Below, piece after piece: positions 1-64,000 of a stretch of 64,000 nucleotides of DNA. This DNA is from a virus, in the IMG/VR virus record IMGVR_UViG_3300020202_000068, positions 1 to 64,000 of that record; one strand, given 5' to 3'. The notes under the pieces were generated by a model, which did not search any database, was not told the DNA's origin, and was given only the letters and a program-made list of their open reading frames with translations. Positions within the stretch are counted from its first letter, which is position 1. The number at the start of each line of letters is the position of its first letter. A program made the translations under genes and the position numbers.

Positions 1-335
1 AGGATCAAAGATAAGGCCTACGGAAAAGCTACTTCCCGGGACCAGGAACGATCGTGTTTGTTTTCCCGCACGGCCCGTACGTGGGCGTTGAGTTTGATGA
101 CGTGGGCCTGGACAATGCTGGCCATTCCATAAATGGCTTGGCTGCTGATGGTCATGGATGGAACCTCACCTACGAGGAACTCGACCTAGTCAAGGAGCCA
201 CCCGCTCCTTCCTCTCAAGAACTCGCCTGGTTCGATTACTGCGATCAACTCGAAGGCAAGCTCTCCCGGACTGAAGAAGAGGCGAAGAACCTCTTCCTGG
301 CGGGATGGGAAGCCGCGAAGGGAGGTGGGCCATGA
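1..335 (+). CDS. SH3-like small protein, 5' partial, apparent frameshift
   Basis: First of three tandem paralogues. The readable part from position 54 (GTG) contains a GVEFDD strand, a GHGWN turn and the tail QELAWFDYCDQLEG, matching the layout of the next two genes. Upstream of 54 this frame has a stop at 12-14 and no start codon. The neighbouring frame before about position 40 reads GSKIRPTEKLLPG, which fits the N-terminal G-(D/T)-(R/K)-V pattern of the paralogues. The two halves join if one G is removed from the CCCGGG at 36-41. The gene therefore seems to begin outside the window and to carry a one-base frameshift or sequencing error. Small beta-barrel fold inferred; function unknown. Confidence 0.6.
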
Positions 336-601
336 AATTCAACGTCGGCGACCGCGTCAGCACCTACAGCGGCAAGACAGGGACCGTGTGCCACATCCAC
401 CTGGATGGTGACGATGTATTTATCGGGGTCAAGATGGACAACCCGGGGTGGGGACTGCACGATTGCCAGAATAATTGCGAATGGGGCCTGGGGAGATATT
501 GGTGCAATGACCAGCTTGAGCTAATCACCCCCGCTATCGACCCTCAGGAGCTAGCCGAATGGGATGAAATCGACCAAGCGGCCGATGGGGGTGAGACATG
601 A
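332..601 (+). CDS. SH3-like small protein, tandem paralogue 2
   Basis: 89 residues. ATG at 332 is chosen because a GGGAGGTG Shine-Dalgarno lies 4 bases upstream; a longer reading from 305 lacks this. It reads VGDRV, a Gly-rich turn, FIGVKMDN, a His/Cys stretch (LHDCQNNCEW) and a final strand DQLELI. This resembles small SH3/KOW-like barrels often seen in phages. The C-terminal tail is PQELAEWDEIDQ, shared with its neighbours. It overlaps the previous gene and is coupled to the next by ATGA. Function unknown. Confidence 0.7.
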   Translation: MKFNVGDRVSTYSGKTGTVCHIHLDGDDVFIGVKMDNPGWGLHDCQNNCEWGLGRYWCNDQLELITPAIDPQELAEWDEIDQAADGGET

Positions 602-876
602 AGATTCCCATTGGGACCAGGGTGATCATCGCTCGATCCAGATGCGCCATGTATCAAGGATTGACTGGGAAATTTGTCGGCCCATCAAATGGGGGAGGAA
701 GCGCTGGAGTGGAACTGGACCTTCCGAGGGGCATCCATTCCTGTGGAGGACGTTGCAAGCGCGGTCATGGCAAGTATTTCCCCTGGGAGGAAATCGAGCC
801 GATCAATACGCCACCCATCCCCCCTGAGGAGCTTGCTGCCTGGGACGAGATAGATCAAGCAGGGGACGGCGCGTAA
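598..876 (+). CDS. SH3-like small protein, tandem paralogue 3
   Basis: 92 residues, starting with an ATGA overlap on the stop of the previous gene, so probably translationally coupled. It contains IGTRV, GLTGKFVG, AGVELDLPRG, the Cys/His run HSCGGRCKRGHGKY and the tail EELAAWDEIDQ. The HxCxGRCxxGHG pattern could bind a metal. It is clearly homologous to the two genes before it, pointing to local duplication. Function unknown. Confidence 0.75.
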   Translation: MKIPIGTRVIIARSRCAMYQGLTGKFVGPSNGGGSAGVELDLPRGIHSCGGRCKRGHGKYFPWEEIEPINTPPIPPEELAAWDEIDQAGDGA

Positions 877-1382
877 GGCGGGCTTCCCTCGTCATTAGGG
901 TGACTAATAGCCCCAATGCGATGCTCCTGCGTCTGTCTCTCGGATCGTCTAACCCCGATGCGGCTTACTGAGGGAGTTACGGTGCATGACTTGTGACCGG
1001 GACGTAGCCCGCATTGCTGGATCAACTACCAGCCCGTGGCCCGGGAACGCAATCGCTGGGTGATGGCGATCGCCGCTACAGCCTTTGGCCGCATAAGGCC
1101 CACCAGTCATCACGACGGTGGGTACTTCTATTCCGCGTTCTTTTGGTGATGCAGGAAGAACAACGCGGCAGCAAGAAACCTGCCCAAGAGAGTCTGTCGG
1201 CGCATAGAAAAGCCCAAGAGGGATTGCTCTCTCCTGGGCCTTCCATTTGCTTGGGTTGCTCAACACCCCAGCACGGACAGACGACGCATTGAATTGGTTG
1301 GCCACTTCCATGTGGCGAGCTTCCGTGCATGAGGACTGTGTTGAGCTGCTCCCACAATACCACATCCACGAGGAAATAGGCA
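877..1382 (+). other. Non-coding gap with inverted repeats
   Basis: About 500 bases without a convincing gene. The longest reading (minus strand, 949-1551) is antisense to a supported gene and has Arg/Ser/Cys-rich shadow-like composition. Short inverted repeats are visible, including CGGG/CCCG around 1000-1013 and a terminator-like hairpin at 1211-1240. No complete tRNA was found. Confidence 0.5.
1211..1240 (+). terminator. Terminator-like hairpin
   Basis: GCCCAAGAG at 1212-1220 pairs with CTCCTGGGC at 1231-1239 (8 of 9 pairs) around a 10-base loop, with A-rich sequence before it and CTTCC after it. It lies before the next gene cluster. There is no long T-run, so it may instead be an RNA structural element. 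Confidence 0.4.
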
Positions 1383-1625
1383 ATGCTGCTCTACCGAACC
1401 GGGCCTGGCACCGACCAGTCCCAATGGAAGATCGTCCAGATCGCTGACAAAGACGAGGACAACTTCGTCTGCGAATGCGAGACGCCTGAATTGGCACAAC
1501 TGATCGTGTCCTGCGTGAACACGATCGACTACCTGGCACCATTCGACCCACGTCTGCTCTCCAAGGCCAACCTCATGAATGCCTGGAAGCGGGTCAGGTC
1601 GGCAAATAAAGGGGAAATCGTTTAA
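1383..1625 (+). CDS. Hypothetical phage protein (80 aa)
   Basis: Starts at ATG 1383 behind GAGGAAATAG. Acidic N-terminal half (IADKDEDNFVCECETPE) and a mixed alpha/beta look; no recognised family. The stop TAA overlaps the next start (TAATG at 1623-1627), so it heads a coupled small-gene operon running to about 3124. Confidence 0.65.
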   Translation: MLLYRTGPGTDQSQWKIVQIADKDEDNFVCECETPELAQLIVSCVNTIDYLAPFDPRLLSKANLMNAWKRVRSANKGEIV

Positions 1626-1840
1626 TGGCGATCAAGAATCGTCTGGGGCAGGAAGTGACTGGCTGGGAGGCTTTAGTCGTCACAGCTGAGCACCAGCGTG
1701 ACCTCTATGGTGAGGAGATTGTGGCCATCGCCAGATTATTCGGGATCACGGCCTGGGAATACAAGAACCTCAGCGGCCCGCAGGTACTCCATCTGGCGGA
1801 CTGTATCAAAGAAGCAATTAAGGAGTTACCCCAAGAATGA
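1625..1840 (+). CDS. Hypothetical phage protein (71 aa)
   Basis: Coupled to the preceding gene by TAATG and to the following one by ATGA. Helical sequence with no clear motif apart from an LFGITAWEY segment. No recognised family; function unknown. Confidence 0.65.
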   Translation: MAIKNRLGQEVTGWEALVVTAEHQRDLYGEEIVAIARLFGITAWEYKNLSGPQVLHLADCIKEAIKELPQE

Positions 1841-2130
1841 AGCTCAGTAGTCACGTCTCAGGTGATGGCCATGTGTTTTATTTGGCTATAGACGATCCAC
1901 GGCACATTGTGGTCGCATGGGTCGGCAAGGATCATGAATCGGAGGCGACGGAGATCGTTCGCCGCTTCAACGCTCATGAGGAGCTGGTAGAGACGCTGGA
2001 AATGCAGATCGCCAGGGTGGAAGGCCATTGGGACCATCCACTGCTCGTTAAATACGGTCCGCTAAGGACTGATCCGGCGACTGATATGGCCATCATGGCC
2101 AGGGCGATGCTGGCCAAACTCAAGGAGTAA
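1837..2130 (+). CDS. Hypothetical phage protein (97 aa)
   Basis: ATGA overlap with the gene before. The N-terminal half reads as beta strands (HVFYLAIDD, IVVAWVG) and the C-terminal half as helix. Function unknown. Its end, CAAGGAGTAA, supplies the Shine-Dalgarno for the tiny gene at 2134. Confidence 0.65.
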   Translation: MKLSSHVSGDGHVFYLAIDDPRHIVVAWVGKDHESEATEIVRRFNAHEELVETLEMQIARVEGHWDHPLLVKYGPLRTDPATDMAIMARAMLAKLKE

Positions 2131-2133
2131 CCC

Positions 2134-2211
2134 ATGGACTATCTCATCCTCATCAGCCTGTTCACGCTGGCCGTGATCGGGCATGAATTACCACGCTGGA
2201 GGGCCACATGA
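2134..2211 (+). CDS. Tiny single-pass membrane protein (25 aa)
   Basis: A micro-ORF: ATG at 2134 follows AAGGAG by 6 bases and the stop at 2209-2211 overlaps the next ATG (ATGA). Residues 4-15 (LILISLFTLAVI) form a short hydrophobic helix. The tight spacing and coupling on both sides support real translation. Function unknown. Confidence 0.55.
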   Translation: MDYLILISLFTLAVIGHELPRWRAT

Positions 2212-2405
2212 CAAGCCTGGAGATTAGGAGCCAACCGGCTCCTGAGTTCGGGAACTTCCACGTCTGGGCCTATCGTGGCGAGCAGTGGAAGCATTTAGGT
2301 TCTTTTCTCGTCCGCAAGGAGGCGGAAGCATGTTTCAAAGAGCATTTACGGGAAATCGCCATCCAGGATGGCTCGGACTACTTGTTTGGTCAGCGACCAG
2401 CATAG
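2208..2405 (+). CDS. Hypothetical phage protein (65 aa)
   Basis: Coupled by ATGA to the micro-ORF before it. It contains FHVWAYRGEQW and FLVRKEAEACFKEH, like short proteins that act as cytosolic accessory factors, but no family is recognised. Its last third overlaps the lipoprotein gene at 2330 in another frame. Confidence 0.65.
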   Translation: MTSLEIRSQPAPEFGNFHVWAYRGEQWKHLGSFLVRKEAEACFKEHLREIAIQDGSDYLFGQRPA

Positions 2406-2509
2406 TCCTCTGGGCCGGCTGTGCCCGGGACAAAGTGACCGTCAAGGCTGAAATGAAGCCTTTTACGAACGATCTGACCTGCACCATTCAATACGAGGTG
2501 AGTCGATGA
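2330..2509 (+). CDS. Small predicted lipoprotein (59 aa)
   Basis: ATG 2330 is preceded by AAGGAGG with 7 bases between, so this start is preferred to the longer reading from 2285. A hydrophobic stretch (WLGLLVWSATSIVL) ends in the lipobox LWAGC, predicting lipid attachment at the Cys and a mature part of about 33 residues. The start overlaps the previous gene out of frame. An outer-membrane lysis or exclusion role is possible, but there is no Rz-type partner next to it. Confidence 0.6.
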   Translation: MFQRAFTGNRHPGWLGLLVWSATSIVLWAGCARDKVTVKAEMKPFTNDLTCTIQYEVSR

Positions 2510-2757
2510 TCTATCTCGCGTGGCTGGGTGGCATCGCTGCCATCTGGCTCGTTGTGGCTGGGGTGATCGCCGGGACGTTCTTTAAGAACAGCAGCGAGGC
2601 TAAGCGATGGGACGCTGTCGCCATATTCCTCTGGCCATTCACGCTGTTCTTCCTCAGCACGTTTGGCCTGGGGATATTCATCGGCGACTCCATCCGCCGG
2701 AAATGGCCCTGGCTGGCCAACTCGGATGAGTGGGATCAACGAAAGGACAACCCGTGA
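2506..2757 (+). CDS. Two-helix membrane protein (83 aa)
   Basis: ATGA overlap with the lipoprotein gene. Two hydrophobic segments are visible, about residues 3-26 and 39-60, followed by a basic RRKWPW stretch. The C-terminus NSDEWDQRKDNP resembles the shared DEWDQ tail of other small proteins here. It could be holin-like, but nothing specific shows it. Confidence 0.65.
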   Translation: MIYLAWLGGIAAIWLVVAGVIAGTFFKNSSEAKRWDAVAIFLWPFTLFFLSTFGLGIFIGDSIRRKWPWLANSDEWDQRKDNP

Positions 2758-2924
2758 ACCGCTGGACCATTCGATTCGAAATCGACGGCATCAAGGAGAC
2801 CCGCATCTCTCCCTGGATGCCTGATGCCAATGCGGCTTTAGTTTGGCTATATCGCCAGAAGCCCTTAATCCTCAGATGCCTGGAGACCTTGGTCGTCAGG
2901 CCCTACCAAAAGGGGGATTCATGA
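2754..2924 (+). CDS. Hypothetical phage protein (56 aa)
   Basis: Starts at GTG 2754, which overlaps the previous stop as GTGA. A strand-rich start (RWTIRFEIDGIKETRIS) is followed by a helix. Coupled by ATGA to the next gene. Function unknown. Confidence 0.55.
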   Translation: MNRWTIRFEIDGIKETRISPWMPDANAALVWLYRQKPLILRCLETLVVRPYQKGDS

Positions 2925-3124
2925 TCACGTTCGAGGATGGGTATTTCGAGGTCTTAAAGGAGCATAGCTGCCTGGAGACGGGTGGGGAGTCGGTCGATGT
3001 CTCTGGGAATGGGGCTGATGTCGTGCGGGTGAATGATCGTGAGGTCGTCGTGACCATGCCAAATGGTGGTTACGTGCGTCTCTGGTCCACTCACCCGATT
3101 AAAGCGAAGTGCAAGCCTGAGTAA
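2921..3124 (+). CDS. Hypothetical phage protein (67 aa)
   Basis: ATG 2921 overlaps the previous stop as ATGA; a longer reading from 2843 ignores this coupling. Mostly beta pattern (ITFEDGYFEVLKE, VRVNDREVVVTMPNGGYVRLW). Last gene of the small-gene operon; a hairpin follows at 3138. Confidence 0.6.
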   Translation: MITFEDGYFEVLKEHSCLETGGESVDVSGNGADVVRVNDREVVVTMPNGGYVRLWSTHPIKAKCKPE

Positions 3125-3137
3125 CGTCCCGTAATCG

Positions 3138-3160
3138 GCCGCCCTAGTAATAGGGCTGCC
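3138..3160 (+). terminator. Hairpin after the small-gene operon
   Basis: GCCCTA (3141-3146), loop GTAA, TAGGGC (3151-3156), extended by GGC/GCC outside one mismatch. It separates the 1383-3124 operon from the amidoligase unit. No T-run follows, so it may be weak or rho-assisted. Confidence 0.45.
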
Positions 3161-3175
3161 ATTTATCGGTCGTTC

Positions 3176-3182
3176 CTGTCAC
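3176..3182 (+). promoter_or_regulatory. CTGTCAC motif
   Basis: Copy of the recurring CTGTCAC motif, ending 17 bases before the amidoligase start at 3200. Confidence 0.4.
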
Positions 3183-3199
3183 TAATCGAGGAGTCTTTT

Positions 3200-4510
3200 A
3201 TGGTCACGGCAATCGTGGGCCAGGGTCCGCCCTTGGCCAAATCCCTGCACCCTGGCAGGCTGGTGAAGCTGCTCCAAGCCAGCAAGACCCAGGTGGGCTA
3301 CAACCACCGCCCGCCCGTCAATCGCGTCCTGCGGGTCCACAGTAAATACAGCTGGAAGGAGCAGCCCTGCGTTTACCTCCAGGATGAGCTAACCGGTACC
3401 ACCTACGGCACCACCGAGCTGGACAGCGTGTTCGCGGCGGTCAGTCGGCGCGAGAAGGCCGAATACCGGGACGAACTCACGAAGCTCTACATCTCCGGGA
3501 AACGCTCCCTGGGGGGTAATGGCTGTGGGGGACGCGGGACCGACCCGGAGGTGTTCGTGGTGAACGGGGAGGGCGAGATCATCCCCGCCTACCTGTTCCT
3601 CCCGTCCAAGGCCGCGCCGCTCTATATGAAGGGGGCCCTGGGGGACGTGAAGGCCTTCTACGACGGCTTCCAGGCTGAGTTCACGGTCGGCGTGGCTGGC
3701 TGCCACGAGAACCTCTGTCACGATGTCCGGTTGGGATTGAAGTCGATCTACGAGGCGGCTAAGAAGCTCGACCCCACAGCCAAGCTGACACATCAATGCG
3801 TCCTGGACCTGCCTGAGCACGTTTGGGCCACCACCCCCGCTGAGCAGCGAGTCTTGGGCTGCGATCCCTCCTCGAATGTCTATTTCGAGGGACCGAATCC
3901 CCGCCTGGGAACCGCCGAGGAGCTGCCTTTCCGCTTTGCGGGCTGCCACCTGCATTATGCGATCGGCAGCGATCAGTCCCTGAAGGCTAAGCAGGGGATC
4001 GTGAAGCTCCTGGATGCGATCTCGGGGGTCTGCTCAGTCAGCCTCCTGCGGGGCCTGGAAGACCCGCGTCGCCGGGCCTTCTATGGCCTGGCGGGGGAAT
4101 ACCGGCTGCCGCAGCACGGGCTGGAATGGCGGACGCTGAGTTCCGCGATTCTGATCCACCCGGTCGTTTGGCATTTGGTCTGCGATCTGTCCCGGAAGGT
4201 CGTGGCGATTGCCTTGAGCGATCAGGCCTTTATCTGGGACTGCTCCGCTGATGAGGCTCAGCAGGTCATTAACGACCTGAACGTCCCGCTGGCCGAAGAG
4301 ATCATCCACCGCAACGAGAAAGCCTTACACGCGATCTTGCTCGGCACGTATGGAGCCCAGGAGGTCATCGAGAAGTCCACCCGGCTGATCCTGGAAGGGG
4401 CGGAGAACTGCCTGCCATCGCTGGATGTGGTCGCCAACTGGCACCTCAACGAGGCCCAGTGGCCCCGCCAACCGCAAATGAGAAACACCACACTCAAGGC
4501 GAAGCCATGA
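3200..4510 (+). CDS. Phage amidoligase, COOH-NH2 ligase type 2 family
   Basis: 436 residues. Matches by eye the glutamine-synthetase-fold COOH-NH2 ligases of phages: GTDPEVFV near residue 113 (metal/ATP end), a QAEFTVG strand near 155, an R-GL helix near 178, LGCDPSSNVY near 216 and AGCHLHYAIG near 247, then LEWRTLSSAI. Members are predicted to join a carboxyl to an amino group using ATP, on small molecules or peptides. It is the first gene of a cassette with a second amidoligase (5775) and a class II glutamine amidotransferase (8816). Start chosen by GAGGAGTC 9 bases upstream of ATG. The stop overlaps the next start. Confidence 0.85.
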   Translation: MVTAIVGQGPPLAKSLHPGRLVKLLQASKTQVGYNHRPPVNRVLRVHSKYSWKEQPCVYLQDELTGTTYGTTELDSVFAAVSRREKAEYRDELTKLYISGKRSLGGNGCGGRGTDPEVFVVNGEGEIIPAYLFLPSKAAPLYMKGALGDVKAFYDGFQAEFTVGVAGCHENLCHDVRLGLKSIYEAAKKLDPTAKLTHQCVLDLPEHVWATTPAEQRVLGCDPSSNVYFEGPNPRLGTAEELPFRFAGCHLHYAIGSDQSLKAKQGIVKLLDAISGVCSVSLLRGLEDPRRRAFYGLAGEYRLPQHGLEWRTLSSAILIHPVVWHLVCDLSRKVVAIALSDQAFIWDCSADEAQQVINDLNVPLAEEIIHRNEKALHAILLGTYGAQEVIEKSTRLILEGAENCLPSLDVVANWHLNEAQWPRQPQMRNTTLKAKP

Positions 4511-5037
4511 CGGGTTACCTGCAAAATATCCTTCTTCAACCGCACCACCAAAGGAGCAATGCCGTGTCTGTTACCGCATCTATCAACCCCCTGCCGGTGT
4601 ACGTCACCGATGCAGACGTGAACCGGGTAGCACCCAAGAAAGAGGAGGATTGGGTCGTTAATTTTGGCGACCCGAACGACAGCGTTGAAGAGTTTCCGTT
4701 CTGCTGTGCCATCGGCGTCATCGGGCACGCGATCGCCACTGAAGGTGACTACGACCGAGAGATTGAGAGCCTCACGCCGCAGCACGGAGAAGCCTTCTTG
4801 AAAGCCATGAAGGAGGAGGTGGCTGGACGTTCTCGGGAAGGTCTAATCCTCTACACCGTCACCGACAACCAAGTGGTGGAGCGGGCAGGCCTGGAGGCGG
4901 TTGGCTTTCAAATCATGGCCGTCTTCAAGAACCCTAAGACCGGCAATCGGATCACGCTTTACGGTCTTTTGGTGAACCAGCCGCGTAGCCGGCCGGTCCA
5001 CCCTAAGGCCGCGAAGAAGAAGCTGAAGCGTAAATAG
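4507..5037 (+). CDS. Cassette protein, possibly acetyltransferase-like
   Basis: 176 residues from ATG 4507 (ATGA overlap with the amidoligase). An alternative start is GTG 4563, behind AAAGGAGC. The C-terminal half has NQVVERAGLEAVGF followed by FKNPKTGNRITLYGLLV, which resembles the last helix and strands of a GNAT-type domain (neighbour residues then GF). The acceptor and catalytic parts are not clear, so the assignment is weak. The C-terminus is very basic (AAKKKLKRK). It shares a transcript with the amidoligase and is followed by a strong terminator. Confidence 0.6.
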   Translation: MTGYLQNILLQPHHQRSNAVSVTASINPLPVYVTDADVNRVAPKKEEDWVVNFGDPNDSVEEFPFCCAIGVIGHAIATEGDYDREIESLTPQHGEAFLKAMKEEVAGRSREGLILYTVTDNQVVERAGLEAVGFQIMAVFKNPKTGNRITLYGLLVNQPRSRPVHPKAAKKKLKRK

Positions 5038-5084
5038 TCCAGCCCTAGCTTTCGACAAAATGTAAGCGCAGGCTGCTTCTCACG

Positions 5085-5121
5085 GGCTCCGCCGGCTAAT
5101 AAGCTGGCGGGGCCTTTTTTT
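5085..5121 (+). terminator. Rho-independent terminator
   Basis: Stem 5085-5097 with 5102-5114 (GGCTCCGCCGGCT against AGCTGGCGGGGCC), a 4-base loop and a run of seven T. Ends the amidoligase transcript. Confidence 0.9.
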
Positions 5122-5149
5122 GTTGAGTGGACGGACCAATGTTTGGTTC

Positions 5150-5156
5150 CTGTCAC
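5150..5156 (+). promoter_or_regulatory. CTGTCAC motif
   Basis: Recurring motif just after the terminator and 33 bases before the start at 5190; likely part of a promoter or operator for a single-gene transcript. Confidence 0.4.
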
Positions 5157-5189
5157 GAAGTCCCATGTTTTTCTTAGGAGGTAGGTTTC

Positions 5190-5612
5190 ATGGCTGTGAA
5201 AGCGACTATTGGTGGCGGTGGTCAGGTCGGCACGCTCTCGTTCAACGAGATCATCGGCTACACGCCGGGTCAGGGCCGGGGGGACGCGAAGAAGAACTGC
5301 TACCAGAATGTCAACAATGGCAACATTCTGGTCGTGTTCGGCGTCAACGCCCAGCTCGTCGAGTACGAGCGCCGGCCCAGCGGCAAGCGGACCAACCGCA
5401 CCGGACTGACGCGGGCCGGTATGTTCGTGATCGAGAAGAAGACGGGCAAGCTCCGTCCGGTGACGGCCGACCGCAGCCCTGATGGCAAGAAGGTTTGGGT
5501 GCCGTACTCGGGCTCGATCACCATCGGGGGTAACCCCCACGTCATCCAGCCAGGCCAGAACGCCCAGGCGGCTGGCAGCGACGAGTACGACGACGAAGAC
5601 GGCGAGGCCTAG
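5190..5612 (+). CDS. Unknown 140-aa protein, probably highly expressed
   Basis: Excellent ribosome binding site (AGGAGGTAGG) before ATG 5190. The gene stands alone between a strong terminator and a second hairpin. Gly/Asn-rich N-terminal half (GGGGQVGTLSFNEIIGY), basic middle, and an acidic tail SDEYDDEDGEA. No family recognised. Lying inside the amidoligase cassette, with an unstructured acidic C-terminus, it could be a substrate or carrier for the ligases, but this is speculation. An ssDNA-binding role would also fit an acidic tail. Confidence 0.75.
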   Translation: MAVKATIGGGGQVGTLSFNEIIGYTPGQGRGDAKKNCYQNVNNGNILVVFGVNAQLVEYERRPSGKRTNRTGLTRAGMFVIEKKTGKLRPVTADRSPDGKKVWVPYSGSITIGGNPHVIQPGQNAQAAGSDEYDDEDGEA

Positions 5613-5628
5613 GCAATCTGGGCTAACC

Positions 5629-5680
5629 CAAAAGCGACATGACTGTGTCGCTTTTGACGTAAGTCCTTATCCGACGTGAG
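5629..5680 (+). repeat. Dispersed hairpin repeat, copy A (terminator-like)
   Basis: AAAAGCGACA (5630-5639) pairs with TGTCGCTTTT (5646-5655); then GACGTAAGTCCTTAT and CCGACGTG. Two other copies are at 31033-31074 and 39333-39380. The hairpin with A and T arms could end transcription of 5190-5612, in either direction. Confidence 0.75.
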
Positions 5681-5738
5681 TCGCGGAGGTCCGTTCACCG
5701 GCCCTGGGCAGTAGCTTAGGGCCGAGACGCGGTTTTCC

Positions 5739-5745
5739 CTGTCAC
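5739..5745 (+). promoter_or_regulatory. CTGTCAC motif
   Basis: Reads CCCTGTCACAAAAC; 29 bases before the start at 5775. Confidence 0.4.
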
Positions 5746-5774
5746 AAAACCTAGAGGAGGAAGGAGGGGATGCT

Positions 5775-7970
5775 ATGCCCCAAAACAAACGCTTAGCGGG
5801 GGTTCTAGATACCGAACTCACCACGAAGCAAGTCGCCGATTGGCTCACCGAGCTGATCGAGAGATTCTCGAAAGCCGCCCCCAAGGGCTCCGGCGAGCGA
5901 ACCGCCAAGGACATCGTCAGCCCGCTCAAGAAGCGGGTGGAGGAGTACCTGGCCCATCGCAAGCAAGGCGACCCACATCGCACCTCAACCCACACCGACC
6001 TCTGTGAAGGAGTGCGATTCGCCCTCAACAGCTTCCGCAACATCATCAATGTAAAGTCGGTAGAGGGGCTCAACATCGAGCCCTATCAGGCCGTCGCGGA
6101 TCGGCGCTGGGAGGAAGTCGTCAATGCCCGGATCGAAGGCAAGCACTGGACGTTCCCGTGCTGCCACTGTGGCCGAGGCGGGACGGAGCTAATTGCAGAG
6201 AAGTATTTCTGCGTCCGCTGTCGGGATGTCTATACGGCCGTTTGCCGGGGGTGCGACGAGCGGTCGGATAAAGCCGACATGCGAGTCGTGACCAATGAAG
6301 ACGCGGCGGAGCTGTATTACTGCGAGGAGTGCGTCAGTGGGCTCGATACTCATGAATGCACGGCCTGTCACGTCCCTTACTTGGGGCGCGAGAACCACGG
6401 CCATCGGCACTCCGCCGAACTCAAGGCCGCTGGCATCTCCGCGTGCCGGAACTGCGCGCCTGGCTACCGGAAGCTGCACTGCGGGCACTGGTGGCCCAAC
6501 GGCGGACATCGGCAGGCGGTTGTCGTCGATACCGAGGACGACAATCGCGTCCGTGAGACCGTCATCGAGCAGGGGCAGCATGTCTGCGACAACTGCCTCG
6601 ACCGGCGACATCGGGACGATGCTTTGCCTGAGTTCTGGCGGCAGAAGGTCCCCAAGGTCAACGGCAGCCTCTTCACGGAGGTTGGCTCGCTACGGACGTT
6701 CGGGGTCGAGCTGGAGTTCTGCGAGGTCTATCAGATGCCTCGCATGAGCGACGACATTAAGAACTACTGGACCGCCAAGGAAGATGCCTCCCTGCCACGG
6801 GGCGGGGTGGAAATGGCTTCCACGATCCTCCATGGGGATGAAGGATTGCAGCGGATTCGCGAGCTATGCGAGTACGCTCATGCCCCGGAAGGCAACCCCA
6901 AGAAGAAGTGGGCCGTGGATGCCAGGAGTGGCTTTCATCTGCATGTGGGTCTGGCGACGGACAGCCAGGAGCAGGTGGCCGCGATTGCGATGGGGTATTT
7001 GCAGACGTACGAGCTGTGGCGGCTGTTTGTCGCTCCCAGCCGGACGAATAGCTGCAAGTATTGCCGCCGCAACCGGATCACCCCCGCTCAGCTCGTCGGC
7101 TATCAGCCTCGGGAGTACATCCAGAAGCTGACGGCTCTCGACGACCGGCGGGTGTGGTGCAATTGGCACTCCTATCCGGCTCGGCAGACTGTCGAGCTGC
7201 GGGTCCATCAGGGCACGAAGGTGTATGAGAAGATCGCGAATTGGGTCAAAGCCCATACGCGGTTCTGCGACTGGTGCGCCAGCCTGAAGAACCCCAAGAA
7301 GGTCTATGAGCGGCTCAAGGATTACGAGACGAAGCCGCGTGAGCTGTTTCTGATCGTGGCCCAGGAGGCCTGGAAGGATCGGGAGCTGGGTATGTGGTTC
7401 CGTAAGCGGGCAGAGGCGCTGCACGAGAAGGGCAATCGCCTCCTGTCGCATCGCAAGCTGCGGCAGAAAGGGATTGACCCGAAGGCAGTGCCGACGTTCA
7501 CCAACGGGACGCTGACCTTCAAGGGGAGAAGGCTGTTCGTGGTGGAGTACGAGCGGACAATCTACGTGATTGACCGCGAAAACATCCACGACTCGGGTGG
7601 CGTTAGATTCCTCCATCCAACCAAGGACGATTGGATCGCAAGCCCCAGTCGCCGATTTCTTACCCGAGAGGACGCCGAGAGGTGGTGCATTGAGCACGCT
7701 GATCAGAACCAAGTCCCAGTCGAGACGCTCGCGGACGAGATCGCTCGTCGCATAGCCCGGGCGAGCGAGAACCGGCGGGCACGTCCAGCGAATCGGGTTG
7801 TCATGCCGGAGTTCGCTATCAGCTCCGGGCCATGGACTCCTGATCCGCTGCCAGCGACTGTCGAGGTAACTGACGAGATCACGGCTGGCGATCGTCAGCT
7901 ATTAGATGATCTGGATGATGAGGACGAGCCAGAGGAAGAAGAGGAGTCGGTTGCGGACGACATCTTCTAA
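5775..7970 (+). CDS. Amidoligase (Amidoligase_2 family) with Cys-rich N-terminal region
   Basis: 731 residues. Helical N-terminus (about 1-120), then several CxxC pairs from residue 129 to about 280 (CCHC, CVRC, CEEC, CTAC, CDNC) suggesting zinc-binding modules. Next comes an amidoligase domain: FGVELEF near 309, a Trp/Asp-Ser-Leu segment (AKEDASLPRGGVEMAS) near 336, SGFHLHVGL near 384 and TVELRVHQGT near 472. These are the hallmark positions of the glutamine-synthetase-like amidoligases, which ligate carboxyl and amino groups with ATP. The C-terminus is acidic. Start supported by AGGAGGAAGGAGG. The zinc modules may recruit a protein or nucleic-acid substrate (inference). Confidence 0.85.
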   Translation: MPQNKRLAGVLDTELTTKQVADWLTELIERFSKAAPKGSGERTAKDIVSPLKKRVEEYLAHRKQGDPHRTSTHTDLCEGVRFALNSFRNIINVKSVEGLNIEPYQAVADRRWEEVVNARIEGKHWTFPCCHCGRGGTELIAEKYFCVRCRDVYTAVCRGCDERSDKADMRVVTNEDAAELYYCEECVSGLDTHECTACHVPYLGRENHGHRHSAELKAAGISACRNCAPGYRKLHCGHWWPNGGHRQAVVVDTEDDNRVRETVIEQGQHVCDNCLDRRHRDDALPEFWRQKVPKVNGSLFTEVGSLRTFGVELEFCEVYQMPRMSDDIKNYWTAKEDASLPRGGVEMASTILHGDEGLQRIRELCEYAHAPEGNPKKKWAVDARSGFHLHVGLATDSQEQVAAIAMGYLQTYELWRLFVAPSRTNSCKYCRRNRITPAQLVGYQPREYIQKLTALDDRRVWCNWHSYPARQTVELRVHQGTKVYEKIANWVKAHTRFCDWCASLKNPKKVYERLKDYETKPRELFLIVAQEAWKDRELGMWFRKRAEALHEKGNRLLSHRKLRQKGIDPKAVPTFTNGTLTFKGRRLFVVEYERTIYVIDRENIHDSGGVRFLHPTKDDWIASPSRRFLTREDAERWCIEHADQNQVPVETLADEIARRIARASENRRARPANRVVMPEFAISSGPWTPDPLPATVEVTDEITAGDRQLLDDLDDEDEPEEEEESVADDIF

Positions 7971-7981
7971 GCGTTAACTAA

Positions 7982-7988
7982 CTGTCAC
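7982..7988 (+). promoter_or_regulatory. CTGTCAC motif
   Basis: Reads AACTGTCACAAAC, 26 bases before the start at 8015. Confidence 0.4.
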
Positions 7989-8014
7989 AAACTCTTGATA
8001 AATAAGGACTTATC

Positions 8015-8245
8015 ATGGATCAATCAGATGGATTCAGGGGCCTACTGGACCGCGTGTCGGTCCATGGTCCTGAGATGTGGGAGAACGACACTGGTCCTCC
8101 TGGCTGGCACGCAGTCTCGCACGACGACCTAAGTATCGTCGCCTACTTCTTGTTTGAGGCTGACGCTTACCGCTATCGTCTGGACCTGATAAATCGGCTC
8201 CTGAACGAATTGCCTCCAGAGTTTCTGGGGGCCGGAAGTCAGTAG
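8015..8245 (+). CDS. Hypothetical phage protein (76 aa)
   Basis: ATG 8015 follows AATAAGGACTTATC (AAGGA spacing 7). Central hydrophobic core DLSIVAYFLFEADAYRYRLDLINRLL; looks like a small alpha/beta or helical domain. Function unknown. Its distal part is overlapped, antisense, by the reading-frame tail of the HNH gene at 8034-8762. Confidence 0.65.
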   Translation: MDQSDGFRGLLDRVSVHGPEMWENDTGPPGWHAVSHDDLSIVAYFLFEADAYRYRLDLINRLLNELPPEFLGAGSQ

Positions 8246-8762
8246 TGCCGTCGTTCTTTTTGGAGTTGCAGGAGTGACACAGGGGCTGCCTGTTCGAGAT
8301 GCTGTTGGTGCCGCCAAGCGACACGGGGATCACATGGTCAGCGACCAGTCGATCCTTGCTGCCGCAAGCCAGACACCGATAGCCATAAACCGACAGGAGC
8401 AGCTCCCAGTCCTCTTCTGTCCAGGTTCCTCCTGCGGCGCGGAGGCGATCAACATACTGCCTCTCGTAGGCGCGTATCTTGGCCCTGTTCTTCTTGCGGT
8501 ACTCGGCCATGTAGGCTCTGGCCTTGGCCTTACCATCCTCAGAGGTTCTGTTGGCAGACTTACGTGCCTTTACGTCTGGATTGGCGTGATGCTCAGCTTG
8601 CTTTGCTCGCACCTTGTCGCCATGGGTGGCTTTATATCGCGCCCACCGGGCGGACTGACAGGCTCGGCAGTGAGGCTGCAAGCCGTCTTTAGCTGAGTGA
8701 CATTTAGCGAAATCCTCGACGAGTTTTTCGTGTTTGCAGGAGCAGCATGTTTTAGTTTCCAT
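8034..8762 (-). CDS. HNH homing-type endonuclease
   Basis: 242 residues from ATG 8762, a lone minus-strand gene in a plus-strand region. N-terminal treble-clef pair (CCSCKHEKLVEDF then HCRAC), a basic spacer, then the HNH core: YGYRCLACGSKDRLVADHVIP, NRQPLCHSCNSKK and DFRPP. The domain should nick or cut DNA. Past about residue 175 the protein is Arg/Ser/Gln-rich and lies antisense to 8015-8245, so it is probably read-through lacking the native stop. Orientation and position suggest insertion of a free-standing homing endonuclease between 8245 and 8816. Weak ribosome binding site. Confidence 0.8.
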   Translation of the reverse strand: METKTCCSCKHEKLVEDFAKCHSAKDGLQPHCRACQSARWARYKATHGDKVRAKQAEHHANPDVKARKSANRTSEDGKAKARAYMAEYRKKNRAKIRAYERQYVDRLRAAGGTWTEEDWELLLSVYGYRCLACGSKDRLVADHVIPVSLGGTNSISNRQPLCHSCNSKKNDGTTDFRPPETLEAIRSGADLSGPDDSGKRQPQTRSRRRYLGRRARLRASQEDQCRSPTSQDHGPTRGPVGP

Positions 8763-8815
8763 GCAGCTACTGTATCATTTGCGAACTTACTGTCAAGAAT
8801 AAAGGAGACCACAAA

Positions 8816-10354
8816 TTGTGCGGATTATTTGGCGGACTTGGTGCCAACATTAATGTCCATGCGGTGCGTCACCTCGCGGCTCTCAATGAGAGTCGGGGGC
8901 GTGACTCCGCTGGCTTCTTTGACCAGCATGGAGACTGGCTTAAGAAGGGTTATACCTCGATCACGGAGTGGCTCAAGGACGAAGGGCTGCGGGACAAGCT
9001 CCAGCGGATGTGCCTCACGGGGGCCGTCTGCGGGCATACCCGGGGCTCGACTCGTGGGAACCACAAGACCGAAAACGCCCATCCCTTCGCCTACGGCGAG
9101 GAGGGCAAGCAGGTAGTGCTCTCACACAACGGGGTGATCGACGCCCCGGCGAAGTACGACGTGGATTCGATGTACATGGCCGACTTGCTCGCTCAGGGCA
9201 AGCCTGGCCAGTACCAGGAGGCCTTGGGGGGTGTCTCGGGGTGGTACGTGCTGACCTGGCACGACGAGCGGACGGGTTGCATCTACTTCCTTAATTGGAC
9301 GGGCACTCTATGCTTCGCCCCGCTGGGGGACACGATCTACTACTCGTCCGCCAAGCAGCATCTCCAGCAGGTCCTGGCCCACCCTAAGATTCACGAGACG
9401 GTCTCGGGGGAGGTTTGGATGTGGACCGGCAAGAAGATGAAGCCGCTCAAGCACTTCACCGGGAAGGTGCGGACCTATACCCAGAGCAATAATTATGGCC
9501 AGCAATGGGACGACACCCGACCCTCTGGATCGGTTCTCAAGCTCCGCTCGACCGGCAAGTGGGTCGCCAACCTGCGTGGCGCTTACTTCGCGGAATTGAC
9601 CGACCAGGAGAAGTGGGAGGAGATGTACGGGAACGACCCCAACCCTTACACCTCCAATGGTAAGTGGCCCGGGTTTCAAGTGATCGAGGCGCATATCAAG
9701 AACGCGACCATCATTGACTTCGACGGCAAGCCCGTCTCCAAAAAGAAGCTGCGAAGAGGGATTCGCAGCTGGGTCGGTAACGACGACACCGAGCTGGAGG
9801 AGTCGGAGAAGCAGGGAGTGGTGGTCGTGGATAGTCCCGGCGTGGCCGATACCAAGGTTGTTACCACTGTCCAGAATGCCACCCCCGAGCAGAATGAGGC
9901 CCTCGATAAGTTCTTCTCAGACAACCAGATCGGCAAGGAGACGTGCGTGGCCTGTGAGGGAACGGGGCTGGCCACGCAAGGGAGTGAGTTACGCTGCCGG
10001 CCCTGTAACGGGACGGGCAAAATGATCGCTCACGCCCTCGTGAAGGCCGATGTCGCCAAGCGGGCGGCGGAGGCCGAAGCAGGGGACAACGTCGCCAAGG
10101 CCCTGGCCCTGCAAGAGGAGATCAATCGCAAACAGCGTGATCTTCGCTACCGGGACCGCTCCGATGCCTCGGCGGCTGCCAGAGCGGCCTTAAACGCCCA
10201 ATGGCAGAAGCTGAGGGCTAAGGGCATGGATGACGAGACGATCGGCAAGGAGCTGTGGAGGGCCGGATTCTACGAAGACATCTACGACCTGGACGAGAAA
10301 GACCTCCTCCCACTGCGGGGCTGGATGGAAAACGACGCCTTCGCCATGGACTAG
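8816..10354 (+). CDS. Class II glutamine amidotransferase with DnaJ-like zinc motif
   Basis: 512 residues. The start is TTG 8816: it gives MCGLFGG with Cys2, the nucleophile that must become N-terminal, and AAAGGAG lies 8 bases upstream. GATase II signatures follow: RGRDSAGF, GHTRGSTRGN with NAHPF, LSHNGVIDA and DSMYMADLL. The domain hydrolyses glutamine and passes on ammonia; no synthetase domain such as Asn synthase or sugar isomerase is recognised after it. Near residues 376-402 there are two CxxCxGTG zinc repeats, as in DnaJ central domains. With the two amidoligases it suggests an amide- or peptide-forming pathway. Confidence 0.88.
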   Translation: MCGLFGGLGANINVHAVRHLAALNESRGRDSAGFFDQHGDWLKKGYTSITEWLKDEGLRDKLQRMCLTGAVCGHTRGSTRGNHKTENAHPFAYGEEGKQVVLSHNGVIDAPAKYDVDSMYMADLLAQGKPGQYQEALGGVSGWYVLTWHDERTGCIYFLNWTGTLCFAPLGDTIYYSSAKQHLQQVLAHPKIHETVSGEVWMWTGKKMKPLKHFTGKVRTYTQSNNYGQQWDDTRPSGSVLKLRSTGKWVANLRGAYFAELTDQEKWEEMYGNDPNPYTSNGKWPGFQVIEAHIKNATIIDFDGKPVSKKKLRRGIRSWVGNDDTELEESEKQGVVVVDSPGVADTKVVTTVQNATPEQNEALDKFFSDNQIGKETCVACEGTGLATQGSELRCRPCNGTGKMIAHALVKADVAKRAAEAEAGDNVAKALALQEEINRKQRDLRYRDRSDASAAARAALNAQWQKLRAKGMDDETIGKELWRAGFYEDIYDLDEKDLLPLRGWMENDAFAMD

Positions 10355-10422
10355 CACGGTGGACAACCACCCGGCCCTGGGAAACTGGGGCCGGAAACTT
10401 GTCAGATCGTGAAATGATGGCA

Positions 10423-10451
10423 TTGACAGCCATCGTTCAGTTTTCTACATT
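10423..10451 (+). promoter_or_regulatory. Sigma70-type promoter
   Basis: TTGACA at 10423-10428, 17-base spacer, TACATT at 10446-10451. Close to consensus, in the gap before 10486. Would drive the following gene and perhaps the structured RNA. Confidence 0.7.
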
Positions 10452-10485
10452 GTCCGCGTCACACTTAATGAGGAGGTTCCTGAGG

Positions 10486-10950
10486 ATGCCCAGTGTTATG
10501 CAGATTCGCCGGATGGAGGAGTTCCGGGAATACTTTCGCCAGAAATGGGCGGGACGGGTCACGGATTGGGAGGTCGTCAAGCAGGATATGCTGGACAAGA
10601 ACCCTTGGCTCAATAAGGATCGCTGGCCCAATCTCCGCACGCAGCTGAAGAAGATCAACGATGAGTCAGTGGGTCGCCGGGAGTCGGCGGCACTCGTGCC
10701 GGCGGTGCCCGTCGCCCAGCACGAAGACAACGGCCAGGTGATGGAAATCCCCACACTAACACTCCCCCGCGAGCTGTCGGATGAGGCCCGGGAGTGCATC
10801 AACCGGCTCCTGGAGGAGAATCACCGACTCTCCACGGACATCAGCCTGAAGGAAATGGAGATGGGTGGGCAGAAGCAGCGGCTGGCTGGCCAAGAGGCCC
10901 GCGTGCGGCTGCTGAAGAAGATCGCATTCGAGGCCATTGATGCCCTGTAA
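10486..10950 (+). CDS. Hypothetical protein with coiled coil (154 aa)
   Basis: ATG 10486 lies 9 bases after GAGGAGG; earlier in-frame ATGs lack a site. The N-terminal half is basic-aromatic (FREYFRQKWAGRVTDWEVVKQDM, NPWLNKDRWPNLRTQLKK), which could be a DNA-contacting helical domain. The C-terminal part has heptad-like leucines (CINRLLEENHRLSTDISL) predicting a coiled coil. No family recognised. Confidence 0.65.
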   Translation: MPSVMQIRRMEEFREYFRQKWAGRVTDWEVVKQDMLDKNPWLNKDRWPNLRTQLKKINDESVGRRESAALVPAVPVAQHEDNGQVMEIPTLTLPRELSDEARECINRLLEENHRLSTDISLKEMEMGGQKQRLAGQEARVRLLKKIAFEAIDAL

Positions 10951-10966
10951 GGGAATTGGAAGGACC

Positions 10967-11060
10967 GTGCTAGTAGCTCAACGGTAGAGCGCCGCAGAAC
11001 AAGGACCGCGAAAGCGAGCACCGCCTACGGAGGTAGCTGGATCGTCACCAGCCTAGCACC
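10967..11060 (+). ncRNA. tRNA-like element with abnormal anticodon domain
   Basis: Acceptor GTGCTAG (10967-10973) pairs perfectly with CTAGCAC (11053-11059). The D-arm is GCTC-AACGGTA-GAGC (10976-10990) and the T-arm GCTGG-ATCGTCA-CCAGC (11036-11052). These are tRNA dimensions, but the 45 bases between D- and T-arms form no normal 5+7 anticodon arm. They hold CGCGAAAGCG and CCTACGGAGG mini-hairpins. It may be a degenerate tRNA, a tRNA with an insertion, or a tRNA mimic. Confidence 0.5.
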
Positions 11061-11310
11061 CTTGTCGGTGGAGAAAGGTCAACAAGTGCAACGAGGGTGG
11101 CGCTTAGGCCGTACCCAGCTGGGCACCCTCACCGAGCAGTGATCCGCGTGGAGCGACAAAATCCATTAGGTGTCGAAAAAGACACTGACCGAAGCGTCAA
11201 CCCCACCGGGTGAGCACACGCTGCCCACCGACATAATACACGGCAGGAGACGGGAACTGGATTATTTCACCCTTGGGTGGATGACCATGAAGAAGGGAAC
11301 GTCTCCTGCC
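11061..11310 (+). ncRNA. Structured non-coding leader RNA
   Basis: No ORF, many stems: CTTGT/ACAAG near 11061-11086; GAGGGTG/CACCCTC near 11093-11130 enclosing palindrome CCCAGCTGGG; GTGTC-GAAAAA-GACAC at 11170-11185; and an 11-bp perfect stem GGCAGGAGACG (11242-11252) with CGTCTCCTGCC (11300-11310). The last closes just before the AAGGAG of the gene at 11329, so it could control it. No known RNA family was recognised. Confidence 0.55.
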
Positions 11311-11328
11311 ACCTTATAAGGAGTGCTT

Positions 11329-11910
11329 ATGATCGACACATTCAAGACTGCTGATGAATGGATGGAGGCAGTCAGGAAGGAAGGTCGCGAGGAGAAGGCG
11401 AAGCACCCGTTCCGCTACTTCATGCGGAGGACATGGCCACGGTTCTGGCGGTGCTATATCCACGAGCCCTGGTACTGGCTGAAGTGCCATGTTTGGCACC
11501 GCTATAACGTCCTGGTCATGCGGGATTTGCCGCCGACCTGGGTAGATCGAGACGTGGCGATCCTGCACGCCAACTTCCAGATACTGAAGGACTTTGTGGA
11601 GAAGGAGGATCGCGGTTCCGAGGAGTTCCCCGGTCACACCCAACGGTCCCGGGAGGACCTCATCAGCGACTACTGGATTTGTAAGGAACGGGAGTATTGG
11701 ACGGAAGAGCAGATCGCCGAGAGCAGGAAGTTCGCGGAACAGAGAGCGGACGACTGGATGGAAATCAAGGCTCTATACGACTGGTGGGAAGTGCGTCGTC
11801 GCGTTGGAGATGATGGCGACTGGGCTCCAGGAGCCGAGATGAATCAAGATCAAGAGGACACCGAGAAGCTCAAGCGGCTCATCGAGCTGCGTGGGTATCT
11901 CTGGAGTTAG
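11329..11910 (+). CDS. Hypothetical protein (193 aa), Trp-rich
   Basis: ATG 11329 is 5 bases after AAGGAG. Strongly helical and aromatic (PWYWLKCHVWHRY, DDWMEIKALYDWWEV), acidic C-terminal half. No family recognised. Preceded by the large hairpin at 11242-11310 that may act as its attenuator. Confidence 0.65.
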   Translation: MIDTFKTADEWMEAVRKEGREEKAKHPFRYFMRRTWPRFWRCYIHEPWYWLKCHVWHRYNVLVMRDLPPTWVDRDVAILHANFQILKDFVEKEDRGSEEFPGHTQRSREDLISDYWICKEREYWTEEQIAESRKFAEQRADDWMEIKALYDWWEVRRRVGDDGDWAPGAEMNQDQEDTEKLKRLIELRGYLWS

Positions 11911-11938
11911 TTTCGTTTGTTCTTTGGAGGAATATGTA

Positions 11939-12241
11939 ATGGCAGATGTGATTAAGTTGGACGAGGCTCGTCGCCCGGACATTAGCGATCGCCAAGTGGA
12001 GTTCTGCAAGGAACTCATCGGCATCGGGCTGACGAGGAACACGATCGTGGGCCTAGTGATCGGCAAGGACGTGGACAAGCTCAACCACGCCGAGATCAAT
12101 GTCGGCTACAAGCTGATCAACCAGTGCCGGGAGGAGTTGGGGTATGGGTTGATGGACGCTCGTCGCGCCCAATCCCCGTTCACCATCGCTGCGGTGCGGG
12201 CGGCGGCTCGCAACCAGAAGGTCAAAATCCGTATCGCCTAG
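11939..12241 (+). CDS. Hypothetical protein (100 aa), helix-turn-helix-like
   Basis: ATG 11939 after CTTTGGAGGAAT. Helical; IGIGLTRNTIVGLVIG could be a helix-turn-helix, and the C-terminus is basic. The leader (TTTCGTTT...TTCTTTGGAGGA) is almost the same as that before 14300. Function unknown. Confidence 0.65.
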   Translation: MADVIKLDEARRPDISDRQVEFCKELIGIGLTRNTIVGLVIGKDVDKLNHAEINVGYKLINQCREELGYGLMDARRAQSPFTIAAVRAAARNQKVKIRIA

Positions 12242-12249
12242 GAGGCACC

Positions 12250-12489
12250 ATGACGGCGACTGAATGGCAAACCAAGCCCCTGGGTGAGGTCTTTACCGAG
12301 GGGCAACTGAAGCAGGCACGGGACATCTACAGGCTCTACGACAGGCCCAGCAAGCCCTGCGTGGACCATCTCCGGGAGGAGATTACCGGGCCTCTTATTA
12401 AGCAGATCGACGAGCGTACCGGCCAGGAAAACGGCCCGGCCTATTGGGCCTGGGTTCTGGCCTATGACCTGGGAAAGGATGAGGCATGA
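12250..12489 (+). CDS. Hypothetical phage protein (79 aa)
   Basis: ATG 12250 behind GGAGGCACC. Charged helical sequence; the stop overlaps the next ATG (ATGA). No family recognised. Confidence 0.65.
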   Translation: MTATEWQTKPLGEVFTEGQLKQARDIYRLYDRPSKPCVDHLREEITGPLIKQIDERTGQENGPAYWAWVLAYDLGKDEA

Positions 12490-12707
12490 CCAGAGTCAGA
12501 GACAAGAAAGAACCCGTGGTGATGATAACGCTACGGGTCCCTGAGTGGCTGCACGATGCGATCGTGGATACCGCCCACGAGAACCGTGTCAGCATGAACG
12601 AGTATTGCCGGCAACTACTCGAACAAAATGTTGCCCCCGCCCCGAAAGGATTCACGAATGCTGCCGTCGCTAACCATCCTCTCTCAGCTCAAGTCCGCCG
12701 GGCGTGA
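12486..12707 (+). CDS. Ribbon-helix-helix (Arc/MetJ-type) regulator
   Basis: 73 residues, ATGA-coupled. The core VVMITLRVPEWLHDAIVDTA then ENRVSMNEYCRQLLEQ matches the beta-strand plus two helices of the Arc/CopG fold: alternating residues in the strand contact DNA, and SMNEY begins the second helix. Likely a small dimeric repressor of phage genes. The C-terminal 20 residues are probably disordered and overlap the next gene. Confidence 0.75.
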   Translation: MTRVRDKKEPVVMITLRVPEWLHDAIVDTAHENRVSMNEYCRQLLEQNVAPAPKGFTNAAVANHPLSAQVRRA

Positions 12708-12894
12708 GGCGGCCTATTACGGGGCGCTCCTTACGGACTGCCCGCACCAGACCGCTGACTTGAAGGCAGCATGGGAGAGGGGTTGGCACTTAGGGCGACA
12801 AGACCGGGCCGAGGATATACAGGACGGCCGGCACCCCGATCAACACACTGTCACAAAAAGGAAAAGGAACCATGCTGCATCCAGAGCCAGTTAG
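12658..12894 (+). CDS. Ribosome-modulation-factor-like small protein
   Basis: 78 residues from ATG 12658 (AAAGGA 7 bases upstream). Residues 14-45 (GREAAYYGALLTDCPHQ, then WERGWHLGR) follow the RMF pattern: small residues in helix 1, the CP pair, then W-x-x-GW-x-x-G. RMF dimerises and shuts down ribosomes in stationary phase; CrpP-like proteins share the fold. The phage protein might act on ribosomes or be an unrelated use of the fold. The basic tail overlaps the next gene. Confidence 0.6.
   Translation: MLPSLTILSQLKSAGREAAYYGALLTDCPHQTADLKAAWERGWHLGRQDRAEDIQDGRHPDQHTVTKRKRNHAASRAS
12848..12854 (+). promoter_or_regulatory. CTGTCAC motif
   Basis: Reads CACTGTCACAAAAAGG, 17 bases before the MazG-like start at 12872, inside the end of the previous gene. 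Confidence 0.4.
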
Positions 12895-13198
12895 CGGGGG
12901 CGCTGCCCTCGAAAACGTCATCGAGCGACTCATCGCCCGCAAGGCGGTTCATGCCAGAAAAGGCATCGTTATGGGCGAGGAGTGCTGGGTTGACATTTTT
13001 GATCACCTTCGCGAGGAGGTGAAGGAGCTGGAGGATGCGGTATGGGCTAATCACGCACTCCCAGGCAGTGCAGGGATTGGCGAAGAAATTGGTGACATAC
13101 TCGGGATCGTCGTCCACGCCGCACTCAAGGCCGGCTTCTCGGTGGGCGAGATCGTAAACATGGAAATCGAGAAGCTGAAGGAACGATTCCCTGAATGA
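12872..13198 (+). CDS. MazG-like NTP pyrophosphohydrolase
   Basis: 108 residues. Helical with the metal-binding acidic pattern of the all-alpha NTP-pyrophosphatases: EEVKELEDAV near residue 49, then EEIGDILGIVVHAAL near 73. Such enzymes hydrolyse (d)NTPs or (p)ppGpp-related nucleotides to monophosphates, cleaning the pool or easing starvation signalling. The stop overlaps the next ATG (ATGA). Confidence 0.78.
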   Translation: MLHPEPVSGGAALENVIERLIARKAVHARKGIVMGEECWVDIFDHLREEVKELEDAVWANHALPGSAGIGEEIGDILGIVVHAALKAGFSVGEIVNMEIEKLKERFPE

Positions 13199-14256
13199 AC
13201 ATTACGACCAGCATTAAGACAGTTAAAGATTCCCTCCGCGAGTGGCAGGGCCAGCGTGGCCTGAATTACGCCGTGGAGGGCTCGTTTGAGAACGGTGGGG
13301 ACTGGGAAGCCTCCCACCAGACGCCAGAGAAGGCTCGCGAGACGATGGAGGTCATGAAGGGCCTGATCGGGATCGACCACGAGTTCGAAGTGGACGATAA
13401 GACCCGCCAGTACCAGGGCCGCACCCAATACCGGCTCAAGAACTGGCCGGGCAAGCCGCAGTACAGTGGAGGTGGGGGTGGTGGTCGCTCTGGTGGAGGC
13501 AGCTTCCAGACACAGTACCGCAACTCCGAGCAGGGCGCGAAGGAAGAGCGGGACTCAATTGCTCGTAGCGTGGCCCTTCAGCAGGCCGTCGTCTTTATCG
13601 GCAGCGACAGTAAAGAGCCTGGGGAGGTGCTTTCGGCTGCGGATCGCTTCTACGAGTGGCTGGTGAAGAATAATAAGCCCGTCTCTCAGGCCTTTCAGCA
13701 GGCCGCCAACACCGAGGCAACAACGCCCGTCACGGCCGGCACACAGAGCAAGATAGTCCAGAAGGCCAATACGCTCTTCAACGAACCCGACAAACCGGCT
13801 CCTCCGGCTGGTGGCTACAAGACGATGACGTGCCCTAAGTGCGGCAAGCCAGAAGCCGTCCGCAAGAGCAAGCTCGACGGAACACCTCCCTGGTACTGCT
13901 ACAGCAAGATCGGTGGCTGCGGGCATCAATGGGGCGATACCCAGCCACTCACCAGCGACGCGCCGGTCGAGCATAAGTCCCCCGCCGTCCTGGCATCAGA
14001 ACAGATCGCCCTCTCCGTGAAGAAGGGGGACATGACTCATCTCAAGAAGGTCATGGAGCGGATCGCGGAGCGGGTGATCGACGGGGGTATCAGCCAGGCG
14101 GAAGCCGACGAGCTGGACATCGAGACCCAGACAGCCAAAAAGGCCATCGAATCAGGCCAATCGTACAACGAGTGGTATCAGAAGATGCTCCAAGCCGTGC
14201 AGAATCGCGAAAGCGAAACCCATCCCGATATGCAGGAGCTTGAGAAGAGGTTCTAG
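13195..14256 (+). CDS. Putative ssDNA-binding / recombination accessory protein
   Basis: 353 residues. N-terminal strand-rich domain ending in YRLKNWPGKPQYSGG and a Gly-rich linker, then a helical segment (ARSVALQQAVVFIGSD, VLSAADRFYEWL). Phage ssDNA-binding or annealing proteins often look like this, but the match is from memory only. Near 210-240 a zinc ribbon (MTCPKCGKPEAV with WYCYSKIGGCGHQW). C-terminal helices. Coupled to the MazG-like gene, before the ParB-like and helicase genes, so a role in replication is plausible. Confidence 0.6.
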   Translation: MNITTSIKTVKDSLREWQGQRGLNYAVEGSFENGGDWEASHQTPEKARETMEVMKGLIGIDHEFEVDDKTRQYQGRTQYRLKNWPGKPQYSGGGGGGRSGGGSFQTQYRNSEQGAKEERDSIARSVALQQAVVFIGSDSKEPGEVLSAADRFYEWLVKNNKPVSQAFQQAANTEATTPVTAGTQSKIVQKANTLFNEPDKPAPPAGGYKTMTCPKCGKPEAVRKSKLDGTPPWYCYSKIGGCGHQWGDTQPLTSDAPVEHKSPAVLASEQIALSVKKGDMTHLKKVMERIAERVIDGGISQAEADELDIETQTAKKAIESGQSYNEWYQKMLQAVQNRESETHPDMQELEKRF

Positions 14257-14299
14257 GGGTTAGGAAGCCCGCTGTTTCGTTTACTTCTTTGGAGGATTT

Positions 14300-15313
14300 A
14301 TGACTGCTGTAGCTACCGCTCCGGCCACTGACCGCCAGCTGACGATCGAGATGCCGGATGAGCCGATTTACGACATCTCCAGCCTTGGAGAAGGAATTGC
14401 TCTTCGCAACCGCCGTACCGTTGAGTTCACGACCGAGTTCGCCGCAGACTTCCTGAGTCGCTATGCGGAGTTTTGGGTTAATGACGAGAAGGTGGATCGC
14501 AAGCTCTCCGACAATCATGTGATCTACCTGGGTCGCGAGATGCTCTCCAGTAACTTTCGCTGGGAGCAGGTTAATCTCGTGATCGCGGAGGTTGAAGGCA
14601 CGATCTATCGCCTCAACGGTCAGCACACCGCCTGGGCCCGGCTGTACGCCGACGACGAGGGCCTCGATAAGAAGACCCGCTGCCCGGTCCAGCTCCTGCG
14701 GTACAACTGCGAGACGATCCAGGACGCACGACGACTCTACGCCTCCCTGGATCGCGGCCGTCCTCGCGGCCAGAATACCGTCGTCCAGTCCCATCTCCTG
14801 GGGACCGAGGAGTTCGAAGGGTACAAATCCAGCCAGCTCAGCCTCCTCTCACAGGGCCTGGCGTTCTGGATGTGGGACAGTATGCACACCCGGGGCCTGC
14901 ATGGCGGGGACGATCGGGCCTACCTGCTCCTCAAGGACTACCACAAGCTGGCCCTGGCGGTCGGCAACATCATTAAGCAGTCCAAGGCCTCCGACTTTAA
15001 GCATATGAAGCGGGCTCCGGTCGTGGGAGCAATGTTCGAGACCTTCAGCAAGGCCCCGCAGATCGCTCACGACTTCTGGCTGTCCGTGCGGGATGGGGTG
15101 GGCATCGGTGACAAAGAGGACCCCCGCTGGACGCTCCGGGAATACCTAAAAAACACGATCCTCTCGAAGTCCAAGGTCCATGCCGACCTGAAGATCGTGA
15201 CTCAGGAAGAGACCTACCGGGCCTGCGTTCATATGTGGAACGCTCACCGCTCTGGGCGGCGGGTGAAGCACATCCGGGTCAACATGACGGAAGCCCGGCC
15301 CACGGCCCGTTAA
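14300..15313 (+). CDS. ParB/DGQHR-like phage protein
   Basis: 337 residues, start ATG 14300 after TTTGGAGGATTT. The stretch GTIYRLNGQHTAWARL followed by CPVQLLRYNCETIQDARRLYASLDRG looks like the (D/N)GQHR turn of the ParB-N/DndB superfamily, whose members bind or hydrolyse nucleotides and bind DNA. The rest is helical. It sits in the replication/recombination half of the early region. The exact family is uncertain. Confidence 0.6.
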   Translation: MTAVATAPATDRQLTIEMPDEPIYDISSLGEGIALRNRRTVEFTTEFAADFLSRYAEFWVNDEKVDRKLSDNHVIYLGREMLSSNFRWEQVNLVIAEVEGTIYRLNGQHTAWARLYADDEGLDKKTRCPVQLLRYNCETIQDARRLYASLDRGRPRGQNTVVQSHLLGTEEFEGYKSSQLSLLSQGLAFWMWDSMHTRGLHGGDDRAYLLLKDYHKLALAVGNIIKQSKASDFKHMKRAPVVGAMFETFSKAPQIAHDFWLSVRDGVGIGDKEDPRWTLREYLKNTILSKSKVHADLKIVTQEETYRACVHMWNAHRSGRRVKHIRVNMTEARPTAR

Positions 15314-15325
15314 TTCAACCATTAG

Positions 15326-15958
15326 ATGGCAGCGAGGAAGACGACGCCTGTCATGGAGATCAATATGCCGGCACCGAAGATAGTTCAGAAGCTACACGAC
15401 AAACCGTCGTTCCCGACGACGTACAAAATCGCCTGCCGGGACCACGGCAAGCAGGTCTCTGCCATCATGGATCGGGTCGCAGCCAGCAAGTCCGAGACGA
15501 TTAAAGCAGCCGTCAACGACCCAGCGGGGATTAAATGGCAGTTCGTAATGGCGCGGGCGAAAGACCCGGATGACCTGGAGACCGCCGAGCAGATCAAGGA
15601 CTACTTCATCAAGAAGAGCAGGGTCTATCTCAAGGCCACGGTCGGTGCGCCAGGCTCCGGGGGACGTTCCCTGCAATACGAGCCACTGGACACCATTCCG
15701 GTCTCGATCATGGCCCTCTTCGAGCAGAAGGCCAGCCAACTGGCGAAGCGCCGCGACCAGGAGGATACTGACATCGACGCCGAAGAGGAGCAGGGGGCCC
15801 TGATGATCGGCTACCGGGGAGACGAGGACAGCCTGGTCTCGATCCTCGATCGCTGGTGGACCACCCACCCTCAAGCCGATAAGCGGCTCTACTACTACGT
15901 GCGTGAGGGAGTAAAGCAACTTATGGAGTCGGCTGGCGAAACCAGCCGGAGACGATGA
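15326..15958 (+). CDS. Hypothetical protein (210 aa)
   Basis: ATG 15326, with alternatives at 15353 and 15365 (the latter better spaced from a GGAG). Mixed alpha/beta and charged; acidic region DQEDTDIDAEEEQ about residues 150-162, then SILDRWWTTHPQADKRLYYYV. No family recognised. Coupled to the next gene by ATGA. Confidence 0.65.
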   Translation: MAARKTTPVMEINMPAPKIVQKLHDKPSFPTTYKIACRDHGKQVSAIMDRVAASKSETIKAAVNDPAGIKWQFVMARAKDPDDLETAEQIKDYFIKKSRVYLKATVGAPGSGGRSLQYEPLDTIPVSIMALFEQKASQLAKRRDQEDTDIDAEEEQGALMIGYRGDEDSLVSILDRWWTTHPQADKRLYYYVREGVKQLMESAGETSRRR

Positions 15959-16740
15959 GCGATACAGCGAGGCCGGGGGAATTGCCGACAGAGGTAGACA
16001 ACAAACGCAATAGCATTATGTGGATACACTACCCGCCAGCCGAAGGGTGGGCGCTGGTCAATCGTGGAGTCACGGAGTTTAACCGTCACAAGATGGTGTC
16101 TATCAGCTTCTCGGCTGACGGTGGTAAATCGTGGTCTAGCTGTGGTTTCGCAAAAAGGAGTTGGGCTGAGTCACTGTTTGCCAGGATAGATTCGGCCCTC
16201 AAGGCCATCGCGCCCGCTGGAGAGCAGACCCCAGATCAGCGACGAGCCACGGCCGCCGCAAGCATCACGGATGAGCAGCTATCGTTAGTCGAAGTGTCCG
16301 AAGAACCCGCCGGCGAGCAAAGGCAGGGTGAGAAGGTGGCGTGGTCCGCCGAACGTATCCGCAAGGAGCTTGGTCAGTTGTTCGCCAATCGCTTCAACTG
16401 CTGGGCGAAGAAAGTCGATGACCCAGAGCCGGACGACGAGATCGGCAGTCACATGGCCATGTCGCAGGATCGCTTCGTTGAAGTGGTGGGGCCGCTCTTA
16501 AAGCAACTGGCCGACGATTACGGGATGCTGACTGCGGCTGCGACCCGGGCCAAAGAGGCGGCAGAGAAAGAGCGAGGTGCGATTGCCGGCGAGATATACC
16601 GGCTCAAGATCGCAGCCAAGCAACTAATGAAGGCGCTCGATCAAGACGAAGCGTCAGGACTGGCGGCCTTTAAAAATTCCGACCACACACTCGTTGGCGA
16701 CCTACTGGAGCTGAGAAGGGCGTTAAATGTCGGGCGGTAA
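15955..16740 (+). CDS. Hypothetical protein (261 aa)
   Basis: ATGA overlap with the gene before. The N-terminal 75 residues form a strand-rich domain (MWIHYPPAEGWALVN, VSISFSADGGKSWSS). The middle is low-complexity and acidic, and the last 120 residues are helical with coiled-coil character (AATRAKEAAEKERGAIAGE). Function unknown. Confidence 0.65.
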   Translation: MSDTARPGELPTEVDNKRNSIMWIHYPPAEGWALVNRGVTEFNRHKMVSISFSADGGKSWSSCGFAKRSWAESLFARIDSALKAIAPAGEQTPDQRRATAAASITDEQLSLVEVSEEPAGEQRQGEKVAWSAERIRKELGQLFANRFNCWAKKVDDPEPDDEIGSHMAMSQDRFVEVVGPLLKQLADDYGMLTAAATRAKEAAEKERGAIAGEIYRLKIAAKQLMKALDQDEASGLAAFKNSDHTLVGDLLELRRALNVGR

Positions 16741-16793
16741 TCCGCATTGACAAATTGACGGCAGGATGCCATTTTGTCCCGCACTGTCACAAA

Positions 16794-16800
16794 ACTACGT
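16794..16800 (+). promoter_or_regulatory. CTGTCAC motif with upstream TTGACA
   Basis: Reads CACTGTCACAAAAC, 27 bases before ATG 16828. TTGACA is at 16747-16752, but the element 17 bases on is a poor -10. Confidence 0.4.
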
Positions 16801-16827
16801 CACGCACACCATCGGGAGGGATTTCGT

Positions 16828-17601
16828 ATGGGTCAGGAGTTGAAGGCCGCCGGTTTAGCTCAAGGCCGCATTACGCTCAAGACCGCCGCCGAGCACATCA
16901 ATCGGCTGCACCAGGAAGCCACGAACTTCTGCAAGGCCGGGCTGCTGAAGGCCATTGAGGCAGGGGAGGAGTTAGCCAGGACCAGGTCCGCCATTAAGCA
17001 CGGGGCGTTTGGAGCCTGGGTCGAGTCGGAGTGCGAGTTCACGCTCCGCACGGCCCAGCGCTACATGGACCTCGCCGAGAATAAGGACAAACTGTACGAG
17101 GACATTGGCCCCGGGCAGATGTCGATCACGACCTTAAATGAGGGGATTGCCAAGCTCACGCAGAAGCGCAAGGAGAAAAAGGATGCTCTTAAAGCCGCCA
17201 CTTTACCAGCAAGGGAACCTGCTGTTTCAGAGAATAAACCCACGGAGGGAGCCGTCGATGAGTGCATCAAGGGAGGAGCCCACAATTGGGAAGGTGACGT
17301 GGAGCTTCCCGGCGAGTTCTGTGCCAAATGCCACGAAGCGCGACCCGCTGTACGATCGGCCCCTGACGCGGATGATTCGGGATATTCTGCGGCTGAACGA
17401 TCCGACCCTGAAGAGGAAGCTGATTGTGGCCTGGCTGAGAGGGGATTGGCCGACGATCTCCTCAGCGAACTTGCCGCCCTACTCAAAGAGGCAGCGGACC
17501 TCGTTGACCAAGCGGCGAAAGCCCGCCCGTCGCCGCTCAAAGAAAGCGTCCTGACGAGCCTGACCGTGGCGTATGAAGATGTTCTTAAATGGAGGAAGTG
17601 A
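16828..17601 (+). CDS. DUF3102-like phage protein
   Basis: 257 residues. Start ATG 16828, after GGGAGGG and downstream of the CTGTCAC motif, rather than the earlier in-frame ATG. Residues 15-95 match the DUF3102 pattern by eye: a helix LLKAIEAGEELARTRSAIKHGAFGAWVESE, then FTLRTAQRYMDLAENKD. These proteins occur in phages and mobile elements and are thought to be DNA-binding. The C-terminal half has a possible zinc ribbon (CIKGGAHNW with CAKCHEARP) and acidic helices. Another frame is also open over this half. Confidence 0.7.
   Translation: MGQELKAAGLAQGRITLKTAAEHINRLHQEATNFCKAGLLKAIEAGEELARTRSAIKHGAFGAWVESECEFTLRTAQRYMDLAENKDKLYEDIGPGQMSITTLNEGIAKLTQKRKEKKDALKAATLPAREPAVSENKPTEGAVDECIKGGAHNWEGDVELPGEFCAKCHEARPAVRSAPDADDSGYSAAERSDPEEEADCGLAERGLADDLLSELAALLKEAADLVDQAAKARPSPLKESVLTSLTVAYEDVLKWRK
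17258..17554 (+). CDS. Possible nested gene in another frame (98 aa)
   Basis: ATG 17258 has a strong GGAGGGAG site 6 bases upstream and opens a 98-residue frame inside the 3' half of the DUF3102-like gene. It reads RDPLYDRPLTRMIRDILRLNDPTLKRKLIVAWLRGDW and a very basic tail. The coding-like composition and Shine-Dalgarno are suggestive, but one of the two frames may be only a shadow. Confidence 0.35.
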   Translation: MSASREEPTIGKVTWSFPASSVPNATKRDPLYDRPLTRMIRDILRLNDPTLKRKLIVAWLRGDWPTISSANLPPYSKRQRTSLTKRRKPARRRSKKAS

Positions 17602-17876
17602 TGAGCGTTGAAACTGATGGTGATGTCCCCATTGAATCGCTCCTGGCTGAATTGTGGTCGGCCGCTCCTATGCCGATCTCGCTCACCATCGGTGAGTGGG
17701 GTTATGCGATGGCCGATATGGAGATGAGCATCAAGCGATCCAGGGCAGCTGGCGAGACGACGGTCGCCGACTGCCTGGAGGCCATTCTCCACAAGATGGA
17801 GGGCCAACTATTTCCGCAGTTTGGGCTGTCGTCGAGCGTCGAGGAGATTCGCCAGGCTACACGATTACAGGACTGA
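17601..17876 (+). CDS. Hypothetical protein (91 aa)
   Basis: ATG 17601, one base into the previous stop, behind TGGAGGAAG. Acidic start then helices (ISLTIGEWGYAMADMEMSIKRSR, TVADCLEAILHKMEGQ). No family recognised; sits before the helicase. Confidence 0.6.
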   Translation: MSVETDGDVPIESLLAELWSAAPMPISLTIGEWGYAMADMEMSIKRSRAAGETTVADCLEAILHKMEGQLFPQFGLSSSVEEIRQATRLQD

Positions 17877-17890
17877 GAAGCTAAGAACGG

Positions 17891-19456
17891 ATGCTGGAAT
17901 TACGTGACTATCAAGTAATCGCGGTCCGTCAGGTGTTTGACGCCTGGCGGGCTGGTCATCGTTCGGTGGTGCTCGTCGCGCCAACAGGGATGGGGAAGCG
18001 GATCGTGGCCTTGTGGCTGATGCAATACGCAGCCCAGGCCCGGAGGAAGGTGCTGTTCGTGGGCAACCGCCGGCTCCTGATCAACCAGGCCCAGGTCGAT
18101 GCCGAGAAGTTCGGCCTGGATTACGGCGTGCTAATGGCCGACGCCGAGATGGGCAACGCCGGAGCCTCGAACCAGATCGCATCCATTCAGTCCCTGGAGA
18201 GCTGGTATTTCTATGAACGATTCTCCGACATTCCCACCGGTAGGGGACTGCCCCCAGCCAACTGCGTCATTATTGACGAAGGCCATCAGGATGTTGGACG
18301 ATATGGCACCCTTCTTGGGTTTTATCCCGATGCAAAAATACTCATCCTTACGGCGACACCTGCTGGCGCTGAGGGCCGGGCTCTCGTCCCGTCGCCCTAC
18401 GAAGTGATGGTCGAGCCGGTGAAGAACTCGCAGCTCATCCAGCGATTCCGCGACACCGGAGAGGGACTCCTCCCCGTGAAGGTGTTCGCCCCCAGCGAGC
18501 CGTTTCTCAAGGGAGTCTCGATTGATGGTCAGAAAGAATACAACCAAGCGAAGCTCGGCAGGGCGGTCCAAAGCTGCACCGTCGCGGCCGATGTCTTCAA
18601 AGAGTGGGAGCCGCACCAAGACCGGGCGACTGTCTGCTTTGTCCCAGGAATACCTTTCGGGCGTTCACTCGCCGGGCAATTCAATGATCGTTACGGTTCA
18701 GGGACGGCACACCTCATCGAAGCCAAGACAAAACCCCACGATCGGGAGCGGATTATTAACTCGATTAGAGACGGGGAGAGCCGGGTGCTGGTCTCGTGCG
18801 ACGTTCTACGAGAGGGGTTTGACCTGCCCCTACTGTCTCTCGGAATTGATCTACAGCCTAATGCTCAGCTCCGAACATACTGGCAAAAACTTGGACGCAT
18901 TAAGCGTCCTGAAGCAGGTCAAAGTGAAGCTATTTGGCTTGATTTCGCCGGCAACTACTGGCAGTTCCCCCACCCCGACGAAGACCCGGAGTGGCCGGTC
19001 GGCAGCGAAGAGACGACACAGGAGCTGATCCAGCGGAAGCGGAAGGAGCAGGGCGAGTCGCAGCCGATTATGTGCCCGAAGTGCTCGTACGTGCGGGCCA
19101 AAGGCCCTACCTGCCCCAACTGTGGCCACACCTCCGCGAATCCGATCCGCCGCATTCGGATGGGGGACGGCAGGCTGCAAGAGGTTCCGGCCGTGGCCCG
19201 TAAGGCCAAAGAACTGACGGCCGAGCAGCGGATGTTCAATAAATGGAAACAGAGGCTCTTTGCGGCCCTGCATTCCGGCTTGACGTATGGGCAATGTGCT
19301 GCCATCTTCAAGCGAGAGACGGGTCAGTCACCGCGTCACGGGTGGCCCGGGGTTTATCCCGCCCACGATCTATCGTGGAGCCGGAAGCCTCAACATGATC
19401 ACAGTCGTGGCAGCCTCAACGCTGCCTGCCGTCACTATCAGGAGTCCATGGAATGA
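17891..19456 (+). CDS. SF2 DNA/RNA helicase with zinc ribbon
   Basis: 521 residues. Superfamily 2 motifs: LRDYQ (Q-motif like) at 4-8, Walker A APTGMGK near 30, DEGH box near 129, TATP near 154, and motif VI QKLGRIKRP near 331. After the two RecA-like domains comes a CPKC...CPNC zinc ribbon near 393-410 and a C-terminal helical domain. It resembles phage ATP-dependent helicases of the type III restriction/RecG-like group that remodel DNA during replication or recombination. The second motif is DEGH rather than DEAH/DECH. ATGA-coupled to the next gene. Confidence 0.88.
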   Translation: MLELRDYQVIAVRQVFDAWRAGHRSVVLVAPTGMGKRIVALWLMQYAAQARRKVLFVGNRRLLINQAQVDAEKFGLDYGVLMADAEMGNAGASNQIASIQSLESWYFYERFSDIPTGRGLPPANCVIIDEGHQDVGRYGTLLGFYPDAKILILTATPAGAEGRALVPSPYEVMVEPVKNSQLIQRFRDTGEGLLPVKVFAPSEPFLKGVSIDGQKEYNQAKLGRAVQSCTVAADVFKEWEPHQDRATVCFVPGIPFGRSLAGQFNDRYGSGTAHLIEAKTKPHDRERIINSIRDGESRVLVSCDVLREGFDLPLLSLGIDLQPNAQLRTYWQKLGRIKRPEAGQSEAIWLDFAGNYWQFPHPDEDPEWPVGSEETTQELIQRKRKEQGESQPIMCPKCSYVRAKGPTCPNCGHTSANPIRRIRMGDGRLQEVPAVARKAKELTAEQRMFNKWKQRLFAALHSGLTYGQCAAIFKRETGQSPRHGWPGVYPAHDLSWSRKPQHDHSRGSLNAACRHYQESME

Positions 19457-19863
19457 AGGCTGAAGAATTGACCGCTGATTTTTTGGATTGGCTCAAGGGG
19501 GTGGGCGAGAAGTCCGCCGAGTTCATCGAGCGCGAGTCCCCACTCTTGGCCCAGGAGATCGTCGCCTGGCACTTCTGGAGCAACGCCGTTGAGGCGTGCC
19601 TGGGGATTCTATTCGCTTCCGTATTCGCTGCCGCATCTGCATATGCCTTTCGGAAGTGGATGCAGATGGCCCCCATCAGCCGGGACACTCCCAATGAACA
19701 CGATGGGAAAGTGCTCGCGCTGGGCTTCGGCTGGGGAATCCTGGCCGCTATCGCCGTCCTGATTTTGGCGATTCATCTAACGGATGGCGTCTGGGGTATG
19801 GCAAAAGCCTCCTGCGCCCCGCGTCTCGTCATCATCGAAAACCTGAAAGGACTCGCGAAATGA
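19453..19863 (+). CDS. Two-helix membrane protein (136 aa)
   Basis: ATGA overlap with the helicase gene. Soluble N-terminal 40 residues, then two membrane segments, about 48-68 (CLGILFASVFAAASAYAF) and 90-110 (LGFGWGILAAIAVLILAI). It could be holin-like or an anchor; no specific family recognised. Confidence 0.65.
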   Translation: MKAEELTADFLDWLKGVGEKSAEFIERESPLLAQEIVAWHFWSNAVEACLGILFASVFAAASAYAFRKWMQMAPISRDTPNEHDGKVLALGFGWGILAAIAVLILAIHLTDGVWGMAKASCAPRLVIIENLKGLAK

Positions 19864-20111
19864 CTAAGGAAGCTATCGACGCCATGCTCGACCAGCTGGA
19901 AACGGCCATGCGTGAGTCGGCCGAGATGATGGTCAAGCTCAAGGCCCCGTCCACCGACGGCTCGATGCGGCCATCGCAGAGCCTGCGGATGATGTCGATC
20001 TGCGTGATGTTTGGCGAGATCATTGCCAGCTCCTTGGATTCCGGGGACAGGTCGGCCATGGAAATGTACCGGCGCATGGTCCAAGAGCTAAATGAGAGGG
20101 AAGATGACTAA
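19860..20111 (+). CDS. Hypothetical protein (83 aa)
   Basis: ATGA overlap with the gene before. Helical and Met-rich (MLDQLETAMRESAEMMVKLK, LRMMSICVMFGEIIASSL). Function unknown. Confidence 0.6.
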   Translation: MTKEAIDAMLDQLETAMRESAEMMVKLKAPSTDGSMRPSQSLRMMSICVMFGEIIASSLDSGDRSAMEMYRRMVQELNEREDD

Positions 20112-20445
20112 CCAGGAACTGCGGGATAACATCCTCCGGGACATCAAAGCCGCCTACCGGGACATCAAGCGGCTCAACTGCCAGCTCAATACGCCGGCCA
20201 TGAAGCGGGTCTATCGGACAATCTGCCCGGCCAGGAAGGCGAGGGACGAGCAGAAGTCTGCCTACCGGATCGGAATCATGGAAGCAGAGGATGAGCTGCT
20301 TCTGGCCTGGGATCGACTGCCTGAGGTAGATAAGCGGCTTCCGCCCACAGCCAGACTCAAGGAGGCGATGGCCTTCGGGGCTTCGCTCACGCGGCACCCC
20401 TATCGCCGTAAATACATGAAGAACCAGCTACAGCTGACGACCTAA
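20104..20445 (+). CDS. Hypothetical protein (113 aa), basic helical
   Basis: ATG 20104 lies behind GAGAGGGAAG within the end of the preceding gene. Basic helical sequence (DIKAAYRDIKRLNCQLNTPAMKRVYR). Last gene before a 290-base gap. Function unknown. Confidence 0.6.
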   Translation: MTNQELRDNILRDIKAAYRDIKRLNCQLNTPAMKRVYRTICPARKARDEQKSAYRIGIMEAEDELLLAWDRLPEVDKRLPPTARLKEAMAFGASLTRHPYRRKYMKNQLQLTT

Positions 20446-20733
20446 CGGAGCCGCAGGGATCGCGGTGGCCGGCAAGGACCGTCGGCCTGGCAAGGACGCG
20501 ACCGGGCGAAGAGGCCCATTTTTCGTCCATCACGCGCCTTGACGCCAGTCACGGCCAAGTCAATAATCCACCACTGTCACGCAGCAGCTCAGCGTAAGAG
20601 GTCCTTTTCCGGCTCGTCCGGCAGGGCCGACCGAGAATAATCTCTTAGCCTTTCTGGCCACGGGACTCCTGCTCGGTCGATCACCCTGGTGACAGGGAGG
20701 GCCTCTTACCCTGGGCTGCCCAAGGAGTCACGG
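20446..20733 (+). promoter_or_regulatory. Intergenic promoter/leader region
   Basis: No gene. GGCCG/CGGCC hairpin at 20467-20487. A sigma70-like promoter: TTGACG (20540-20545), 17 bases, AATAAT (20563-20568). A CTGTCAC motif follows at 20574-20580, so the motif could lie at the transcript start. Then a GC-rich leader with a CCCTGGTGACAGGG imperfect palindrome near 20684-20697. Confidence 0.5.
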
Positions 20734-21138
20734 ATGAGCCTGACATTCAGGAGCGAATCCGACCTACTGCACTATCTCACCACCTCCCCACGCGGGAAGG
20801 GCATCCTCCGCGAGGCCTGTACCGAGAAGTGGATCACTGACGAGATATTGGAGTACAACCGCACCACGCACATCCTCGTGAAGGCTTATCGGGACGGCTG
20901 GATCGAGGTCTATGGACCAAAGACTACCCGCGCTCGCATCGTCTTCCTGGGTCGCACAACGACCTTCCCCGAGTACGAAGTCACCCTTGAACGGCACCTT
21001 GATAGCCTCCTACCCACGCCGTATCGCGAAGTGCATTACCCCGGAAACAGACGGGCCATCGGCTATAGGTATAGCGGTCTTGAGAAAGACCGAGAGGTGA
21101 GGCTGCCGTGGAGCGGAGCGTTAAAATGTTCGAAGTGA
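20734..21138 (+). CDS. Hypothetical protein (134 aa)
   Basis: ATG 20734 follows AAGGAGTCACGG; the longer reading from 20689 has no site. Starts with helices (SDLLHYLTTSPRGKGILREAC), then strands (AYRDGWIEVYG, ARIVFLGRTTTFPEYEVTL). No family recognised. Confidence 0.65.
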   Translation: MSLTFRSESDLLHYLTTSPRGKGILREACTEKWITDEILEYNRTTHILVKAYRDGWIEVYGPKTTRARIVFLGRTTTFPEYEVTLERHLDSLLPTPYREVHYPGNRRAIGYRYSGLEKDREVRLPWSGALKCSK

Positions 21139-21323
21139 GGAGCGTAGAAGGTAAGTTGCTGGGTAGCTACCTCATCAAGGATGAGGCCATTGGCCGCATG
21201 AATGAGTGGCCCCACGCTCATTACGTGGTCGAGGTGTACGAGGTGCGGCAGCTGGTCACTACCAAGGAGCAGGGAGGCTCTAGTGAAGCGAATAAGCCCG
21301 AAGCGCCGGAAGCGTATTTCTGA
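21126..21323 (+). CDS. Hypothetical protein (65 aa)
   Basis: ATG 21126 (or GTG 21108). Strand-rich FEVRSVEGKLLGSYLIKDEA and HYVVEVYEVRQLV, then a disordered Pro/Ala tail overlapping the HNH gene. Function unknown. Confidence 0.55.
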   Translation: MFEVRSVEGKLLGSYLIKDEAIGRMNEWPHAHYVVEVYEVRQLVTTKEQGGSSEANKPEAPEAYF

Positions 21324-21648
21324 GGTCGCTCCGTTCCGGGAGGCCTTCAAGCTGGAAGTCGGCTGCTGTGAGCGATGTCGCAAGCGGAGACACCTGGATG
21401 TCCATGAAATCGCCCGAGGATGTGACCGCAGCAAGGCCCTCGACAAGCGATACGCCCTGCTCGTGCTATGTCGAGAATGCCACGATCACATGGATCATTG
21501 GTCCCGTGCCAAGCAACTATGTCTGCTGTATATCCGACGACCATACGACTTTGATCTCGGACGCTATCACGTCCTTATTTGCCGCCGGACTCCCGAGATG
21601 GGCGAAGTCCTGGCCTGGGTGGAGCATTTAATGGAGGAGCTAAGATGA
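21283..21648 (+). CDS. HNH-family nuclease
   Basis: 121 residues from GTG 21283 (GGGAGG 6 bases upstream). Zinc and catalytic pattern: CCERCRKRRHLDVHEIARG then ALLVLCRECHDHMD, i.e. CxxC...HE...CxxCH, typical of compact HNH nucleases. Being co-directional and ATGA-coupled to the next gene, it may be a resident phage enzyme rather than a homing gene. Confidence 0.75.
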   Translation: MKRISPKRRKRISEVAPFREAFKLEVGCCERCRKRRHLDVHEIARGCDRSKALDKRYALLVLCRECHDHMDHWSRAKQLCLLYIRRPYDFDLGRYHVLICRRTPEMGEVLAWVEHLMEELR

Positions 21649-22097
21649 CTGACAGTGACGCCGGGTGTCTATTTATGGTTGTGATGGCCACAGTGGCGGG
21701 AGCCGCCGGTATCGGTGGAGGATGCGTGAACAGCAGCTGGAAGAATGCTGCAATCCGAGAGGGAGTGGCCAGCTACGATCCGGCCACGAAGGAATTTAAG
21801 TGGAAGGGAGAGTCCGATAAGCCATCAGAACCCAAGCCGGAGCTGAAGCTCGGACAGCCGGTCGTGGTCTTGCACTCCACTACGGACGACCCTTTTTTCG
21901 AGGGCAAGGTCCTGGCGTTCACGGCCGACGGCCAGATGGCTAAAGTCGCCGACACTGGTACATTCCAGTGGCAACATATCGCAAAGCTACGACCTATCGC
22001 CACACCGGAGAAAGTCGATGAACTGCAAGGACGCATCGGAAGTCAAGCAACTCGCCAAGCAGAGCGACAAGGCGAAGCTGGAGAACAGCTTCCATAG
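21645..22097 (+). CDS. Membrane-anchored or secreted protein (150 aa)
   Basis: ATG 21645 overlaps the HNH stop (ATGA). N-terminal hydrophobic segment CLFMVVMATVAGAAGIGGGC ends in GGGC, a possible lipobox. Later KLGQPVVVLHSTTDDPFFEGKV and MAKVADTGTFQWQHIAKLRPI look like an SH3-like strand set. The last 27 residues overlap the next gene. Confidence 0.6.
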   Translation: MTDSDAGCLFMVVMATVAGAAGIGGGCVNSSWKNAAIREGVASYDPATKEFKWKGESDKPSEPKPELKLGQPVVVLHSTTDDPFFEGKVLAFTADGQMAKVADTGTFQWQHIAKLRPIATPEKVDELQGRIGSQATRQAERQGEAGEQLP

Positions 22098-22425
22098 CCA
22101 TTGGGTGCTAATGTTCGGCGACCTGCCAGAGCCGGTACGGCAGCATCCGATTCTTAACCCCGAGACGAACCGCCATTTCAAGCTGGACTTCGCTTGGGTA
22201 GAGGAAAAGCTGGCAGTGGAGATTCAGGGCGGGGCCTGGGGGAAGGGCGGGCACAACACCGCGCTGGGTCAGGCCCACGACTACGCCCGCCACAACTACC
22301 TGACTCGCATCGGCTGGAGAATCCTGTATTTCAACTCACCCATGCTCAAAGACACGGCGGGCTGCGTGGAGCTGACCGCTGAGATACTATGCGGGGCCGA
22401 AGAAGTGATCCCGACGGAGGAATGA
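22018..22425 (+). CDS. PD-(D/E)XK-like nuclease
   Basis: 135 residues. HFKLDFAWVEEKLAVEIQGG gives the D...ExQ core of restriction-like nucleases, followed by HNTALGQAHDYARHNYLTRIGWRILYFNS, as in VSR/VRR-NUC-like and DUF559-like enzymes. Predicted to cut DNA junctions or mismatches in phage recombination. The start lies within the previous gene. Confidence 0.7.
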   Translation: MNCKDASEVKQLAKQSDKAKLENSFHSHWVLMFGDLPEPVRQHPILNPETNRHFKLDFAWVEEKLAVEIQGGAWGKGGHNTALGQAHDYARHNYLTRIGWRILYFNSPMLKDTAGCVELTAEILCGAEEVIPTEE

Positions 22426-22428
22426 GTA

Positions 22429-22614
22429 ATGCCCAACTACCAATGGACCATCCCGAGAGCGTCAATGCAGGCTTACGGCAAGTGGTATGTTTACGATCCG
22501 TTCCTGGATCGCTTCGTCTCGAAGGAGCATGAGAGTAAGAACAGTAAAGAGCGTCGTGAGCGCGAGGCCCGTGAGCTGGCTGAGTTCGACGAGTGGGACC
22601 AGCGGCTGGATTAA
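22429..22614 (+). CDS. Small protein ending in LAEFDEWDQ (61 aa)
   Basis: ATG 22429 behind GGAGGAATGAG. N-terminal WTIPRASMQAYGKWYVYDP, then a charged helix and the tail ARELAEFDEWDQRLD, shared with genes at 54-876. Last plus-strand gene; its stop overlaps the convergent minus-strand gene by four bases. Confidence 0.6.
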   Translation: MPNYQWTIPRASMQAYGKWYVYDPFLDRFVSKEHESKNSKERREREARELAEFDEWDQRLD

Positions 22615-22946
22615 CCAATCTCCTGGTAGGTCAGGTGGCCCATTACCGCTGCCGTGCCGGCCTCGATGCTCAATGACGCGCCGGCAGCCGTCTCTAGAAG
22701 TCCCATCGGGCAGTAATTGCCCTGCACCACCAGATCAGCTGTGGTCGTGACCATTACGCCCGAGAGGGCCGTCCCGGCGGCTCCGCTCTCGAACCGCACG
22801 GTCCCGGCGGCGGACTGGCGGATGTAGTACGCCAAGACGCGAATCTTCTTACCGGCAACGGCCGCTACCGCCTCTACATCGCCAGCTCCAGCGCTCGTGA
22901 TGACAGCGAACTTAACAGGAGCCAGGGACTGGCTGGGATGGTGCAT
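22611..22946 (-). CDS. Small virion/tail protein (111 aa)
   Basis: Beta-rich and Ala/Gly/Thr-rich (AVITSAGAGDVEAVAAVAGKK, TVRFESGAAGTALSGVMV), as in short phage fibre or decoration proteins. Last gene of the minus-strand structural block. Specific role unknown. Confidence 0.6.
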   Translation of the reverse strand: MHHPSQSLAPVKFAVITSAGAGDVEAVAAVAGKKIRVLAYYIRQSAAGTVRFESGAAGTALSGVMVTTTADLVVQGNYCPMGLLETAAGASLSIEAGTAAVMGHLTYQEIG

Positions 22947-22964
22947 TATCGTAATCCTTTACGG

Positions 22965-23318
22965 TTAGTCTGATCCGTGGTATCGCGCGACGTACGCTAA
23001 TCGCCTAAATCCTACCCGATCACCAGAGCCGGTGGCGGTGATCTCCAGGTAGTACGTGGAGTTCTCCGTGAGCGATACCCCGTCTTCCAGGACCCCCTCG
23101 TAAACCCCCTGCGTGCCCGTCACGTAGGTCATAGAAACGGCGGAGGCTCCAGAGACCGCCGATCCAGCGGAGTTCTTGAGGGTGAATGTGAGCGTGGCGT
23201 CATTCAGAAAGGTCCCGGCCACCCGGTCGTACAGGCCGCTGCCAGGGACATCCCGATCGCCCCAAAAGACGACATTGTCCTCGCCGATGTATAAGTTACC
23301 GCCCTTGATTCCTGGCAC
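22965..23318 (-). CDS. Ig-like tail-associated protein (117 aa)
   Basis: Beta sandwich-like pattern (ATLTFTLKNSAGSAVSGA, GVYEGVLEDGVSL, YYLEITATGSGDRVGFRRL). Resembles Ig-like add-on domains in tail fibres. Virion location inferred from context. Confidence 0.6.
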   Translation of the reverse strand: MPGIKGGNLYIGEDNVVFWGDRDVPGSGLYDRVAGTFLNDATLTFTLKNSAGSAVSGASAVSMTYVTGTQGVYEGVLEDGVSLTENSTYYLEITATGSGDRVGFRRLAYVARYHGSD

Positions 23319-23342
23319 AGCAGCATCCTTGCCGCAAAAGGC

Positions 23343-23555
23343 CTATTCGGCTCCCGATCCATTCACGTAATCCACAATCCCAACTTCCCCTTCCAGCCGG
23401 GCTCGCAGGCCTATCTTACCATCTAGGTAGGGGTAAATCCCGACCATCCCGATCAGCGCGTTCACCAGCGGCACGGCCTGGGCCTCACCAGCCACCCAGG
23501 TCCACATCTGACCTGAGCAGTCCAGCTGCCCGGATTGATGGAGTTCGGTGATCAT
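23343..23555 (-). CDS. Small hypothetical protein (70 aa)
   Basis: Start overlaps the previous stop (position 23555). Hydrophobic centre AVPLVNALIGMVGIYPYL. Between two tail-type genes; function unknown. Confidence 0.55.
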   Translation of the reverse strand: MITELHQSGQLDCSGQMWTWVAGEAQAVPLVNALIGMVGIYPYLDGKIGLRARLEGEVGIVDYVNGSGAE

Positions 23556-25123
23556 TAGGTGGGTTGCGTGCGGAACTGAATAAAGCGGGTGGCGCAGCCA
23601 GTCCCAGTGAACTTCAAGAGGATGTTATCCGCCGTCATCTCGGTGCTTGTGAGGGTGATCTTATAGGCCCCAGCACTGATCTCGCTGGCGCTGTTCGAGC
23701 AGGAGGCAAAGGCTCCGCCATCCTTACTGATTGTGGCCGTGACCGTGACTCCCGTCTCCGGGGTATTGAAGTCCGTGGCATCCACCATCACGAATGTCAA
23801 GTCAGCCAGGGCCACTCCACGGGTGGGGCGATTCGGATTATCGGCAATGATGGAGTCCACGAGCAGGTCCAGCCGACCGCCATTGGCCCAATCCGTTTGG
23901 AGTTCATTCGTATCCGCCAGGATCGCCGTAATATCCGTCTGGGCCGTGGAGAGCGATGAAGCTGTAGCGTAGCTTGCTGCTGCAAGCGTCCTAGCCTCCA
24001 TCTCGGCATTTGTGGGTGGGTCGTACACGGCCAGGGCGTCTGCTACTTCACTCTGTGCTTCGGCGTCCCAATCCGCGTTCCACTGCGCCGTCGCATGCGG
24101 GAGAATCGCGAACTCACTGCCTGACGTGGGCGTTGTGATCCAGGCTGGTGTTACCGTCGCCGTCTTCGAGCTGCCCACGTAATCCGTGATGAGCCTCGAC
24201 TGGCCCGCACCAGTGCCGCTTGTGATCCGCAGCACATTGCCGTTGTAGATGTCATCCGTGGCGCTGGCAGACGTATCCAGAACCGCTGTCGTGGAGGTGC
24301 TGCCGCTTTGGCAATTCACACCGCTGCGGATAGCCTTCCAGCCAGAGCCGGTAGCGAAGGAATCGGCCCCCACTCCGCCGCTGGCAATCGTAACCCCCGC
24401 TGAGACAGAGGCGACGCTTCCCAGTAGATTTCCCGTAATGTTATCGACAGTGAAGTTCACTCCACCCGTTCCGTCGAACGCCGCCTCCAGGCTATCGGCG
24501 GCCGTAGAGTCACCGCTGATTTGGGCCATGTTCACGGCTGGGATACCGCTGGCGAACGTCCCCGCCGAACCACCAAAGTTCACCACATTCACCCCAAGCT
24601 GCGCCGTACTCGTCGAGACAGCTGAGCCGGCGATGTTGATGAGGTTCGCGCGGACTTCGGTTGAGGCGACTGCGGTGCCGGCCCAGTGGGTTGTGTTAAC
24701 TTCTGGGCGTCCGCTGGAGAAGGTGCCGTTGCTGCCGCCAAATTGGGTGACGTTGGCTGGCAGGTTAGCCGCGCTTAAGTCAGCTTGATACATCGCAGAG
24801 GCGTTGCCGTACGTCTCGACATCGAACATTTGGTCTTCAACGGCCTTGGTTGCCGAGTCGGCTACGGTGATGCTGAGGACTTTGCATTGCAGCTCGGCAT
24901 CGCTGAATACAAACTTCCACATCGCCGTGTTGCCCATCGTGATAGCTGTCGGGAGCGTGCCGATGTTCGCAGCAGCGGCTCCATCCTTCGACACCTTCAC
25001 GTCACCGGCTGATGGCGTCCAATCAGCGCTCACCGCGAAGTCCACGACGGCACGCTTGACAATCGGCACGTAAACATCAGCGCCCGTGCCAGTGCCGTAT
25101 TTGCGAAGAAAAACTCCCATCAA
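23555..25123 (-). CDS. Tail fibre / receptor-binding protein with internal repeats
   Basis: 522 residues, Ser/Thr/Ala/Gly-rich. The N-terminal domain (VPIVKRAVVDFAVSADWTP...) resembles baseplate-upper-protein-like beta domains. The middle has repeats: VTQFGGSNGTFSSGRPEVN and VVNFGGSAGTFASGIPAVN, about 56 residues apart, then a beta region, a helical stretch (residues about 370-430) and a C-terminal Ig-like domain. Likely host-recognition or tail spike component. Confidence 0.65.
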   Translation of the reverse strand: MMGVFLRKYGTGTGADVYVPIVKRAVVDFAVSADWTPSAGDVKVSKDGAAAANIGTLPTAITMGNTAMWKFVFSDAELQCKVLSITVADSATKAVEDQMFDVETYGNASAMYQADLSAANLPANVTQFGGSNGTFSSGRPEVNTTHWAGTAVASTEVRANLINIAGSAVSTSTAQLGVNVVNFGGSAGTFASGIPAVNMAQISGDSTAADSLEAAFDGTGGVNFTVDNITGNLLGSVASVSAGVTIASGGVGADSFATGSGWKAIRSGVNCQSGSTSTTAVLDTSASATDDIYNGNVLRITSGTGAGQSRLITDYVGSSKTATVTPAWITTPTSGSEFAILPHATAQWNADWDAEAQSEVADALAVYDPPTNAEMEARTLAAASYATASSLSTAQTDITAILADTNELQTDWANGGRLDLLVDSIIADNPNRPTRGVALADLTFVMVDATDFNTPETGVTVTATISKDGGAFASCSNSASEISAGAYKITLTSTEMTADNILLKFTGTGCATRFIQFRTQPT

Positions 25124-26391
25124 TCAAACCTCGTGTACATGCCGCGCATGAGGCCGCGAGTGCCACGTTCCAATTGCGTGTAAACGATTCCGACAGCGGA
25201 CAAGTCAGCCGCCTCGAAGTCGTCATAAAAGACGTTGGCGATATCCACGCCATAGACCCCACCGCGGGTGTTGCCGGCAATCGAGCTATCCGTCGTTGGT
25301 CCCCATTCCGTGGAACCGTTGCGCGAGCCGGTGATGCTTGAGCCGTTGCACGAGATTTTCAAAACGTCATTCGCATTGAGCGAAGACGCCCCGCCGGACG
25401 CAATCAGCGTGTACGTTCCCGTGACAACCTTGAAGAAGTCGTATCGCGAGTTGGACGCTCGCCACAGATTCACATAGGCCGTTTCGGCAGAGCCTGAAAA
25501 CCTCGCTGTCACACCCCTATTGCTTGTGCCACCGCTCACCCATTTGACCTGTCCATAATGATCGGACGATGAAAGGTCGGAGTCTGCCCGGACTGTCCGG
25601 TTGGCGGACGCCCCGGAATCAAGGCGAAGCTGATTGGTGTTATTGCTCCACGCACCGCTCACTTCGGACCAGGTAAGCGTGTTTCCGGGGGTTGCGCTGT
25701 CGGCCGCGTTGAAGTTGTCGGTGATCGTGGTTTCATGCTTGAGCCGGCCAGGCACGTCCTGCTGGAGCGCCTGCGGCACCAGCTCGCGCCAATCCTCAGC
25801 GCCTTGCAGCCCGAATTTCTCGCACCAGAAGTCGAGCACGCGGCGATGGTGCTCGCGATCCCTGAGCCTGCCCTTCTGGGCATCGTCCATCAGCTCGGCA
25901 AACTGTTTCCTGAGCAGATGTTTGATCTTCGGCGTGTGGTCATTGCCACGAGAGCCCGGCCTGCCCCACTCGAATCGCTCGCTCAAGACGCGGCTGTGGC
26001 CAGCCATATAGAGATCAAGCCAGCCAGAGAGCGACGGCATGAGCGGCAGGGGTCCGCTGGAGCCATCCGGGTCCGAGCCGCCAACCAGGCAGTCGTAGAT
26101 CAACTCCACCAACCTGTCGCCGCGTGGACGATAGCCAGCGAGCGATTGGAAGGCCGACCGCATGTCGTTGCCAGCCGCCAGCTCCCGGCAATCGCCATCA
26201 CCCAGCAGCGCGTACTCGCTCGGCAGAACCGCGCCACTCGTCCAGCAGACGCAAACAGGACGGTCGCTGCCCGCAATGGCTTGGCTTGGAACGCTGCCCA
26301 AGTCGATCATGCCCAGCGTGCCAGCGGGACGGGAGAAATGCCCGCCAAAGTCATTCACAACCCACGGAATGGGACCGATGTAATACTTCAT
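25120..26391 (-). CDS. Tail protein with lectin-like C-terminal domain
   Basis: 423 residues. The N-terminal half is a unique domain. From about residue 245 a jelly-roll-like stretch appears: DNFNAADSATPGNTLTW, YGQVKWVSGG, GVTARFSG, YVNLWRASNSRYDFFKVV, DVLKISCNGSSITGSRNG. This is the pattern of concanavalin-like sugar-binding domains. Likely virion-associated and involved in adsorption. ATGA-coupled to its neighbours. Confidence 0.65.
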   Translation of the reverse strand: MKYYIGPIPWVVNDFGGHFSRPAGTLGMIDLGSVPSQAIAGSDRPVCVCWTSGAVLPSEYALLGDGDCRELAAGNDMRSAFQSLAGYRPRGDRLVELIYDCLVGGSDPDGSSGPLPLMPSLSGWLDLYMAGHSRVLSERFEWGRPGSRGNDHTPKIKHLLRKQFAELMDDAQKGRLRDREHHRRVLDFWCEKFGLQGAEDWRELVPQALQQDVPGRLKHETTITDNFNAADSATPGNTLTWSEVSGAWSNNTNQLRLDSGASANRTVRADSDLSSSDHYGQVKWVSGGTSNRGVTARFSGSAETAYVNLWRASNSRYDFFKVVTGTYTLIASGGASSLNANDVLKISCNGSSITGSRNGSTEWGPTTDSSIAGNTRGGVYGVDIANVFYDDFEAADLSAVGIVYTQLERGTRGLMRGMYTRFD

Positions 26392-26828
26392 CCGGCCACC
26401 TCCGCGCAGTTCAGCCCGTTGATGTTGACGCCGGGATCAAGCTGGCTCGCGAGAGACTGAATAAGCGAGCGGTACGAATCGCCGTCCTGGTGACTGGCGT
26501 CGAAGTTCAATCCATTTCCGTCGAGGTTATAGGCTTCGACACTCTGCACCAGACCCGTGCGGGCCTCTGACTCCATGCCGTCCATACGCCCATCGAGGTT
26601 GTAATCTGGGAAGACGTATGCATTGGTGACCGCTGCAATCGCATTCACGTTGGCAGTTGCGACGAGGCACAGCGCGAAGTTGTGCTTCGGTTGGCCAAGA
26701 TTGGGGCCGCTCGTGTGGGTCGGGATGATGGCCGCACTGTTCACGTTCGCGACATCCGAGACGGACGCACGATATACATCCTCTCCGACGCCGGTTCCAA
26801 TGATCGGGCTAATCATGTATCGCAGCAT
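26388..26828 (-). CDS. Hypothetical structural protein (146 aa)
   Basis: Ala/Asn/Val-rich beta-like sequence with VFPDYNLDGRMDG, a possible calcium-binding loop (DxNxDGxxDG, dockerin-like). ATGA overlap with the next gene. Likely tail-associated. Confidence 0.6.
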   Translation of the reverse strand: MLRYMISPIIGTGVGEDVYRASVSDVANVNSAAIIPTHTSGPNLGQPKHNFALCLVATANVNAIAAVTNAYVFPDYNLDGRMDGMESEARTGLVQSVEAYNLDGNGLNFDASHQDGDSYRSLIQSLASQLDPGVNINGLNCAEVAG

Positions 26829-26843
26829 TCAATCACTCCCTAT

Positions 26844-26924
26844 TTATCGTTTTCGAGGCTGCATGAGTTCTTTCCGACGTTCCTTCGGCAGGTATTCGCG
26901 TTCAACCAGTTCCGGGTCGTGCTG
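26844..26924 (-). pseudogene. Displaced 3' end of the gene at 27399-27785
   Basis: Directly after the HNH stop, an open frame without a start codon reads QHDPELVEREYLPKERRKEL and ends in PRKR-stop. It matches the C-terminus of 27399-27785 (QWDVELAEREVLPKEKRKEL...PKRK-stop), while codons differ at many third positions. It looks like the original gene end displaced by HNH insertion, or the end of a lost paralogue. Confidence 0.6.
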
Positions 26925-26925
26925 G

Positions 26926-27402
26926 CTAGTTGTTGGCTGGGGTAACCCAAGACCGGCCGTTCCTGATGTGTTTAATAGCTGCCTGCGAAACACCAAAAGC
27001 GGTTGCCAGAATGCGCTCATGCACTCCGGCTGCGGATAGCGTTTTGATGTTTTCAACTTCCCATTTTAGCAGCCGCGACCTGTAGTGCCGCTCGCCGCAT
27101 GGGATTGTTCCGTGAGCGATCCGGTCACGATTGTTCTCGGTGACAGTGCCCCACACCACGTTATTGGCGTGATTGTTTCGGGGATTCCCGTCTTTATGGC
27201 GGCACACAGCCCCCGCAGGGCGAGGACCGTTAAAAGTCTCGCACACGAGTACATGAACGTGATACGTCTTGCCGTCTAGGGAGACGTTGAAATACCGCCC
27301 ATTCCACGATAGCTTCAAAGCCTTTAGAGAGCCACGCCTCTCACTGAGTATTAGCCCGTCTGTTGTCGCGTAATACCCAACACGATTGGCGATTGGCCTC
27401 AT
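26926..27402 (-). CDS. HNH homing endonuclease with DNA-binding C-terminus
   Basis: 158 residues from ATG 27402, which overlaps the upstream stop as ATGA behind AGAGGAA. The HNH core is YHVHVLVCETFNGPRPAGA, CRHKDGNPRNNHANNVVWGT, ENNRDR (HNH_3/NUMOD4-type). The C-terminal part LSAAGVHERILATAFGVSQAAIKHIRNGRSW is a helix-turn-helix. Flanked on both sides by related gene ends, so likely a mobile homing gene. Confidence 0.82.
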   Translation of the reverse strand: MRPIANRVGYYATTDGLILSERRGSLKALKLSWNGRYFNVSLDGKTYHVHVLVCETFNGPRPAGAVCRHKDGNPRNNHANNVVWGTVTENNRDRIAHGTIPCGERHYRSRLLKWEVENIKTLSAAGVHERILATAFGVSQAAIKHIRNGRSWVTPANN

Positions 27403-27785
27403 TTCCTCTTTGGAACGCAAGGCAGTAGCTCCTTCCTTTTCTCTTTTGGGAGAACCTCCCTCTCTGCCAGCTCTACATCCCATTGTGTCCAGGTCTCTCG
27501 GGCGGCTCGTGAGGTAATGTGGCGGGTTTGCTCTCCGTCCTGCCAGTGACAGGTCCAGTAGCCAGTCTGCCAGTCCTTTTCCGGGAGCTGCTCGTGCTTC
27601 TTCACCAGCCGCCAGGCCCGTACATTGTAGCGGCCATCACCACCCGACCAGTCGTAAAAAATAACCTGATCGAAGACAAGCCTCCCATGCTCGTCAAAGA
27701 AGTGATTGACCTCAATGAGATCGACCGTCTCTCTGGAGGTGCTGTCACGCGGGATGACCCCTAGGAGCAGCAATAAGATCGGCAT
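27399..27785 (-). CDS. Secreted or anchored protein (128 aa)
   Basis: AGGAGG 5 bases before ATG 27785. Short hydrophobic start MPILLLLLGVIP (signal peptide-like), then strands (VNHFFDEHGRLVFDQVIFYDW, YNVRAWRLV) and Trp-rich WQTGYWTCHWQDGEQ. A basic C-terminus is duplicated beyond the HNH gene. In a cluster of membrane proteins; function unknown. Confidence 0.65.
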   Translation of the reverse strand: MPILLLLLGVIPRDSTSRETVDLIEVNHFFDEHGRLVFDQVIFYDWSGGDGRYNVRAWRLVKKHEQLPEKDWQTGYWTCHWQDGEQTRHITSRAARETWTQWDVELAEREVLPKEKRKELLPCVPKRK

Positions 27786-27794
27786 TCGTGCCTC

Positions 27795-28010
27795 CTACGA
27801 GTCTGTCTCCAGGACGATATTGCCGTTCCTGAGCACGCGAGCCTTAATTCCCAGCGAGGCCCCGGAGATCAGGTCCTCGTTACTGAAGGTCCGCTTGCTG
27901 AACCGCACGCCAGCTAGCGCCATCCGCTCCCGGAGGGAGTCATTCTCAGCCCATAAGGCCCCGATAATGGCCAGCAACTCTTTATTGGTCGGGTCGATCA
28001 CTACGTCCAT
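27795..28010 (-). CDS. Hypothetical protein (71 aa), coiled coil
   Basis: AGGAGG before ATG 28010. LLAIIGALWAENDSLRERMALAG suggests a coiled coil. Function unknown; part of the membrane-protein cluster. Confidence 0.6.
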   Translation of the reverse strand: MDVVIDPTNKELLAIIGALWAENDSLRERMALAGVRFSKRTFSNEDLISGASLGIKARVLRNGNIVLETDS

Positions 28011-28019
28011 GCGGGCCTC

Positions 28020-28370
28020 CTATTGCCTGTCCCGTTCATCCAGGACGCGATCGAGGTGGCGGTGTACGTTCTGGTCATCCGTGGCGGCCTTGGCGGCCTC
28101 GGCGATATGGCCCAGCATCTTGGGCACCTTCGACTGGACTGTGAAGCTCTTAGTGAGCATGTCCAGGTTCTTGGTATTAGCCTCCAGGCTTTCTGTATTG
28201 CGCTTCGAACAGTCCTTGAGCACGTCCGTCAGCTCGATCTGGCCCTGAAACCACTTCCCCCCGTACATCCAGATCAGGTACATCACCAGCCCGAAGATGG
28301 CCGTGAGGGGGCCTTTCTCCAGGAGGTAGGTGACGACGCTGCCGATGTCTGGTGCTTGCGCGAATAGCAT
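28020..28370 (-). CDS. Holin-like single-span membrane protein (116 aa)
   Basis: One hydrophobic segment at about residues 20-37 (LTAIFGLVMYLIWMYGG), then a long charged helical C-terminus (LKDCSKRNTESLEANTKNLDML). This topology is common in phage holin-like or spanin-like proteins. Position near a protease gene and other membrane proteins fits a lysis role, unproven. Confidence 0.55.
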   Translation of the reverse strand: MLFAQAPDIGSVVTYLLEKGPLTAIFGLVMYLIWMYGGKWFQGQIELTDVLKDCSKRNTESLEANTKNLDMLTKSFTVQSKVPKMLGHIAEAAKAATDDQNVHRHLDRVLDERDRQ

Positions 28371-28396
28371 GGGGCGAATCCATTCGTCCTAATTAA

Positions 28397-28846
28397 CTAC
28401 CACCTACGGAAGATGCCCCTCACAGGCCGACTATTATTGTAATAGCTACCTTGAGAGTAGTAGTTGCTGTAGGTTGAGCGGGCTGGTTGGGGGCAGGTCG
28501 CGCAGACCGGAGCGGTGGCCGGGGCCGCGAACACTGTCGGCCTGGCTTTCAGCCCCTCGTTTTCCTTCCGCAGCTCCGCGATCTCCATATCGAGGAGCAC
28601 CAGCTTGGTTTGCAGCTCCAGCTCCGTGGCTGTGAACTGCTCAGGTGGAAGATGCTGGGGCGTACCGTCGTCATCGGCAGAGGCCCCAGCGCCGTCGTCG
28701 GAGGAGGAGGCCGACTCGGCAGATGATTCGTTGCCAAAGATCACCTTCTTGATGATCGCGGCGGGGATGCTGGGTTTCGGAGGCTCAGGCTTCTTAAACA
28801 AGAAGAGCACCACAACCACGATTCCCAGCGCTAAAAGACGGTTCAT
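28397..28846 (-). CDS. Membrane-anchored Pro/Ser-rich protein (149 aa)
   Basis: ATG 28846 with GGAGGGT 6 bases upstream (longer reading rejected). Membrane segment LLALGIVVVVLFLF, a Pro/Ser/acidic linker, a coiled coil (ATELELQTKLVLLDMEIAEL) and a Cys/Tyr-rich tail (CATCPQ, SNYYSQGSYYNN). Resembles i-spanin topology, but no homology is claimed. Overlaps the desaturase stop. Confidence 0.6.
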   Translation of the reverse strand: MNRLLALGIVVVVLFLFKKPEPPKPSIPAAIIKKVIFGNESSAESASSSDDGAGASADDDGTPQHLPPEQFTATELELQTKLVLLDMEIAELRKENEGLKARPTVFAAPATAPVCATCPQPARSTYSNYYSQGSYYNNSRPVRGIFRRW

Positions 28847-29307
28847 GCGACGACCCTCCGAGACAGCAGGCGAACGAGTGCATTCAGCCACCAATCGTTC
28901 CAGCCGCTAAGAATACAGTAATTGCGATCGAAGACCCCATCGTGATGGCCAGCGTGGTGCTGGGGGCTGATGATCAGGCGCGTGGCCTGTAAGAACGCCA
29001 CAAACCTCCCACCGCCCTCATGCGCCCAGTAATGCGGGAGCTGGGCGAAGCAGCCGATCACACCCGCGATCGTCAGAAACTCTGAGTGAACCCAGGCCCC
29101 GTAAACCAAGGCCGGAATAGCTGCCAGCATAGGCTGCCAGTCAAAGCCGTCCATGGAATTGGTCTTGTGATGGTTCTCGAACAGGTCGATCTGCTGCTGG
29201 ACGTTCCAGCCCTTGTCGGTGAGCAGGTGATAAACGCCCGTTAAGGCATCCACCAGAATGTAGGCCAGCACGGCTTTCACGAAGAGCATGAGGATCGCGA
29301 GCATCAT
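28843..29307 (-). CDS. Kua/TMEM189/CarF-type lipid desaturase
   Basis: 154 residues; ATG 29307 overlaps the preceding stop (ATGA). Hydrophobic helix at 1-20, others near 55-90. Histidine clusters match the plasmanylethanolamine desaturase/Kua domain in order: DALTGVYHLLTD, LFENHHKTNS, QLPHYWAHE, and LIISPQHHAGHHDGVFDRNYCILSGWNDWWLN. In the family these His residues hold a di-iron centre that desaturates ether lipids (plasmalogen formation in CarF/PEDS1) or related membrane lipids. All key His positions are present and the length is short but complete. Lies among membrane proteins of the late strand, so it probably acts in the host membrane. Substrate unknown. Confidence 0.82.
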   Translation of the reverse strand: MMLAILMLFVKAVLAYILVDALTGVYHLLTDKGWNVQQQIDLFENHHKTNSMDGFDWQPMLAAIPALVYGAWVHSEFLTIAGVIGCFAQLPHYWAHEGGGRFVAFLQATRLIISPQHHAGHHDGVFDRNYCILSGWNDWWLNALVRLLSRRVVA

Positions 29308-30203
29308 GGACCCCCTACTGGCTTCAGCCAATCGTCCGGGGTGGTCATCGTGGCAATCGCAAACGACCCGCTCCAGGCACTCCTCATCGTCCCCTTGGAG
29401 TCATAACGGATCACATCGTAGCTGTCCGGGTAGGGGGCGGAGCTGATCTCGTTGCCGCTAAACTGGAGCCCCGCCCAGGGCACGGCGTGGCCCGAGCGAC
29501 CGACGCTCACCAAGTAACCGTGCAGGAGCAGGCACACAGCCTGTTCGTACGAGGAGGGGAAGATCACCTCCAGGGGTTTGAACCACTTAGCCGTCTCTTC
29601 CCAGCCCGCCGGGAAGCTGGAGACACTGACCCAAGGGCCTTTGGACTGATTCTTTCCGCCCTGGCCAGTCGTGCCTTGCAGGCTGTGTTTGAAACTGTAT
29701 TCGAGGGGCTGAATCTTCTCCGGCAGGAAGCCTCGCCGACAAGCAATCTCCAGCACCTGCCGGATGCCTGCTCCGCCCCATTGCCGGGGGTTAGCCTCGG
29801 CGTACACCGAAAGCGGGCTGAGCCAGACCGAGCCCTTCACCGACTCGTCGTAGCGGAAGTCCTTCTTCGGGCCGTCGGGGAAGATGATGCCCCGGGCCCG
29901 GTTGCGGGCCGCTTCGGCATTCGCCCGGAGGGAGTGGCAGGTGCATTCGTGGGTGGGTGACTGGTTCGTGAAGCGGTCCAGCCGATTCATCCCCCAGGTC
30001 TTGTATTTGTCGTTGTCGCGGGCCTTATCCGCCCAGTCCTTGGGCTCAATCCAGAGGGCCGTCGGGAACTCTCGCGAGGATGAGCCGCAGACATCCATCA
30101 AGACATCGCGGGTGTCCCCGGCCTGAATCTCGACCGGGTAACCGTCGTGCTGCGGAAGGACTACGTCAACGAGTTTGGGGTCAACTGGGTCGAAGCTGCT
30201 CAT
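29304..30203 (-). CDS. Papain-like cysteine peptidase
   Basis: 299 residues; GGAGGT 6 bases before ATG 30203. The candidate catalytic Cys is in NQSPTHECTCHSLRANAE (Gln upstream, then Cys at the start of a helix), the His in RSGHAVPWAGLQF and an Asn/Asp in YDVIRYDSKG, the order of the C1/papain fold. It could process virion proteins or cut a cell-envelope peptide. Lies upstream of the desaturase and coupled to it. Confidence 0.6.
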   Translation of the reverse strand: MSSFDPVDPKLVDVVLPQHDGYPVEIQAGDTRDVLMDVCGSSSREFPTALWIEPKDWADKARDNDKYKTWGMNRLDRFTNQSPTHECTCHSLRANAEAARNRARGIIFPDGPKKDFRYDESVKGSVWLSPLSVYAEANPRQWGGAGIRQVLEIACRRGFLPEKIQPLEYSFKHSLQGTTGQGGKNQSKGPWVSVSSFPAGWEETAKWFKPLEVIFPSSYEQAVCLLLHGYLVSVGRSGHAVPWAGLQFSGNEISSAPYPDSYDVIRYDSKGTMRSAWSGSFAIATMTTPDDWLKPVGGP

Positions 30204-30580
30204 TTCAGTACCTCCATGACATCAGCTTCCGTCTGCGGGGCCTTCACGGTCTTCAAGACCTTCTCGCCAGCCGTGGCGACAGCCGCTGGCAGGCCAGACT
30301 CTCTAGCCGCTGCCACCGGGACCTTGTATTGGTCTGGAATCTCGCCAGAGCCATCCGTGGAATCCACTTCATGGAACGTGGCAACTAAACTTAAGTCTTT
30401 GTCGCGATTAAGTTTATCGAATGCTGCCTGGACTGGGTTCGGAATGCCGCCCGAGTCCTTCTCGTACACATAAGTCACAGCCGTGGCCTTCTGTGTGGAC
30501 GGGAAGATATTCGGTAGGTTGCCCTTGAACGCGAAGTACAAGAGCGCCAACGCCAGGACAGTGCGTAAGTCAAACTTCAC
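30200..30580 (-). CDS. Membrane-anchored thioredoxin-fold-like protein (126 aa)
   Basis: N-terminal anchor LRTVLALALLYFAF; then ATAVTYVYEKDSGGIPNPV, LSLVATFHEVD, VPVAAARESGLPAAVATAGEKVLKTV, in the strand/helix order of a thioredoxin fold. No CxxC, so not redox active. Function unknown; coupled by ATGA to the protease gene. Confidence 0.55.
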   Translation of the reverse strand: MKFDLRTVLALALLYFAFKGNLPNIFPSTQKATAVTYVYEKDSGGIPNPVQAAFDKLNRDKDLSLVATFHEVDSTDGSGEIPDQYKVPVAAARESGLPAAVATAGEKVLKTVKAPQTEADVMEVLK

Positions 30581-30590
30581 AGCCGGCCTC

Positions 30591-30935
30591 CTATTCCGCG
30601 CAGTGTTCGCACTTCTTCATGACCTTCAGGACCGCCTCTTCATGGTCCTTATCGCCAGCTTCCTTAGCCTTAAACAACTCCTCCAGGAGCTTCTTCAGGA
30701 AGTCGGAGAAGTCAAAAGGACCGGGGGCGGGTGGGGTGGGATCAGTGTTAGGGGGCTGCGGCTCCAGGCGAGCCAATAGGAACTTCAACAGCTGCACCAG
30801 AATCGTGGAGAAACTGAAGCCGCCGCCTGCCTGAGCGGGCTGACTACCCCGGAAGAACAGCAAGTAGATCGCGATCGCTGCGGCGATCAGCGGGTGGGAC
30901 TGAATCAGTCCAATCAGGAAAGAGATGTCTTGCAC
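30591..30935 (-). CDS. Small membrane protein (114 aa)
   Basis: GTG 30935 is preceded by GGAGG at 7 bases, better than the longer reading from 30989. Membrane segment HPLIAAAIAIYLLFF, a Pro-rich linker (EPQPPNTDPTPPAPGP) and a charged helix ending CEHCAE. Part of the membrane cluster; possible lysis role. Confidence 0.55.
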   Translation of the reverse strand: MQDISFLIGLIQSHPLIAAAIAIYLLFFRGSQPAQAGGGFSFSTILVQLLKFLLARLEPQPPNTDPTPPAPGPFDFSDFLKKLLEELFKAKEAGDKDHEEAVLKVMKKCEHCAE

Positions 30936-31032
30936 GACAAGGCCTCCATGCCAAAGAACGTCCATCATCGACCAGCCGTGATCATACACGGAACGTCAGT
31001 GGTTACGCAAAGACCCACCCGAAATGGCTAGG

Positions 31033-31074
31033 CAAAAGCGACATGCCGTGTCGCTTTTGACGTAAGTCCTTATT
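31033..31074 (+). repeat. Dispersed hairpin repeat, copy B
   Basis: AAAAGCGACA-TGCCG-TGTCGCTTTT (31034-31058) then GACGTAAGTCCTTAT. Written in the same orientation as copies A and C although the flanking genes here are on the minus strand; on that strand it directly follows the stop of the 1,170-residue protein and could terminate its transcript. Confidence 0.75.
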
Positions 31075-34000
31075 TCTTGGTTGCCTTTCGCTTCTTACCA
31101 CGCTCATCGAGCAGGCTGTCCAGGGATTTCAGCTGGGCCACCAGCGCCTTTTTCTCGGGTGAGAGCGACGCAATTACGTCCTTCGGGATGTAGGCGCTGG
31201 AGAAGACCCGGCCACCGAGCTGCTTCTCGACGCGAGCCACCCGGTTGCGCAGCTCACGATCCATCGAGGCCGGAGAAACGTCCGTTAGATGCACACCAGT
31301 TCCGAGATTAACCGCCTTGGTGGCGGCGTTCTTGCGGGGATCGGTGAGTGTGCGGAGGGACGTAGCCACGCCCGAGAGCGGGGAATTCGAGAGCACATGC
31401 TCCATCAGGCCGCTGCCTGGATACCGAACCGGCTCCTTGGACTGCCGTAGGCCTGTCAGTTGGCCGATATTCGCCAACGTGCGGCCCAGCGGTGGGTCCA
31501 GGTCTTCCAGGTCTCGACCACCGAACGGCCCCTTCTGAAAGGCCGAGCGGCCGAACATATACTCCAGCGGGCCCTTAATGACCGGGCTGGTGCGGCTGAT
31601 AGCCTCCAACCCAACCTGCTTCAGGCTGGGGGTGGCGAATCCGGCTGGGTCTTCGAAGCCCAGGCCCAGGCCCGTCAGGTAGCGGCGCGAACCGTCCTGG
31701 AGGTCGCCTAGAGGGATACTGGCGGTCTCGGAGAGGTATTCAGGGGATAAGTCTTCGTGGCGGTGCTCGCGGCCCAGAGCCTTTATAGTCTGGGCCATCG
31801 GGCCGCCGGGGCTCGTCAATAGCCGCTCAATCGTCCATGGCAGGTTATTCCGACTGAACACATAAAACGGCACCACCCGCCGCATAACCTCCCGCTCGAA
31901 CGGGGCCATCGCGTGAGTCGAGTAGTCGTAATGCACCTCGGTCACGATCTTGGCGGCTTGCTCAGGATCAAACCCCTTGCCCTTCAGGTACTGATAGAGG
32001 GCCGCCCGGTTGTGATACTCCACCACCCGGTTCATCTTGGCGTTGGTCTGCATCCAGGTCCCAGCACCTTTACGAACCCCCTTCACGCCCTGGCCGAGCA
32101 GCGACGAGGGGTCGGCCGTGATCTGGCTCTCGACCTCTTTCGCGGTGGCCTTGATGTTTAGTGGGTTGTCTGGCAGGGCCTGATGCGGTGGCATTGCTCC
32201 CTGATAGACGTGCTGGTGGGCTTCGAGGGTCGAGTCGGCCCCGAGAATACCCATTACCTCCAGCTCACGCTCAAAGGACTTATCGCCTTTCCGCCAGAGA
32301 CTATTCACCTCGCCATACGCCTTCACGTAGTCCGCAATGTCGGCCGGGTTCTCGATGTACCCGCTAACAAGGTTGGCATACTGACCGCTGGTGTGATTGC
32401 GGAACCAGAATGCCGGCTTAACAAGCACCATCGCCGGTTTGAAATAACGATTGACGGTATCGAGCGTATTAGTGACCAGGTTTGCCCATTCCGGGTTCTC
32501 GTAGGTCTTAATGACGGCCGCTGCCGCATTAGCCAGCTCTGCCGGAACACGGGCCGCATCCAGCTGATCCAGCGGCACGCCAGACAACTTCCAGAAGTGC
32601 TGAAGCGCTGTATTCGGGTCCATCCCGGCGTGCTTAAAGGCGTCTTCTAGCCGCACCCCATCGCTGCCGAGGTTCATGTGGAAGGCTTCGTGAATAGCAC
32701 GGAAGGAGGCGTTCCGTTTATGGGCCTGGAGCATGTACCGTCCGAGGTCCTGGAAGGTCATATTGTCGAACAGTCGCTTCTGCTTCTCGACAGCGTCGGG
32801 GCTGGCGGCTTTCGCATACTCCGCCAGCTCTTTGGCGTGGGAAATCGAGTCCACGATGTCGTCTTTGGCCCGATAGCCGAGGTTGGGGAAGTCCTTGAGG
32901 ATTTCAGCCGCCCCACCCTCAGCGCGGTACTTCGGGTTCATTCGCAGGTCTTCAATCTGATCGGCACGCAAATGCCGCAGCGCCTCCTGGCGACCAGCCA
33001 TAGACTCGTGTCCGGTTGGCAGCTGACGGAAGGTATCCAGCGGACCTGTGCCCCGCTTGGACATATGCCTGGGGAAGTGCTGGAATTCATCAGTCTCGTC
33101 AATGAGATGCCCTTTACCGCCCATCTCCAGGTTTTGCCGCCACAGCTCGTCTTTGGCGGTGACGGCGTCCTCAGCCAGCTTGGCGATGTCGTCTTTCAGA
33201 GCGGCGGGAATCTCCGCTCCTGAGGCAAATTTCTCGATAGCCGCGTCCACATCCCCCTTCGTCTCGGCCGTCATGCGGAGAATGCGATCAAAGACCCGGG
33301 CTACGGGATCATGGGCAGCCCGCAGGCTCTCCGGTAGGTCGGCTGAGTTCGCCTTGGTGAGCTTCTCGAAGGGCATCTTTACCGTGGCCGTGGCCCCGGT
33401 CTGTGGGTGGGTGAAATGCACCTCTGCCCCGTCGTCCACCACCGAGGCAACGTACCCGTAGTTGCCACGGTCGGAGGCCTGAACAAGGTCTCCCTCTCGG
33501 AATGGCTTCGCTGATGCCTTGACGCCCTCAAACACATACGACTTACCGCTCCCAACATCCAGCCGAGTCCTTGCCCCTGGCTGGAGGATTTCGTCGGGAC
33601 CCAGCTCTCGCCATCCGTCAGGAGCGGCCTGACCGGCAGGCTTAAATGCCTGGCGGAATTTATCATCCACTTCCTTGAAGCGGTCCCAGAACTGGAGGGA
33701 TTGCTGGACGACCTGGCGGCGAGCAGCGGGCATCTTCTCGCTGGCCAGCTCAGAAACCACCTGGCCGTACTTATCGAATCGGCCACCCGATGGACCATGG
33801 AACAGGCCCTTTACCGTCCGCTTCACGGCACTGCCAGCGGCAGCAGCGGCGCGAGCACCGGGGATATAAGAGGCGGCTTTCCCGAGCCCTTCGATCAGCT
33901 TGGCCCCGCCCTCCCCAGCGCCCAGTGTTTGCGTCCCCATCCCCGGAATCCACAGATTCGCCACCCCGCCCAGAGGTTCTTTAAGTATCTCGTCGAAGTT

Positions 34001-34582
34001 CACACCCATCTTGGTGGCGGCATTCTTCGCGGCTGATCGGCGGGTGGTCTGCGTGGCCTCATCCCCGAAACTCAAGAGATCATCGAGCGTGGTGCGGGCC
34101 ATGGCCGGGGCGCGGCCCATCGTGGCACCTGCCCCCAGCTTGCCGGAGCGGCGGCCAGCGGCGGTCGCAGCCTTCGCCACGTCTCTCAGGGCCCCGGCCG
34201 CGTGAGCGACCTTCCCGGCCTTCGTGGCAGCCCCCAGCTTCGTGGCAAAACCAAGTGGATTGAGATACGTCAGCGGGTCAGTGGCAATATCCACCGCCAG
34301 CCCGGCACCCCAATTACCCCATGTATCCTTTCTTCCCACCATCCCGGCCTGTCGAAGCAGGTCCCGGCCCTCAACCCGGCCTTCCCCGGAGAGCGGGTGC
34401 AGGATCGGGGTAAGTGGGTTCTTGCCGGCCAGGGCGTTCTTAACGACGGCTCCCGGCGTTCCCAGGACGTTGCCGATATACGAAAGCCCACTCAGTCCGA
34501 CACTCTTGGCCTTCGAGAGGACGCCTTCCGGCTCCGGCGTCGGGCCGAGGAGCTGGTCTTCCGTGTATTTACGCTTAGCCAT
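31070..34582 (-). CDS. Large internal virion-type protein (1170 aa)
   Basis: ATG 34582 behind AAGGAAGG. The N-terminus has Gly/Ala-rich, membrane-active-looking segments (VGLSGLSYIGNVLG...). An SH3-like stretch lies near 355-400 (REGDLVQASDRGNYGYVASVVDDG). The C-terminal half has AFWFRNHTSGQYANLVSGY, AALYQYLKGKGFDPEQAAK and VVPFYVFSRNNLPWTIERL, like the large polyvalent proteins of phages that are packaged and injected with DNA. A tape-measure role is less likely given the composition. The hairpin repeat overlaps its stop. Confidence 0.7.
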   Translation of the reverse strand: MAKRKYTEDQLLGPTPEPEGVLSKAKSVGLSGLSYIGNVLGTPGAVVKNALAGKNPLTPILHPLSGEGRVEGRDLLRQAGMVGRKDTWGNWGAGLAVDIATDPLTYLNPLGFATKLGAATKAGKVAHAAGALRDVAKAATAAGRRSGKLGAGATMGRAPAMARTTLDDLLSFGDEATQTTRRSAAKNAATKMGVNFDEILKEPLGGVANLWIPGMGTQTLGAGEGGAKLIEGLGKAASYIPGARAAAAAGSAVKRTVKGLFHGPSGGRFDKYGQVVSELASEKMPAARRQVVQQSLQFWDRFKEVDDKFRQAFKPAGQAAPDGWRELGPDEILQPGARTRLDVGSGKSYVFEGVKASAKPFREGDLVQASDRGNYGYVASVVDDGAEVHFTHPQTGATATVKMPFEKLTKANSADLPESLRAAHDPVARVFDRILRMTAETKGDVDAAIEKFASGAEIPAALKDDIAKLAEDAVTAKDELWRQNLEMGGKGHLIDETDEFQHFPRHMSKRGTGPLDTFRQLPTGHESMAGRQEALRHLRADQIEDLRMNPKYRAEGGAAEILKDFPNLGYRAKDDIVDSISHAKELAEYAKAASPDAVEKQKRLFDNMTFQDLGRYMLQAHKRNASFRAIHEAFHMNLGSDGVRLEDAFKHAGMDPNTALQHFWKLSGVPLDQLDAARVPAELANAAAAVIKTYENPEWANLVTNTLDTVNRYFKPAMVLVKPAFWFRNHTSGQYANLVSGYIENPADIADYVKAYGEVNSLWRKGDKSFERELEVMGILGADSTLEAHQHVYQGAMPPHQALPDNPLNIKATAKEVESQITADPSSLLGQGVKGVRKGAGTWMQTNAKMNRVVEYHNRAALYQYLKGKGFDPEQAAKIVTEVHYDYSTHAMAPFEREVMRRVVPFYVFSRNNLPWTIERLLTSPGGPMAQTIKALGREHRHEDLSPEYLSETASIPLGDLQDGSRRYLTGLGLGFEDPAGFATPSLKQVGLEAISRTSPVIKGPLEYMFGRSAFQKGPFGGRDLEDLDPPLGRTLANIGQLTGLRQSKEPVRYPGSGLMEHVLSNSPLSGVATSLRTLTDPRKNAATKAVNLGTGVHLTDVSPASMDRELRNRVARVEKQLGGRVFSSAYIPKDVIASLSPEKKALVAQLKSLDSLLDERGKKRKATKK

Positions 34583-34978
34583 TGATTCCTTCCTTGGAAT
34601 CTGTAATTCTAGTGAATCCCTGGAGGGACGCCGCTATAGAACCTCCAACCCTGGCGTTCGGGACGCGGCACAGAACGCATTGATGGGCCCGTAGCGGCAG
34701 TGGCTCCCGGTTGCAAACGGCTGCAAGCTGGATGGTGCAAATCCATCACCCGTCAACTGTCTTAGCTTCGGTCTAACGAGAGCCGTCATCTTCTCGTGAG
34801 GTGTGCGGGCGACCTTCATCGCTTTTGCAACACACCCGCCCGCAAACCCTGGTAGCAGCAGGGAGGGCGTATCGTCAATCAGGAGCCATCGACCAGGGCT
34901 CCGGCTTAGTCCGTCGGGCCTAACGAGCCTCCAATGCAATGGCGGACTTCACGGCCACTAGCAGAAGGTGGCCAAACT
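34583..34978. other. Non-coding, stem-rich gap before the tRNA genes
   Basis: About 400 bases without a supported gene. Stems: GCCGC/GCGGC near 34632-34669; TGCGGGCG/CGCCCGCA near 34804-34845; GGAGCC/GGCTCC near 34882-34901; GGCCAC/GTGGCC at 34954-34974. Possibly tRNA remnants or a structured RNA. Confidence 0.4.
34682..34755 (+). tRNA. Degenerate tRNA-like element (possibly Cys-like)
   Basis: GATGGG/CCCGTC acceptor pairing (one wobble; the seventh pair fails), T-arm GATGG-TGCAAAT-CCATC perfectly paired, total 74 bases as in a tRNA, and a TTGCAAA loop-like stretch at 34711-34717 at the expected place for a GCA anticodon. Its stem is broken and no standard D-arm exists, so a pseudo-tRNA or chance. 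Confidence 0.25.
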
Positions 34979-35067
34979 CCCCGTATCGTTTAGTGGCAAG
35001 ACTTCGTGCAAAACTGGCCTCGGGCTGTAATTGCACGGTTCCCGGCGTTCGATTCCCGGTGCGGGGG
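34979..35067 (+). tRNA. Atypical tRNA with enlarged anticodon loop
   Basis: Acceptor CCCCGTA/TGCGGGG (one wobble), D-arm GTTT-AGTGGCA-AGAC, anticodon stem TCGTG/CACGG closing a 25-base loop (35009-35033), and a bulged T-arm with TTCGATT. It lies 2 bases before a normal tRNA-Arg gene on the same strand. Either a decaying tRNA or one carrying an 18-base insertion in the anticodon loop. Amino acid not assignable. Confidence 0.5.
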
Positions 35068-35069
35068 CT

Positions 35070-35141
35070 GAGTCCTTAGCCTAGAGGAGAGGCATCCGTC
35101 TTCTAAGCGGATATACGCTGGTTCGAATCCAGCAGGACTCG
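35070..35141 (+). tRNA. tRNA-Arg (UCU)
   Basis: 72 bases, canonical: acceptor GAGTCCT/AGGACTC, D-arm GCC...GGC, anticodon arm TCCGT-CTTCTAA-GCGGA giving TCT, T-arm GCTGG-TTCGAAT-CCAGC, discriminator G. CCA not encoded. On the plus strand between minus-strand genes. Decodes AGA/AGG, codons often rare in GC-rich hosts, a usual reason for phages to carry this tRNA. Confidence 0.92.
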
Positions 35142-35246
35142 CTCACCAGCCTGGAAGAATGCCGATCCGCTGTGACGGATTCGCGTGGGTGACACACGAG
35201 ACGAGGTCTTGATCCGGGAGTCCGGGGAGCCAAAGTGATGCACGCC

Positions 35247-35519
35247 TCAGCGGTCGGCACCAGGTTTTTCCAGATACTCGATCAGCTTGTCCAAGTACCA
35301 CCGGCACTTCTTCAGGTCCTGGACGCCGTTCTTGAGCTTCCACCGCCAGAGATACTTGATGCAGTTGCCGGTGAGTACCCCCTCGAATCCGTCGAGACCC
35401 TGCGTGACCACCTCAATGGCCTGGATGCACTCAACTCCGCCTTGCCGGTAATGATTGGGGTTGATCGCTGGATCGCTCACAGACGGCTTCCCAGAGTCTT
35501 CGTTCGAGGGCTTTGACAT
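35247..35519 (-). CDS. DUF3310 protein (SaV-like)
   Basis: 90 residues. Matches DUF3310 by eye: INPNHYRQGGVECIQAIEVV, GVLTGNCIKYLWRWKLKNGVQDLKKC, YLDKLIEYL. Widespread in phages, sometimes fused to nucleotide-metabolism domains; biochemical function not established. Overlapped at its start by a small gene in another frame. Confidence 0.8.
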   Translation of the reverse strand: MSKPSNEDSGKPSVSDPAINPNHYRQGGVECIQAIEVVTQGLDGFEGVLTGNCIKYLWRWKLKNGVQDLKKCRWYLDKLIEYLEKPGADR

Positions 35520-35595
35520 GGCAGATGGAGTATTTCCCGAGGTCGTTGACGGCGGTTAGATACTGGCGCAGTAGCTCTCGGTAATGATCGTTCAC
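35431..35595 (-). CDS. Small hypothetical protein (54 aa)
   Basis: GTG 35595 is preceded by AAGGAAG at 6 bases. Reads NDHYRELLRQYLTAVNDL then a basic helix; stop TGA at 35431-35433, overlapping the DUF3310 start in a different frame. Fits the minus-strand operon between the phosphoesterase and DUF3310 genes. Function unknown. Confidence 0.5.
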   Translation of the reverse strand: MNDHYRELLRQYLTAVNDLGKYSICHVKALERRLWEAVCERSSDQPQSLPARRS

Positions 35596-35642
35596 GGTGG
35601 GCTTCCTTGCTAGATGAAATGCGGAGGGTCGATCTTACACGA

Positions 35643-36725
35643 TCACCCACGAACTGCCTTCAGAAACGTAAGCCCGTCTTCTAACTGGTGGAAGCCAACG
35701 ATCTTGCGTCGATCCGGGAAGATCACGAACGTTGGGCATGTAGGGCGGGTCTTATTCCAGCCGAACTGCCGAGAATAAGCCGACGTGATCTGATAGGACC
35801 CCGGGCGACAGGCCCACCGCTCGATCCCGTGGCCGTAAAACGGCTCGACACAGCCCAGGTGGTTGTGGCAGATGCAGCCGATGTCCCAGTCGCACTCACC
35901 ATTTCGGAACCACTGCTTTGGCGCGTGCGTCTCGTTAAACGATGAATTGAGGCGGTACTGGTGCCTGACGCCCACCTTATACGACTGACCCCCCGTACGA
36001 ATCTTCAGGAAGGCCTCGTCCGGGGCATAGCACACTCGATTCCGCTTCAGCAGGCTCGATAGAACGTCCACGCCAGCAATTTGATTCGTCCACAGGTCGT
36101 GATTACCAGAAATAGCAACGAGGACACGATGAGCGAAGATATTCAAATACCACTCAAACAACTCCATCTGCTCGCTTGGCTGGGACCTCGCGGCGAGGAC
36201 GGCGCTACGGTGCTTAATGTGGTTGTCCGTGGCGTCCCCGCCGAGGATGGCGTAGCACCCATCACTTTCAGCCACCGCCACGGCATCCTGGCGCATCCTG
36301 GCCAAATCGACCGTGTTCCCAAGGCTAATATGCTGGTCGCTGATGAACGTAATAGCGCATGGCTCGGCTGGGAGTTCGACACTGAACTCCGACATGAGCA
36401 GTGAGCGTTGAATCTGATCAGCGTTCTCAACCTCTGCCGCCTTCCAGCGGGCCTCTGGCGAGCTGGATTCGGGCGGGATATAGGCGGGGACGACTTCCGG
36501 TCTGGTTCCCTCGGCGATCTTCAGCTGGGCCCTGAGAGCGGCCAGCTCCATTTCCTTGGCCTCCAGCGGGTCCACGGGAGCGGGTTGGCCGGAATCGGCG
36601 GCCAGCTTCTGCTGCCAGCCCCAGGCCGTGGAGCGGGGGACCCCCACGATCCTCCCCACCTCCGTCGCCCCCACCCCCAACGCGAATAGCTTCTCCGCCT
36701 CAGCCTTCTTGGCCAGATCGTCCAT
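35643..36725 (-). CDS. Calcineurin-like metallophosphoesterase with HTH
   Basis: 360 residues. Residues 1-45 are a helix-turn-helix of Homeodomain-like type (GVGATEVGRIVGVPRSTAWGWQ). From about 125 the metallophosphoesterase motifs appear in order: FISDQHIS (DxH), LGGDATD (GDxxD), AISGNHD (GNHD), then a His in CHNHLG and the GxxH-like end. Such enzymes hydrolyse phosphodiesters, including DNA ends or cyclic nucleotides. The DNA-binding N-terminus suggests a DNA substrate. Confidence 0.85.
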   Translation of the reverse strand: MDDLAKKAEAEKLFALGVGATEVGRIVGVPRSTAWGWQQKLAADSGQPAPVDPLEAKEMELAALRAQLKIAEGTRPEVVPAYIPPESSSPEARWKAAEVENADQIQRSLLMSEFSVELPAEPCAITFISDQHISLGNTVDLARMRQDAVAVAESDGCYAILGGDATDNHIKHRSAVLAARSQPSEQMELFEWYLNIFAHRVLVAISGNHDLWTNQIAGVDVLSSLLKRNRVCYAPDEAFLKIRTGGQSYKVGVRHQYRLNSSFNETHAPKQWFRNGECDWDIGCICHNHLGCVEPFYGHGIERWACRPGSYQITSAYSRQFGWNKTRPTCPTFVIFPDRRKIVGFHQLEDGLTFLKAVRG

Positions 36726-36727
36726 GA

Positions 36728-36802
36728 TTACTCCCAGTCCCTGAGATCAATTCCGCTCTCAAGATCGTCCCTGACTGCTGTCAGGAGGTCGTTTTCGTTC
36801 AC
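36728..36802 (-). CDS. Micro-ORF upstream of the phosphoesterase (24 aa)
   Basis: GTG 36802, preceded by GGGGGTGA, reads NENDLLTAVRDDLESGIDLR and ends TAA two bases before the phosphoesterase ATG. The CCTGAC-AGCA-GTCAGG hairpin inside it could make it a regulatory leader peptide. Small enough that chance cannot be excluded. Confidence 0.4.
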   Translation of the reverse strand: MNENDLLTAVRDDLESGIDLRDWE

Positions 36803-37006
36803 GGCTCACCCCCATCCGTGTGAGGTAAACCCCTGAGTTTGTGCATTCTTTTGTAGGGCGGGAGGGAATTTTTGTCGTGCGGGCTTCCGGGGTTTGCAAT
36901 AAGTCGGGGGCCTTGCTATGGTTACGGACGGCAAGAGGGTATGGATTTACATGACACATCTTCAGCAATACAATCTGAGCAGCGTCTGTGGGTCCGGCCT
37001 CTTGCC

Positions 37007-37082
37007 AAGAGCCTCCACGATATTGGCCCAGCACTCCGCCTTGTAAGCGGTTTGTTGGGCCTTTTTCGTGCGCTGGCTCCTT
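37007..37082 (+). tRNA. tRNA-Thr-like remnant (TGT anticodon arm)
   Basis: Contains a perfect tRNA-Thr-type anticodon arm, CCGC-CTTGTAA-GCGG (37036-37050), preceded by GCAC as in real tRNA-Thr genes. A weak acceptor pairing AAGAGCC/GGCTCCT surrounds it at 76 bases. D- and T-arms are poor, so it is probably a decayed tRNA or tRNA-derived element. Confidence 0.3.
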
Positions 37083-37323
37083 ATTCGGAGGCGGTATTGG
37101 ATGCCGCCCGGCAAGGACGTGCCGGATAAACCCGCCACCAGGCGAGGTAAAGACGCCTATCGAAATCAGTCACCCATAGCCGAGAGGCGGGTGCAGGTTG
37201 GAACGCTATCGTTCTCCCGGTCATGCTGACGACTCCAGGCCAGGGCTAATAGAGATAGCGGCGGTGGAGGAATCCTAAGGCCGTTGTTAATAGAAACTTA
37301 GGACGCTAGAGCGATGCCCGGCT

Positions 37324-37398
37324 CCGTCGGTTATCAGGCCAGCGATTTTCCGTACAGCACGGAGTCGCTGCGCTCAACCCTCACCGTCGGTTATCAGG
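37324..37398 (+). repeat. Direct repeat CCGTCGGTTATCAGG x2
   Basis: Exact 15-base copies at 37324-37338 and 37384-37398, 60 bases apart, the second ending 11 bases before ATG 37409. Could be operator or RNA-binding sites. Confidence 0.7.
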
Positions 37399-37408
37399 GT
37401 TCACTGAC

Positions 37409-37885
37409 ATGACGACAGATATGTCGGCCTATCCGGCCAGAGACAGGCTATTGAGGCTCATGGGCTATGAGAGCTACAGCCAGTACCTGGCATCAGCGTT
37501 ATGGAGACGCATACGAGAGGCGGCTTTAGCCCGTGATGGCGGGAAGTGTCGATGCGGGAGCCCAGCGACCCAGGTTCACCATAAAAACTACAACCTCCTC
37601 ACCCTCCAAGGAGAATGTCTGTCTGGCTTGGTATCTGTCTGTGGTGGGTGCCACTATGGGGCTGAGTTCTCGAAGTACGGGAAGACGACGCTGAAAAGAG
37701 CCAATAGCAGGCTGAAGACGATCGCCAAGAGGCGGCGTAAATCGAAGGTGGCAGAGTCACCGGAGTATCGCGCTGCCGTAGCCAGGAAGTGGCGGCTCCT
37801 GCGTGGCGGTAGGCCGAGAGAGGAGATCGCGAACGAGCTAAAGGCCGTCCGATCGGAGATTCGCAGGTTGATCGCTGAGCAGTAG
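37409..37885 (+). CDS. HNH endonuclease
   Basis: 158 residues (in-frame ATG at 37409 and 37421). CRCGSPATQVHHKNYNLLTLQGE then LVSVCGGCHYGAEF is the HNH zinc/catalytic pattern. The basic C-terminus (KTIAKRRRKSKV) likely binds DNA. Adjacent to the 15-base repeats, which could be its regulatory or target region. Confidence 0.72.
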   Translation: MTTDMSAYPARDRLLRLMGYESYSQYLASALWRRIREAALARDGGKCRCGSPATQVHHKNYNLLTLQGECLSGLVSVCGGCHYGAEFSKYGKTTLKRANSRLKTIAKRRRKSKVAESPEYRAAVARKWRLLRGGRPREEIANELKAVRSEIRRLIAEQ

Positions 37886-37952
37886 GCATGGGGCACCTGC
37901 GCGCTAACCCGGAGTTCTTGGATAGAGGTTATCTGTAAAGGAGACCGTGGCC

Positions 37953-38474
37953 ATGGCTGAGAAGTGGAGGCCATATCGTTCAATCGGCAAGGAGCTGGTT
38001 GAGAGATATGGCCAGAGCGGAGAGATGAATTTACTGGACAAGGAAACTGACATATTGAGTGTCCTCTGCTATCTGACCAAGGAAGTATCCGAATTAAAGA
38101 ACCTACTGACCGTGTTGAGTCTTGATCGTCTGCATGTCGCAAGAGCAAGCCATGAGGACTGGCGTCAGAGAAACCAGGAGCTTGACAACTGGATTCAAGC
38201 GAAAGAGGCCAGACACGGTCCAATCCCAAAGCGTGTCAGGTCGTATATCTCTAGTCAGTGGCTGGCTGTATGGGATGGCTTGAACACAATGAGATTGCCG
38301 TGGGTTGAAGAAGATGGCTCGATATTTGGCATCACGAGGCGTAGCATCATCATTCCAGGGCCGAAATGGGAGCCAAAGTTCACCACGCGATCGAAAGTGG
38401 CCAAAGAATACCAAGACTGGGTCGGCACGGTTCGCAAGCCCGATCGCTCAGCTTCACCATCGGAATCCAATTAA
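37953..38474 (+). CDS. Hypothetical protein (173 aa)
   Basis: ATG 37953, 9 bases after AAGGAG. A helical N-terminus with LDKETDILSVLCYLTKEVSELKNLL, then strand-like PWVEEDGSIFGITRRSIIIPG. No family recognised. Confidence 0.6.
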   Translation: MAEKWRPYRSIGKELVERYGQSGEMNLLDKETDILSVLCYLTKEVSELKNLLTVLSLDRLHVARASHEDWRQRNQELDNWIQAKEARHGPIPKRVRSYISSQWLAVWDGLNTMRLPWVEEDGSIFGITRRSIIIPGPKWEPKFTTRSKVAKEYQDWVGTVRKPDRSASPSESN

Positions 38475-38488
38475 CTAGGAGCCTGACA

Positions 38489-38674
38489 ATGGCAGTTAAG
38501 TTTGTAACGGCAGAGCACCGAGAGGTGCGATCTGAGGATGGAAAGAGACTTCTTGGGTTGCTGGTTCGTAATGATGGGGAATGGCTATTCAGTCCCCGGC
38601 TGGAGGATATGACCTACCAGGACCTGGAGATGGTTAGTCATCACCTCCGGGTCATCAATGGAGCCGTCCAATGA
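38489..38674 (+). CDS. Hypothetical protein (61 aa)
   Basis: ATG 38489 after TAGGAGCCTGACA. Compact strand-helix pattern (VKFVTAEHREVRSEDGKRLL, MTYQDLEMVSHHLRVI). ATGA-coupled to the LexA-like gene. Confidence 0.6.
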   Translation: MAVKFVTAEHREVRSEDGKRLLGLLVRNDGEWLFSPRLEDMTYQDLEMVSHHLRVINGAVQ

Positions 38675-38889
38675 AGCTCCCCCTGACACCGGCCCAGAAG
38701 GACGTGCTGGACCAGATCGACCGCTACATCTTCACCCACGGCTACCCACCCACCATCCGAGACCTCAATGCTCTCAATGGCTGGAACAGCCCCAATGCCG
38801 CCATGCGGCACATCCGGGAGCTGCGCCGTAAAGGCTATCTCAAACCCAACCCCGAGGGACGAGCCCGTGCGCTCGTGATTCAGCGATGA
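38671..38889 (+). CDS. Stand-alone LexA-type winged-helix DNA-binding protein
   Basis: 72 residues. LTPAQKDVLDQIDRYIFTHG, PPTIRDLNALNGW, SPNAAMRHIRELRRKGYL matches the LexA N-terminal domain. The Ser/Lys autoprotease domain is absent, so the protein would not be cleaved in an SOS response. Perhaps it represses phage genes or masks LexA operators. Confidence 0.82.
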   Translation: MKLPLTPAQKDVLDQIDRYIFTHGYPPTIRDLNALNGWNSPNAAMRHIRELRRKGYLKPNPEGRARALVIQR

Positions 38890-39152
38890 TCTATAAGGCC
38901 CAGTGGCCGCTGGCAGGCCTGAAGATGGTCGTGATCTATCCCGTGGAGCAGGAGCGACTCATGCCCCTGGAGCGGGACACATATTTTCTCCCGGCCACGC
39001 CCCAACTACGGAAGCACCTCTTCGACGGTCGCTTCATCAAGGTCTATTTCGAAGGCAGCTGCCTCCCCGGACTAGCTCCCGCCGTCAAAGAGTTCGTCCG
39101 CCACGAGGATTGGGTGGAACGTGATCCCCTCACAGGAGAATTAGTGCCATGA
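38886..39152 (+). CDS. Hypothetical protein (88 aa)
   Basis: ATGA-coupled to the LexA-like gene and to the next. Strand-rich (AGLKMVVIYPVEQERLMPLE, FIKVYFEGSCLPGLAPAVKE). Function unknown. Confidence 0.6.
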   Translation: MIYKAQWPLAGLKMVVIYPVEQERLMPLERDTYFLPATPQLRKHLFDGRFIKVYFEGSCLPGLAPAVKEFVRHEDWVERDPLTGELVP

Positions 39153-39361
39153 GCGAGCCGATAAAGTTCATGGGAGAGGTGATCATTCCCGTGGGTAGGG
39201 GGCACCTGCTCATTGAGTCCTGGACCGAGCCGGGGGAGTACCACAGCATCGACCTAGAGGAAGGCTCCTGCTCCTGTCGAGGCTGGGAATGCACCCGAGG
39301 GTGTCGTCACTTGGATGTCGCCCGCGAGCTGGCAAAAGCGACACAGCCGTGTCGCATTTGA
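39149..39361 (+). CDS. Small SWIM zinc-finger protein
   Basis: 70 residues. YHSIDLEEGSCSCRGWECTRGCRHLDVAREL has the CxC...CxH arrangement of SWIM fingers, which bind DNA or proteins. Its last ten codons are read out of hairpin repeat copy C, so the repeat has created the protein end. Confidence 0.7.
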   Translation: MSEPIKFMGEVIIPVGRGHLLIESWTEPGEYHSIDLEEGSCSCRGWECTRGCRHLDVARELAKATQPCRI

Positions 39362-39380
39362 GCTAAGTCCTTATTCTACG
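39333..39380 (+). repeat. Dispersed hairpin repeat, copy C
   Basis: AAAAGCGACAC-AGCC-GTGTCGCATTT then GAGCTAAGTCCTTATTCTACGTG. Overlaps the 3' end of the SWIM gene and includes its stop. Shares the ACGTG after the core with copy A. Confidence 0.75.
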
Positions 39381-39418
39381 TGTAGGCTTAGGTGGATAAG
39401 GAAAGATGGATAAGACTG

Positions 39419-39646
39419 ATGGAGAGCAGCGTGCTATCGCTCACACAGGAGGAGCTGGACATCGGCTGGCACTTCTGCGGAGACTGGGATGGCCTGCTGG
39501 TCAGTCCGTCAATGCCGATGGAATGGGACTGCTGCACCTGCATTGCACCCGAGGATAAGAATTATTATGAGCGGCAAAGCGCTAACGGAATTGACGCGGG
39601 GGGAGCTGCTGGAGAAGTGCCTGGACCTGATCGAGGCCCTACATAA
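39419..39646 (+). CDS. Hypothetical protein (75 aa)
   Basis: Start uncertain: ATG 39419 or GTG 39392, neither with a strong site. LTQEELDIGWHFCGDWDGLLV and EWDCCTCIAPED look like a genuine compact domain with a CC-C pattern. The last 25 residues overlap the next gene and look disordered. Confidence 0.5.
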   Translation: MESSVLSLTQEELDIGWHFCGDWDGLLVSPSMPMEWDCCTCIAPEDKNYYERQSANGIDAGGAAGEVPGPDRGPT

Positions 39647-39947
39647 GAAGCACGAGCAGCTCCGAGAGGCGAAACGGGACCTGCCTTTTAATAAGGCCGC
39701 CAACGAACGCCATCAGCTCCATAAGCGGGCCTGGGGCCGCCGCAAGGCTCACCTGCTGGGCCTGCTAATCGAGGCCCAGCGGCTCCTGGAGCTGGCCGAT
39801 AAAAAAGGCTTCATCTACTCCAAGGACATCGTCTCTGCCATCCAGTACGAGCTGGACTGCGGGGAGCGTGATTTCCAAAAGCACCTGCACCGCAAGAAGA
39901 TAAGGAGGCTCCATGCTGCCGCCAGCCGCCCGCTTGATAGAGCGTGA
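39567..39947 (+). CDS. Coiled-coil protein (126 aa)
   Basis: ATG 39567 after GAGGATAAGAATT. Charged helical (LLEKCLDLIEALHKKHEQLREAKRDL), Arg/Lys-rich. Function unknown; overlaps both neighbours. Confidence 0.6.
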   Translation: MSGKALTELTRGELLEKCLDLIEALHKKHEQLREAKRDLPFNKAANERHQLHKRAWGRRKAHLLGLLIEAQRLLELADKKGFIYSKDIVSAIQYELDCGERDFQKHLHRKKIRRLHAAASRPLDRA

Positions 39948-40191
39948 GTCCGCCTTCCGGCAGGGGTCCTGCTTCCACGACTTCATGGACAAGCCATGTG
40001 CCCCGGGAGATGCGTGTGCATACGACGCCCTGGGGGCGATCTTCAACGCCTACCGGAATACCGATCCCGAGAACCGCCATCTCGCTGCCAAGCGGGCCTT
40101 CGCCCTCTGTCGGGCACGCTACGGCCACGCCATGCTGGGCAAGCTCATTTGGGAGCAAGCCCTGGAATTACTAACCGACGCCGACTGCTAA
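39913..40191 (+). CDS. Hypothetical protein (92 aa)
   Basis: ATG 39913 after AAGGAGGCTCC. Cys-containing helical protein (CFHDFMDKPCAPGDACAYDALGAIF). Last gene of the plus-strand cluster; its stop abuts the convergent minus-strand gene. Function unknown. Confidence 0.6.
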   Translation: MLPPAARLIERESAFRQGSCFHDFMDKPCAPGDACAYDALGAIFNAYRNTDPENRHLAAKRAFALCRARYGHAMLGKLIWEQALELLTDADC

Positions 40192-41904
40192 CTACTTCCG
40201 AGGACCTCGCTGCATGTCCTTGGTCTGCTTTCCCGTGATCTTTCCGGCGATATAGCGGCCAATTTTTCCAGCCCACGCCTGGGGACTGAATGGGTTGGTC
40301 AGGTCCATCGGCGATGCCGGTCCGGGCCGCATAGGTTTCTCGGTAAGGCCCAGGCCCAGTTCCTGGTCGCCGGTCGCTTCGCGGAGGATTTTGTCCTGGT
40401 CTTCCTTGTTTGTGACGCCATTCGCGGCTAGGTCGGCCCGGGCTCCTTCGATGTCACCGCCAGTAGCTTTATCTCGCACCGAACCAGTGACCTGTTCCGG
40501 CAGGCTGGGGGCCGTTGCCAGCGGCGGGGGCTTGGGCGCGGCTGGGCCGTTCTCAGCCTCCGTGCGGGCACGCTGGGCGTCCACGATAGCCTTGTTTCGA
40601 CCCTCAGCAATCTTCTCGTTGGAGGTGATCTGCCTCTCAGCTAAGCCGAGTCGCTTGTCAGCCATAAGCTGCTCACCGTTCATCCGTGCTTCCATTCCCT
40701 TGCGGGCCTGGTAGGCACCAGGATTGGCCGCAGCGAACCGCTCTTCCACGGTCAGGTGGCCACGCTTGACGCGCACCGCATCCCGTCGCCCCTTATCCTT
40801 TTCCTGGGCCTTGGCGGTCGCCAGCTCCCGCCGCTTACCGAGTTCCGCCTTGCGACCGGCGAGGTACTTCTGCCGGGCGGGAGCGCTGGCGGTATTGGCC
40901 TGCTTCGCAGCCTCCACCCGTTTGGCGGCACTGCTGCCCTGGTTCGGCGTCAGCGATCCACCAGGCGTCTCTGTGTACTGACCAGCTGGAAACTGAGGCT
41001 TCTGGGCAAGGTCAAGTTCCGGTCGTGGTGTCGGTTGGTAGCCGGTTGGCCGCTTATTGATGCTGGCCAGCATAGCCTCGCGGCCATTACCCTGGATGCC
41101 GATGTTTCGGGCAATCCGCAGGTCGTCCTCGGTGATATTTGGAGTCCCCTGACCGAAGTTCCCGCCGACCGTCGTGCGCGGCATGTGGCCGTGAGCTTGA
41201 TAAACCTGATTGGCTCCGTAGTTGCTTGGCAGCATTCCATTGCTGGCTGGGTTCGCCAGGGCATCTGCGTAATGCCCAGCACCGCTCACCGGCCCGCTGG
41301 GGAATCTCTGTTCGATATCCGGCATCGACCCTTGAAGGTTATGGTTGCCGCTGGAGATGGCTCTCAGGGCTTGTAGCGATGGATGATTATCGACCGGGCT
41401 CGGCGGCTGCATCGCCCGGGCTGCCGGGCTACCTGCGATACGGTCGGACTCTCCGCCAGGCGTGAAGATGCCGTACGGGGCATTGGGCCCGAGGTTCGGA
41501 TTCCGACCAGTCCTCATATACGCATCCCAGGCCTGAGCGTGGGGCAGCGGTTGTGCTGGAGCCGGAACTTGCGGAGCGACCGCCTGTGGCTGGACGGGTG
41601 TGCTTGGTTGTGGCCTGAGCGCCTCGGCGGCACCAGCTTCCATGCCTTGAAAAGGAGACGGCCCTGGCTGTGGAGGAGGCGGCGTGAGTTGGATGGGGTT
41701 CGGACGAGCCGCTACCGGGTGCTGCTGGCCCGCTACTGGCTGAGGCGTCAACCCAACGCTGGGAGGCCCAGGTTGAGCGTGGAGATACCCCTCCCGCGTC
41801 CCCGACGGGGCCATCTGCGGCCCCGGAGGCCGCCAGGGAGCCGATAATCCAGTCGGGGATTTGTATCCGGCAGTCCGCTTGTTCGCCGTGGTGGGATGGG
41901 GCAT
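40192..41904 (-). CDS. Proline/glutamine-rich virion-associated protein (570 aa)
   Basis: ATG 41904 behind AGAAGGAACG. Residues 1-160 are Pro/Gln/Ala-rich and probably unfolded. The middle (about 300-450) is basic-acidic helical (KYLAGRKAELGKRRELATAKAQEKDKGRR) and the C-terminus is helical. No family recognised. Last gene of the tail block; could be an internal or scaffold-like virion protein. Confidence 0.6.
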   Translation of the reverse strand: MPHPTTANKRTAGYKSPTGLSAPWRPPGPQMAPSGTREGYLHAQPGPPSVGLTPQPVAGQQHPVAARPNPIQLTPPPPQPGPSPFQGMEAGAAEALRPQPSTPVQPQAVAPQVPAPAQPLPHAQAWDAYMRTGRNPNLGPNAPYGIFTPGGESDRIAGSPAARAMQPPSPVDNHPSLQALRAISSGNHNLQGSMPDIEQRFPSGPVSGAGHYADALANPASNGMLPSNYGANQVYQAHGHMPRTTVGGNFGQGTPNITEDDLRIARNIGIQGNGREAMLASINKRPTGYQPTPRPELDLAQKPQFPAGQYTETPGGSLTPNQGSSAAKRVEAAKQANTASAPARQKYLAGRKAELGKRRELATAKAQEKDKGRRDAVRVKRGHLTVEERFAAANPGAYQARKGMEARMNGEQLMADKRLGLAERQITSNEKIAEGRNKAIVDAQRARTEAENGPAAPKPPPLATAPSLPEQVTGSVRDKATGGDIEGARADLAANGVTNKEDQDKILREATGDQELGLGLTEKPMRPGPASPMDLTNPFSPQAWAGKIGRYIAGKITGKQTKDMQRGPRK

Positions 41905-42100
41905 TGTCGTTCCTTCTATTGGCTAGTTGGCGACCATCCTGGCCGCATAACGATCAGTTATTTACCGGACAATCGTTCACTAGAAATCCTACCACAAGGC
42001 GATTCCAATGGACCTGTCGGGTGGATCGTCCGTAAAAATCCACGCCAGGACCAGGAAATGCTGGTGATCGGCCGTCAATGTGTCGTCAAAATGTCAATAC

Positions 42101-42116
42101 GGACAGGGAGGTGTCC
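42101..42116 (+). promoter_or_regulatory. CsrA-binding hairpin over the csrA ribosome binding site
   Basis: GGACA (42101-42105) pairs with TGTCC (42112-42116), presenting GGGAGG as a hexaloop. The sequence ACAGGGAGGT fits the CsrA consensus ACA-N-GGA-N-GU with GGA in the loop, and the loop is also the Shine-Dalgarno, 9 bases before TTG 42121. Predicts translational self-repression. Confidence 0.75.
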
Positions 42117-42120
42117 CATC

Positions 42121-42318
42121 TTGGTGCTATCACGAAAAAAAGGCGAACGTCTTATTATCGGCGAGGACATCGCGATTGAGGTCGTCGAGGTCAGGGGAGA
42201 CCGCGTCAGGCTCGGCCTGGAGGCACCGGACTATGTATCCATCGTCCGGGAGGAGCTATTAGACGTGCTGCGGGAGCAGGCGCAGCGCGAGACTAGGCTG
42301 GCGAGGGCAGCCGGCTAG
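42121..42318 (+). CDS. csrA: CsrA/RsmA translational regulator
   Basis: 65 residues beginning MVLSRKKGERLIIGEDIAIE and VVEVRGDRVRLGLEAP, YVSIVREELLDVL: the CsrA family almost end to end, including the RNA-binding R/K-rich start and the LGLEAP strand. CsrA binds GGA hairpins at mRNA 5' ends to block or alter translation. The usual start ATG-Leu-Val-Leu-Ser-Arg reads ATC-TTG-GTG here, so translation probably begins at TTG 42121. A lone plus-strand gene in a minus-strand virion block, moron-like. It probably retunes host carbon or motility control during infection, or controls phage mRNAs. Confidence 0.92.
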   Translation: MVLSRKKGERLIIGEDIAIEVVEVRGDRVRLGLEAPDYVSIVREELLDVLREQAQRETRLARAAG

Positions 42319-42656
42319 TCGGTAAGTCGGAAGAGCCTACGGAAGAATCGCGAGGCCCTGGCTCCCAGTGAGTTCAGGGTCTCTTCTCTTTGTGGGCATT
42401 TGCAGGGCTTTACCAGACCAAGCATCCGCTTGATCCGATTGATTCGTCGTGGGGTGATGCTGAATACTTCCGCGATGATAGAGACCCAGCAGCCAATCTC
42501 ATGGGCGAATGGCAGTCCATTGCAACTTGCCAAGATTTTTTCGTTTCCGTGAGGCGTCGATAGCGGCCTCGTGTGGCGCGTGCATGTTGGCCGGCGGCAT
42601 CGCACGCGGCGAATTCCGTTTACCGTGTCGCAGATGTCCTCCCAGTCACATCGCAT
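42315..42656 (-). CDS. Hypothetical protein (113 aa), HTH-like
   Basis: Cys/Arg-rich. WVSIIAEVFSITPRRINRIKRMLGL could be a helix-turn-helix; CKCPQREETLNSLGAR follows. Its stop overlaps the csrA stop. Found between tail genes, so possibly a tail accessory. Function unknown. Confidence 0.5.
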   Translation of the reverse strand: MRCDWEDICDTVNGIRRVRCRRPTCTRHTRPLSTPHGNEKILASCNGLPFAHEIGCWVSIIAEVFSITPRRINRIKRMLGLVKPCKCPQREETLNSLGARASRFFRRLFRLTD

Positions 42657-42657
42657 A

Positions 42658-43230
42658 TTATGGCACGAATGTTACGGATGCTGTTGAGCCGGCCCCCGCA
42701 CAGTATCGCGTTGGCGTGGCAAACGGGGCGCAGTTAACCGCAGCATCGCTGAATAAGGTGAACACCTCGCCCGACCATGATGCGCACGGGGTTGTCGAGG
42801 TTCTCCATTCATAAAAGCACGTTCCCCCACCTGCGATCGAGAGCAATGCCGCTCCGCCGCTTCCGTTGCCGAGAACGCTCATTCCCGACCCCGAAAAGAC
42901 AGTTCCAGGGCAAGGAGTCGGGTCAGGTCCGCTGTCGGCCGGCGTCATGCGGTAGTTGCAGTTTGGAACGTCAAATAAATCGTCGCAGACATAAGTGGCA
43001 TTCATATTTTCGCATGCTGTGCATCCGGCGTCTGCCATTCCCGCGATCACTACTGAGTAGTAGCTCGGGAAGCAATCACAGGCTGCTACGCAGCAACCAC
43101 ACCCCGGCCACCAGCCGAATCCCGCAGCGAACACAACAAAGGAAGCCTCCAGTGACCATGTCGACAGAGCGATAGCGGTCAGGCACACGAGCCCCTTGCG
43201 GATGGTCGGTACTAGAGGGTGTTCGCGCAT
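42658..43230 (-). CDS. Cys-rich surface protein (190 aa)
   Basis: ATG 43230 overlaps the preceding stop (TGATG), preferred to the longer reading. A hydrophobic start (GLVCLTAIALSTWSLEASFVV) is followed by CGCCVAACDCFPSYYSVVIAG, CTACENMNATYVC and other Cys pairs in a beta-rich protein. From memory, similar Cys-rich domains occur in planctomycete-associated sequences. Likely tail-tip or adhesin component. Confidence 0.55.
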   Translation of the reverse strand: MREHPLVPTIRKGLVCLTAIALSTWSLEASFVVFAAGFGWWPGCGCCVAACDCFPSYYSVVIAGMADAGCTACENMNATYVCDDLFDVPNCNYRMTPADSGPDPTPCPGTVFSGSGMSVLGNGSGGAALLSIAGGGTCFYEWRTSTTPCASWSGEVFTLFSDAAVNCAPFATPTRYCAGAGSTASVTFVP

Positions 43231-43865
43231 CAACATTGAACCCACATAAGCGCCGGGATACCATTGCCGATCGTCACTCCGCAATACTTTCCGTTGACGC
43301 TCGTAAGCGCTGTGCCACGGTTAACGACGCCCGTAATGTTCATCGAGGAGTCTGTTTGGTAGGTCGTGCCGACGTGCACACTGACAGTGCAGGTATTGCC
43401 CAAACTGACGTTTGTATCGTCAATCTTCCCAATGACCGTGTGAATTCCTAACCACTGAGCAACGACGACGTTTTGCCCGGCAGAGGTTGTAGCGCCGCCG
43501 ATAATTCCATAGCCGTAGTAATTTAGTTCCAGGGTGTGCTGCCCGTGCTTGGGACCATAGACCGCGCCGGCGGATGGGGCGCTGCCGTTGTAGCGCACAA
43601 AGCCTGGCTTCAGGAGATCGGCAGCCCAACCTTCACTGGAACTGCTGGCTCCGATCGCCCAGGGGCCAGTGACGTAATAGGCCCCAAAGTTGAACTGAGT
43701 GCTGGTGGAGTTGGGCTTGATGACAGACAACACGGGCTCGCCGTCTGAGGTCGTGACAGTGCCGTTCGCCAGGACCACGGAATGCGGCGGAATCACTGCT
43801 CCGGTCGCGTTCTTGACTCGGAACCAGTTGCGACGAAAGGATGGGGCGATTTCGTTGGAGATCAC
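43230..43865 (-). CDS. Beta-rich tail protein (211 aa)
   Basis: GTG 43865 overlaps the previous stop (GTGA). Beta-rich (VVLANGTVTTSDGEP, TLELNYYGYGIIGGA, CTVSVHVGTTY). Probably a tail or fibre component; no family recognised. Confidence 0.6.
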   Translation of the reverse strand: MISNEIAPSFRRNWFRVKNATGAVIPPHSVVLANGTVTTSDGEPVLSVIKPNSTSTQFNFGAYYVTGPWAIGASSSSEGWAADLLKPGFVRYNGSAPSAGAVYGPKHGQHTLELNYYGYGIIGGATTSAGQNVVVAQWLGIHTVIGKIDDTNVSLGNTCTVSVHVGTTYQTDSSMNITGVVNRGTALTSVNGKYCGVTIGNGIPALMWVQC

Positions 43866-45409
43866 GGCAGCTCCTCCAGCTTAAGGGCGAACCGCTTCTC
43901 CTGGGCGGAGCGATCGAGCACGTCGTACTCACCACCTTCATAGACCCTGGTCCGGGGAGGCTTATTGATCACCCACTCCCAGGTCACTTGGGCGATATTG
44001 CCGTTCAGTGTCCCGAATACCAGGCCTGGATAAGTGATCTCGCTGGAGTACGGACTTTGGTACTTGTCGATGAAGATTTGGACGTAGGCGTCGGCTTCAG
44101 CGATGGTCTGCTCCTCTGTGCTTAGCCCGCTCTGGAGGTCATAGACCGAGAACAGCTCGGGACGCCGGAGGAGCAGGTCACCGCCATCCCCGCCAACTGT
44201 CCCGAAGCGGTAGATACCGCCCACAAACCCCTCGACGGTCTTGAGCTTATAAGCCGTAATCAGATAGAGCGTTGGCTCGGCAAAGGTCCCCGTGCTGGAG
44301 AGCTTGAAGAGTGGCGTATTAAACTCCACGATCTGCCGTTCCCTATGGAGGACGAACGGCACGAAAGATCGCGAGTTGGTGTGATTAGTGGCGATTTCCA
44401 GATAGCCCCAGCACTCCCCGACCTCGACGTAGGGCTGGAGGCTGTGCTGGACGTTGTGATAGTCGGTCTCGGAATAGAGGATGTAGTCCTGGAGAATGTA
44501 TTGGTTGATGTTCGTGATCGGGAAGGGGAAGTTCCCGACCGGCAAAGTGCCGTTCTCCTGGCCGATAATCTTGTACATCCGGTACACATCCTCGAAGGCC
44601 CGAATGCGATGCTGGGCATTGCCCGACAGGCCAGCGAATATCCAGGGGTGCTCGTAATCCCAACCACCAGCGGGTTTGATGTTGGTTTGGGAGAGCGACT
44701 TCTGCTGGTTGCTGGGATAGTCCCGACAAGCAGCCTGAAGCCTTAGCCGGCTCTGCCAGAGGCTGTCTCCGCAGATCACCACCACGCGGTTGGGGACGTT
44801 GGCCCGAGGAGCGAACTGCACCTTCGGCAGGACCTCGCCGACATCCGTGGGCGTCCCATTGCCCTGCCCCAGCCGCCAGATTTCCACCTGATTCGTGAGT
44901 GGGTTCAGCACGACCTCGCAGGCTACATAGTCACAGAGCCGCTGAAGGGCGATGTCCGCTCGCTCGTTCTGCCAATTGCAGCGGGGAAAGACCCCGCCCG
45001 GCATTTGACTCACGTCGTAGCCTGACTCGCCGATGGCATCTAAGAGCAGGGTCGCTAATTCAGCTGGTGACTTCCTGGTGATCTCGTCGATCTCGCCCGC
45101 CGCTGTCCGTCGGTTCCAGTCGCCCCCGATCGTCTTCCCCGCCCACCGCCACCGCCGGTCTAAGAGATGCACGGCCAGGATCGGGTGGCCATTATGACGC
45201 TGCCGGAGATGGGCCGATTTGATGGCCATATCCGGGAATTGCAGGGAGATTTCGTTGTAGGTCAGGGTGAGCGTACCGACTGAATCCACGACCTCTTGCG
45301 GGGTTAGGTAAAGACAGGCGACCGAGGGGGTCACGCCCCGCGCAAACGGGAAGCGGACGGCCCGGATACCGCTGAGTCCGCTATGCGTAATCCCTGATTG
45401 AATCGGCAT
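43862..45409 (-). CDS. Tail-hub-like structural protein (515 aa)
   Basis: Mixed beta protein with IRAVRFPFARGVTPSVACLYL, LQFPDMAIKSAHLRQRHNGH and LCDYVACEVVLNPLTNQVEIW. This resembles baseplate-hub or tail-knob proteins that contain duplicated beta barrels (inference from composition and position). Starts only 15 bases from the divergent histone-like gene. Confidence 0.55.
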   Translation of the reverse strand: MPIQSGITHSGLSGIRAVRFPFARGVTPSVACLYLTPQEVVDSVGTLTLTYNEISLQFPDMAIKSAHLRQRHNGHPILAVHLLDRRWRWAGKTIGGDWNRRTAAGEIDEITRKSPAELATLLLDAIGESGYDVSQMPGGVFPRCNWQNERADIALQRLCDYVACEVVLNPLTNQVEIWRLGQGNGTPTDVGEVLPKVQFAPRANVPNRVVVICGDSLWQSRLRLQAACRDYPSNQQKSLSQTNIKPAGGWDYEHPWIFAGLSGNAQHRIRAFEDVYRMYKIIGQENGTLPVGNFPFPITNINQYILQDYILYSETDYHNVQHSLQPYVEVGECWGYLEIATNHTNSRSFVPFVLHRERQIVEFNTPLFKLSSTGTFAEPTLYLITAYKLKTVEGFVGGIYRFGTVGGDGGDLLLRRPELFSVYDLQSGLSTEEQTIAEADAYVQIFIDKYQSPYSSEITYPGLVFGTLNGNIAQVTWEWVINKPPRTRVYEGGEYDVLDRSAQEKRFALKLEELP

Positions 45410-45424
45410 TTAGGAGAACTTGCG

Positions 45425-45622
45425 ATGGATGAGATGCGAATGACTTCTGAGGCTCTGGATTACGTGGATAAGCTGCACTGGAGGTTTAATAAGCTGCTGT
45501 GTGATGCCGCCTTCTCAGAGGCTCATGAACGTGGCCGGGAGGTTGTGCAGGTAATTGATGTCCAGCATGTGCTCTCCAGGGTCTGTGAGCGGATATTCGA
45601 TGAGGAGATCGCCAAGCACTAG
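45425..45622 (+). CDS. Predicted histone-fold protein
   Basis: 65 residues from ATG 45425 (AGGAG 8 bases upstream; the reading from 45398 has none). RMTSEALDYVDKLHWRFNKL then AFSEAHERGREVVQVIDVQHVLSRV aligns without gaps to archaeal histones (RVS..A...L.KIL..., ARHAGRKTIKAEDIELAV): short helix, long helix, loop, helix. The buried Arg-x6-Asp pair that locks the fold is present (R-E-V-V-Q-V-I-D). The Lys/Thr DNA-contact residues of RKT are changed to E and V, so DNA binding is uncertain. A lone plus-strand gene between two minus-strand virion genes. Confidence 0.65.
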   Translation: MDEMRMTSEALDYVDKLHWRFNKLLCDAAFSEAHERGREVVQVIDVQHVLSRVCERIFDEEIAKH

Positions 45623-46947
45623 CTGAAGGTGATGGTCTTGTTCGTCCGTGGATGAATGATGGTGACTTCATCAAGAGTGCAATCAATCAGCTGGATTACT
45701 ACGTTCCCGGTCCTTCCCTGGGGGTCCCTGAAGGTTGATCCGGCAGACATGGTGATCGTGTTGGTGATCGCGAAGCTGGCCACGCCCTTGGTGCAGTCGA
45801 TCTCGCCACCGTTGAGGTCGAGAGTGGTGATCGTCGCCGCCCCAGTGGGCCAGAACTTCGCTCCCTTGTTCACGGTCAGGCTGGTAATGGTCCCGGCCCC
45901 ATGCTTCCAGATGCCACCGTTCGCCACCCCAGTCGCTAAAGCGGAATTGGTAGTCAGGCTCCCGCCGTTGATCGTGACCGTGGCGGAATTGAACGTGACT
46001 CCTGAGCTACAATAAGTCTCGGCCTGGGAGGTGGGGCCGCTACCGTTGATCAGCGTCGTGCAGGTAAAGGTCTCACCGCCATAAAAAGCCAGCCCCACAT
46101 CCCCGTCGAGGTTCCGCACGACGTTGGAGTTGTTGTTGCCGATCAGGAGGATGCAGGGGACACCGTTTGTTTCCCGCGTACCCTTACCGAAGACGTTATA
46201 GACCGAGGCGACTGTGCCGCCGTCGAGCTTGATCCGCCCGCTGCCAGGTCCCGCCCCGACTTCCAGGTCGGCATTCGTGAAGCCGTCAGCCGTGAGGTAT
46301 TGAGGGGTGCGGTATTCCGGGTAGGGGTTCGCCGAGTCATCGACGTTCGTCCGGGCCAATCCGATCTTGCCGTTGTAGCTCTTGTACTTCGTGAATTGGG
46401 TGACCGCGATCGCTCCCAGGTCCAGCTCCCACAGGCAGTCCACGCTGCCGGTGTCGAAGATGACCGTGTCGCCATTACCAGGAACCGCGTTACCATCCCA
46501 GTTATCGGCCTGATTGGCGTGATTGCGGCTCGTGGCGGCTGTAGCGGCGTTGGTGTAGTTCACTGCACCGTCGCCAGCCGTCGTCTCCGCTTCCGTCATC
46601 GTGAACGGCGTGCCAGCTAGAACCCCTGTGCCGGCCGTCGTAATCGTGACCGTGCTGGAGCTGACCGTAGCTGAGAGGTTGCCGAACTGCGGAATGCCCT
46701 GTGCCCCAAGGTCAGCGATCGAGGGCACGCAGCTGGCGGTCGTGTCGGCAAGAGTGTCGCCGTTTAGGGCCTCTTTGATCGTGGTGGCAACGCCGGCTGT
46801 GGTAGTGTTGGCACCAATCGTGATCACGAAATCGACATTCGCGATCGTGTACGTTTCAGTGTCTCCGGCCCCCCACGTACCAGACACGATCGCTGTCGCG
46901 ACTTGCCGCACCGCCTTCGAGGCACCAATCCATTTTGCAGTGGCCGT
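45619..46947 (-). CDS. Beta-helix tail fibre-like protein
   Basis: Repeated Thr/Asn/Gly-rich strands (GGSLTTNSALATGVANGGIW, GAATITTLDLNGGEIDC, SFAITNTITMSAGSTF) suggest a right-handed beta-helix adhesin or glycan-degrading fibre. The first in-frame ATG/GTG/TTG is GTG 46911, but coding similarity seems to extend further: the frame upstream reads TATAKWIGASKAV. At the place where I would expect a start Met there is ACG (46945-46947), after GGCAGGG. The start is therefore uncertain: ACG 46947 or GTG 46911. Its stop overlaps the stop of the histone-like gene. Confidence 0.6.
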   Translation of the reverse strand, partial: TATAKWIGASKAVRQVATAIVSGTWGAGDTETYTIANVDFVITIGANTTTAGVATTIKEALNGDTLADTTASCVPSIADLGAQGIPQFGNLSATVSSSTVTITTAGTGVLAGTPFTMTEAETTAGDGAVNYTNAATAATSRNHANQADNWDGNAVPGNGDTVIFDTGSVDCLWELDLGAIAVTQFTKYKSYNGKIGLARTNVDDSANPYPEYRTPQYLTADGFTNADLEVGAGPGSGRIKLDGGTVASVYNVFGKGTRETNGVPCILLIGNNNSNVVRNLDGDVGLAFYGGETFTCTTLINGSGPTSQAETYCSSGVTFNSATVTINGGSLTTNSALATGVANGGIWKHGAGTITSLTVNKGAKFWPTGAATITTLDLNGGEIDCTKGVASFAITNTITMSAGSTFRDPQGRTGNVVIQLIDCTLDEVTIIHPRTNKTITFS

Positions 46948-46977
46948 ATAAGTACCCTGCCTTCCTTGGCTTGGGGG

Positions 46978-47709
46978 TTATTCCTTCGATGTCGGGAAGA
47001 TGTCCAATTGCCCGAATGTGCTCGGGTCCCGGTACATCGTGTACGACCATCTTATCGGATAGAACCGCAGGCCATTCCCCAGCTGCTGAGCATTCGAGCG
47101 GATGATGCTCCGGGCAGCTTCCATCTCGCCAGCGGGGTTAAGTGGGCCAGGCTCGTCCGGGTAGGCCGTATAGCCGATCGCCATCCCGGTTTGCTTGTAG
47201 GTAACGGCTGTCTTTTGGGCGGTGAAGATGGCCCGAGGGATGTCATCGATCGTCTCCAGGACGTACCAGCGGGGTCCGCCTGTACCGATCGTCTGGACGG
47301 TCTCCTGCCAGTAAATAAGGTCCTCATCGCAGGCATCATAGACGGCCTGAACCGTGAAGGAGAATGACCGCCGAGTCACCAGCTCCGCCCCGTCCCCTTT
47401 GGGGAACGAGTAGTTCACGCAGCGAACCGCCGAGACGCAGTCCCCGCTGTGACGGATGACATGCGGCGTCCCGCCACTGACTCCGTATGTGAAGTCCACG
47501 CCCACGTTCCTGAGGGCCTGCTCAATAACCGGGATGCGGCCAATGATCTCCCCAGCCGAATCGCCCTGGATTTCTCCGAAGCACTGAGCCGTCTCGGTCC
47601 GCTGGAGCCGTCGCCCTCGCTGGGAGAATGTAGTCTGCTTGTTGACATTGACGAGGTTGACCTCGTTCTCCTCGAAGGAGAATCCTCCGAAGCGGCAGAA
47701 GCTGGCCAT
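46978..47709 (-). CDS. Virion structural protein (243 aa)
   Basis: Beta/alpha mix (FSQRGRRLQRTETAQCFGEIQ, EIIGRIPVIEQALRN, RSFSFTVQAVYDACDEDLIYW). Probably tail-associated by context. No family recognised. Coupled to the next gene by single-base overlap. Confidence 0.6.
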   Translation of the reverse strand: MASFCRFGGFSFEENEVNLVNVNKQTTFSQRGRRLQRTETAQCFGEIQGDSAGEIIGRIPVIEQALRNVGVDFTYGVSGGTPHVIRHSGDCVSAVRCVNYSFPKGDGAELVTRRSFSFTVQAVYDACDEDLIYWQETVQTIGTGGPRWYVLETIDDIPRAIFTAQKTAVTYKQTGMAIGYTAYPDEPGPLNPAGEMEAARSIIRSNAQQLGNGLRFYPIRWSYTMYRDPSTFGQLDIFPTSKE

Positions 47710-48293
47710 TACAACCTCCCACGCTCAAGGCGTTCGAGGATGCCGTCTAGCTGCTGGGTGTGATCCAGGAGGAAGTCGGCGGTGGCCTGACTGAAGTTAC
47801 CGGCTGACTGGATGTATTGCTTGAGGGGCTCGCCCGCCTCTTCGGGGCGTGGACCAGGAATTCCCGGTAGGGCACCTAGCCCGCCCTGGATCGTGCCACC
47901 AGCCTCGTAGAAGTCTTTTAGGGTTGCTGGTGGTGCCTGAGGATCGTCCTCTGGCATGTCGCTTATGTCTGGCGATGCTGGCTGACTAATGGGCTCGACG
48001 GCAGCAGAGGCCTGGTGGGCCTGGGGCTGAAAAGGTTCGTTGGTCTCCAGGGTTTGGAGCTGATCCTTAAGGGCTTCGTCTGGGTGGATTGGGGAAACGC
48101 CTTCGTCGGCGATCTCCGGCTCCTGAGCCATCTCTGGCTCATTGGCTTCCAAGTGTTTAAGTTGGGCGTCCAATTCCTCGGAGCTAGGCAATTCAGGCGC
48201 AGGCTCATCCCGAGAGACTTCCTCATTGGTGATGGGTCCCTCCTCCCAGTCGTCATCTTCGCCGCCGTTATCGACGATTGTGTTAATAGCCAT
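47709..48293 (-). CDS. Acidic, Pro-rich protein (194 aa)
   Basis: Very acidic, low-complexity first 120 residues (GEDDDWEEGPITNEEVSRDE, Pro/Gln/Glu-rich), then a short helical domain (FSQATADFLLDHTQQLDGIL). Could be a tail assembly chaperone-like or linker protein; function unknown. Confidence 0.55.
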   Translation of the reverse strand: MAINTIVDNGGEDDDWEEGPITNEEVSRDEPAPELPSSEELDAQLKHLEANEPEMAQEPEIADEGVSPIHPDEALKDQLQTLETNEPFQPQAHQASAAVEPISQPASPDISDMPEDDPQAPPATLKDFYEAGGTIQGGLGALPGIPGPRPEEAGEPLKQYIQSAGNFSQATADFLLDHTQQLDGILERLERGRL

Positions 48294-49234
48294 TACGTGG
48301 TCTCGTCAATCGTGACTTCCAAGCTGGCCGTACTACTGACTCTGCGGGCCGAGAACTGCAACTGGAGATCGATTTCGCTCTTCCCGGCTACGACCGGCGT
48401 CACCACATCGGCCTGAAGCATTCCGAACGTGAACAGGATGCTGGTGTTTCCATTAACGAACGTCAGCGTGCCGGCGGCTGAGCTGCCCAGGGCGACGTTG
48501 TAGAGGTTGGAGGTCCCAGAGTCGTAGGGGTGCGTCGTCTGGAGCGTGATCGTCCGCCGTGTCGGGCAGAGTGAAGTCGGCTCTAAGGCGTTCACATACC
48601 GAGGCTGGACATGGTTGTTGATGTCCAGGCGGAAGGATTTGTATTCACGGGCCGACCCGCCGAGCACTAAGCGGCTAGTGCCGGAGTTATCGCTGTCTTC
48701 CAGGACGAGCGGCGTGTACTCTCCGGTAACGCCCAGGGTGACGCTGGGATAGCTCTCGGCGGAGGAGGGGTCCTTGTAGCTGCGGAACATGCACTGCACG
48801 GCACAGCGGAGGAAGTTCGGACCATTCCCAGGACCCTTCTGCTCGCCTTCGATGATGCAGCGATTGACGACGCCGTTGTAAAACTCATGGACGCCCGTGA
48901 CTTTATCGACCAGCATCCCGAAGGTCTGGAGGGTCTCGGCCAAGGCGAAGGTGTTCGTGCTCTCGTCGCTCCCGAGAACCCACGGGAAGAAGAAGTCGGC
49001 AAATCCCGGCGAGAGCCCAAAGACTACCCACCCGCCGTAGAAGTACGGCTCCATCCGTGCCCGTTCGGAGATTTCCTCGCGGGTCCCATGGATGAAGTCT
49101 GGGACGCCATTGCGAGCCCGTTTTTGCAGGGACTCACGCGCAAACGGGAAGCCAGTGGCTCCCGAGCTGAAATCAATCTCACCCGACCCCTCCTTCATGC
49201 AGAGGCGGGCGAGGGCTCCTTGTGCGCACGGCAT
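48293..49234 (-). CDS. Probable tail tube / major tail protein
   Basis: 313 residues. Beta-rich; GTREEISERARMEPYFYGGWVVFGLSPGFADFFFPWVLG, LGVTGEYTPLVLEDSDNSG, SYKSFRLDINNHVQPRYVN-like segments resemble tail-tube proteins (a sandwich with long strands). Start uncertain: Met at 49234 or Met13 at 49198. Position after connector genes fits a tail protein. Confidence 0.6.
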   Translation of the reverse strand: MPCAQGALARLCMKEGSGEIDFSSGATGFPFARESLQKRARNGVPDFIHGTREEISERARMEPYFYGGWVVFGLSPGFADFFFPWVLGSDESTNTFALAETLQTFGMLVDKVTGVHEFYNGVVNRCIIEGEQKGPGNGPNFLRCAVQCMFRSYKDPSSAESYPSVTLGVTGEYTPLVLEDSDNSGTSRLVLGGSAREYKSFRLDINNHVQPRYVNALEPTSLCPTRRTITLQTTHPYDSGTSNLYNVALGSSAAGTLTFVNGNTSILFTFGMLQADVVTPVVAGKSEIDLQLQFSARRVSSTASLEVTIDETT

Positions 49235-49380
49235 TGGCGAGCATCCTTGCTCTGGTTATTTGATCCGTATAAACGCTCCTGGAATTCATTTCGGAGCGTC
49301 TCCAAGTCCCAGCTGCCACGGTCTTCATCCTCCCACTGCGGCTTTCTTGCTAGATGCGACAGAAGGAGTAGCTCGATCAT
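49195..49380 (-). CDS. Small hypothetical protein (61 aa)
   Basis: ATG 49380 overlaps the preceding stop (ATGA), better than the longer reading from 49431. A helical start (IELLLLSHLARKPQWEDED), then a charged sequence. Overlaps the next gene. Perhaps a tail chaperone in this position; function unknown. Confidence 0.55.
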   Translation of the reverse strand: MIELLLLSHLARKPQWEDEDRGSWDLETLRNEFQERLYGSNNQSKDARQCRAHKEPSPASA

Positions 49381-49847
49381 GGATTCAATTCTCGCAACCA
49401 CACGACAACAACCAATCGGCTGATGTTGCAATTGGGGTATTTCTTGGGGTTACTCAGCGACTCCCCCGAGCGGATGACCCTGCATACATGCTCGCTCGGA
49501 TCAGTGCTGTTTACGATTGTAACCGAGAGCCGTTGGTCGGTCAGTCTGCGGCGGACCAGCTCCCGCCAGGCTTGCATCTGGTCCCCGGACAGCCGGGCGT
49601 CATAGTCGTCCTTCTCGACGAACACGATCCCGCAGGTGTAGCCAATATCCTGGGCCCCGATCACCCCAGCTGCGTACTGCTCCCCGAGGTCGTAGATCGT
49701 GACCCCACGGAGCGGCTCCCCCTGGATCAGCCAGGAACCACGAACCTGGACCTCCTCGTCTGCCATATTGTCGGGCTGGAGGTCTTTTATGAGGTCTCGC
49801 AGGGCGGCCATCACCTGACCGTGATTGGAGCCAAATGACTCGGCCAT
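49377..49847 (-). CDS. Tail completion / minor head-tail protein (156 aa)
   Basis: Helix then strands (GQVMAALRDLIKDLQPDN, VTIYDLGEQYAAGVIGA, YTCGIVFVEKDDYDAR). The length and position between the connector and tail tube fit a tail terminator or head-tail completion protein. Inferred from synteny rather than family motif. Confidence 0.6.
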   Translation of the reverse strand: MAESFGSNHGQVMAALRDLIKDLQPDNMADEEVQVRGSWLIQGEPLRGVTIYDLGEQYAAGVIGAQDIGYTCGIVFVEKDDYDARLSGDQMQAWRELVRRRLTDQRLSVTIVNSTDPSEHVCRVIRSGESLSNPKKYPNCNISRLVVVVWLRELNP

Positions 49848-51043
49848 TAGGGCTGCGTCCCTCCGGTTGTGAGGTCAGCACTGGCGACAATGTCGGCTAG
49901 GTTACTAACCATCTTCCCGCCGGGCTGGGTTTCCTCCATTCGCTGGTCAGCAGCCATTGCCAGGCTCAGGGCCCGCTCGTACCGGGCCTGCCGCTCTTCG
50001 TAGCCCTTCCGGTCGCCTGGGGCGAACTTCGCCTCACAGCCCAGCAGGAAGGCGTTCCGCATAGCTCCGGGCTCGATGTCGATCCGGCTGGAGATGCGGT
50101 AATTACTTCCCGAGAGGGTGGTGTCGGCGTCTTGTTCGAGGATCAACTCGGTGGCGGAGTTGCGGGTCTTGATCACCCGCTGCATGGCGTACGGCTCCAG
50201 CCGGTTCTTGTCGATCTCCCCCTGAAAGTCTGTGGGAATCTTTACCGATCCGGTGGCACTGAACCGCATCACGCACCCCTCATGGGCAGCGGTGAACGTC
50301 GTGCTCGTGCCGGTGACCGTGGCGGAGTCGGCCGTCGTGGCCACCGTCCCGATGCTGTGGTAATCCAGGGTCTTTAATGGCTGGGGCCAAAAGAGTCCCA
50401 GAGCTTGGTAGGTGATGGCCGAGGCTGGGGCAGGGGCAAAGTGGATGGCCAGTCCCGAAGCATATCGCTCGGACCGAAACACTGAATACATTCTTGGCGT
50501 GCTGGCGGTTCTGGCGATTCGCTGCTCGGCGATAATATCTCCGGGGTCAACGCACTCAACGAGTCTCCCAGGGGAGGAAGTGTCATAAAGGGAGAGGAGC
50601 TTACGAAGGTTATCGGGGAGTTCGTAGGTGTCTCTAGCAAGCGTATAAGACGTTCCCGACGCAATATCTCTCGTCGGAGCGTCCTTCTCATCCAGAACCA
50701 CCACCGTCGAACTCGTGCGCGTAGTGATCCCATAACGGTTCCCTGCAATCCAAAGAGCGTATTTCGTCACGTCGCTGGGCCAGGTCGTGCTGGTCAGCGT
50801 CACTGAGCGGGTCGAGGCCGTATAGGCGACCGAGCCGGTCGTCTGCTGGGCTGCTGTGGGGATCGTGATGGGCCGGTAGTAGTATCGCCAGTTCCGCCGC
50901 ATGGCGATCTCGGCGTACATCTCCTGCACGGCCCGCGTAGCCATCCGGCGACTACGGGGCGTTGAGTCTCCTGAGAGCACGGAATCCAGGACGTGATCGA
51001 CACAATCCTGGACCGTGAGGAGTGGATAATTGATTAGGCTCAT
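49847..51043 (-). CDS. Head-tail connector / adaptor protein (398 aa)
   Basis: N-terminal helices typical of adaptor proteins (TVQDCVDHVLDSVLSGDSTP, ATRAVQEMYAEIAMRRNWRY), then a beta-rich domain (VTLTSTTWPSDVTKYALWIA) and C-terminal helices (KGYEERQARYERALSLAMAA). Synteny after the capsid/portal genes supports a neck or adaptor function. Confidence 0.65.
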   Translation of the reverse strand: MSLINYPLLTVQDCVDHVLDSVLSGDSTPRSRRMATRAVQEMYAEIAMRRNWRYYYRPITIPTAAQQTTGSVAYTASTRSVTLTSTTWPSDVTKYALWIAGNRYGITTRTSSTVVVLDEKDAPTRDIASGTSYTLARDTYELPDNLRKLLSLYDTSSPGRLVECVDPGDIIAEQRIARTASTPRMYSVFRSERYASGLAIHFAPAPASAITYQALGLFWPQPLKTLDYHSIGTVATTADSATVTGTSTTFTAAHEGCVMRFSATGSVKIPTDFQGEIDKNRLEPYAMQRVIKTRNSATELILEQDADTTLSGSNYRISSRIDIEPGAMRNAFLLGCEAKFAPGDRKGYEERQARYERALSLAMAADQRMEETQPGGKMVSNLADIVASADLTTGGTQP

Positions 51044-51073
51044 ACGCAGCCCTCCATGGCTGGAGGACTAGGC

Positions 51074-51739
51074 TTAGAAGCCGAAAATCTCGATCAGGAA
51101 CTTACCGGCCGTGTAGGTGCCGACCGTACCAGCCGCACCGCACGTCAGATATAGATACTCGGTCGAGAGCGGGACGGTCGTGGCACCCTTAACCGTGCCG
51201 TTCGCCCAGGCCCCACCAGCGGTGATTACCGCCGTCTCGGCCAGCGAAGCGATGCCACCATCGAACACACCCGTGCCTTCCGTGGCCGAGTAGAGGTCGA
51301 TGTCGGTGACACCCGTGGCAGGGGCTTCCAGGCAGGTCATCCGTACCGCCAGGATCGTGGTCCCGCATTCGGCCGCTGTGAGCTTGGCGATGTAAGCCGC
51401 CGACCCACCCTGACCGATGATGTCCAGGTCCGTCGTCGAGGACTGAAGGTCCGTGATGTCGATCAGGATCGAAGTGACGTACAGATTGCCTTCCCGGCGG
51501 AGGCTGTTCTTATAGACCGTCCCGGCACCGCCAGTGACGCCAGCCCCAGCACCGGTGGCCAGGCCGGATGGATTCAGGACCACGCCAGTAGCGCCCTTGC
51601 TGGAATCCAGGACCAGCGCCTTCGAGGCCTCAGCCGTACCAGCCGTAGTCACGTCGTAGATGTCTCGGAACTCTTTCGAGGCTCCGATACTACCGAGGGC
51701 CGAGTTCAGGCGGTTCTTCAGGTTTTGGGAGAAAGACAT
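51074..51739 (-). CDS. Head decoration or minor capsid-like protein (221 aa)
   Basis: Gly/Ala/Thr-rich beta sequence (VVLNPSGLATGAGAGVTGGAGT, YVTSILIDITDLQSSTTDLD, TAGKFLIEIFGF). Resembles capsid-bound decoration or tail-spike base proteins. Short helical N-terminus (SQNLKNRLNSALGS). Assignment tentative. Confidence 0.55.
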   Translation of the reverse strand: MSFSQNLKNRLNSALGSIGASKEFRDIYDVTTAGTAEASKALVLDSSKGATGVVLNPSGLATGAGAGVTGGAGTVYKNSLRREGNLYVTSILIDITDLQSSTTDLDIIGQGGSAAYIAKLTAAECGTTILAVRMTCLEAPATGVTDIDLYSATEGTGVFDGGIASLAETAVITAGGAWANGTVKGATTVPLSTEYLYLTCGAAGTVGTYTAGKFLIEIFGF

Positions 51740-51774
51740 CGGGGGGAATCCTTTCCTTGAGGCGATGCTTTGCC

Positions 51775-52455
51775 TTATTTGGATGGACCAAAGCGGTCCA
51801 GCACTTTCTCGCGAGCCTGTTTCCTGTCCAGACCCTTAAAGGCATCTTTGTCCTTTTGTAGCATCATCCGGCCTTTTTTACGAATGATGTCGTCGGCTAG
51901 CGGGACGGCCGTCTCGTATGGGTCCTCGTCGGGGTCCCGGTGATCGACGGTCACGGCCCCATCGCATTGCCAACCCCGCTTTTGGCAGAGGTTTTTGATG
52001 TAACTCCTTGCCCCTTCGAATGGTACGACCGCTTCTGGGTCAGCCTGGTAGCGGGCCAGCTCGGGCATGTACTCTTTATTCGTGATGTCAACGCCCTGGG
52101 CCGCCAGCTTCTTTTTGATCGTTTCGACGTAGCGGGGGTCAAAGACCTGGTGCCAGGGCTTCCGGCCGGCCCAGAAGGTGTCGGTGGTCTTAAGGCCGGG
52201 AGGGGCGTTGAGACTGAGCATCGTTGCCCAGCGATCCCCGGAGGCCATCTTGTCCTCCCGCCGGACCCGCACATAGATCGCCCCCCGGCTAACGTACGAC
52301 CCGCCCTCTGTGACCATCTCCATGCAGCGGGCTAAGACCTCCGGGCTCACGTCATGAAACTCTTCCATGATCTCTTCGACCAGGGGCGGGAAGGCCACGA
52401 GGTCCGCGTACCCACACCAGTCGGGATTGTCCCGGAAAAACTTCTCCAAATCCAT
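51775..52455 (-). CDS. Hypothetical virion protein (226 aa)
   Basis: ATG 52455 lies 6 bases after AAGGAGG, preferred. A longer reading from 52569 would add a hydrophobic signal-like segment (MVAGILMGTLVLAQ). MDLEKFFRDNPDWCGYADLV, SYVSRGAIYVRVRREDKMA and ARSYIKNLCQKRGWQCDGAV suggest a compact alpha/beta protein. Function unknown; between portal and connector genes. Confidence 0.6.
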   Translation of the reverse strand: MDLEKFFRDNPDWCGYADLVAFPPLVEEIMEEFHDVSPEVLARCMEMVTEGGSYVSRGAIYVRVRREDKMASGDRWATMLSLNAPPGLKTTDTFWAGRKPWHQVFDPRYVETIKKKLAAQGVDITNKEYMPELARYQADPEAVVPFEGARSYIKNLCQKRGWQCDGAVTVDHRDPDEDPYETAVPLADDIIRKKGRMMLQKDKDAFKGLDRKQAREKVLDRFGPSK

Positions 52456-52577
52456 TTCCATCCTCCTTGCTCGATCCTTGAGTAAGTAGTGCCTCTGGAA
52501 GTCCTCGCCAGTGACTAAAAGTTGAGGTTGTGCCAGAACAAGAGTACCCATAAGTATTCCAGCGACCATTTCACGGG

Positions 52578-52877
52578 TTACTCCTCTGAGAATGGGATTG
52601 GTGGCATGTACGACTGAACGACCTGTTCGCCTCTCGCGGCCCCCATAGCCACGGCCAATCCCCTGTCGATCTCCATCTCGGGCTCATCAGCAAGCCGCAG
52701 ATTGTTCAGGAAATTGGCGTACTGCGAGGCACGGCGATGATGGTCTGGCCCATAAAAGCAAGTCACCATCGCGTTATCACGGAGGTACGGTGTATTGACC
52801 GGGTGGCACTCCACTCGCGTGCAGCCGCGATATGCCTGGTCAGGCATGACGTTGATTAGGTAATCGCAGTAGTTCAT
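52578..52877 (-). CDS. Hypothetical protein (99 aa)
   Basis: ATGA-coupled to the portal gene. Cys/His-containing N-terminal part (CDYLINVMPDQAYRGCTRVECHP), helical middle. Function unknown; likely head-associated. Confidence 0.6.
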   Translation of the reverse strand: MNYCDYLINVMPDQAYRGCTRVECHPVNTPYLRDNAMVTCFYGPDHHRRASQYANFLNNLRLADEPEMEIDRGLAVAMGAARGEQVVQSYMPPIPFSEE

Positions 52878-55800
52878 TTCTTACTCCCTGAGGGTTTCGG
52901 CTTGGCTGCGGCTACGGCTTTTGTAGCCTGCACTTTCGCCTGTGTCGTTTGTTTGGTGCTATCCACTTTGGCCTTCGTGGCCTGCTTGGATTGCTCGATC
53001 TTCTGCTGGCCCTGGGCCTTATCGAGCTGCATCTTCTGAGCGCCCTGGGCGAGCTGCTGGCCTCCCTGCGCCTTCTGGAGCTGAAGCTGCTGCCGTCCCT
53101 GAGCAATCTGAAGAGCCCCCTGCTCCTTCGTCACGGCCAGGTCCACCTGACCCTTCTCCTGCTGGAGCTGGAGGTCCTGCTGATGCTCCTGTTGTTTGAA
53201 CTGCATGTCAATCTGCTTTTCCTGAATCTTCAGTTCCAGCTCGACACGCTTGGCCTCTAGCTCAGCTTGCAGCTTCTGCATTTCCATCTGGAGCCGCTGG
53301 ACTTCAGCCTCCTGCTCCATCTGGAGTTCCTGCTGCTTGAACTGGGCTTCCATTTGAAGCTCGACCATCGGATTGGCCTGGGCCTCGCCCTGGAGCTTCA
53401 TGGCCTCGGCCTGGAGCTTCTGAACCTCTGCCTGCTTCATCTGCTGATCCAGCTGGGCGTTCGGATCATTCGGGTCCTTCTGCGGGAACATGAGTCCGTC
53501 CAGCTCCATGTCGTGCAGTTCCGCGAACTTCCGCATGTAGCCGTTGGCCGGCTCGTAATCGCCGGAGAGTTCCCCGTACTTCTGCACCATTGGCAGGAAG
53601 CGGGTCCCGAACTCAGAGAAGTTGTCGATGTCTCGATCCTTGTTTGGCCGGCGGATACTGGCCGCTGCGACCTCGTACCTCATCTGCCGCATGATCAGCT
53701 CGTGGTCGGCGTTCTCGATGTACTGGGCCCAGAGAGAGGCTCCCGTGCGGCCCATGAGCGGGGCCACGTCCTTGCTCTTCACGAACATCCAGGCGATCAA
53801 GGCCTCGACGCTGGCCACCCGGCTCTGCCACTCCACGACCTTCTTCTGCATGTGCTCGGGACGCACCCCGACCGCTTGCTTGCGGGCGTTGGTGGTCTCG
53901 GCCGTGCGGTCCTGGGTGCCGCCTTCGTTCTGGCCATACACGAACGGGGTCATACCCATCCGCTTATCGAACAAGCTGTTCAGTAGCTCCAATACCTCCC
54001 AGGGGTCCTTATTAATGTCCTTGCCCTCGACGAGCTGGATCATCTTCTTGACATCCTGATCACCGCCGATGGGAATCCCGAAGACGCTCATATCGTCGCC
54101 GTCTTCGAGCTGCTTCTTCAGCTCGTCGTGGTACTGGCTCATCACGGCCCACATCTGCCGGCTGGATTGCCAGGTGCGGTTCACGAGCCAGGAGACAATG
54201 GCGTTGATCGCCTTTAGCTCACCCAGAGCGGGAGCCAATGGAGGGAGTCCGTATGGACTGTCTGTGTCCTGGTAGAAGATGAGTCGCTCAACAGGCCATC
54301 TATCATCGGTCCAGAGAGGGATAGGCCACTCGAAATGTGATCTAACCTCTTCAGAACTAGCTCCGCTCCTAATTTTGTCGGATGGGCAGTTGAGTGGGTA
54401 CGGGCAATCAGGGCAGATCGCAAGGTAGGCGTAATCACCGACGGTTTCCTCCAGCTGATTCTTGAGCATGTCCGGCATCCCGGTCATCCGGCTGCCGACA
54501 CCGCATTTCGACCAGATTTCGTACCAGACCACCAGGTCGTTCGTCTTCCCGCTCTTCCGCTCTCCGGTGGCTTGGCCTTCCTGGCTCATGGCTTCGGCGT
54601 AATGCCAGCCTGACTCTAGGGAGGCCTTGCCTTTGAGAGCGCCTTTAGGGAGCTTGAACTTCCGCTCGACCTGCCAGTGGGGCTGGATGTGCTTGCGGGC
54701 CACCCACTTACACTGTTGGGAGGTCTTGAAGTCAGGGTCGTAGATCAGGTCTTCCGGGGGGCAATGGAAGCAGCCAGTGAGCTGGAGATCGGAGCCCGGC
54801 ATCGTATAGGGACCCGGGATCAGGCAGCCCGCCCCCTTGAGCATGGCGTCTAGGACCGCCAGTTCGTTATGGCCCGAGAGCCCGTCCCCCGGCATTTCCC
54901 GGGGCGTGTAGTTCAGCCACTGCTGCATCATGTGCCCGACGATTTTGTCGCTGGCACTTTCCTGGGCAGCTTGCTGCTGAATGAACTGATAGAGCTGCTG
55001 ATCGGGGAACAGCTCGGGTGGGATTTCCAGCAGCTTTTTGCTCGTAGCTGTGCGATGCGGTACGTCCCATAAGAGATTGGGGCCGAAAACCGCCACATAC
55101 TCGAAAGCCTTGTTGATATTGATCCGAAAGCGGGGAGCCTTCACTCCCCGCCAGAACTTCTTGGCGTACAGCGGGTCCCACATGGCAGCCGCTGACTTGC
55201 CGTAGAACATGACGCAATTGCCGCTAATTAGCGGCTTGCCGTTGCGGCGTGTGATCAGCGTACCGTTCGGGACGGTGGCGCAGTACACCATTCCGTCGTA
55301 CTGCTCCGTGTGGTACTTCAGCTTAATCTCGTCGCCGGTGTGTCGCTTTAGAGAGGCTCGCTTGCCTTCGCTCCAGGAGGTCACGAGGTAGAGCTTGCCG
55401 CTCATCCCGGTCCTGGTTTCGAGGCCTGGGTCGGTGATCGCGTATGGTGCTGGCTGTCTCTCGCTGATCGAGGCGCTGCGGCCGATCTTGAGCCACAACT
55501 CCTGGATGTCATCGGCAAGCTGTTTGCTGGCTGTTCCTGATATGGCATGGCCGTGGCGGACGTGGCCGTCACCGGCCAGATACCCACGCAGGAACGCGCG
55601 GATCACGTTCTGGGGGGAGTCTTTAACCCACTGAGGAACCCGCTTGTCGTAGCAGCTTGTGCCGAACTGGCGAAGGTATTCGCACAGCTCCTTGCTGGTG
55701 AATGTGTACGACTTCATCAGCTTGCTATACGGCGGAGCTGGGAACCCGACCCGCTTTGCCAGCTGCTCGTAATACCTGCGTCCAGCCGTCTTTTTCTGCG

Positions 55801-56383
55801 CAATGCCAACTCGATATGGAACGCGAGCTTTCTTCTCGCTCTTTTTCGAGCACCAGCCTTCGGCAATGTAAAAGCCAAGCCATTCGGCGAAGTCAGCCGG
55901 GTCGGTGTCGCCAACGAAATCAGGCAATCTCGGCTTAGTGCCATGCCAATTGGCTGAGGTCAGCTTTAGTTGCTCGCTACGGCGAAGGGAGCTGGCTTCC
56001 TTCAGGGCGGCCCGCCCGGAGTGTGGCGGGAAAAAGACCATTCGGTGGCCTGGGGTCACCATGGCGTCAAGAGACTTACCGGCAAAGCGGATCATCTCAC
56101 CGGCCCTGTGGTGACGGACCAGCCTGGTAGGAACCTGGAACTCGATTGTGTCGGTTTCCAGGTTCACGGTCCCAAGCGGCTCGTCGCCGGTTAGGTCACT
56201 GAAGAGCATCCAGCCGGTGCTGGTGAGCACCTCTGTTTGCTCGTCATGGCATTCATCCGCCACTTCCTTCCACCGCTTGCGGGCGGGGCAGGTCAGCGCA
56301 GACTCCAGCTTGGCTAACCAACCTGTAACAATAGGGCGCAGGAATTCATAATTCCTGTCCTCGAAGGCTGCCAGGTCTTGCAT
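52874..56383 (-). CDS. Portal protein, intein-containing precursor
   Basis: 1,169 residues before splicing. The N-extein is residues 1-44 (helical, FLRPIVTGWLAKLESALTCP). The intein is 45-389. The C-extein begins CVMFYGKSAAAMWDPLYAKK, giving a mature protein of about 824 residues. The mature part has the portal layout: WLNYTPREMPG, ELKAINAIVSWLVNRTWQ, KRMGMTPFVYGQNEGGTQDR (nucleic-acid passage region), then a very long Gln/Lys/Glu coiled coil and repeats (residues about 1000-1169, LQLQQEKGQVDLAVTKEQGA). Located beside the large terminase. The C-terminal coiled coil is unusually long and Gln-rich. Confidence 0.85.
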   Translation of the reverse strand: MQDLAAFEDRNYEFLRPIVTGWLAKLESALTCPARKRWKEVADECHDEQTEVLTSTGWMLFSDLTGDEPLGTVNLETDTIEFQVPTRLVRHHRAGEMIRFAGKSLDAMVTPGHRMVFFPPHSGRAALKEASSLRRSEQLKLTSANWHGTKPRLPDFVGDTDPADFAEWLGFYIAEGWCSKKSEKKARVPYRVGIAQKKTAGRRYYEQLAKRVGFPAPPYSKLMKSYTFTSKELCEYLRQFGTSCYDKRVPQWVKDSPQNVIRAFLRGYLAGDGHVRHGHAISGTASKQLADDIQELWLKIGRSASISERQPAPYAITDPGLETRTGMSGKLYLVTSWSEGKRASLKRHTGDEIKLKYHTEQYDGMVYCATVPNGTLITRRNGKPLISGNCVMFYGKSAAAMWDPLYAKKFWRGVKAPRFRININKAFEYVAVFGPNLLWDVPHRTATSKKLLEIPPELFPDQQLYQFIQQQAAQESASDKIVGHMMQQWLNYTPREMPGDGLSGHNELAVLDAMLKGAGCLIPGPYTMPGSDLQLTGCFHCPPEDLIYDPDFKTSQQCKWVARKHIQPHWQVERKFKLPKGALKGKASLESGWHYAEAMSQEGQATGERKSGKTNDLVVWYEIWSKCGVGSRMTGMPDMLKNQLEETVGDYAYLAICPDCPYPLNCPSDKIRSGASSEEVRSHFEWPIPLWTDDRWPVERLIFYQDTDSPYGLPPLAPALGELKAINAIVSWLVNRTWQSSRQMWAVMSQYHDELKKQLEDGDDMSVFGIPIGGDQDVKKMIQLVEGKDINKDPWEVLELLNSLFDKRMGMTPFVYGQNEGGTQDRTAETTNARKQAVGVRPEHMQKKVVEWQSRVASVEALIAWMFVKSKDVAPLMGRTGASLWAQYIENADHELIMRQMRYEVAAASIRRPNKDRDIDNFSEFGTRFLPMVQKYGELSGDYEPANGYMRKFAELHDMELDGLMFPQKDPNDPNAQLDQQMKQAEVQKLQAEAMKLQGEAQANPMVELQMEAQFKQQELQMEQEAEVQRLQMEMQKLQAELEAKRVELELKIQEKQIDMQFKQQEHQQDLQLQQEKGQVDLAVTKEQGALQIAQGRQQLQLQKAQGGQQLAQGAQKMQLDKAQGQQKIEQSKQATKAKVDSTKQTTQAKVQATKAVAAAKPKPSGSKK
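55217..56251 (-). mobile_element. Mini-to-full intein with LAGLIDADG endonuclease
   Basis: 345 residues. Block A starts CHDEQTEVLTSTGW after extein E44; block B has the T-x-x-H of MVTPGHRMVF. Two LAGLIDADG-like motifs: AEWLGFYIAEGWC (near 167) and FLRGYLAGDGHV (near 264, LAGDG). Blocks F/G: DGMVYCATVPNGTLITRRNG then LISGN, with Cys as first C-extein residue. The residue before the terminal Asn is Gly instead of the common His. Insertion is near the N-terminus of the portal. Confidence 0.92.
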
Positions 56384-56400
56384 TTAGGCGTCCTTGCCTG

Positions 56401-56868
56401 TTAGGCCGGGGCCGGCAGGATGTCCGGCGGGCGTCGCTTCACCAGGGGAGCGGTCTTTCGCTCCTCCTGCTTCTTCTTAAACAGGTCCTCGTTCGCTTTG
56501 GCGTTTTCCTCGCCAGCCCGAAGGTTGGTTTCCCGTTTAGCGATCTCCGAGCGATGGAGGTCGTAATCCCCATCTTCGATGTCGCTCTGCCGGACGTAAT
56601 CCCAGGCCCCGTTGTTGCGGGTTCCGGGGTTCGGCTTCTGGTGAATTTTAGCAGAGACGTGGTACACGCCGGGCCTGTGCTGGGGAAAGCTGTTGATCGG
56701 GAAGACCACCAGCTTCAGCCGCCCGGGCCCTTCGATACCGCTGATCTGGGCCGGAACGGGGTGTTTCAGGTCCCCGCCCACGTACCAGACCACCTTCTCA
56801 CCCACCGGGGGAGTCGGCTGGAGGTTCGCTTTGTCCTCCTGAATTTCCTTCCAAGCTACCTCGTTCAT
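56401..56868 (-). CDS. Hypothetical protein (155 aa)
   Basis: ATG 56868 is placed 5 bases after AGGAAAGGA. The first part, VVWYVGGDLKHPVPAQISGI and VVFPINSFPQHRPGVYHVSA, looks like a beta-barrel; the end is a charged coiled coil (ANEDLFKKKQEERKTAP). Between terminase and portal genes; function unknown. Confidence 0.6.
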   Translation of the reverse strand: MNEVAWKEIQEDKANLQPTPPVGEKVVWYVGGDLKHPVPAQISGIEGPGRLKLVVFPINSFPQHRPGVYHVSAKIHQKPNPGTRNNGAWDYVRQSDIEDGDYDLHRSEIAKRETNLRAGEENAKANEDLFKKKQEERKTAPLVKRRPPDILPAPA

Positions 56869-56998
56869 CGGAATCCTTTCCTGGGGTAACAAAAATAGTG
56901 AACGTCATGTCCCCGAACGGCATGTTCAGATCGTAACGCCCGTCAAGGAGCAGCTCCGTGCCGTCTCCTAAATTCTCATCGAGCCAAATCGCACTCAT
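56798..56998 (-). CDS. Small hypothetical protein (66 aa)
   Basis: Strand-rich N-terminus (TELLLDGRYDLNMPFGDMTF, TIFVTPG). Overlaps the next gene for 71 bases in another frame and shares a base with the previous stop. Only the first 45 residues look folded. Confidence 0.5.
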   Translation of the reverse strand: MSAIWLDENLGDGTELLLDGRYDLNMPFGDMTFTIFVTPGKDSDERGSLEGNSGGQSEPPADSPGG

Positions 56999-57300
56999 TA
57001 CAGGTCAATCCTTGAGAGAAGCTCGCCGACTCGGTCGTTGAGGCGGTCGAGGACGTGATAGGTGTGGTTTAGCTGCTCGGCCACCTTGCAGCTGGAGCAG
57101 TCCCCCTGGGCACCAGGCGGAACCGCCGCTGGCGACGATGGTCGCATGATCGGCTCAAGCCGCGAGAACAGCATCCCGATCTTGTCGTCCAATGCCGAGG
57201 CGGCACTCTCTATTGAGCTAAAGGCGATCGCCACGCCGGAGGCTGGCCGATCCGTCCCGACATGACACATATCTCGCGTTGGGCTGTCCTGGTATCTCAT
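56998..57300 (-). CDS. Hypothetical protein (100 aa)
   Basis: ATG 57300 is 6 bases after GGGAGA. Helical (SSIESAASALDDKIGMLFSRL) with CSSCKVAEQLNHTYHVLDRL. No family recognised; next to the terminase. Confidence 0.6.
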   Translation of the reverse strand: MRYQDSPTRDMCHVGTDRPASGVAIAFSSIESAASALDDKIGMLFSRLEPIMRPSSPAAVPPGAQGDCSSCKVAEQLNHTYHVLDRLNDRVGELLSRIDL

Positions 57301-57318
57301 CTGCATTCTCCCTGGCAA

Positions 57319-59115
57319 TTAAACGGCAGCCCCTGGTCCGAAGTGGACGTACTTGCCACCGTTTTCTAGGTTCATTTGGCTGATCAGGCCCATGGCCGTG
57401 TGATAGGCCATGCTGCCTTGTCCTTTGCGGTTCTCAGGGGTGATGTAGGCCGTACCGTCCCGGAAGCGGCCGGCGATGTATTCGGCGATGTATTCGACGC
57501 ACATCACGCAGTCGTTCACTCGTTCGGCCTCACCGTCGTCCGTGGGGACGCTTTCCCCTTCGGCATTCTTGACTTCCTTCTTACGGAAGCTGCGGACCTC
57601 GCTGATCGTCAACGGGCATCGCTGCGAGAAGAGGAGACGTGGCCAGCCCCGTTCCGTGGGCTCCATGAGGTCGCGGACCATCCGGCGACGGAGGGCCTTG
57701 TCATTGCAGCCCCGCATAAAGCCGTGCTTCGTGACCCGGCTCTCCAAGCCCTTCTTGCGAAACTCTTCCTCATAAGCCGCGAAGACGGTAGAGTCTGAGC
57801 CGACCGAGGTCTGACGACCCACCATCTGATCCATCACAAAGGCCTCGAACTTCAGGTCCCCGACCCGCGAAGCCACCACCCCCGCAAACATGGAGGGCGT
57901 ATGTTTTCTGACGATGATCTCTTCTTCAATGATCAGCCGATTGCCCAGCTCTTTGAATGTCGGGGGCGGGACGACGCAGACCAGGGCGGCGGTGCGGGTA
58001 TGGCTCGGGTCGATCACCAGGTAGCGGGTCCAGTTGGCCGGCAATCGGTTCGGGTTTTTAGCCAAGAGCGAGCAGATCGCCTTCCAGGCGTTCTCTTCCT
58101 GCTCCTTTTCCAGGAACTCCTGCGGCTTCACGATATGCAGGGCCGAGCCGAAGTTGTACATCAACCGCCCGCTAATGAACGCACTGATGTCACCCTGGTT
58201 ACGATGGGCCTCATCGTCGTCGTTATCCATCCGCTCGATCATTTCCTGGAGACCGAGCTTGTCGGAGTAGGGATTATCGACGCTGACCAGACGGAAGACT
58301 TTGATTGGTGGTTTGTTGGTTTCCTTTTCCCCGCCGGGCTCGTACCGTTTGGCCCGCTCGATGGTTTTGATCAGGGCTTCATTGGCGACCTGCGGCCACA
58401 CCGACCACAGGAACCAGCCCCGAGTCGTGGCCAGACGATCCTGCCATTCCTTGAGGTAAGAGCCCTTATCCACGTCCTCGTCGATCCAGATGCCATCGAC
58501 GGCGTCTCCCTTCTTCGGGCTGTCCCCGGTGCTGGGATAGGCGCAGATCGTGGCTCCGTTGGTGAGCCGCACGCTCTTGAAGACGTTGCCGGCCGCACTC
58601 TCCATGTGCCAACTCTTGGGCACGATCATGTGCTCGCCAAACAGCGGCGGGGAGAGCTGGCTCTCGTTGTACCGCTCCCGGTCGAAGTTGGGGTTATAGG
58701 CCCGCCACTTCCTGGTGGTCAGGTCCTGGATGATGCGGAAGTTCGCTCCCTCTCCGAGGCCCGGGGCGAAGAGTCGGTGATAGAGGGTTTGGCCGATATG
58801 GTTCACGTCGAACCCAATTACCCAATAAAGGCCCGGGTTCTTTTTGCTGGGAGCCCGAAACCGGAGTGGTATTTGAGTCCCGTCTTCGCGGGTGATCGGG
58901 ATGCCGAGAATGCGGCTGGCGAACTCCATCACCACCGCGATGGTCTTGCCCGACCGCTTTCCTCCGATGGTCAGGACCTCACTAGCCGACGACTCGTGAA
59001 CCGGGAGTTGGAACTGGGTCGGTCGATAGACGTGGAGCGGGTGCTGCTCGCGCAGCTCTAGCTCTAGCAAGCCCTTCTTGATCGTCTGGAGTTCGTATTT
59101 ATTCGATCCCGGCAT
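57319..59115 (-). CDS. terL: Terminase large subunit
   Basis: 598 residues. Walker A GGKRSGKT at 51-58, Walker B DGIWIDED near 210, then C-terminal RNase-H-like nuclease residues: YLVIDPSHTRTA (first Asp), FEAFVMDQMVG and a late Asp/Glu in DCVMCVEYIAEYI. It pumps and cuts DNA into the prohead in concert with the portal. Genes for a deoxyribonucleotidase and a putative small terminase lie immediately upstream. Coupled to them by one-base overlap. Confidence 0.9.
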   Translation of the reverse strand: MPGSNKYELQTIKKGLLELELREQHPLHVYRPTQFQLPVHESSASEVLTIGGKRSGKTIAVVMEFASRILGIPITREDGTQIPLRFRAPSKKNPGLYWVIGFDVNHIGQTLYHRLFAPGLGEGANFRIIQDLTTRKWRAYNPNFDRERYNESQLSPPLFGEHMIVPKSWHMESAAGNVFKSVRLTNGATICAYPSTGDSPKKGDAVDGIWIDEDVDKGSYLKEWQDRLATTRGWFLWSVWPQVANEALIKTIERAKRYEPGGEKETNKPPIKVFRLVSVDNPYSDKLGLQEMIERMDNDDDEAHRNQGDISAFISGRLMYNFGSALHIVKPQEFLEKEQEENAWKAICSLLAKNPNRLPANWTRYLVIDPSHTRTAALVCVVPPPTFKELGNRLIIEEEIIVRKHTPSMFAGVVASRVGDLKFEAFVMDQMVGRQTSVGSDSTVFAAYEEEFRKKGLESRVTKHGFMRGCNDKALRRRMVRDLMEPTERGWPRLLFSQRCPLTISEVRSFRKKEVKNAEGESVPTDDGEAERVNDCVMCVEYIAEYIAGRFRDGTAYITPENRKGQGSMAYHTAMGLISQMNLENGGKYVHFGPGAAV

Positions 59116-59669
59116 TAGCCATCTCGTCCGATAATTGAGTGCATAAGCATCATGTGCAGGTCACCATGGCAAACGAGGCCATGATTTCGATTCCAGCACC
59201 GGGGGTACAGGAACGTCGGCCCTCCTGCTGCTTTGTACTTGTCCACGTTCTCGTCACGATCATCGACCAGCAGCCGAACGGGAGACGCCATAAACTCCTT
59301 GGCTGATCCGATCATTAGTCGCTTTGAGAACTCTGGCAGGTTTTTCCTGACCCAATCTCGCTTCCCTTCGACGCAGCCAGCCGTGGCACAGGGGGCTGTC
59401 AGCAGGCAGACGTTGTCAGTGCCAACCGCAGAGTCCAGGACTCCGAGAATGTCCTGGGCATCTGGCATCCAGTCCATCGTGCTCCAGAAGTCGTACCCGC
59501 ATGGGCTCCAGAAATCACTGGCCGACATGCCCCAGATTTTGTCCATCTCGAATAAACCGCGATTCTCTCCATGGAGAAATGGGTTCGGGCGGTTGTGTAG
59601 TTGACAGATGTGTTTCACGAAGTCCGTGAGCACGCCATCCATATCGAGTAATACTTGCTTAATCACCAA
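59115..59669 (-). CDS. 5'(3')-deoxyribonucleotidase (NT5C family)
   Basis: 184 residues, HAD fold: QVLLDMDGVLTDF (nucleophile Asp and +2 Asp), CLLTAP (motif II Thr), then a Lys region and LLVDDRDENV (motif IV acidic). Dephosphorylates dNMPs, tuning the nucleotide pool or salvaging host DNA. Found between terminase subunits, unusual for a metabolic gene. Overlaps neighbours. Confidence 0.82.
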   Translation of the reverse strand: MVIKQVLLDMDGVLTDFVKHICQLHNRPNPFLHGENRGLFEMDKIWGMSASDFWSPCGYDFWSTMDWMPDAQDILGVLDSAVGTDNVCLLTAPCATAGCVEGKRDWVRKNLPEFSKRLMIGSAKEFMASPVRLLVDDRDENVDKYKAAGGPTFLYPRCWNRNHGLVCHGDLHMMLMHSIIGRDG

Positions 59670-60192
59670 TCTCCTCCTGTCCCAGGATGGCCTTGAGGGC
59701 GGCCCCTTTCGCCAGGCTCTCTGGCGTCGAGCCGCTTAGTAGCTCGGTCATGCGGACGATGAGCGTGGCCTTCAAGGTCTCGTCGTCCATCTGCTTCCAG
59801 TCGTCTTCGAGCTTCATGCGATCCACCTTGGCGTGGAATCCAAGGAGCTTGAGGGCGGCCTGTACAGCCTGAGGCTTGGTCTTCGGGTGATCACCCATAT
59901 CCTTGATCCAGGTGACCACATCTTCCATGAAGGCCACCGGACCACCCCAGGCGTCGTACCCCTGAGACACCATCTGTTCTAACGGACGCAGGCCCTTGCC
60001 GGCTTCGTTGGCGTCGAACAGCTTGGCGATAACCTGCCCGGCCTTCTTGACTCGGAGGTCCTGGATGCGCATGGCCTGGTCAACGGGGACGCAGGCCTGG
60101 CATCGCTTTTCCCCGACCGGCAGCCCGTCAAATTCAATGACAGGCTTCCACGCCAGGCAGCCGGGGCACTGGAGTTTCTCAGAATCGCTCAT
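59659..60192 (-). CDS. Putative terminase small subunit
   Basis: 177 residues. N-terminal zinc-finger-like CPGCLAWKPVIEF and CQAC, then a helical body (AGQVIAKLFDANEAGKGLRP, AFMEDVVTWIKDM). By position before the large terminase (one gene between) and helical form it could be the DNA-recognising small subunit. No clear HTH is seen, so low confidence in the function. Confidence 0.5.
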   Translation of the reverse strand: MSDSEKLQCPGCLAWKPVIEFDGLPVGEKRCQACVPVDQAMRIQDLRVKKAGQVIAKLFDANEAGKGLRPLEQMVSQGYDAWGGPVAFMEDVVTWIKDMGDHPKTKPQAVQAALKLLGFHAKVDRMKLEDDWKQMDDETLKATLIVRMTELLSGSTPESLAKGAALKAILGQEEIGD

Positions 60193-61885
60193 TGGTTAGC
60201 TCAGCTAAACGCTCCAGGTCAACCCGCTCGTCATCGTTATCGGCCGGCTCAGCGATGATCTTCGTCTTCTGCGTGACCCGCAGGGCCCAAACATCGTCCG
60301 AGTTCTGGAGGATCAGGTCGTTCTCCTTGGCGAACTTCTTCACCAGGCGAGCGGTCTGCGTCCGTTCGAATCCCAGGCCCGCGATCAATCCACCCGGCTG
60401 GACGTTCGGGAGCCATTGCTCCAGCTTGTCGGCCGTCACGCATTGTTCGAAGAACACGCAGTCCAGATGCTGCCGATCGGGCGGGAATGGCTGCTTCCGC
60501 TGGAGGTTGTCGGCATGGATACGACCTGACTCGATCTCCTTGGAGAAAGTCTGGTTGAACTGTTCGGCCGGGATGGTGCTGAAGCCGTGGATCGTGAAGT
60601 TGTCCAGGGCGTAGATGTGTGAACCTTCCGGCAGGGCCGCGTTGATGGCGGCCGTCGATTGGCCCGTCCCGCCGTGAATCACCGCTACTTCCAGAGCCCC
60701 GCCACGGCGGGCCTGGAGCCAGCTCATCAGGGCCTCGACACCTTCCAGGGAGCGGCCGAAGTCCTTGCCGTCGTAGATCGCGACTTTCTTCCCACCGACC
60801 GTCGTGTAGGTCAGAGGCTTATCGCCGTGATCCTGGCCATTGCCGTCATAGCTGGCAACGGGCGTCTCGATCACGTCCGTGGCGTCTTCGTCGATGTCCG
60901 TATCGTCGTCAGCCTCGACCTCGTTAATCTCGGCTTGAATCAGCTCTTTAGCCGCAGCCATCTGCTCTTCCGTGATCACTACACAGTCGTCATCCGGGCC
61001 CAGCATCTGGCCGAGCTTCGGCAGGTCCTTCGTGCAATCGAGCTGGACCTTACCTTCCCGCACGGAGACGGGGTCGGCGAGGGCGTCCCGCATGTTCTTC
61101 GCCACCGACTCAACAGGTGTTACGCGCGGCCGCCCGACCTTCTTGGGCTTGTAATGCAGAGCCCAGGAGTCGCAGGCTGCGAAGCATACGTCGATCTCTT
61201 TTTTGATCGACCAGTAGAGGCTGAGATTGCGGGTGCAGTAAACGTCCTCGGTGCTGTGTTTCTCGCTGTGGTCTTCATTCCACTCGTAATCGAAGTACGG
61301 CTTCGGCGGGCCGTCGAAGATGTTGGTTGTGAACAGGCAGCAGCCGGTCGGCAGGGCTGCCACCGGATGAATCCCGCGTAGGCGAGCCGCCTCATTGCGG
61401 GTCAACAGCTCCAGCTTCCGCTGCGGGTATTCCTCATCGCTCTCGTTATCCATCCACTCAAAGAGGTACGGGACCTCCCCGCCGCTCTCGTGGACCGGGT
61501 GCGGGGGAGGGCCGCAGTAGGGGGCACCGATGACCGTTGGTAGTCCCTGAATCAGGCGGTCGTAGGCGAAGTCGAAAGAGACCGACCAGAAGGGCTTTGC
61601 CTGAGGGTCGTAATCCAGATACCCATCAGGTTCATTGTCACTGTCGAGCATCAGGATCGTGTCGAAGCCTTCGTCTCGGGCAATCCGCACGGCCCGGTTG
61701 CGGGTCATCGTGATGGGTGTGTCCGAGAGGATAATCGGCTTGATCCGGTCGATCCGCTCGTCGCCCTTCATCTGAAGCATGGCCCGGGCAGCCCAGAGCA
61801 TCATCTCCGGGATCACCGAGCTGACCCCACCATTTCCCCCGTAACAGAAGAAGCAAACCAGGACATCGACTTTGGCTTTCTGCAT
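60179..61885 (-). CDS. Glycosyltransferase-like protein with methyltransferase-like C-terminus
   Basis: 568 residues from ATG 61885 (GGAGGAG upstream; the longer TTG reading would cross a terminator). N-terminal GT-A-like domain: VLVCFFCYGGNG, MTRNRAVRIARDEGFDTILMLDSDN, with DSD as the likely metal-binding motif, and a VIGAPY strand. After an acidic linker (EVEADDDTDIDEDATD) the C-terminal domain reads LEVAVIHGGTGQSTAAINAA and LDCVFFEQC, like a class I SAM methyltransferase nucleotide-binding fold. Confidence 0.68.
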   Translation of the reverse strand: MQKAKVDVLVCFFCYGGNGGVSSVIPEMMLWAARAMLQMKGDERIDRIKPIILSDTPITMTRNRAVRIARDEGFDTILMLDSDNEPDGYLDYDPQAKPFWSVSFDFAYDRLIQGLPTVIGAPYCGPPPHPVHESGGEVPYLFEWMDNESDEEYPQRKLELLTRNEAARLRGIHPVAALPTGCCLFTTNIFDGPPKPYFDYEWNEDHSEKHSTEDVYCTRNLSLYWSIKKEIDVCFAACDSWALHYKPKKVGRPRVTPVESVAKNMRDALADPVSVREGKVQLDCTKDLPKLGQMLGPDDDCVVITEEQMAAAKELIQAEINEVEADDDTDIDEDATDVIETPVASYDGNGQDHGDKPLTYTTVGGKKVAIYDGKDFGRSLEGVEALMSWLQARRGGALEVAVIHGGTGQSTAAINAALPEGSHIYALDNFTIHGFSTIPAEQFNQTFSKEIESGRIHADNLQRKQPFPPDRQHLDCVFFEQCVTADKLEQWLPNVQPGGLIAGLGFERTQTARLVKKFAKENDLILQNSDDVWALRVTQKTKIIAEPADNDDERVDLERLAELTNERF

Positions 61886-61901
61886 TTCCAACTCCTCCAA
61901 T

Positions 61902-61944
61902 AAAAAACCGACCGCTGAGACCGTGCAGGCGATCTCAGGGTCGG
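61902..61944 (-). terminator. Rho-independent terminator after the capsid operon
   Basis: On the minus strand CCGACC-CTGAGA pairs with TCTCAG-GGTCGG (12 bp, one bulge), 12-base loop, then a T-run of six. Insulates the capsid genes from the glycosyltransferase-to-tail operon. Confidence 0.9.
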
Positions 61945-62041
61945 CTAAACCCCAGTGGATTTTCATCCACAACAAAGCTCCCCTCAGGGAAAAAGGAGCC
62001 TTGTTCTATGTCCCATACCTGCATATGGGGATTTCGATCGC

Positions 62042-62680
62042 TTAGAACAACTGAACGTCGATCAAAATGTCGGCGTTCGTGTTGCCAGTCGTTTTGGCGG
62101 ACATCGCTCGGGCGAATTTGTAGAGCTGGTTGCTGTTGGCGAACGTGATGTTCGTCGTGACGCCAGCTTCCGAGATCGCGGGAACCACACGGCCGGAGGT
62201 CGTCGAGTGCGTCGAGGCGGCACCCGTCGAGTTCACCAACCAGTCGTCCACCGCAATGACGTTCGTGCCGTCAGCCGCGAGGCCGGTGAGGGCGAGCGTC
62301 GGACCTCGGACGGTCAGCCAGAAGTAGTCGTTGTTCGGGCAGCCCGTGGAGGGGAGCCATTCATCGACGATTCCGGCGATCGCCCGGTCGGGGCAGAACT
62401 CGGCGTAGCCATCCACCTGCTTGCCGCGCTGACCCGATTTCCAGGTCACCGCCATCTTCGGCAGGAGGGCCACACCACTCGAATTCCGTACGAGGATGCA
62501 GACCACTTCGCCACCCGAACGCGGAGCCTTTGGCCCGGTGCCCGAGTAATCGAGGTCTTTGAAGGTCTTGATGATTCCCTCAATGGCCTTGCTGGTCGTG
62601 CCGGTTGAGTCGGCAGTCCGGTTGGGGCCAGTGAGGTAGGTCTTCCCGCGCTGGGGAAGGGCAACAACATTGTCAGGCAT
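62042..62680 (-). CDS. Capsid decoration / DUF2190-like protein (212 aa)
   Basis: Short protein beside the major capsid gene. VALLPKMAVTWKSGQRGKQVDG and ALTGLAADGTNVIAVDDWLV resemble the phage capsid decoration/cement proteins, which begin with Gly/Asn-rich loops. Likely stabilises the capsid. Assignment by position and composition. Confidence 0.6.
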   Translation of the reverse strand: MPDNVVALPQRGKTYLTGPNRTADSTGTTSKAIEGIIKTFKDLDYSGTGPKAPRSGGEVVCILVRNSSGVALLPKMAVTWKSGQRGKQVDGYAEFCPDRAIAGIVDEWLPSTGCPNNDYFWLTVRGPTLALTGLAADGTNVIAVDDWLVNSTGAASTHSTTSGRVVPAISEAGVTTNITFANSNQLYKFARAMSAKTTGNTNADILIDVQLF

Positions 62681-62754
62681 TGTGAGAAATCCTTTTCTCG
62701 CTAGTCAGTTTTTGCCTTTTGGCGAATACCCTGAATCCTGAGGGGTTAAATGGC

Positions 62755-63867
62755 TTAGGCGAAGTTCTTGAGCTTGGCGAAGAACTTCGGGCTCTCGAAG
62801 CTGGCCTGGCCGTAGAAGCCGCAGGCCCAGAGGGCCGCATAGCCACTACGCGGGTCTTCGGTCGGACCACGCATCCAGAACAGCTCGGGCATCAGGCTCG
62901 CGATCTCCATCTTGGAGGTGTTGAGCATGTAGCCGGTGTTGGCCGGGCAGTCGTAGTCCGAGCTGATCGCACAACCATCCTGGTTCAGGGTGAAGCCCTG
63001 GAAGCCGAGGTCGTTGGCGGTCTTGTGCGGGATGCTGATCCGGCGGATCGCTTCGTCGTGGTTCTTGTACGACTGGAAGAGATTGGGAGCCAGGACGCAG
63101 AGTTCCGGGCCACCCTCGTCGCCGTTGGTGTGGGTCAGCCAGGTGATCGTCTGGCTGATGACGCGCCAGCAGTTGTCTTCGAACGTGGTGCTGCCGGTGC
63201 CCCAGCCCGTGCTCGACCAATTGACCAGCTTCGGCGCGAAGTAGTCGTACTCGCTGTCGCCCGAGCCGTCCGGCCAGTCCTTGGCCAGCGTGGCATTGGG
63301 ATACGTTGAGAGAGCCGAACTCCAGGTCCCGCCCTGATCGGCGAGGTTGGTATTCAGGCCGGCGTAGCTGTCATTGGGTGTGGAGATGCGGTTGCCGGCG
63401 GCGCTATTGGCCTCGGTCATGAACGTCTCCAGGCCGTAGATCGCGTTCTCGCGACCCGACCCACCACCTGCGCTGTAGATTTCCGCTGCCAGACCGTTCT
63501 GGAGCTTCTTCATCAGGCGACCTTGTTTGGTCTTGAAGAGATTGACGAGAGCGGCTTCCCCGCTGTTCATCGCCTTCTGCTTCATCGTGATCGAGTCCGA
63601 GGCCTGGTAGCCCGACCACGGGAGGACGGCCTGTTGGAAGGCCTGGTGATTCGTAAAGTCGATCATCGAGCCGTCGCCATGCTGGTGCATGGTGGGCTGC
63701 GAGAACTCAACCTGCCAGCGGAACTCATAACCGCTGTTGTTGAACGTGATCCGGCCCTTCCGCTTGAGCATCGCAAACAAGAGACGCTTGCGAACGGTCA
63801 GGTCCGAGGCCCCCTTCATGTAGGCTGGCTTCGTGGTATTGATTACGCCAATCCATTCGTCAGACAT
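62755..63867 (-). CDS. Major capsid protein
   Basis: 370 residues. A helix-plus-strand N-terminus (VRKRLLFAMLKRKGRITFNN), FEWRWQVEFSQPTMHQHGDG-like E-loop area, QNGLAAEIYSAG, LETFMTEANSAAG, LCVLAPNLFQSYKNHDEAI and YMLNTSKMEIASLMPELF. The size, position and segments fit HK97-like major capsid proteins. ATG 63867 behind AAGGATGAAAAG. Confidence 0.8.
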   Translation of the reverse strand: MSDEWIGVINTTKPAYMKGASDLTVRKRLLFAMLKRKGRITFNNSGYEFRWQVEFSQPTMHQHGDGSMIDFTNHQAFQQAVLPWSGYQASDSITMKQKAMNSGEAALVNLFKTKQGRLMKKLQNGLAAEIYSAGGGSGRENAIYGLETFMTEANSAAGNRISTPNDSYAGLNTNLADQGGTWSSALSTYPNATLAKDWPDGSGDSEYDYFAPKLVNWSSTGWGTGSTTFEDNCWRVISQTITWLTHTNGDEGGPELCVLAPNLFQSYKNHDEAIRRISIPHKTANDLGFQGFTLNQDGCAISSDYDCPANTGYMLNTSKMEIASLMPELFWMRGPTEDPRSGYAALWACGFYGQASFESPKFFAKLKNFA

Positions 63868-63912
63868 CGCTTTTCATCCTTGAAAAGGCCGGCGTAGGGC
63901 AGGCCGCCCAGG

Positions 63913-64000
63913 TCAGCGTCGTGCTGGCCCTAGGAAGGGCGTGATGCCTACTACCGAAATCTCGTCGTTCAGGCCGCCCCGCTGTGCTGCCGGTAAGCGT
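63913..64000 (-). CDS. C-terminal end of an upstream gene (partial)
   Basis: A frame entering from the right edge reads LPAAQRGGLNDEISVVGITP then FLGPARR and stops at 63913-63915, 45 bases upstream of the capsid start. Composition looks like a real C-terminus, perhaps a scaffold, protease or other capsid gene. The rest lies outside the window. Confidence 0.4.
   Translation of the reverse strand, partial: RLPAAQRGGLNDEISVVGITPFLGPARR

Follow-up and report, generated by a model that had tools for sequence, protein, structure and literature searches.

A gene for a putative minimal lipid desaturase lies on the minus strand of the window, the 64,000-nucleotide stretch of DNA analysed here, which was taken from a 77,276-base IMG/VR contig (Table 1). 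The sequence-only reading of this DNA had the boundaries of the open reading frame exactly right, and the histidine motifs it quoted are all present in the product, hereafter P0001, in the order it gave. The gene is preceded by AGTAGGGGGTCC and joined by ATGA overlaps to both its upstream and its downstream neighbour; its start and its stop are both coupled to adjoining genes, and its GC3 resembles theirs. Such overlaps chain four genes in all, from the 126-residue protein upstream to the 149-residue protein downstream. The further statement that the gene lies beside membrane proteins holds, by hydropathy, for the small flanking proteins.

Table 1. Genes and key residues at the desaturase locus, in window coordinates
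Feature	Position	Strand	Remarks
Small single-membrane-segment protein, 116 aa	28020..28370	-	Hydropathy maximum 1.38
Downstream neighbour, 149 aa, N-terminal membrane segment	28397..28846	-	ATGA overlap with the desaturase gene
Lipid desaturase gene (P0001, PF10520)	28843..29307	-	154 aa; ATG start, TGA stop
H118, H121, H122 (HAGHH) = mouse PEDS1 H215, H218, H219	28942..28956	-	H121 and H122 invariant; H118 in 62/63 phage proteins
H92, H96 (HYWAH) = mouse H187, H191	29020..29034	-	Residue alignment
Asp56 at the PEDS1-specific His position (mouse H131, CarF H113)	29140..29142	-	HH+9 residue
F43, H46-H47 (FENHH) = mouse F118, H121, H122	29167..29181	-	His invariant
H27...D31 (HLLTD) = mouse H96, D100	29215..29229	-	No variation among 63 phage and 30 planctomycete proteins
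Gene upstream of the desaturase; 299-aa product with a papain-like motif (Q81...C87...H239)	29304..30203	-	ATGA overlap with the desaturase gene
Partner gene conserved beside the papain-like gene; 126-aa product with a single hydrophobic segment	30200..30580	-	Identity 34-56%; directly precedes the papain-like gene in most contigs
Small membrane protein, 132 aa	30591..30989	-	Hydropathy maximum 1.87

The phage contig and the gene cluster

Two proteins of the contig match phage families, phrog_9953 (major head protein, E 5.7e-25) and phrog_2 (terminase, E 1.6e-4), and it is therefore a phage and not host contamination. Comparison of these two proteins with named phages returned no similar record and no lead to a host. 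A lead came instead from a contig in a Planctomycetaceae genome bin, which carries the papain-like gene at 67% identity and shares 70-78% DNA identity, over up to 8 kb, with many of the IMG/VR contigs. Because this contig may be a prophage or a binned phage, we name Planctomycetota as the host only tentatively, as a lead. PF10520 carriers make up 34 of 392 sampled Planctomycetota genomes (about 9%).

Several other genes of the window may be recorded here. Positions 52874-56383 (minus strand) encode a protein of 1169 residues that combines a LAGLIDADG endonuclease domain with partial matches to families of phage enzymes that are unrelated to one another and in which inteins are frequent, and this is probably an intein in a phage protein. 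Three genes at 3200-10354 (plus strand) match a phiEco32-like COOH-NH2 ligase (E 1.7e-5, just below the cut-off), Amidoligase_2 (E 5.1e-7) and a class-II glutamine amidotransferase (E 1e-4, below the cut-off), a possible amidoligase module. An HNH_3 endonuclease gene, possibly mobile, lies downstream of the desaturase cluster at 26926-27483 (minus strand), and an NT5C-type 5' nucleotidase gene (PF06941; 59115-59666, minus strand) adjoins the terminase gene.

Within the cluster, Q81, C87 and H239 of the papain-like protein are invariant in its relatives and stand in papain-like order; these relatives are 54-75% identical in 33 IMG/VR contigs and 27% identical in L004, another phage contig. The structural model of the protein is poor (pLDDT 54.6) and a fold search with it gave nothing significant, so "papain-like" is to be taken as a label for the motif only. 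Its 126-residue partner stands directly before it in nearly all of the 33 contigs, and the two genes (29304-30580, minus strand) form a unit that is conserved in about 30 contigs and has no Pfam or PHROG family.

In the contig with the closest papain-like protein, L081 (75% identity), the two-gene unit and a gene downstream of it (27399-27785 of the window) are collinear with the P0001 contig, but no desaturase lies between the papain-like gene and the downstream gene at this locus. By this comparison of gene order, the desaturase is an accessory gene of the lineage, gained in the P0001 phage or lost in L081. A fixed cassette of papain-like and desaturase genes was considered and rejected, as only one of the 33 other contigs with a close papain-like gene, L082, has a PF10520 gene nearby, and that gene belongs to a different clade (the N clade, described below). 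In L082, which is of the same lineage, the PF10520 gene sits beside thioredoxin-like and HAD proteins, and in L004 an HAD protein adjoins the desaturase. The repeated closeness at these loci is suggestive, with the reservation that there are three loci and one was used to find the others. An unsystematic look at the surroundings of P0001 recognised no gene for an electron donor or for ether lipids.

Family, catalytic residues and predicted fold

A Pfam profile search matched residues 18-143 of P0001 to PF10520 (Lipid_desat) with an E-value of 1.8e-16 and 61.1 bits, well clear of the 26.4-bit cut-off; the profile search that the sequence-only reading had put forward as a check thus bears out its assignment to the Kua/TMEM189/CarF/FAD4 family. 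A profile made from Planctomycetota homologues only scored 69.6 bits on P0001 (E 2.5e-20), as compared to 8.1 bits for the best of 2000 shuffles of the protein. No PHROG family matched P0001. The NCBIfam CarF equivalog NF045946 gave 35.5 bits against a cut-off of 500, which is a strict one, as planctomycete proteins also fall short of it (74-251 bits), those bearing the histidine equivalent to mouse H131 among them.

Mutagenesis of mouse PEDS1 found H96, H121, H122, H187, H191, H215, H218, H219 and D100 to be essential and F118 to be nearly so, its mutation leaving 6% of activity (PMC8960569). In our alignment P0001 retains the equivalents of all ten (H27, H46, H47, H92, H96, H118, H121, H122, D31 and F43), and on these residues the name "desaturase" is well supported. 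The enzymes of animals, myxobacteria and Leptospira have a ninth histidine (mouse H131, CarF H113) that the homologues of plants and Alphaproteobacteria lack, and those homologues did not complement carF (PMC9131029); this histidine is common to all complementing CarF/PEDS1 enzymes and required for full function (PMC9131029, PMC8960569). Its replacement by alanine abolished the light response in CarF and human TMEM189 and left 7% of activity in the mouse enzyme (PMC8960569). P0001 carries Asp56 at this position. With eight histidines, the Asp and the Phe, and no histidine at the H131 position, P0001 has the residue pattern of FAD4, a likeness of residue pattern only.

The protein is also short. 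On the 269-position CarF model, the alignment of most other phage homologues begins only at about position 56-67, and P0001 has 26 residues ahead of its first catalytic histidine; about 55-60 N-terminal residues of CarF, together with the first membrane helix, are missing from the phage proteins of the family, P0001 included. Instead of four helices and a full CarF N-terminus, we found two hydrophobic regions and, in the model, three long hydrophobic helices. The AlphaFold2 model itself is confident (pLDDT 88.2, pTM 0.82; 39 sequences). It begins with a long helix and has a short hairpin of helices between the histidine clusters, an arrangement that fits the two hydrophobic regions, and helix order puts most of the histidine clusters at helix ends, outside those regions. 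Its best match among viral structures was the Harvfovirus protein A0A3G5A308, "Lipid desaturase domain-containing protein" (probability 1.00, TM 0.69, E 3.8e-4), which differs in having 220 residues and in coming from a giant virus of eukaryotes. In the PDB, a fold search with the model gave no significant match, and sequence searches gave no significant relative and no solved structure for the PF10520 family, so the predicted di-iron site has no template behind it.

We thus regard P0001 as a predicted minimal lipid desaturase of the CarF/FAD4 side, a reduced variant of a known enzyme family encoded in a phage. The sequence-only reading had gone further and called it CarF-type, that is, a maker of plasmalogens, a claim at odds with Asp56, with the NF045946 score and with the missing first helix. 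Because the position of the ninth histidine holds Asp (in the L004 protein as well), the name "plasmalogen enzyme" is not supported, and this functional label was too specific.

Homologues in other phages and in Planctomycetota

The same reading knew of no described phage homologue. This stands for the literature searched, where no paper linked a bacteriophage with PF10520 and, of the papers mentioning both "phage" and "plasmanylethanolamine desaturase", none named a phage enzyme in its title or abstract, but it does not stand for sequence records: PF10520 homologues are present in 79 other phage or viral records, comprising 77 IMG/VR contigs and two INPHARED phages. Both INPHARED homologues match the family strongly. 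One is gene UIS25202 ("hypothetical protein") of Erythrobacter phage vB_EliS-L02, whose paper does not mention a desaturase; the other, P0003, is unannotated and comes from a 595-kb uncultured phage (LR756511.1, our L003, positions 7992-8450). P0003 keeps every residue of the PEDS1 set, the ninth histidine among them, and on these residues it is a stronger candidate than P0001 for a plasmalogen-making enzyme in phages.

Of the IMG/VR contigs, 75 were found by a search with an alignment of the vB_EliS-L02 protein (P0002) and the L005 protein, and L004 and L082 complete the 77. Single-protein scans of IMG/VR with P0001 and with P0003 returned no match, their patterns being too specific; a scan of genome contigs with P0001, the L004 protein and P0003 returned no relative, a scan of IMG/VR for PEDS1-type phage copies found none, and plasmid records held no homologue of P0003. 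Genes near the homologues have matches to virion families, among them tail completion, portal, terminase and tail sheath, so the homologues are phage genes. The family therefore has a wider presence in phages, so far undescribed.

In a tree of 71 rows, which holds no M. xanthus, animal or plant sequence, the proteins fall into two deep clades (support 100/99). The "F" clade, named for Phe43, contains P0001, the L004 protein, P0003 and 21 chromosomal CarF-like proteins of Planctomycetota, 17 of which have the ninth histidine; the "N" clade, with Asn at this position, contains all other phage representatives and nine planctomycete proteins. P0001 accordingly groups with CarF-like proteins, on the CarF side of the family. 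The CarF-like F type is rare in phages, 60 of the 63 distinct phage proteins being of the Asn type. P0001 and the L004 protein, 42-44% identical, group together (100/99) on a long branch of 1.23 changes per site, and because of its length the function of P0001 may have shifted. A single clade of all phage proteins was rejected (p 0.007, or 0.031 without P0003), and the family therefore probably entered phages, as judged from this tree, on at least two occasions from different sources.

Over the 63 distinct phage and 30 planctomycete proteins, the Asp and all of the eight histidines but one never vary; the one is H118, which fails in a single phage protein. Phe at position 43 is confined to P0001, the L004 protein, P0003 and the 21 planctomycete proteins of its clade, and the residue nine positions after the HH pair is Asp in P0001 and L004 and His in P0003 and 17 planctomycete proteins. 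UIS25202 of vB_EliS-L02 and most of the 77 IMG/VR contigs encode proteins that resemble P0001 in their similar length, eight histidines, PF10520 match and location in phage structural regions, but that differ from it in having Asn for Phe43 and in belonging to the separate deep clade. These N-type proteins (in IMG/VR, L005, L007-L080 and L082) thus have Asn for a near-essential Phe, and their genes lie among head, neck and tail genes. Several N-type contigs have isolate-type record numbers and lengths of 31-38 kb and are perhaps proviruses.

Candidate chemistry and its alternatives

Our preferred reading, held with moderate confidence, is that P0001 is a minimal, three-helix, membrane-bound di-iron lipid desaturase of PF10520 that is made late and remodels the host membrane, with FAD4-like acyl chemistry the likelier. 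The eight histidines, on the cytosolic side, would hold two irons, and P0001 would draw on oxygen and on electron carriers of the host to remove two hydrogens from a host phospholipid chain close to its glycerol end. This chain would more likely be an acyl chain, as in plant FAD4, than an ether chain, as in PEDS1/CarF, since P0001 combines the FAD4 residues with an Asp at the site where PEDS1 requires a His. Against the FAD4-like reading, the tree puts P0001 with mostly H131-bearing CarF-like proteins and not with a tested FAD4. P0001 would be made late, from a translationally coupled message that it shares with the papain-like protein and a number of small membrane proteins, and would alter the membrane of the host, presumably to the benefit of the phage, before lysis or during assembly. 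The two roles suggested in the sequence-only reading, membrane remodelling ahead of lysis and protection from light or oxidative stress, are both speculative.

Both cellular enzymes offer partial likenesses. Plant FAD4, the trans-delta-3 phosphatidylglycerol desaturase, shares with P0001 the family, the main residues conserved between PEDS1 and FAD4 and the lack of a histidine at the H131 position, where plants usually have Arg and P0001 has Asp. FAD4 works with the peroxiredoxin PRXQ (PMC12456178), whereas no such partner was seen for P0001. CarF of Myxococcus xanthus and animal PEDS1 (TMEM189, Kua) share the Pfam family, the eight histidines and the equivalents of Asp100 and Phe118, and P0001 falls on the same side of the deep split as the CarF-like planctomycete proteins; however, P0001 lacks H131/H113 and 55-60 N-terminal residues, has 154 residues as compared to 281, and is encoded by a phage.

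Alternatively, P0001 could have genuine PEDS1/CarF activity as a plasmanylethanolamine desaturase and form vinyl-ether lipids in a host that contains ether lipids, such as a planctomycete. The planctomycete host lead, the CarF-side placement with Planctomycetota homologues (17 with the full PEDS1 residue set) and the retention of H131 in the 595-kb phage copy would all suit such an enzyme, but we consider it improbable, given the Asp at the H131 position in P0001 and L004, where a change of His to Ala is harmful in CarF, TMEM189 and the mouse enzyme (PMC8960569). The missing N-terminal helix points the same way, as does the NCBIfam CarF score, though H131-bearing planctomycete proteins fail that cut-off too.

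Less probable still, P0001 might belong to the wider di-iron superfamily but catalyse a different reaction, such as lipid hydroxylation. Desaturases and hydroxylases of the superfamily share the same kind of centre, and P0001 has a weak secondary match to FA_hydroxylase (PF04116; 21.3 bits, E 3.8e-4, below the cut-off), but its 61 bits for PF10520 stand against 21 for PF04116, and the nearest named viral fold is that of a lipid desaturase. We give the least credence to a non-catalytic P0001, whether a desaturase that has decayed or been repurposed and persists as one of the small membrane proteins of the late region, or a mere passenger of no function. Its shortness relative to cellular homologues, its long branch, its position among small membrane proteins and its absence from the locus of the closest relative could all be read in this way; however, relaxed selection would be expected to lose some of the ten key residues, which are intact in both P0001 and the L004 protein at 42-44% identity, and the neighbour-like GC3 and the coupled start and stop likewise speak against this reading.

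Beyond the preferred reading of a late FAD4-like desaturase, a more far-reaching scenario is possible if rather doubtful: that phages acquired the family at least twice, and that P0001 and the L004 protein are a stripped-down, Asp-for-His form that makes a lipid double bond unknown from CarF or FAD4 and serves late reshaping of the host membrane. Other phage desaturases are reportedly known from cyanophages (Roitman et al., 2018), and these we take to be linked to the stearoyl-CoA-type desaturases rather than to PF10520. The fatty acid desaturases of Arctic phages (vFAD) have likewise been linked to the stearoyl-CoA type and not to PF10520 (PMC7300359). Like P0001, for which this is predicted, the cyanophage and Arctic enzymes are membrane di-iron desaturases carried by phages, with a supposed role in changing the lipids of the host.

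If P0001 is active, its type, at 150-154 residues, would be the smallest natural core that we encountered in the PEDS1/FAD4 family, and phages would alter lipids with an enzyme class so far undescribed in them. Whether the ninth histidine governs the choice between acyl and ether substrates could be tested directly on the pair of P0001, with Asp, and P0003, with His, and the many minimal versions in the phage clades make up a large natural alignment that could serve structural studies of the PF10520 family.
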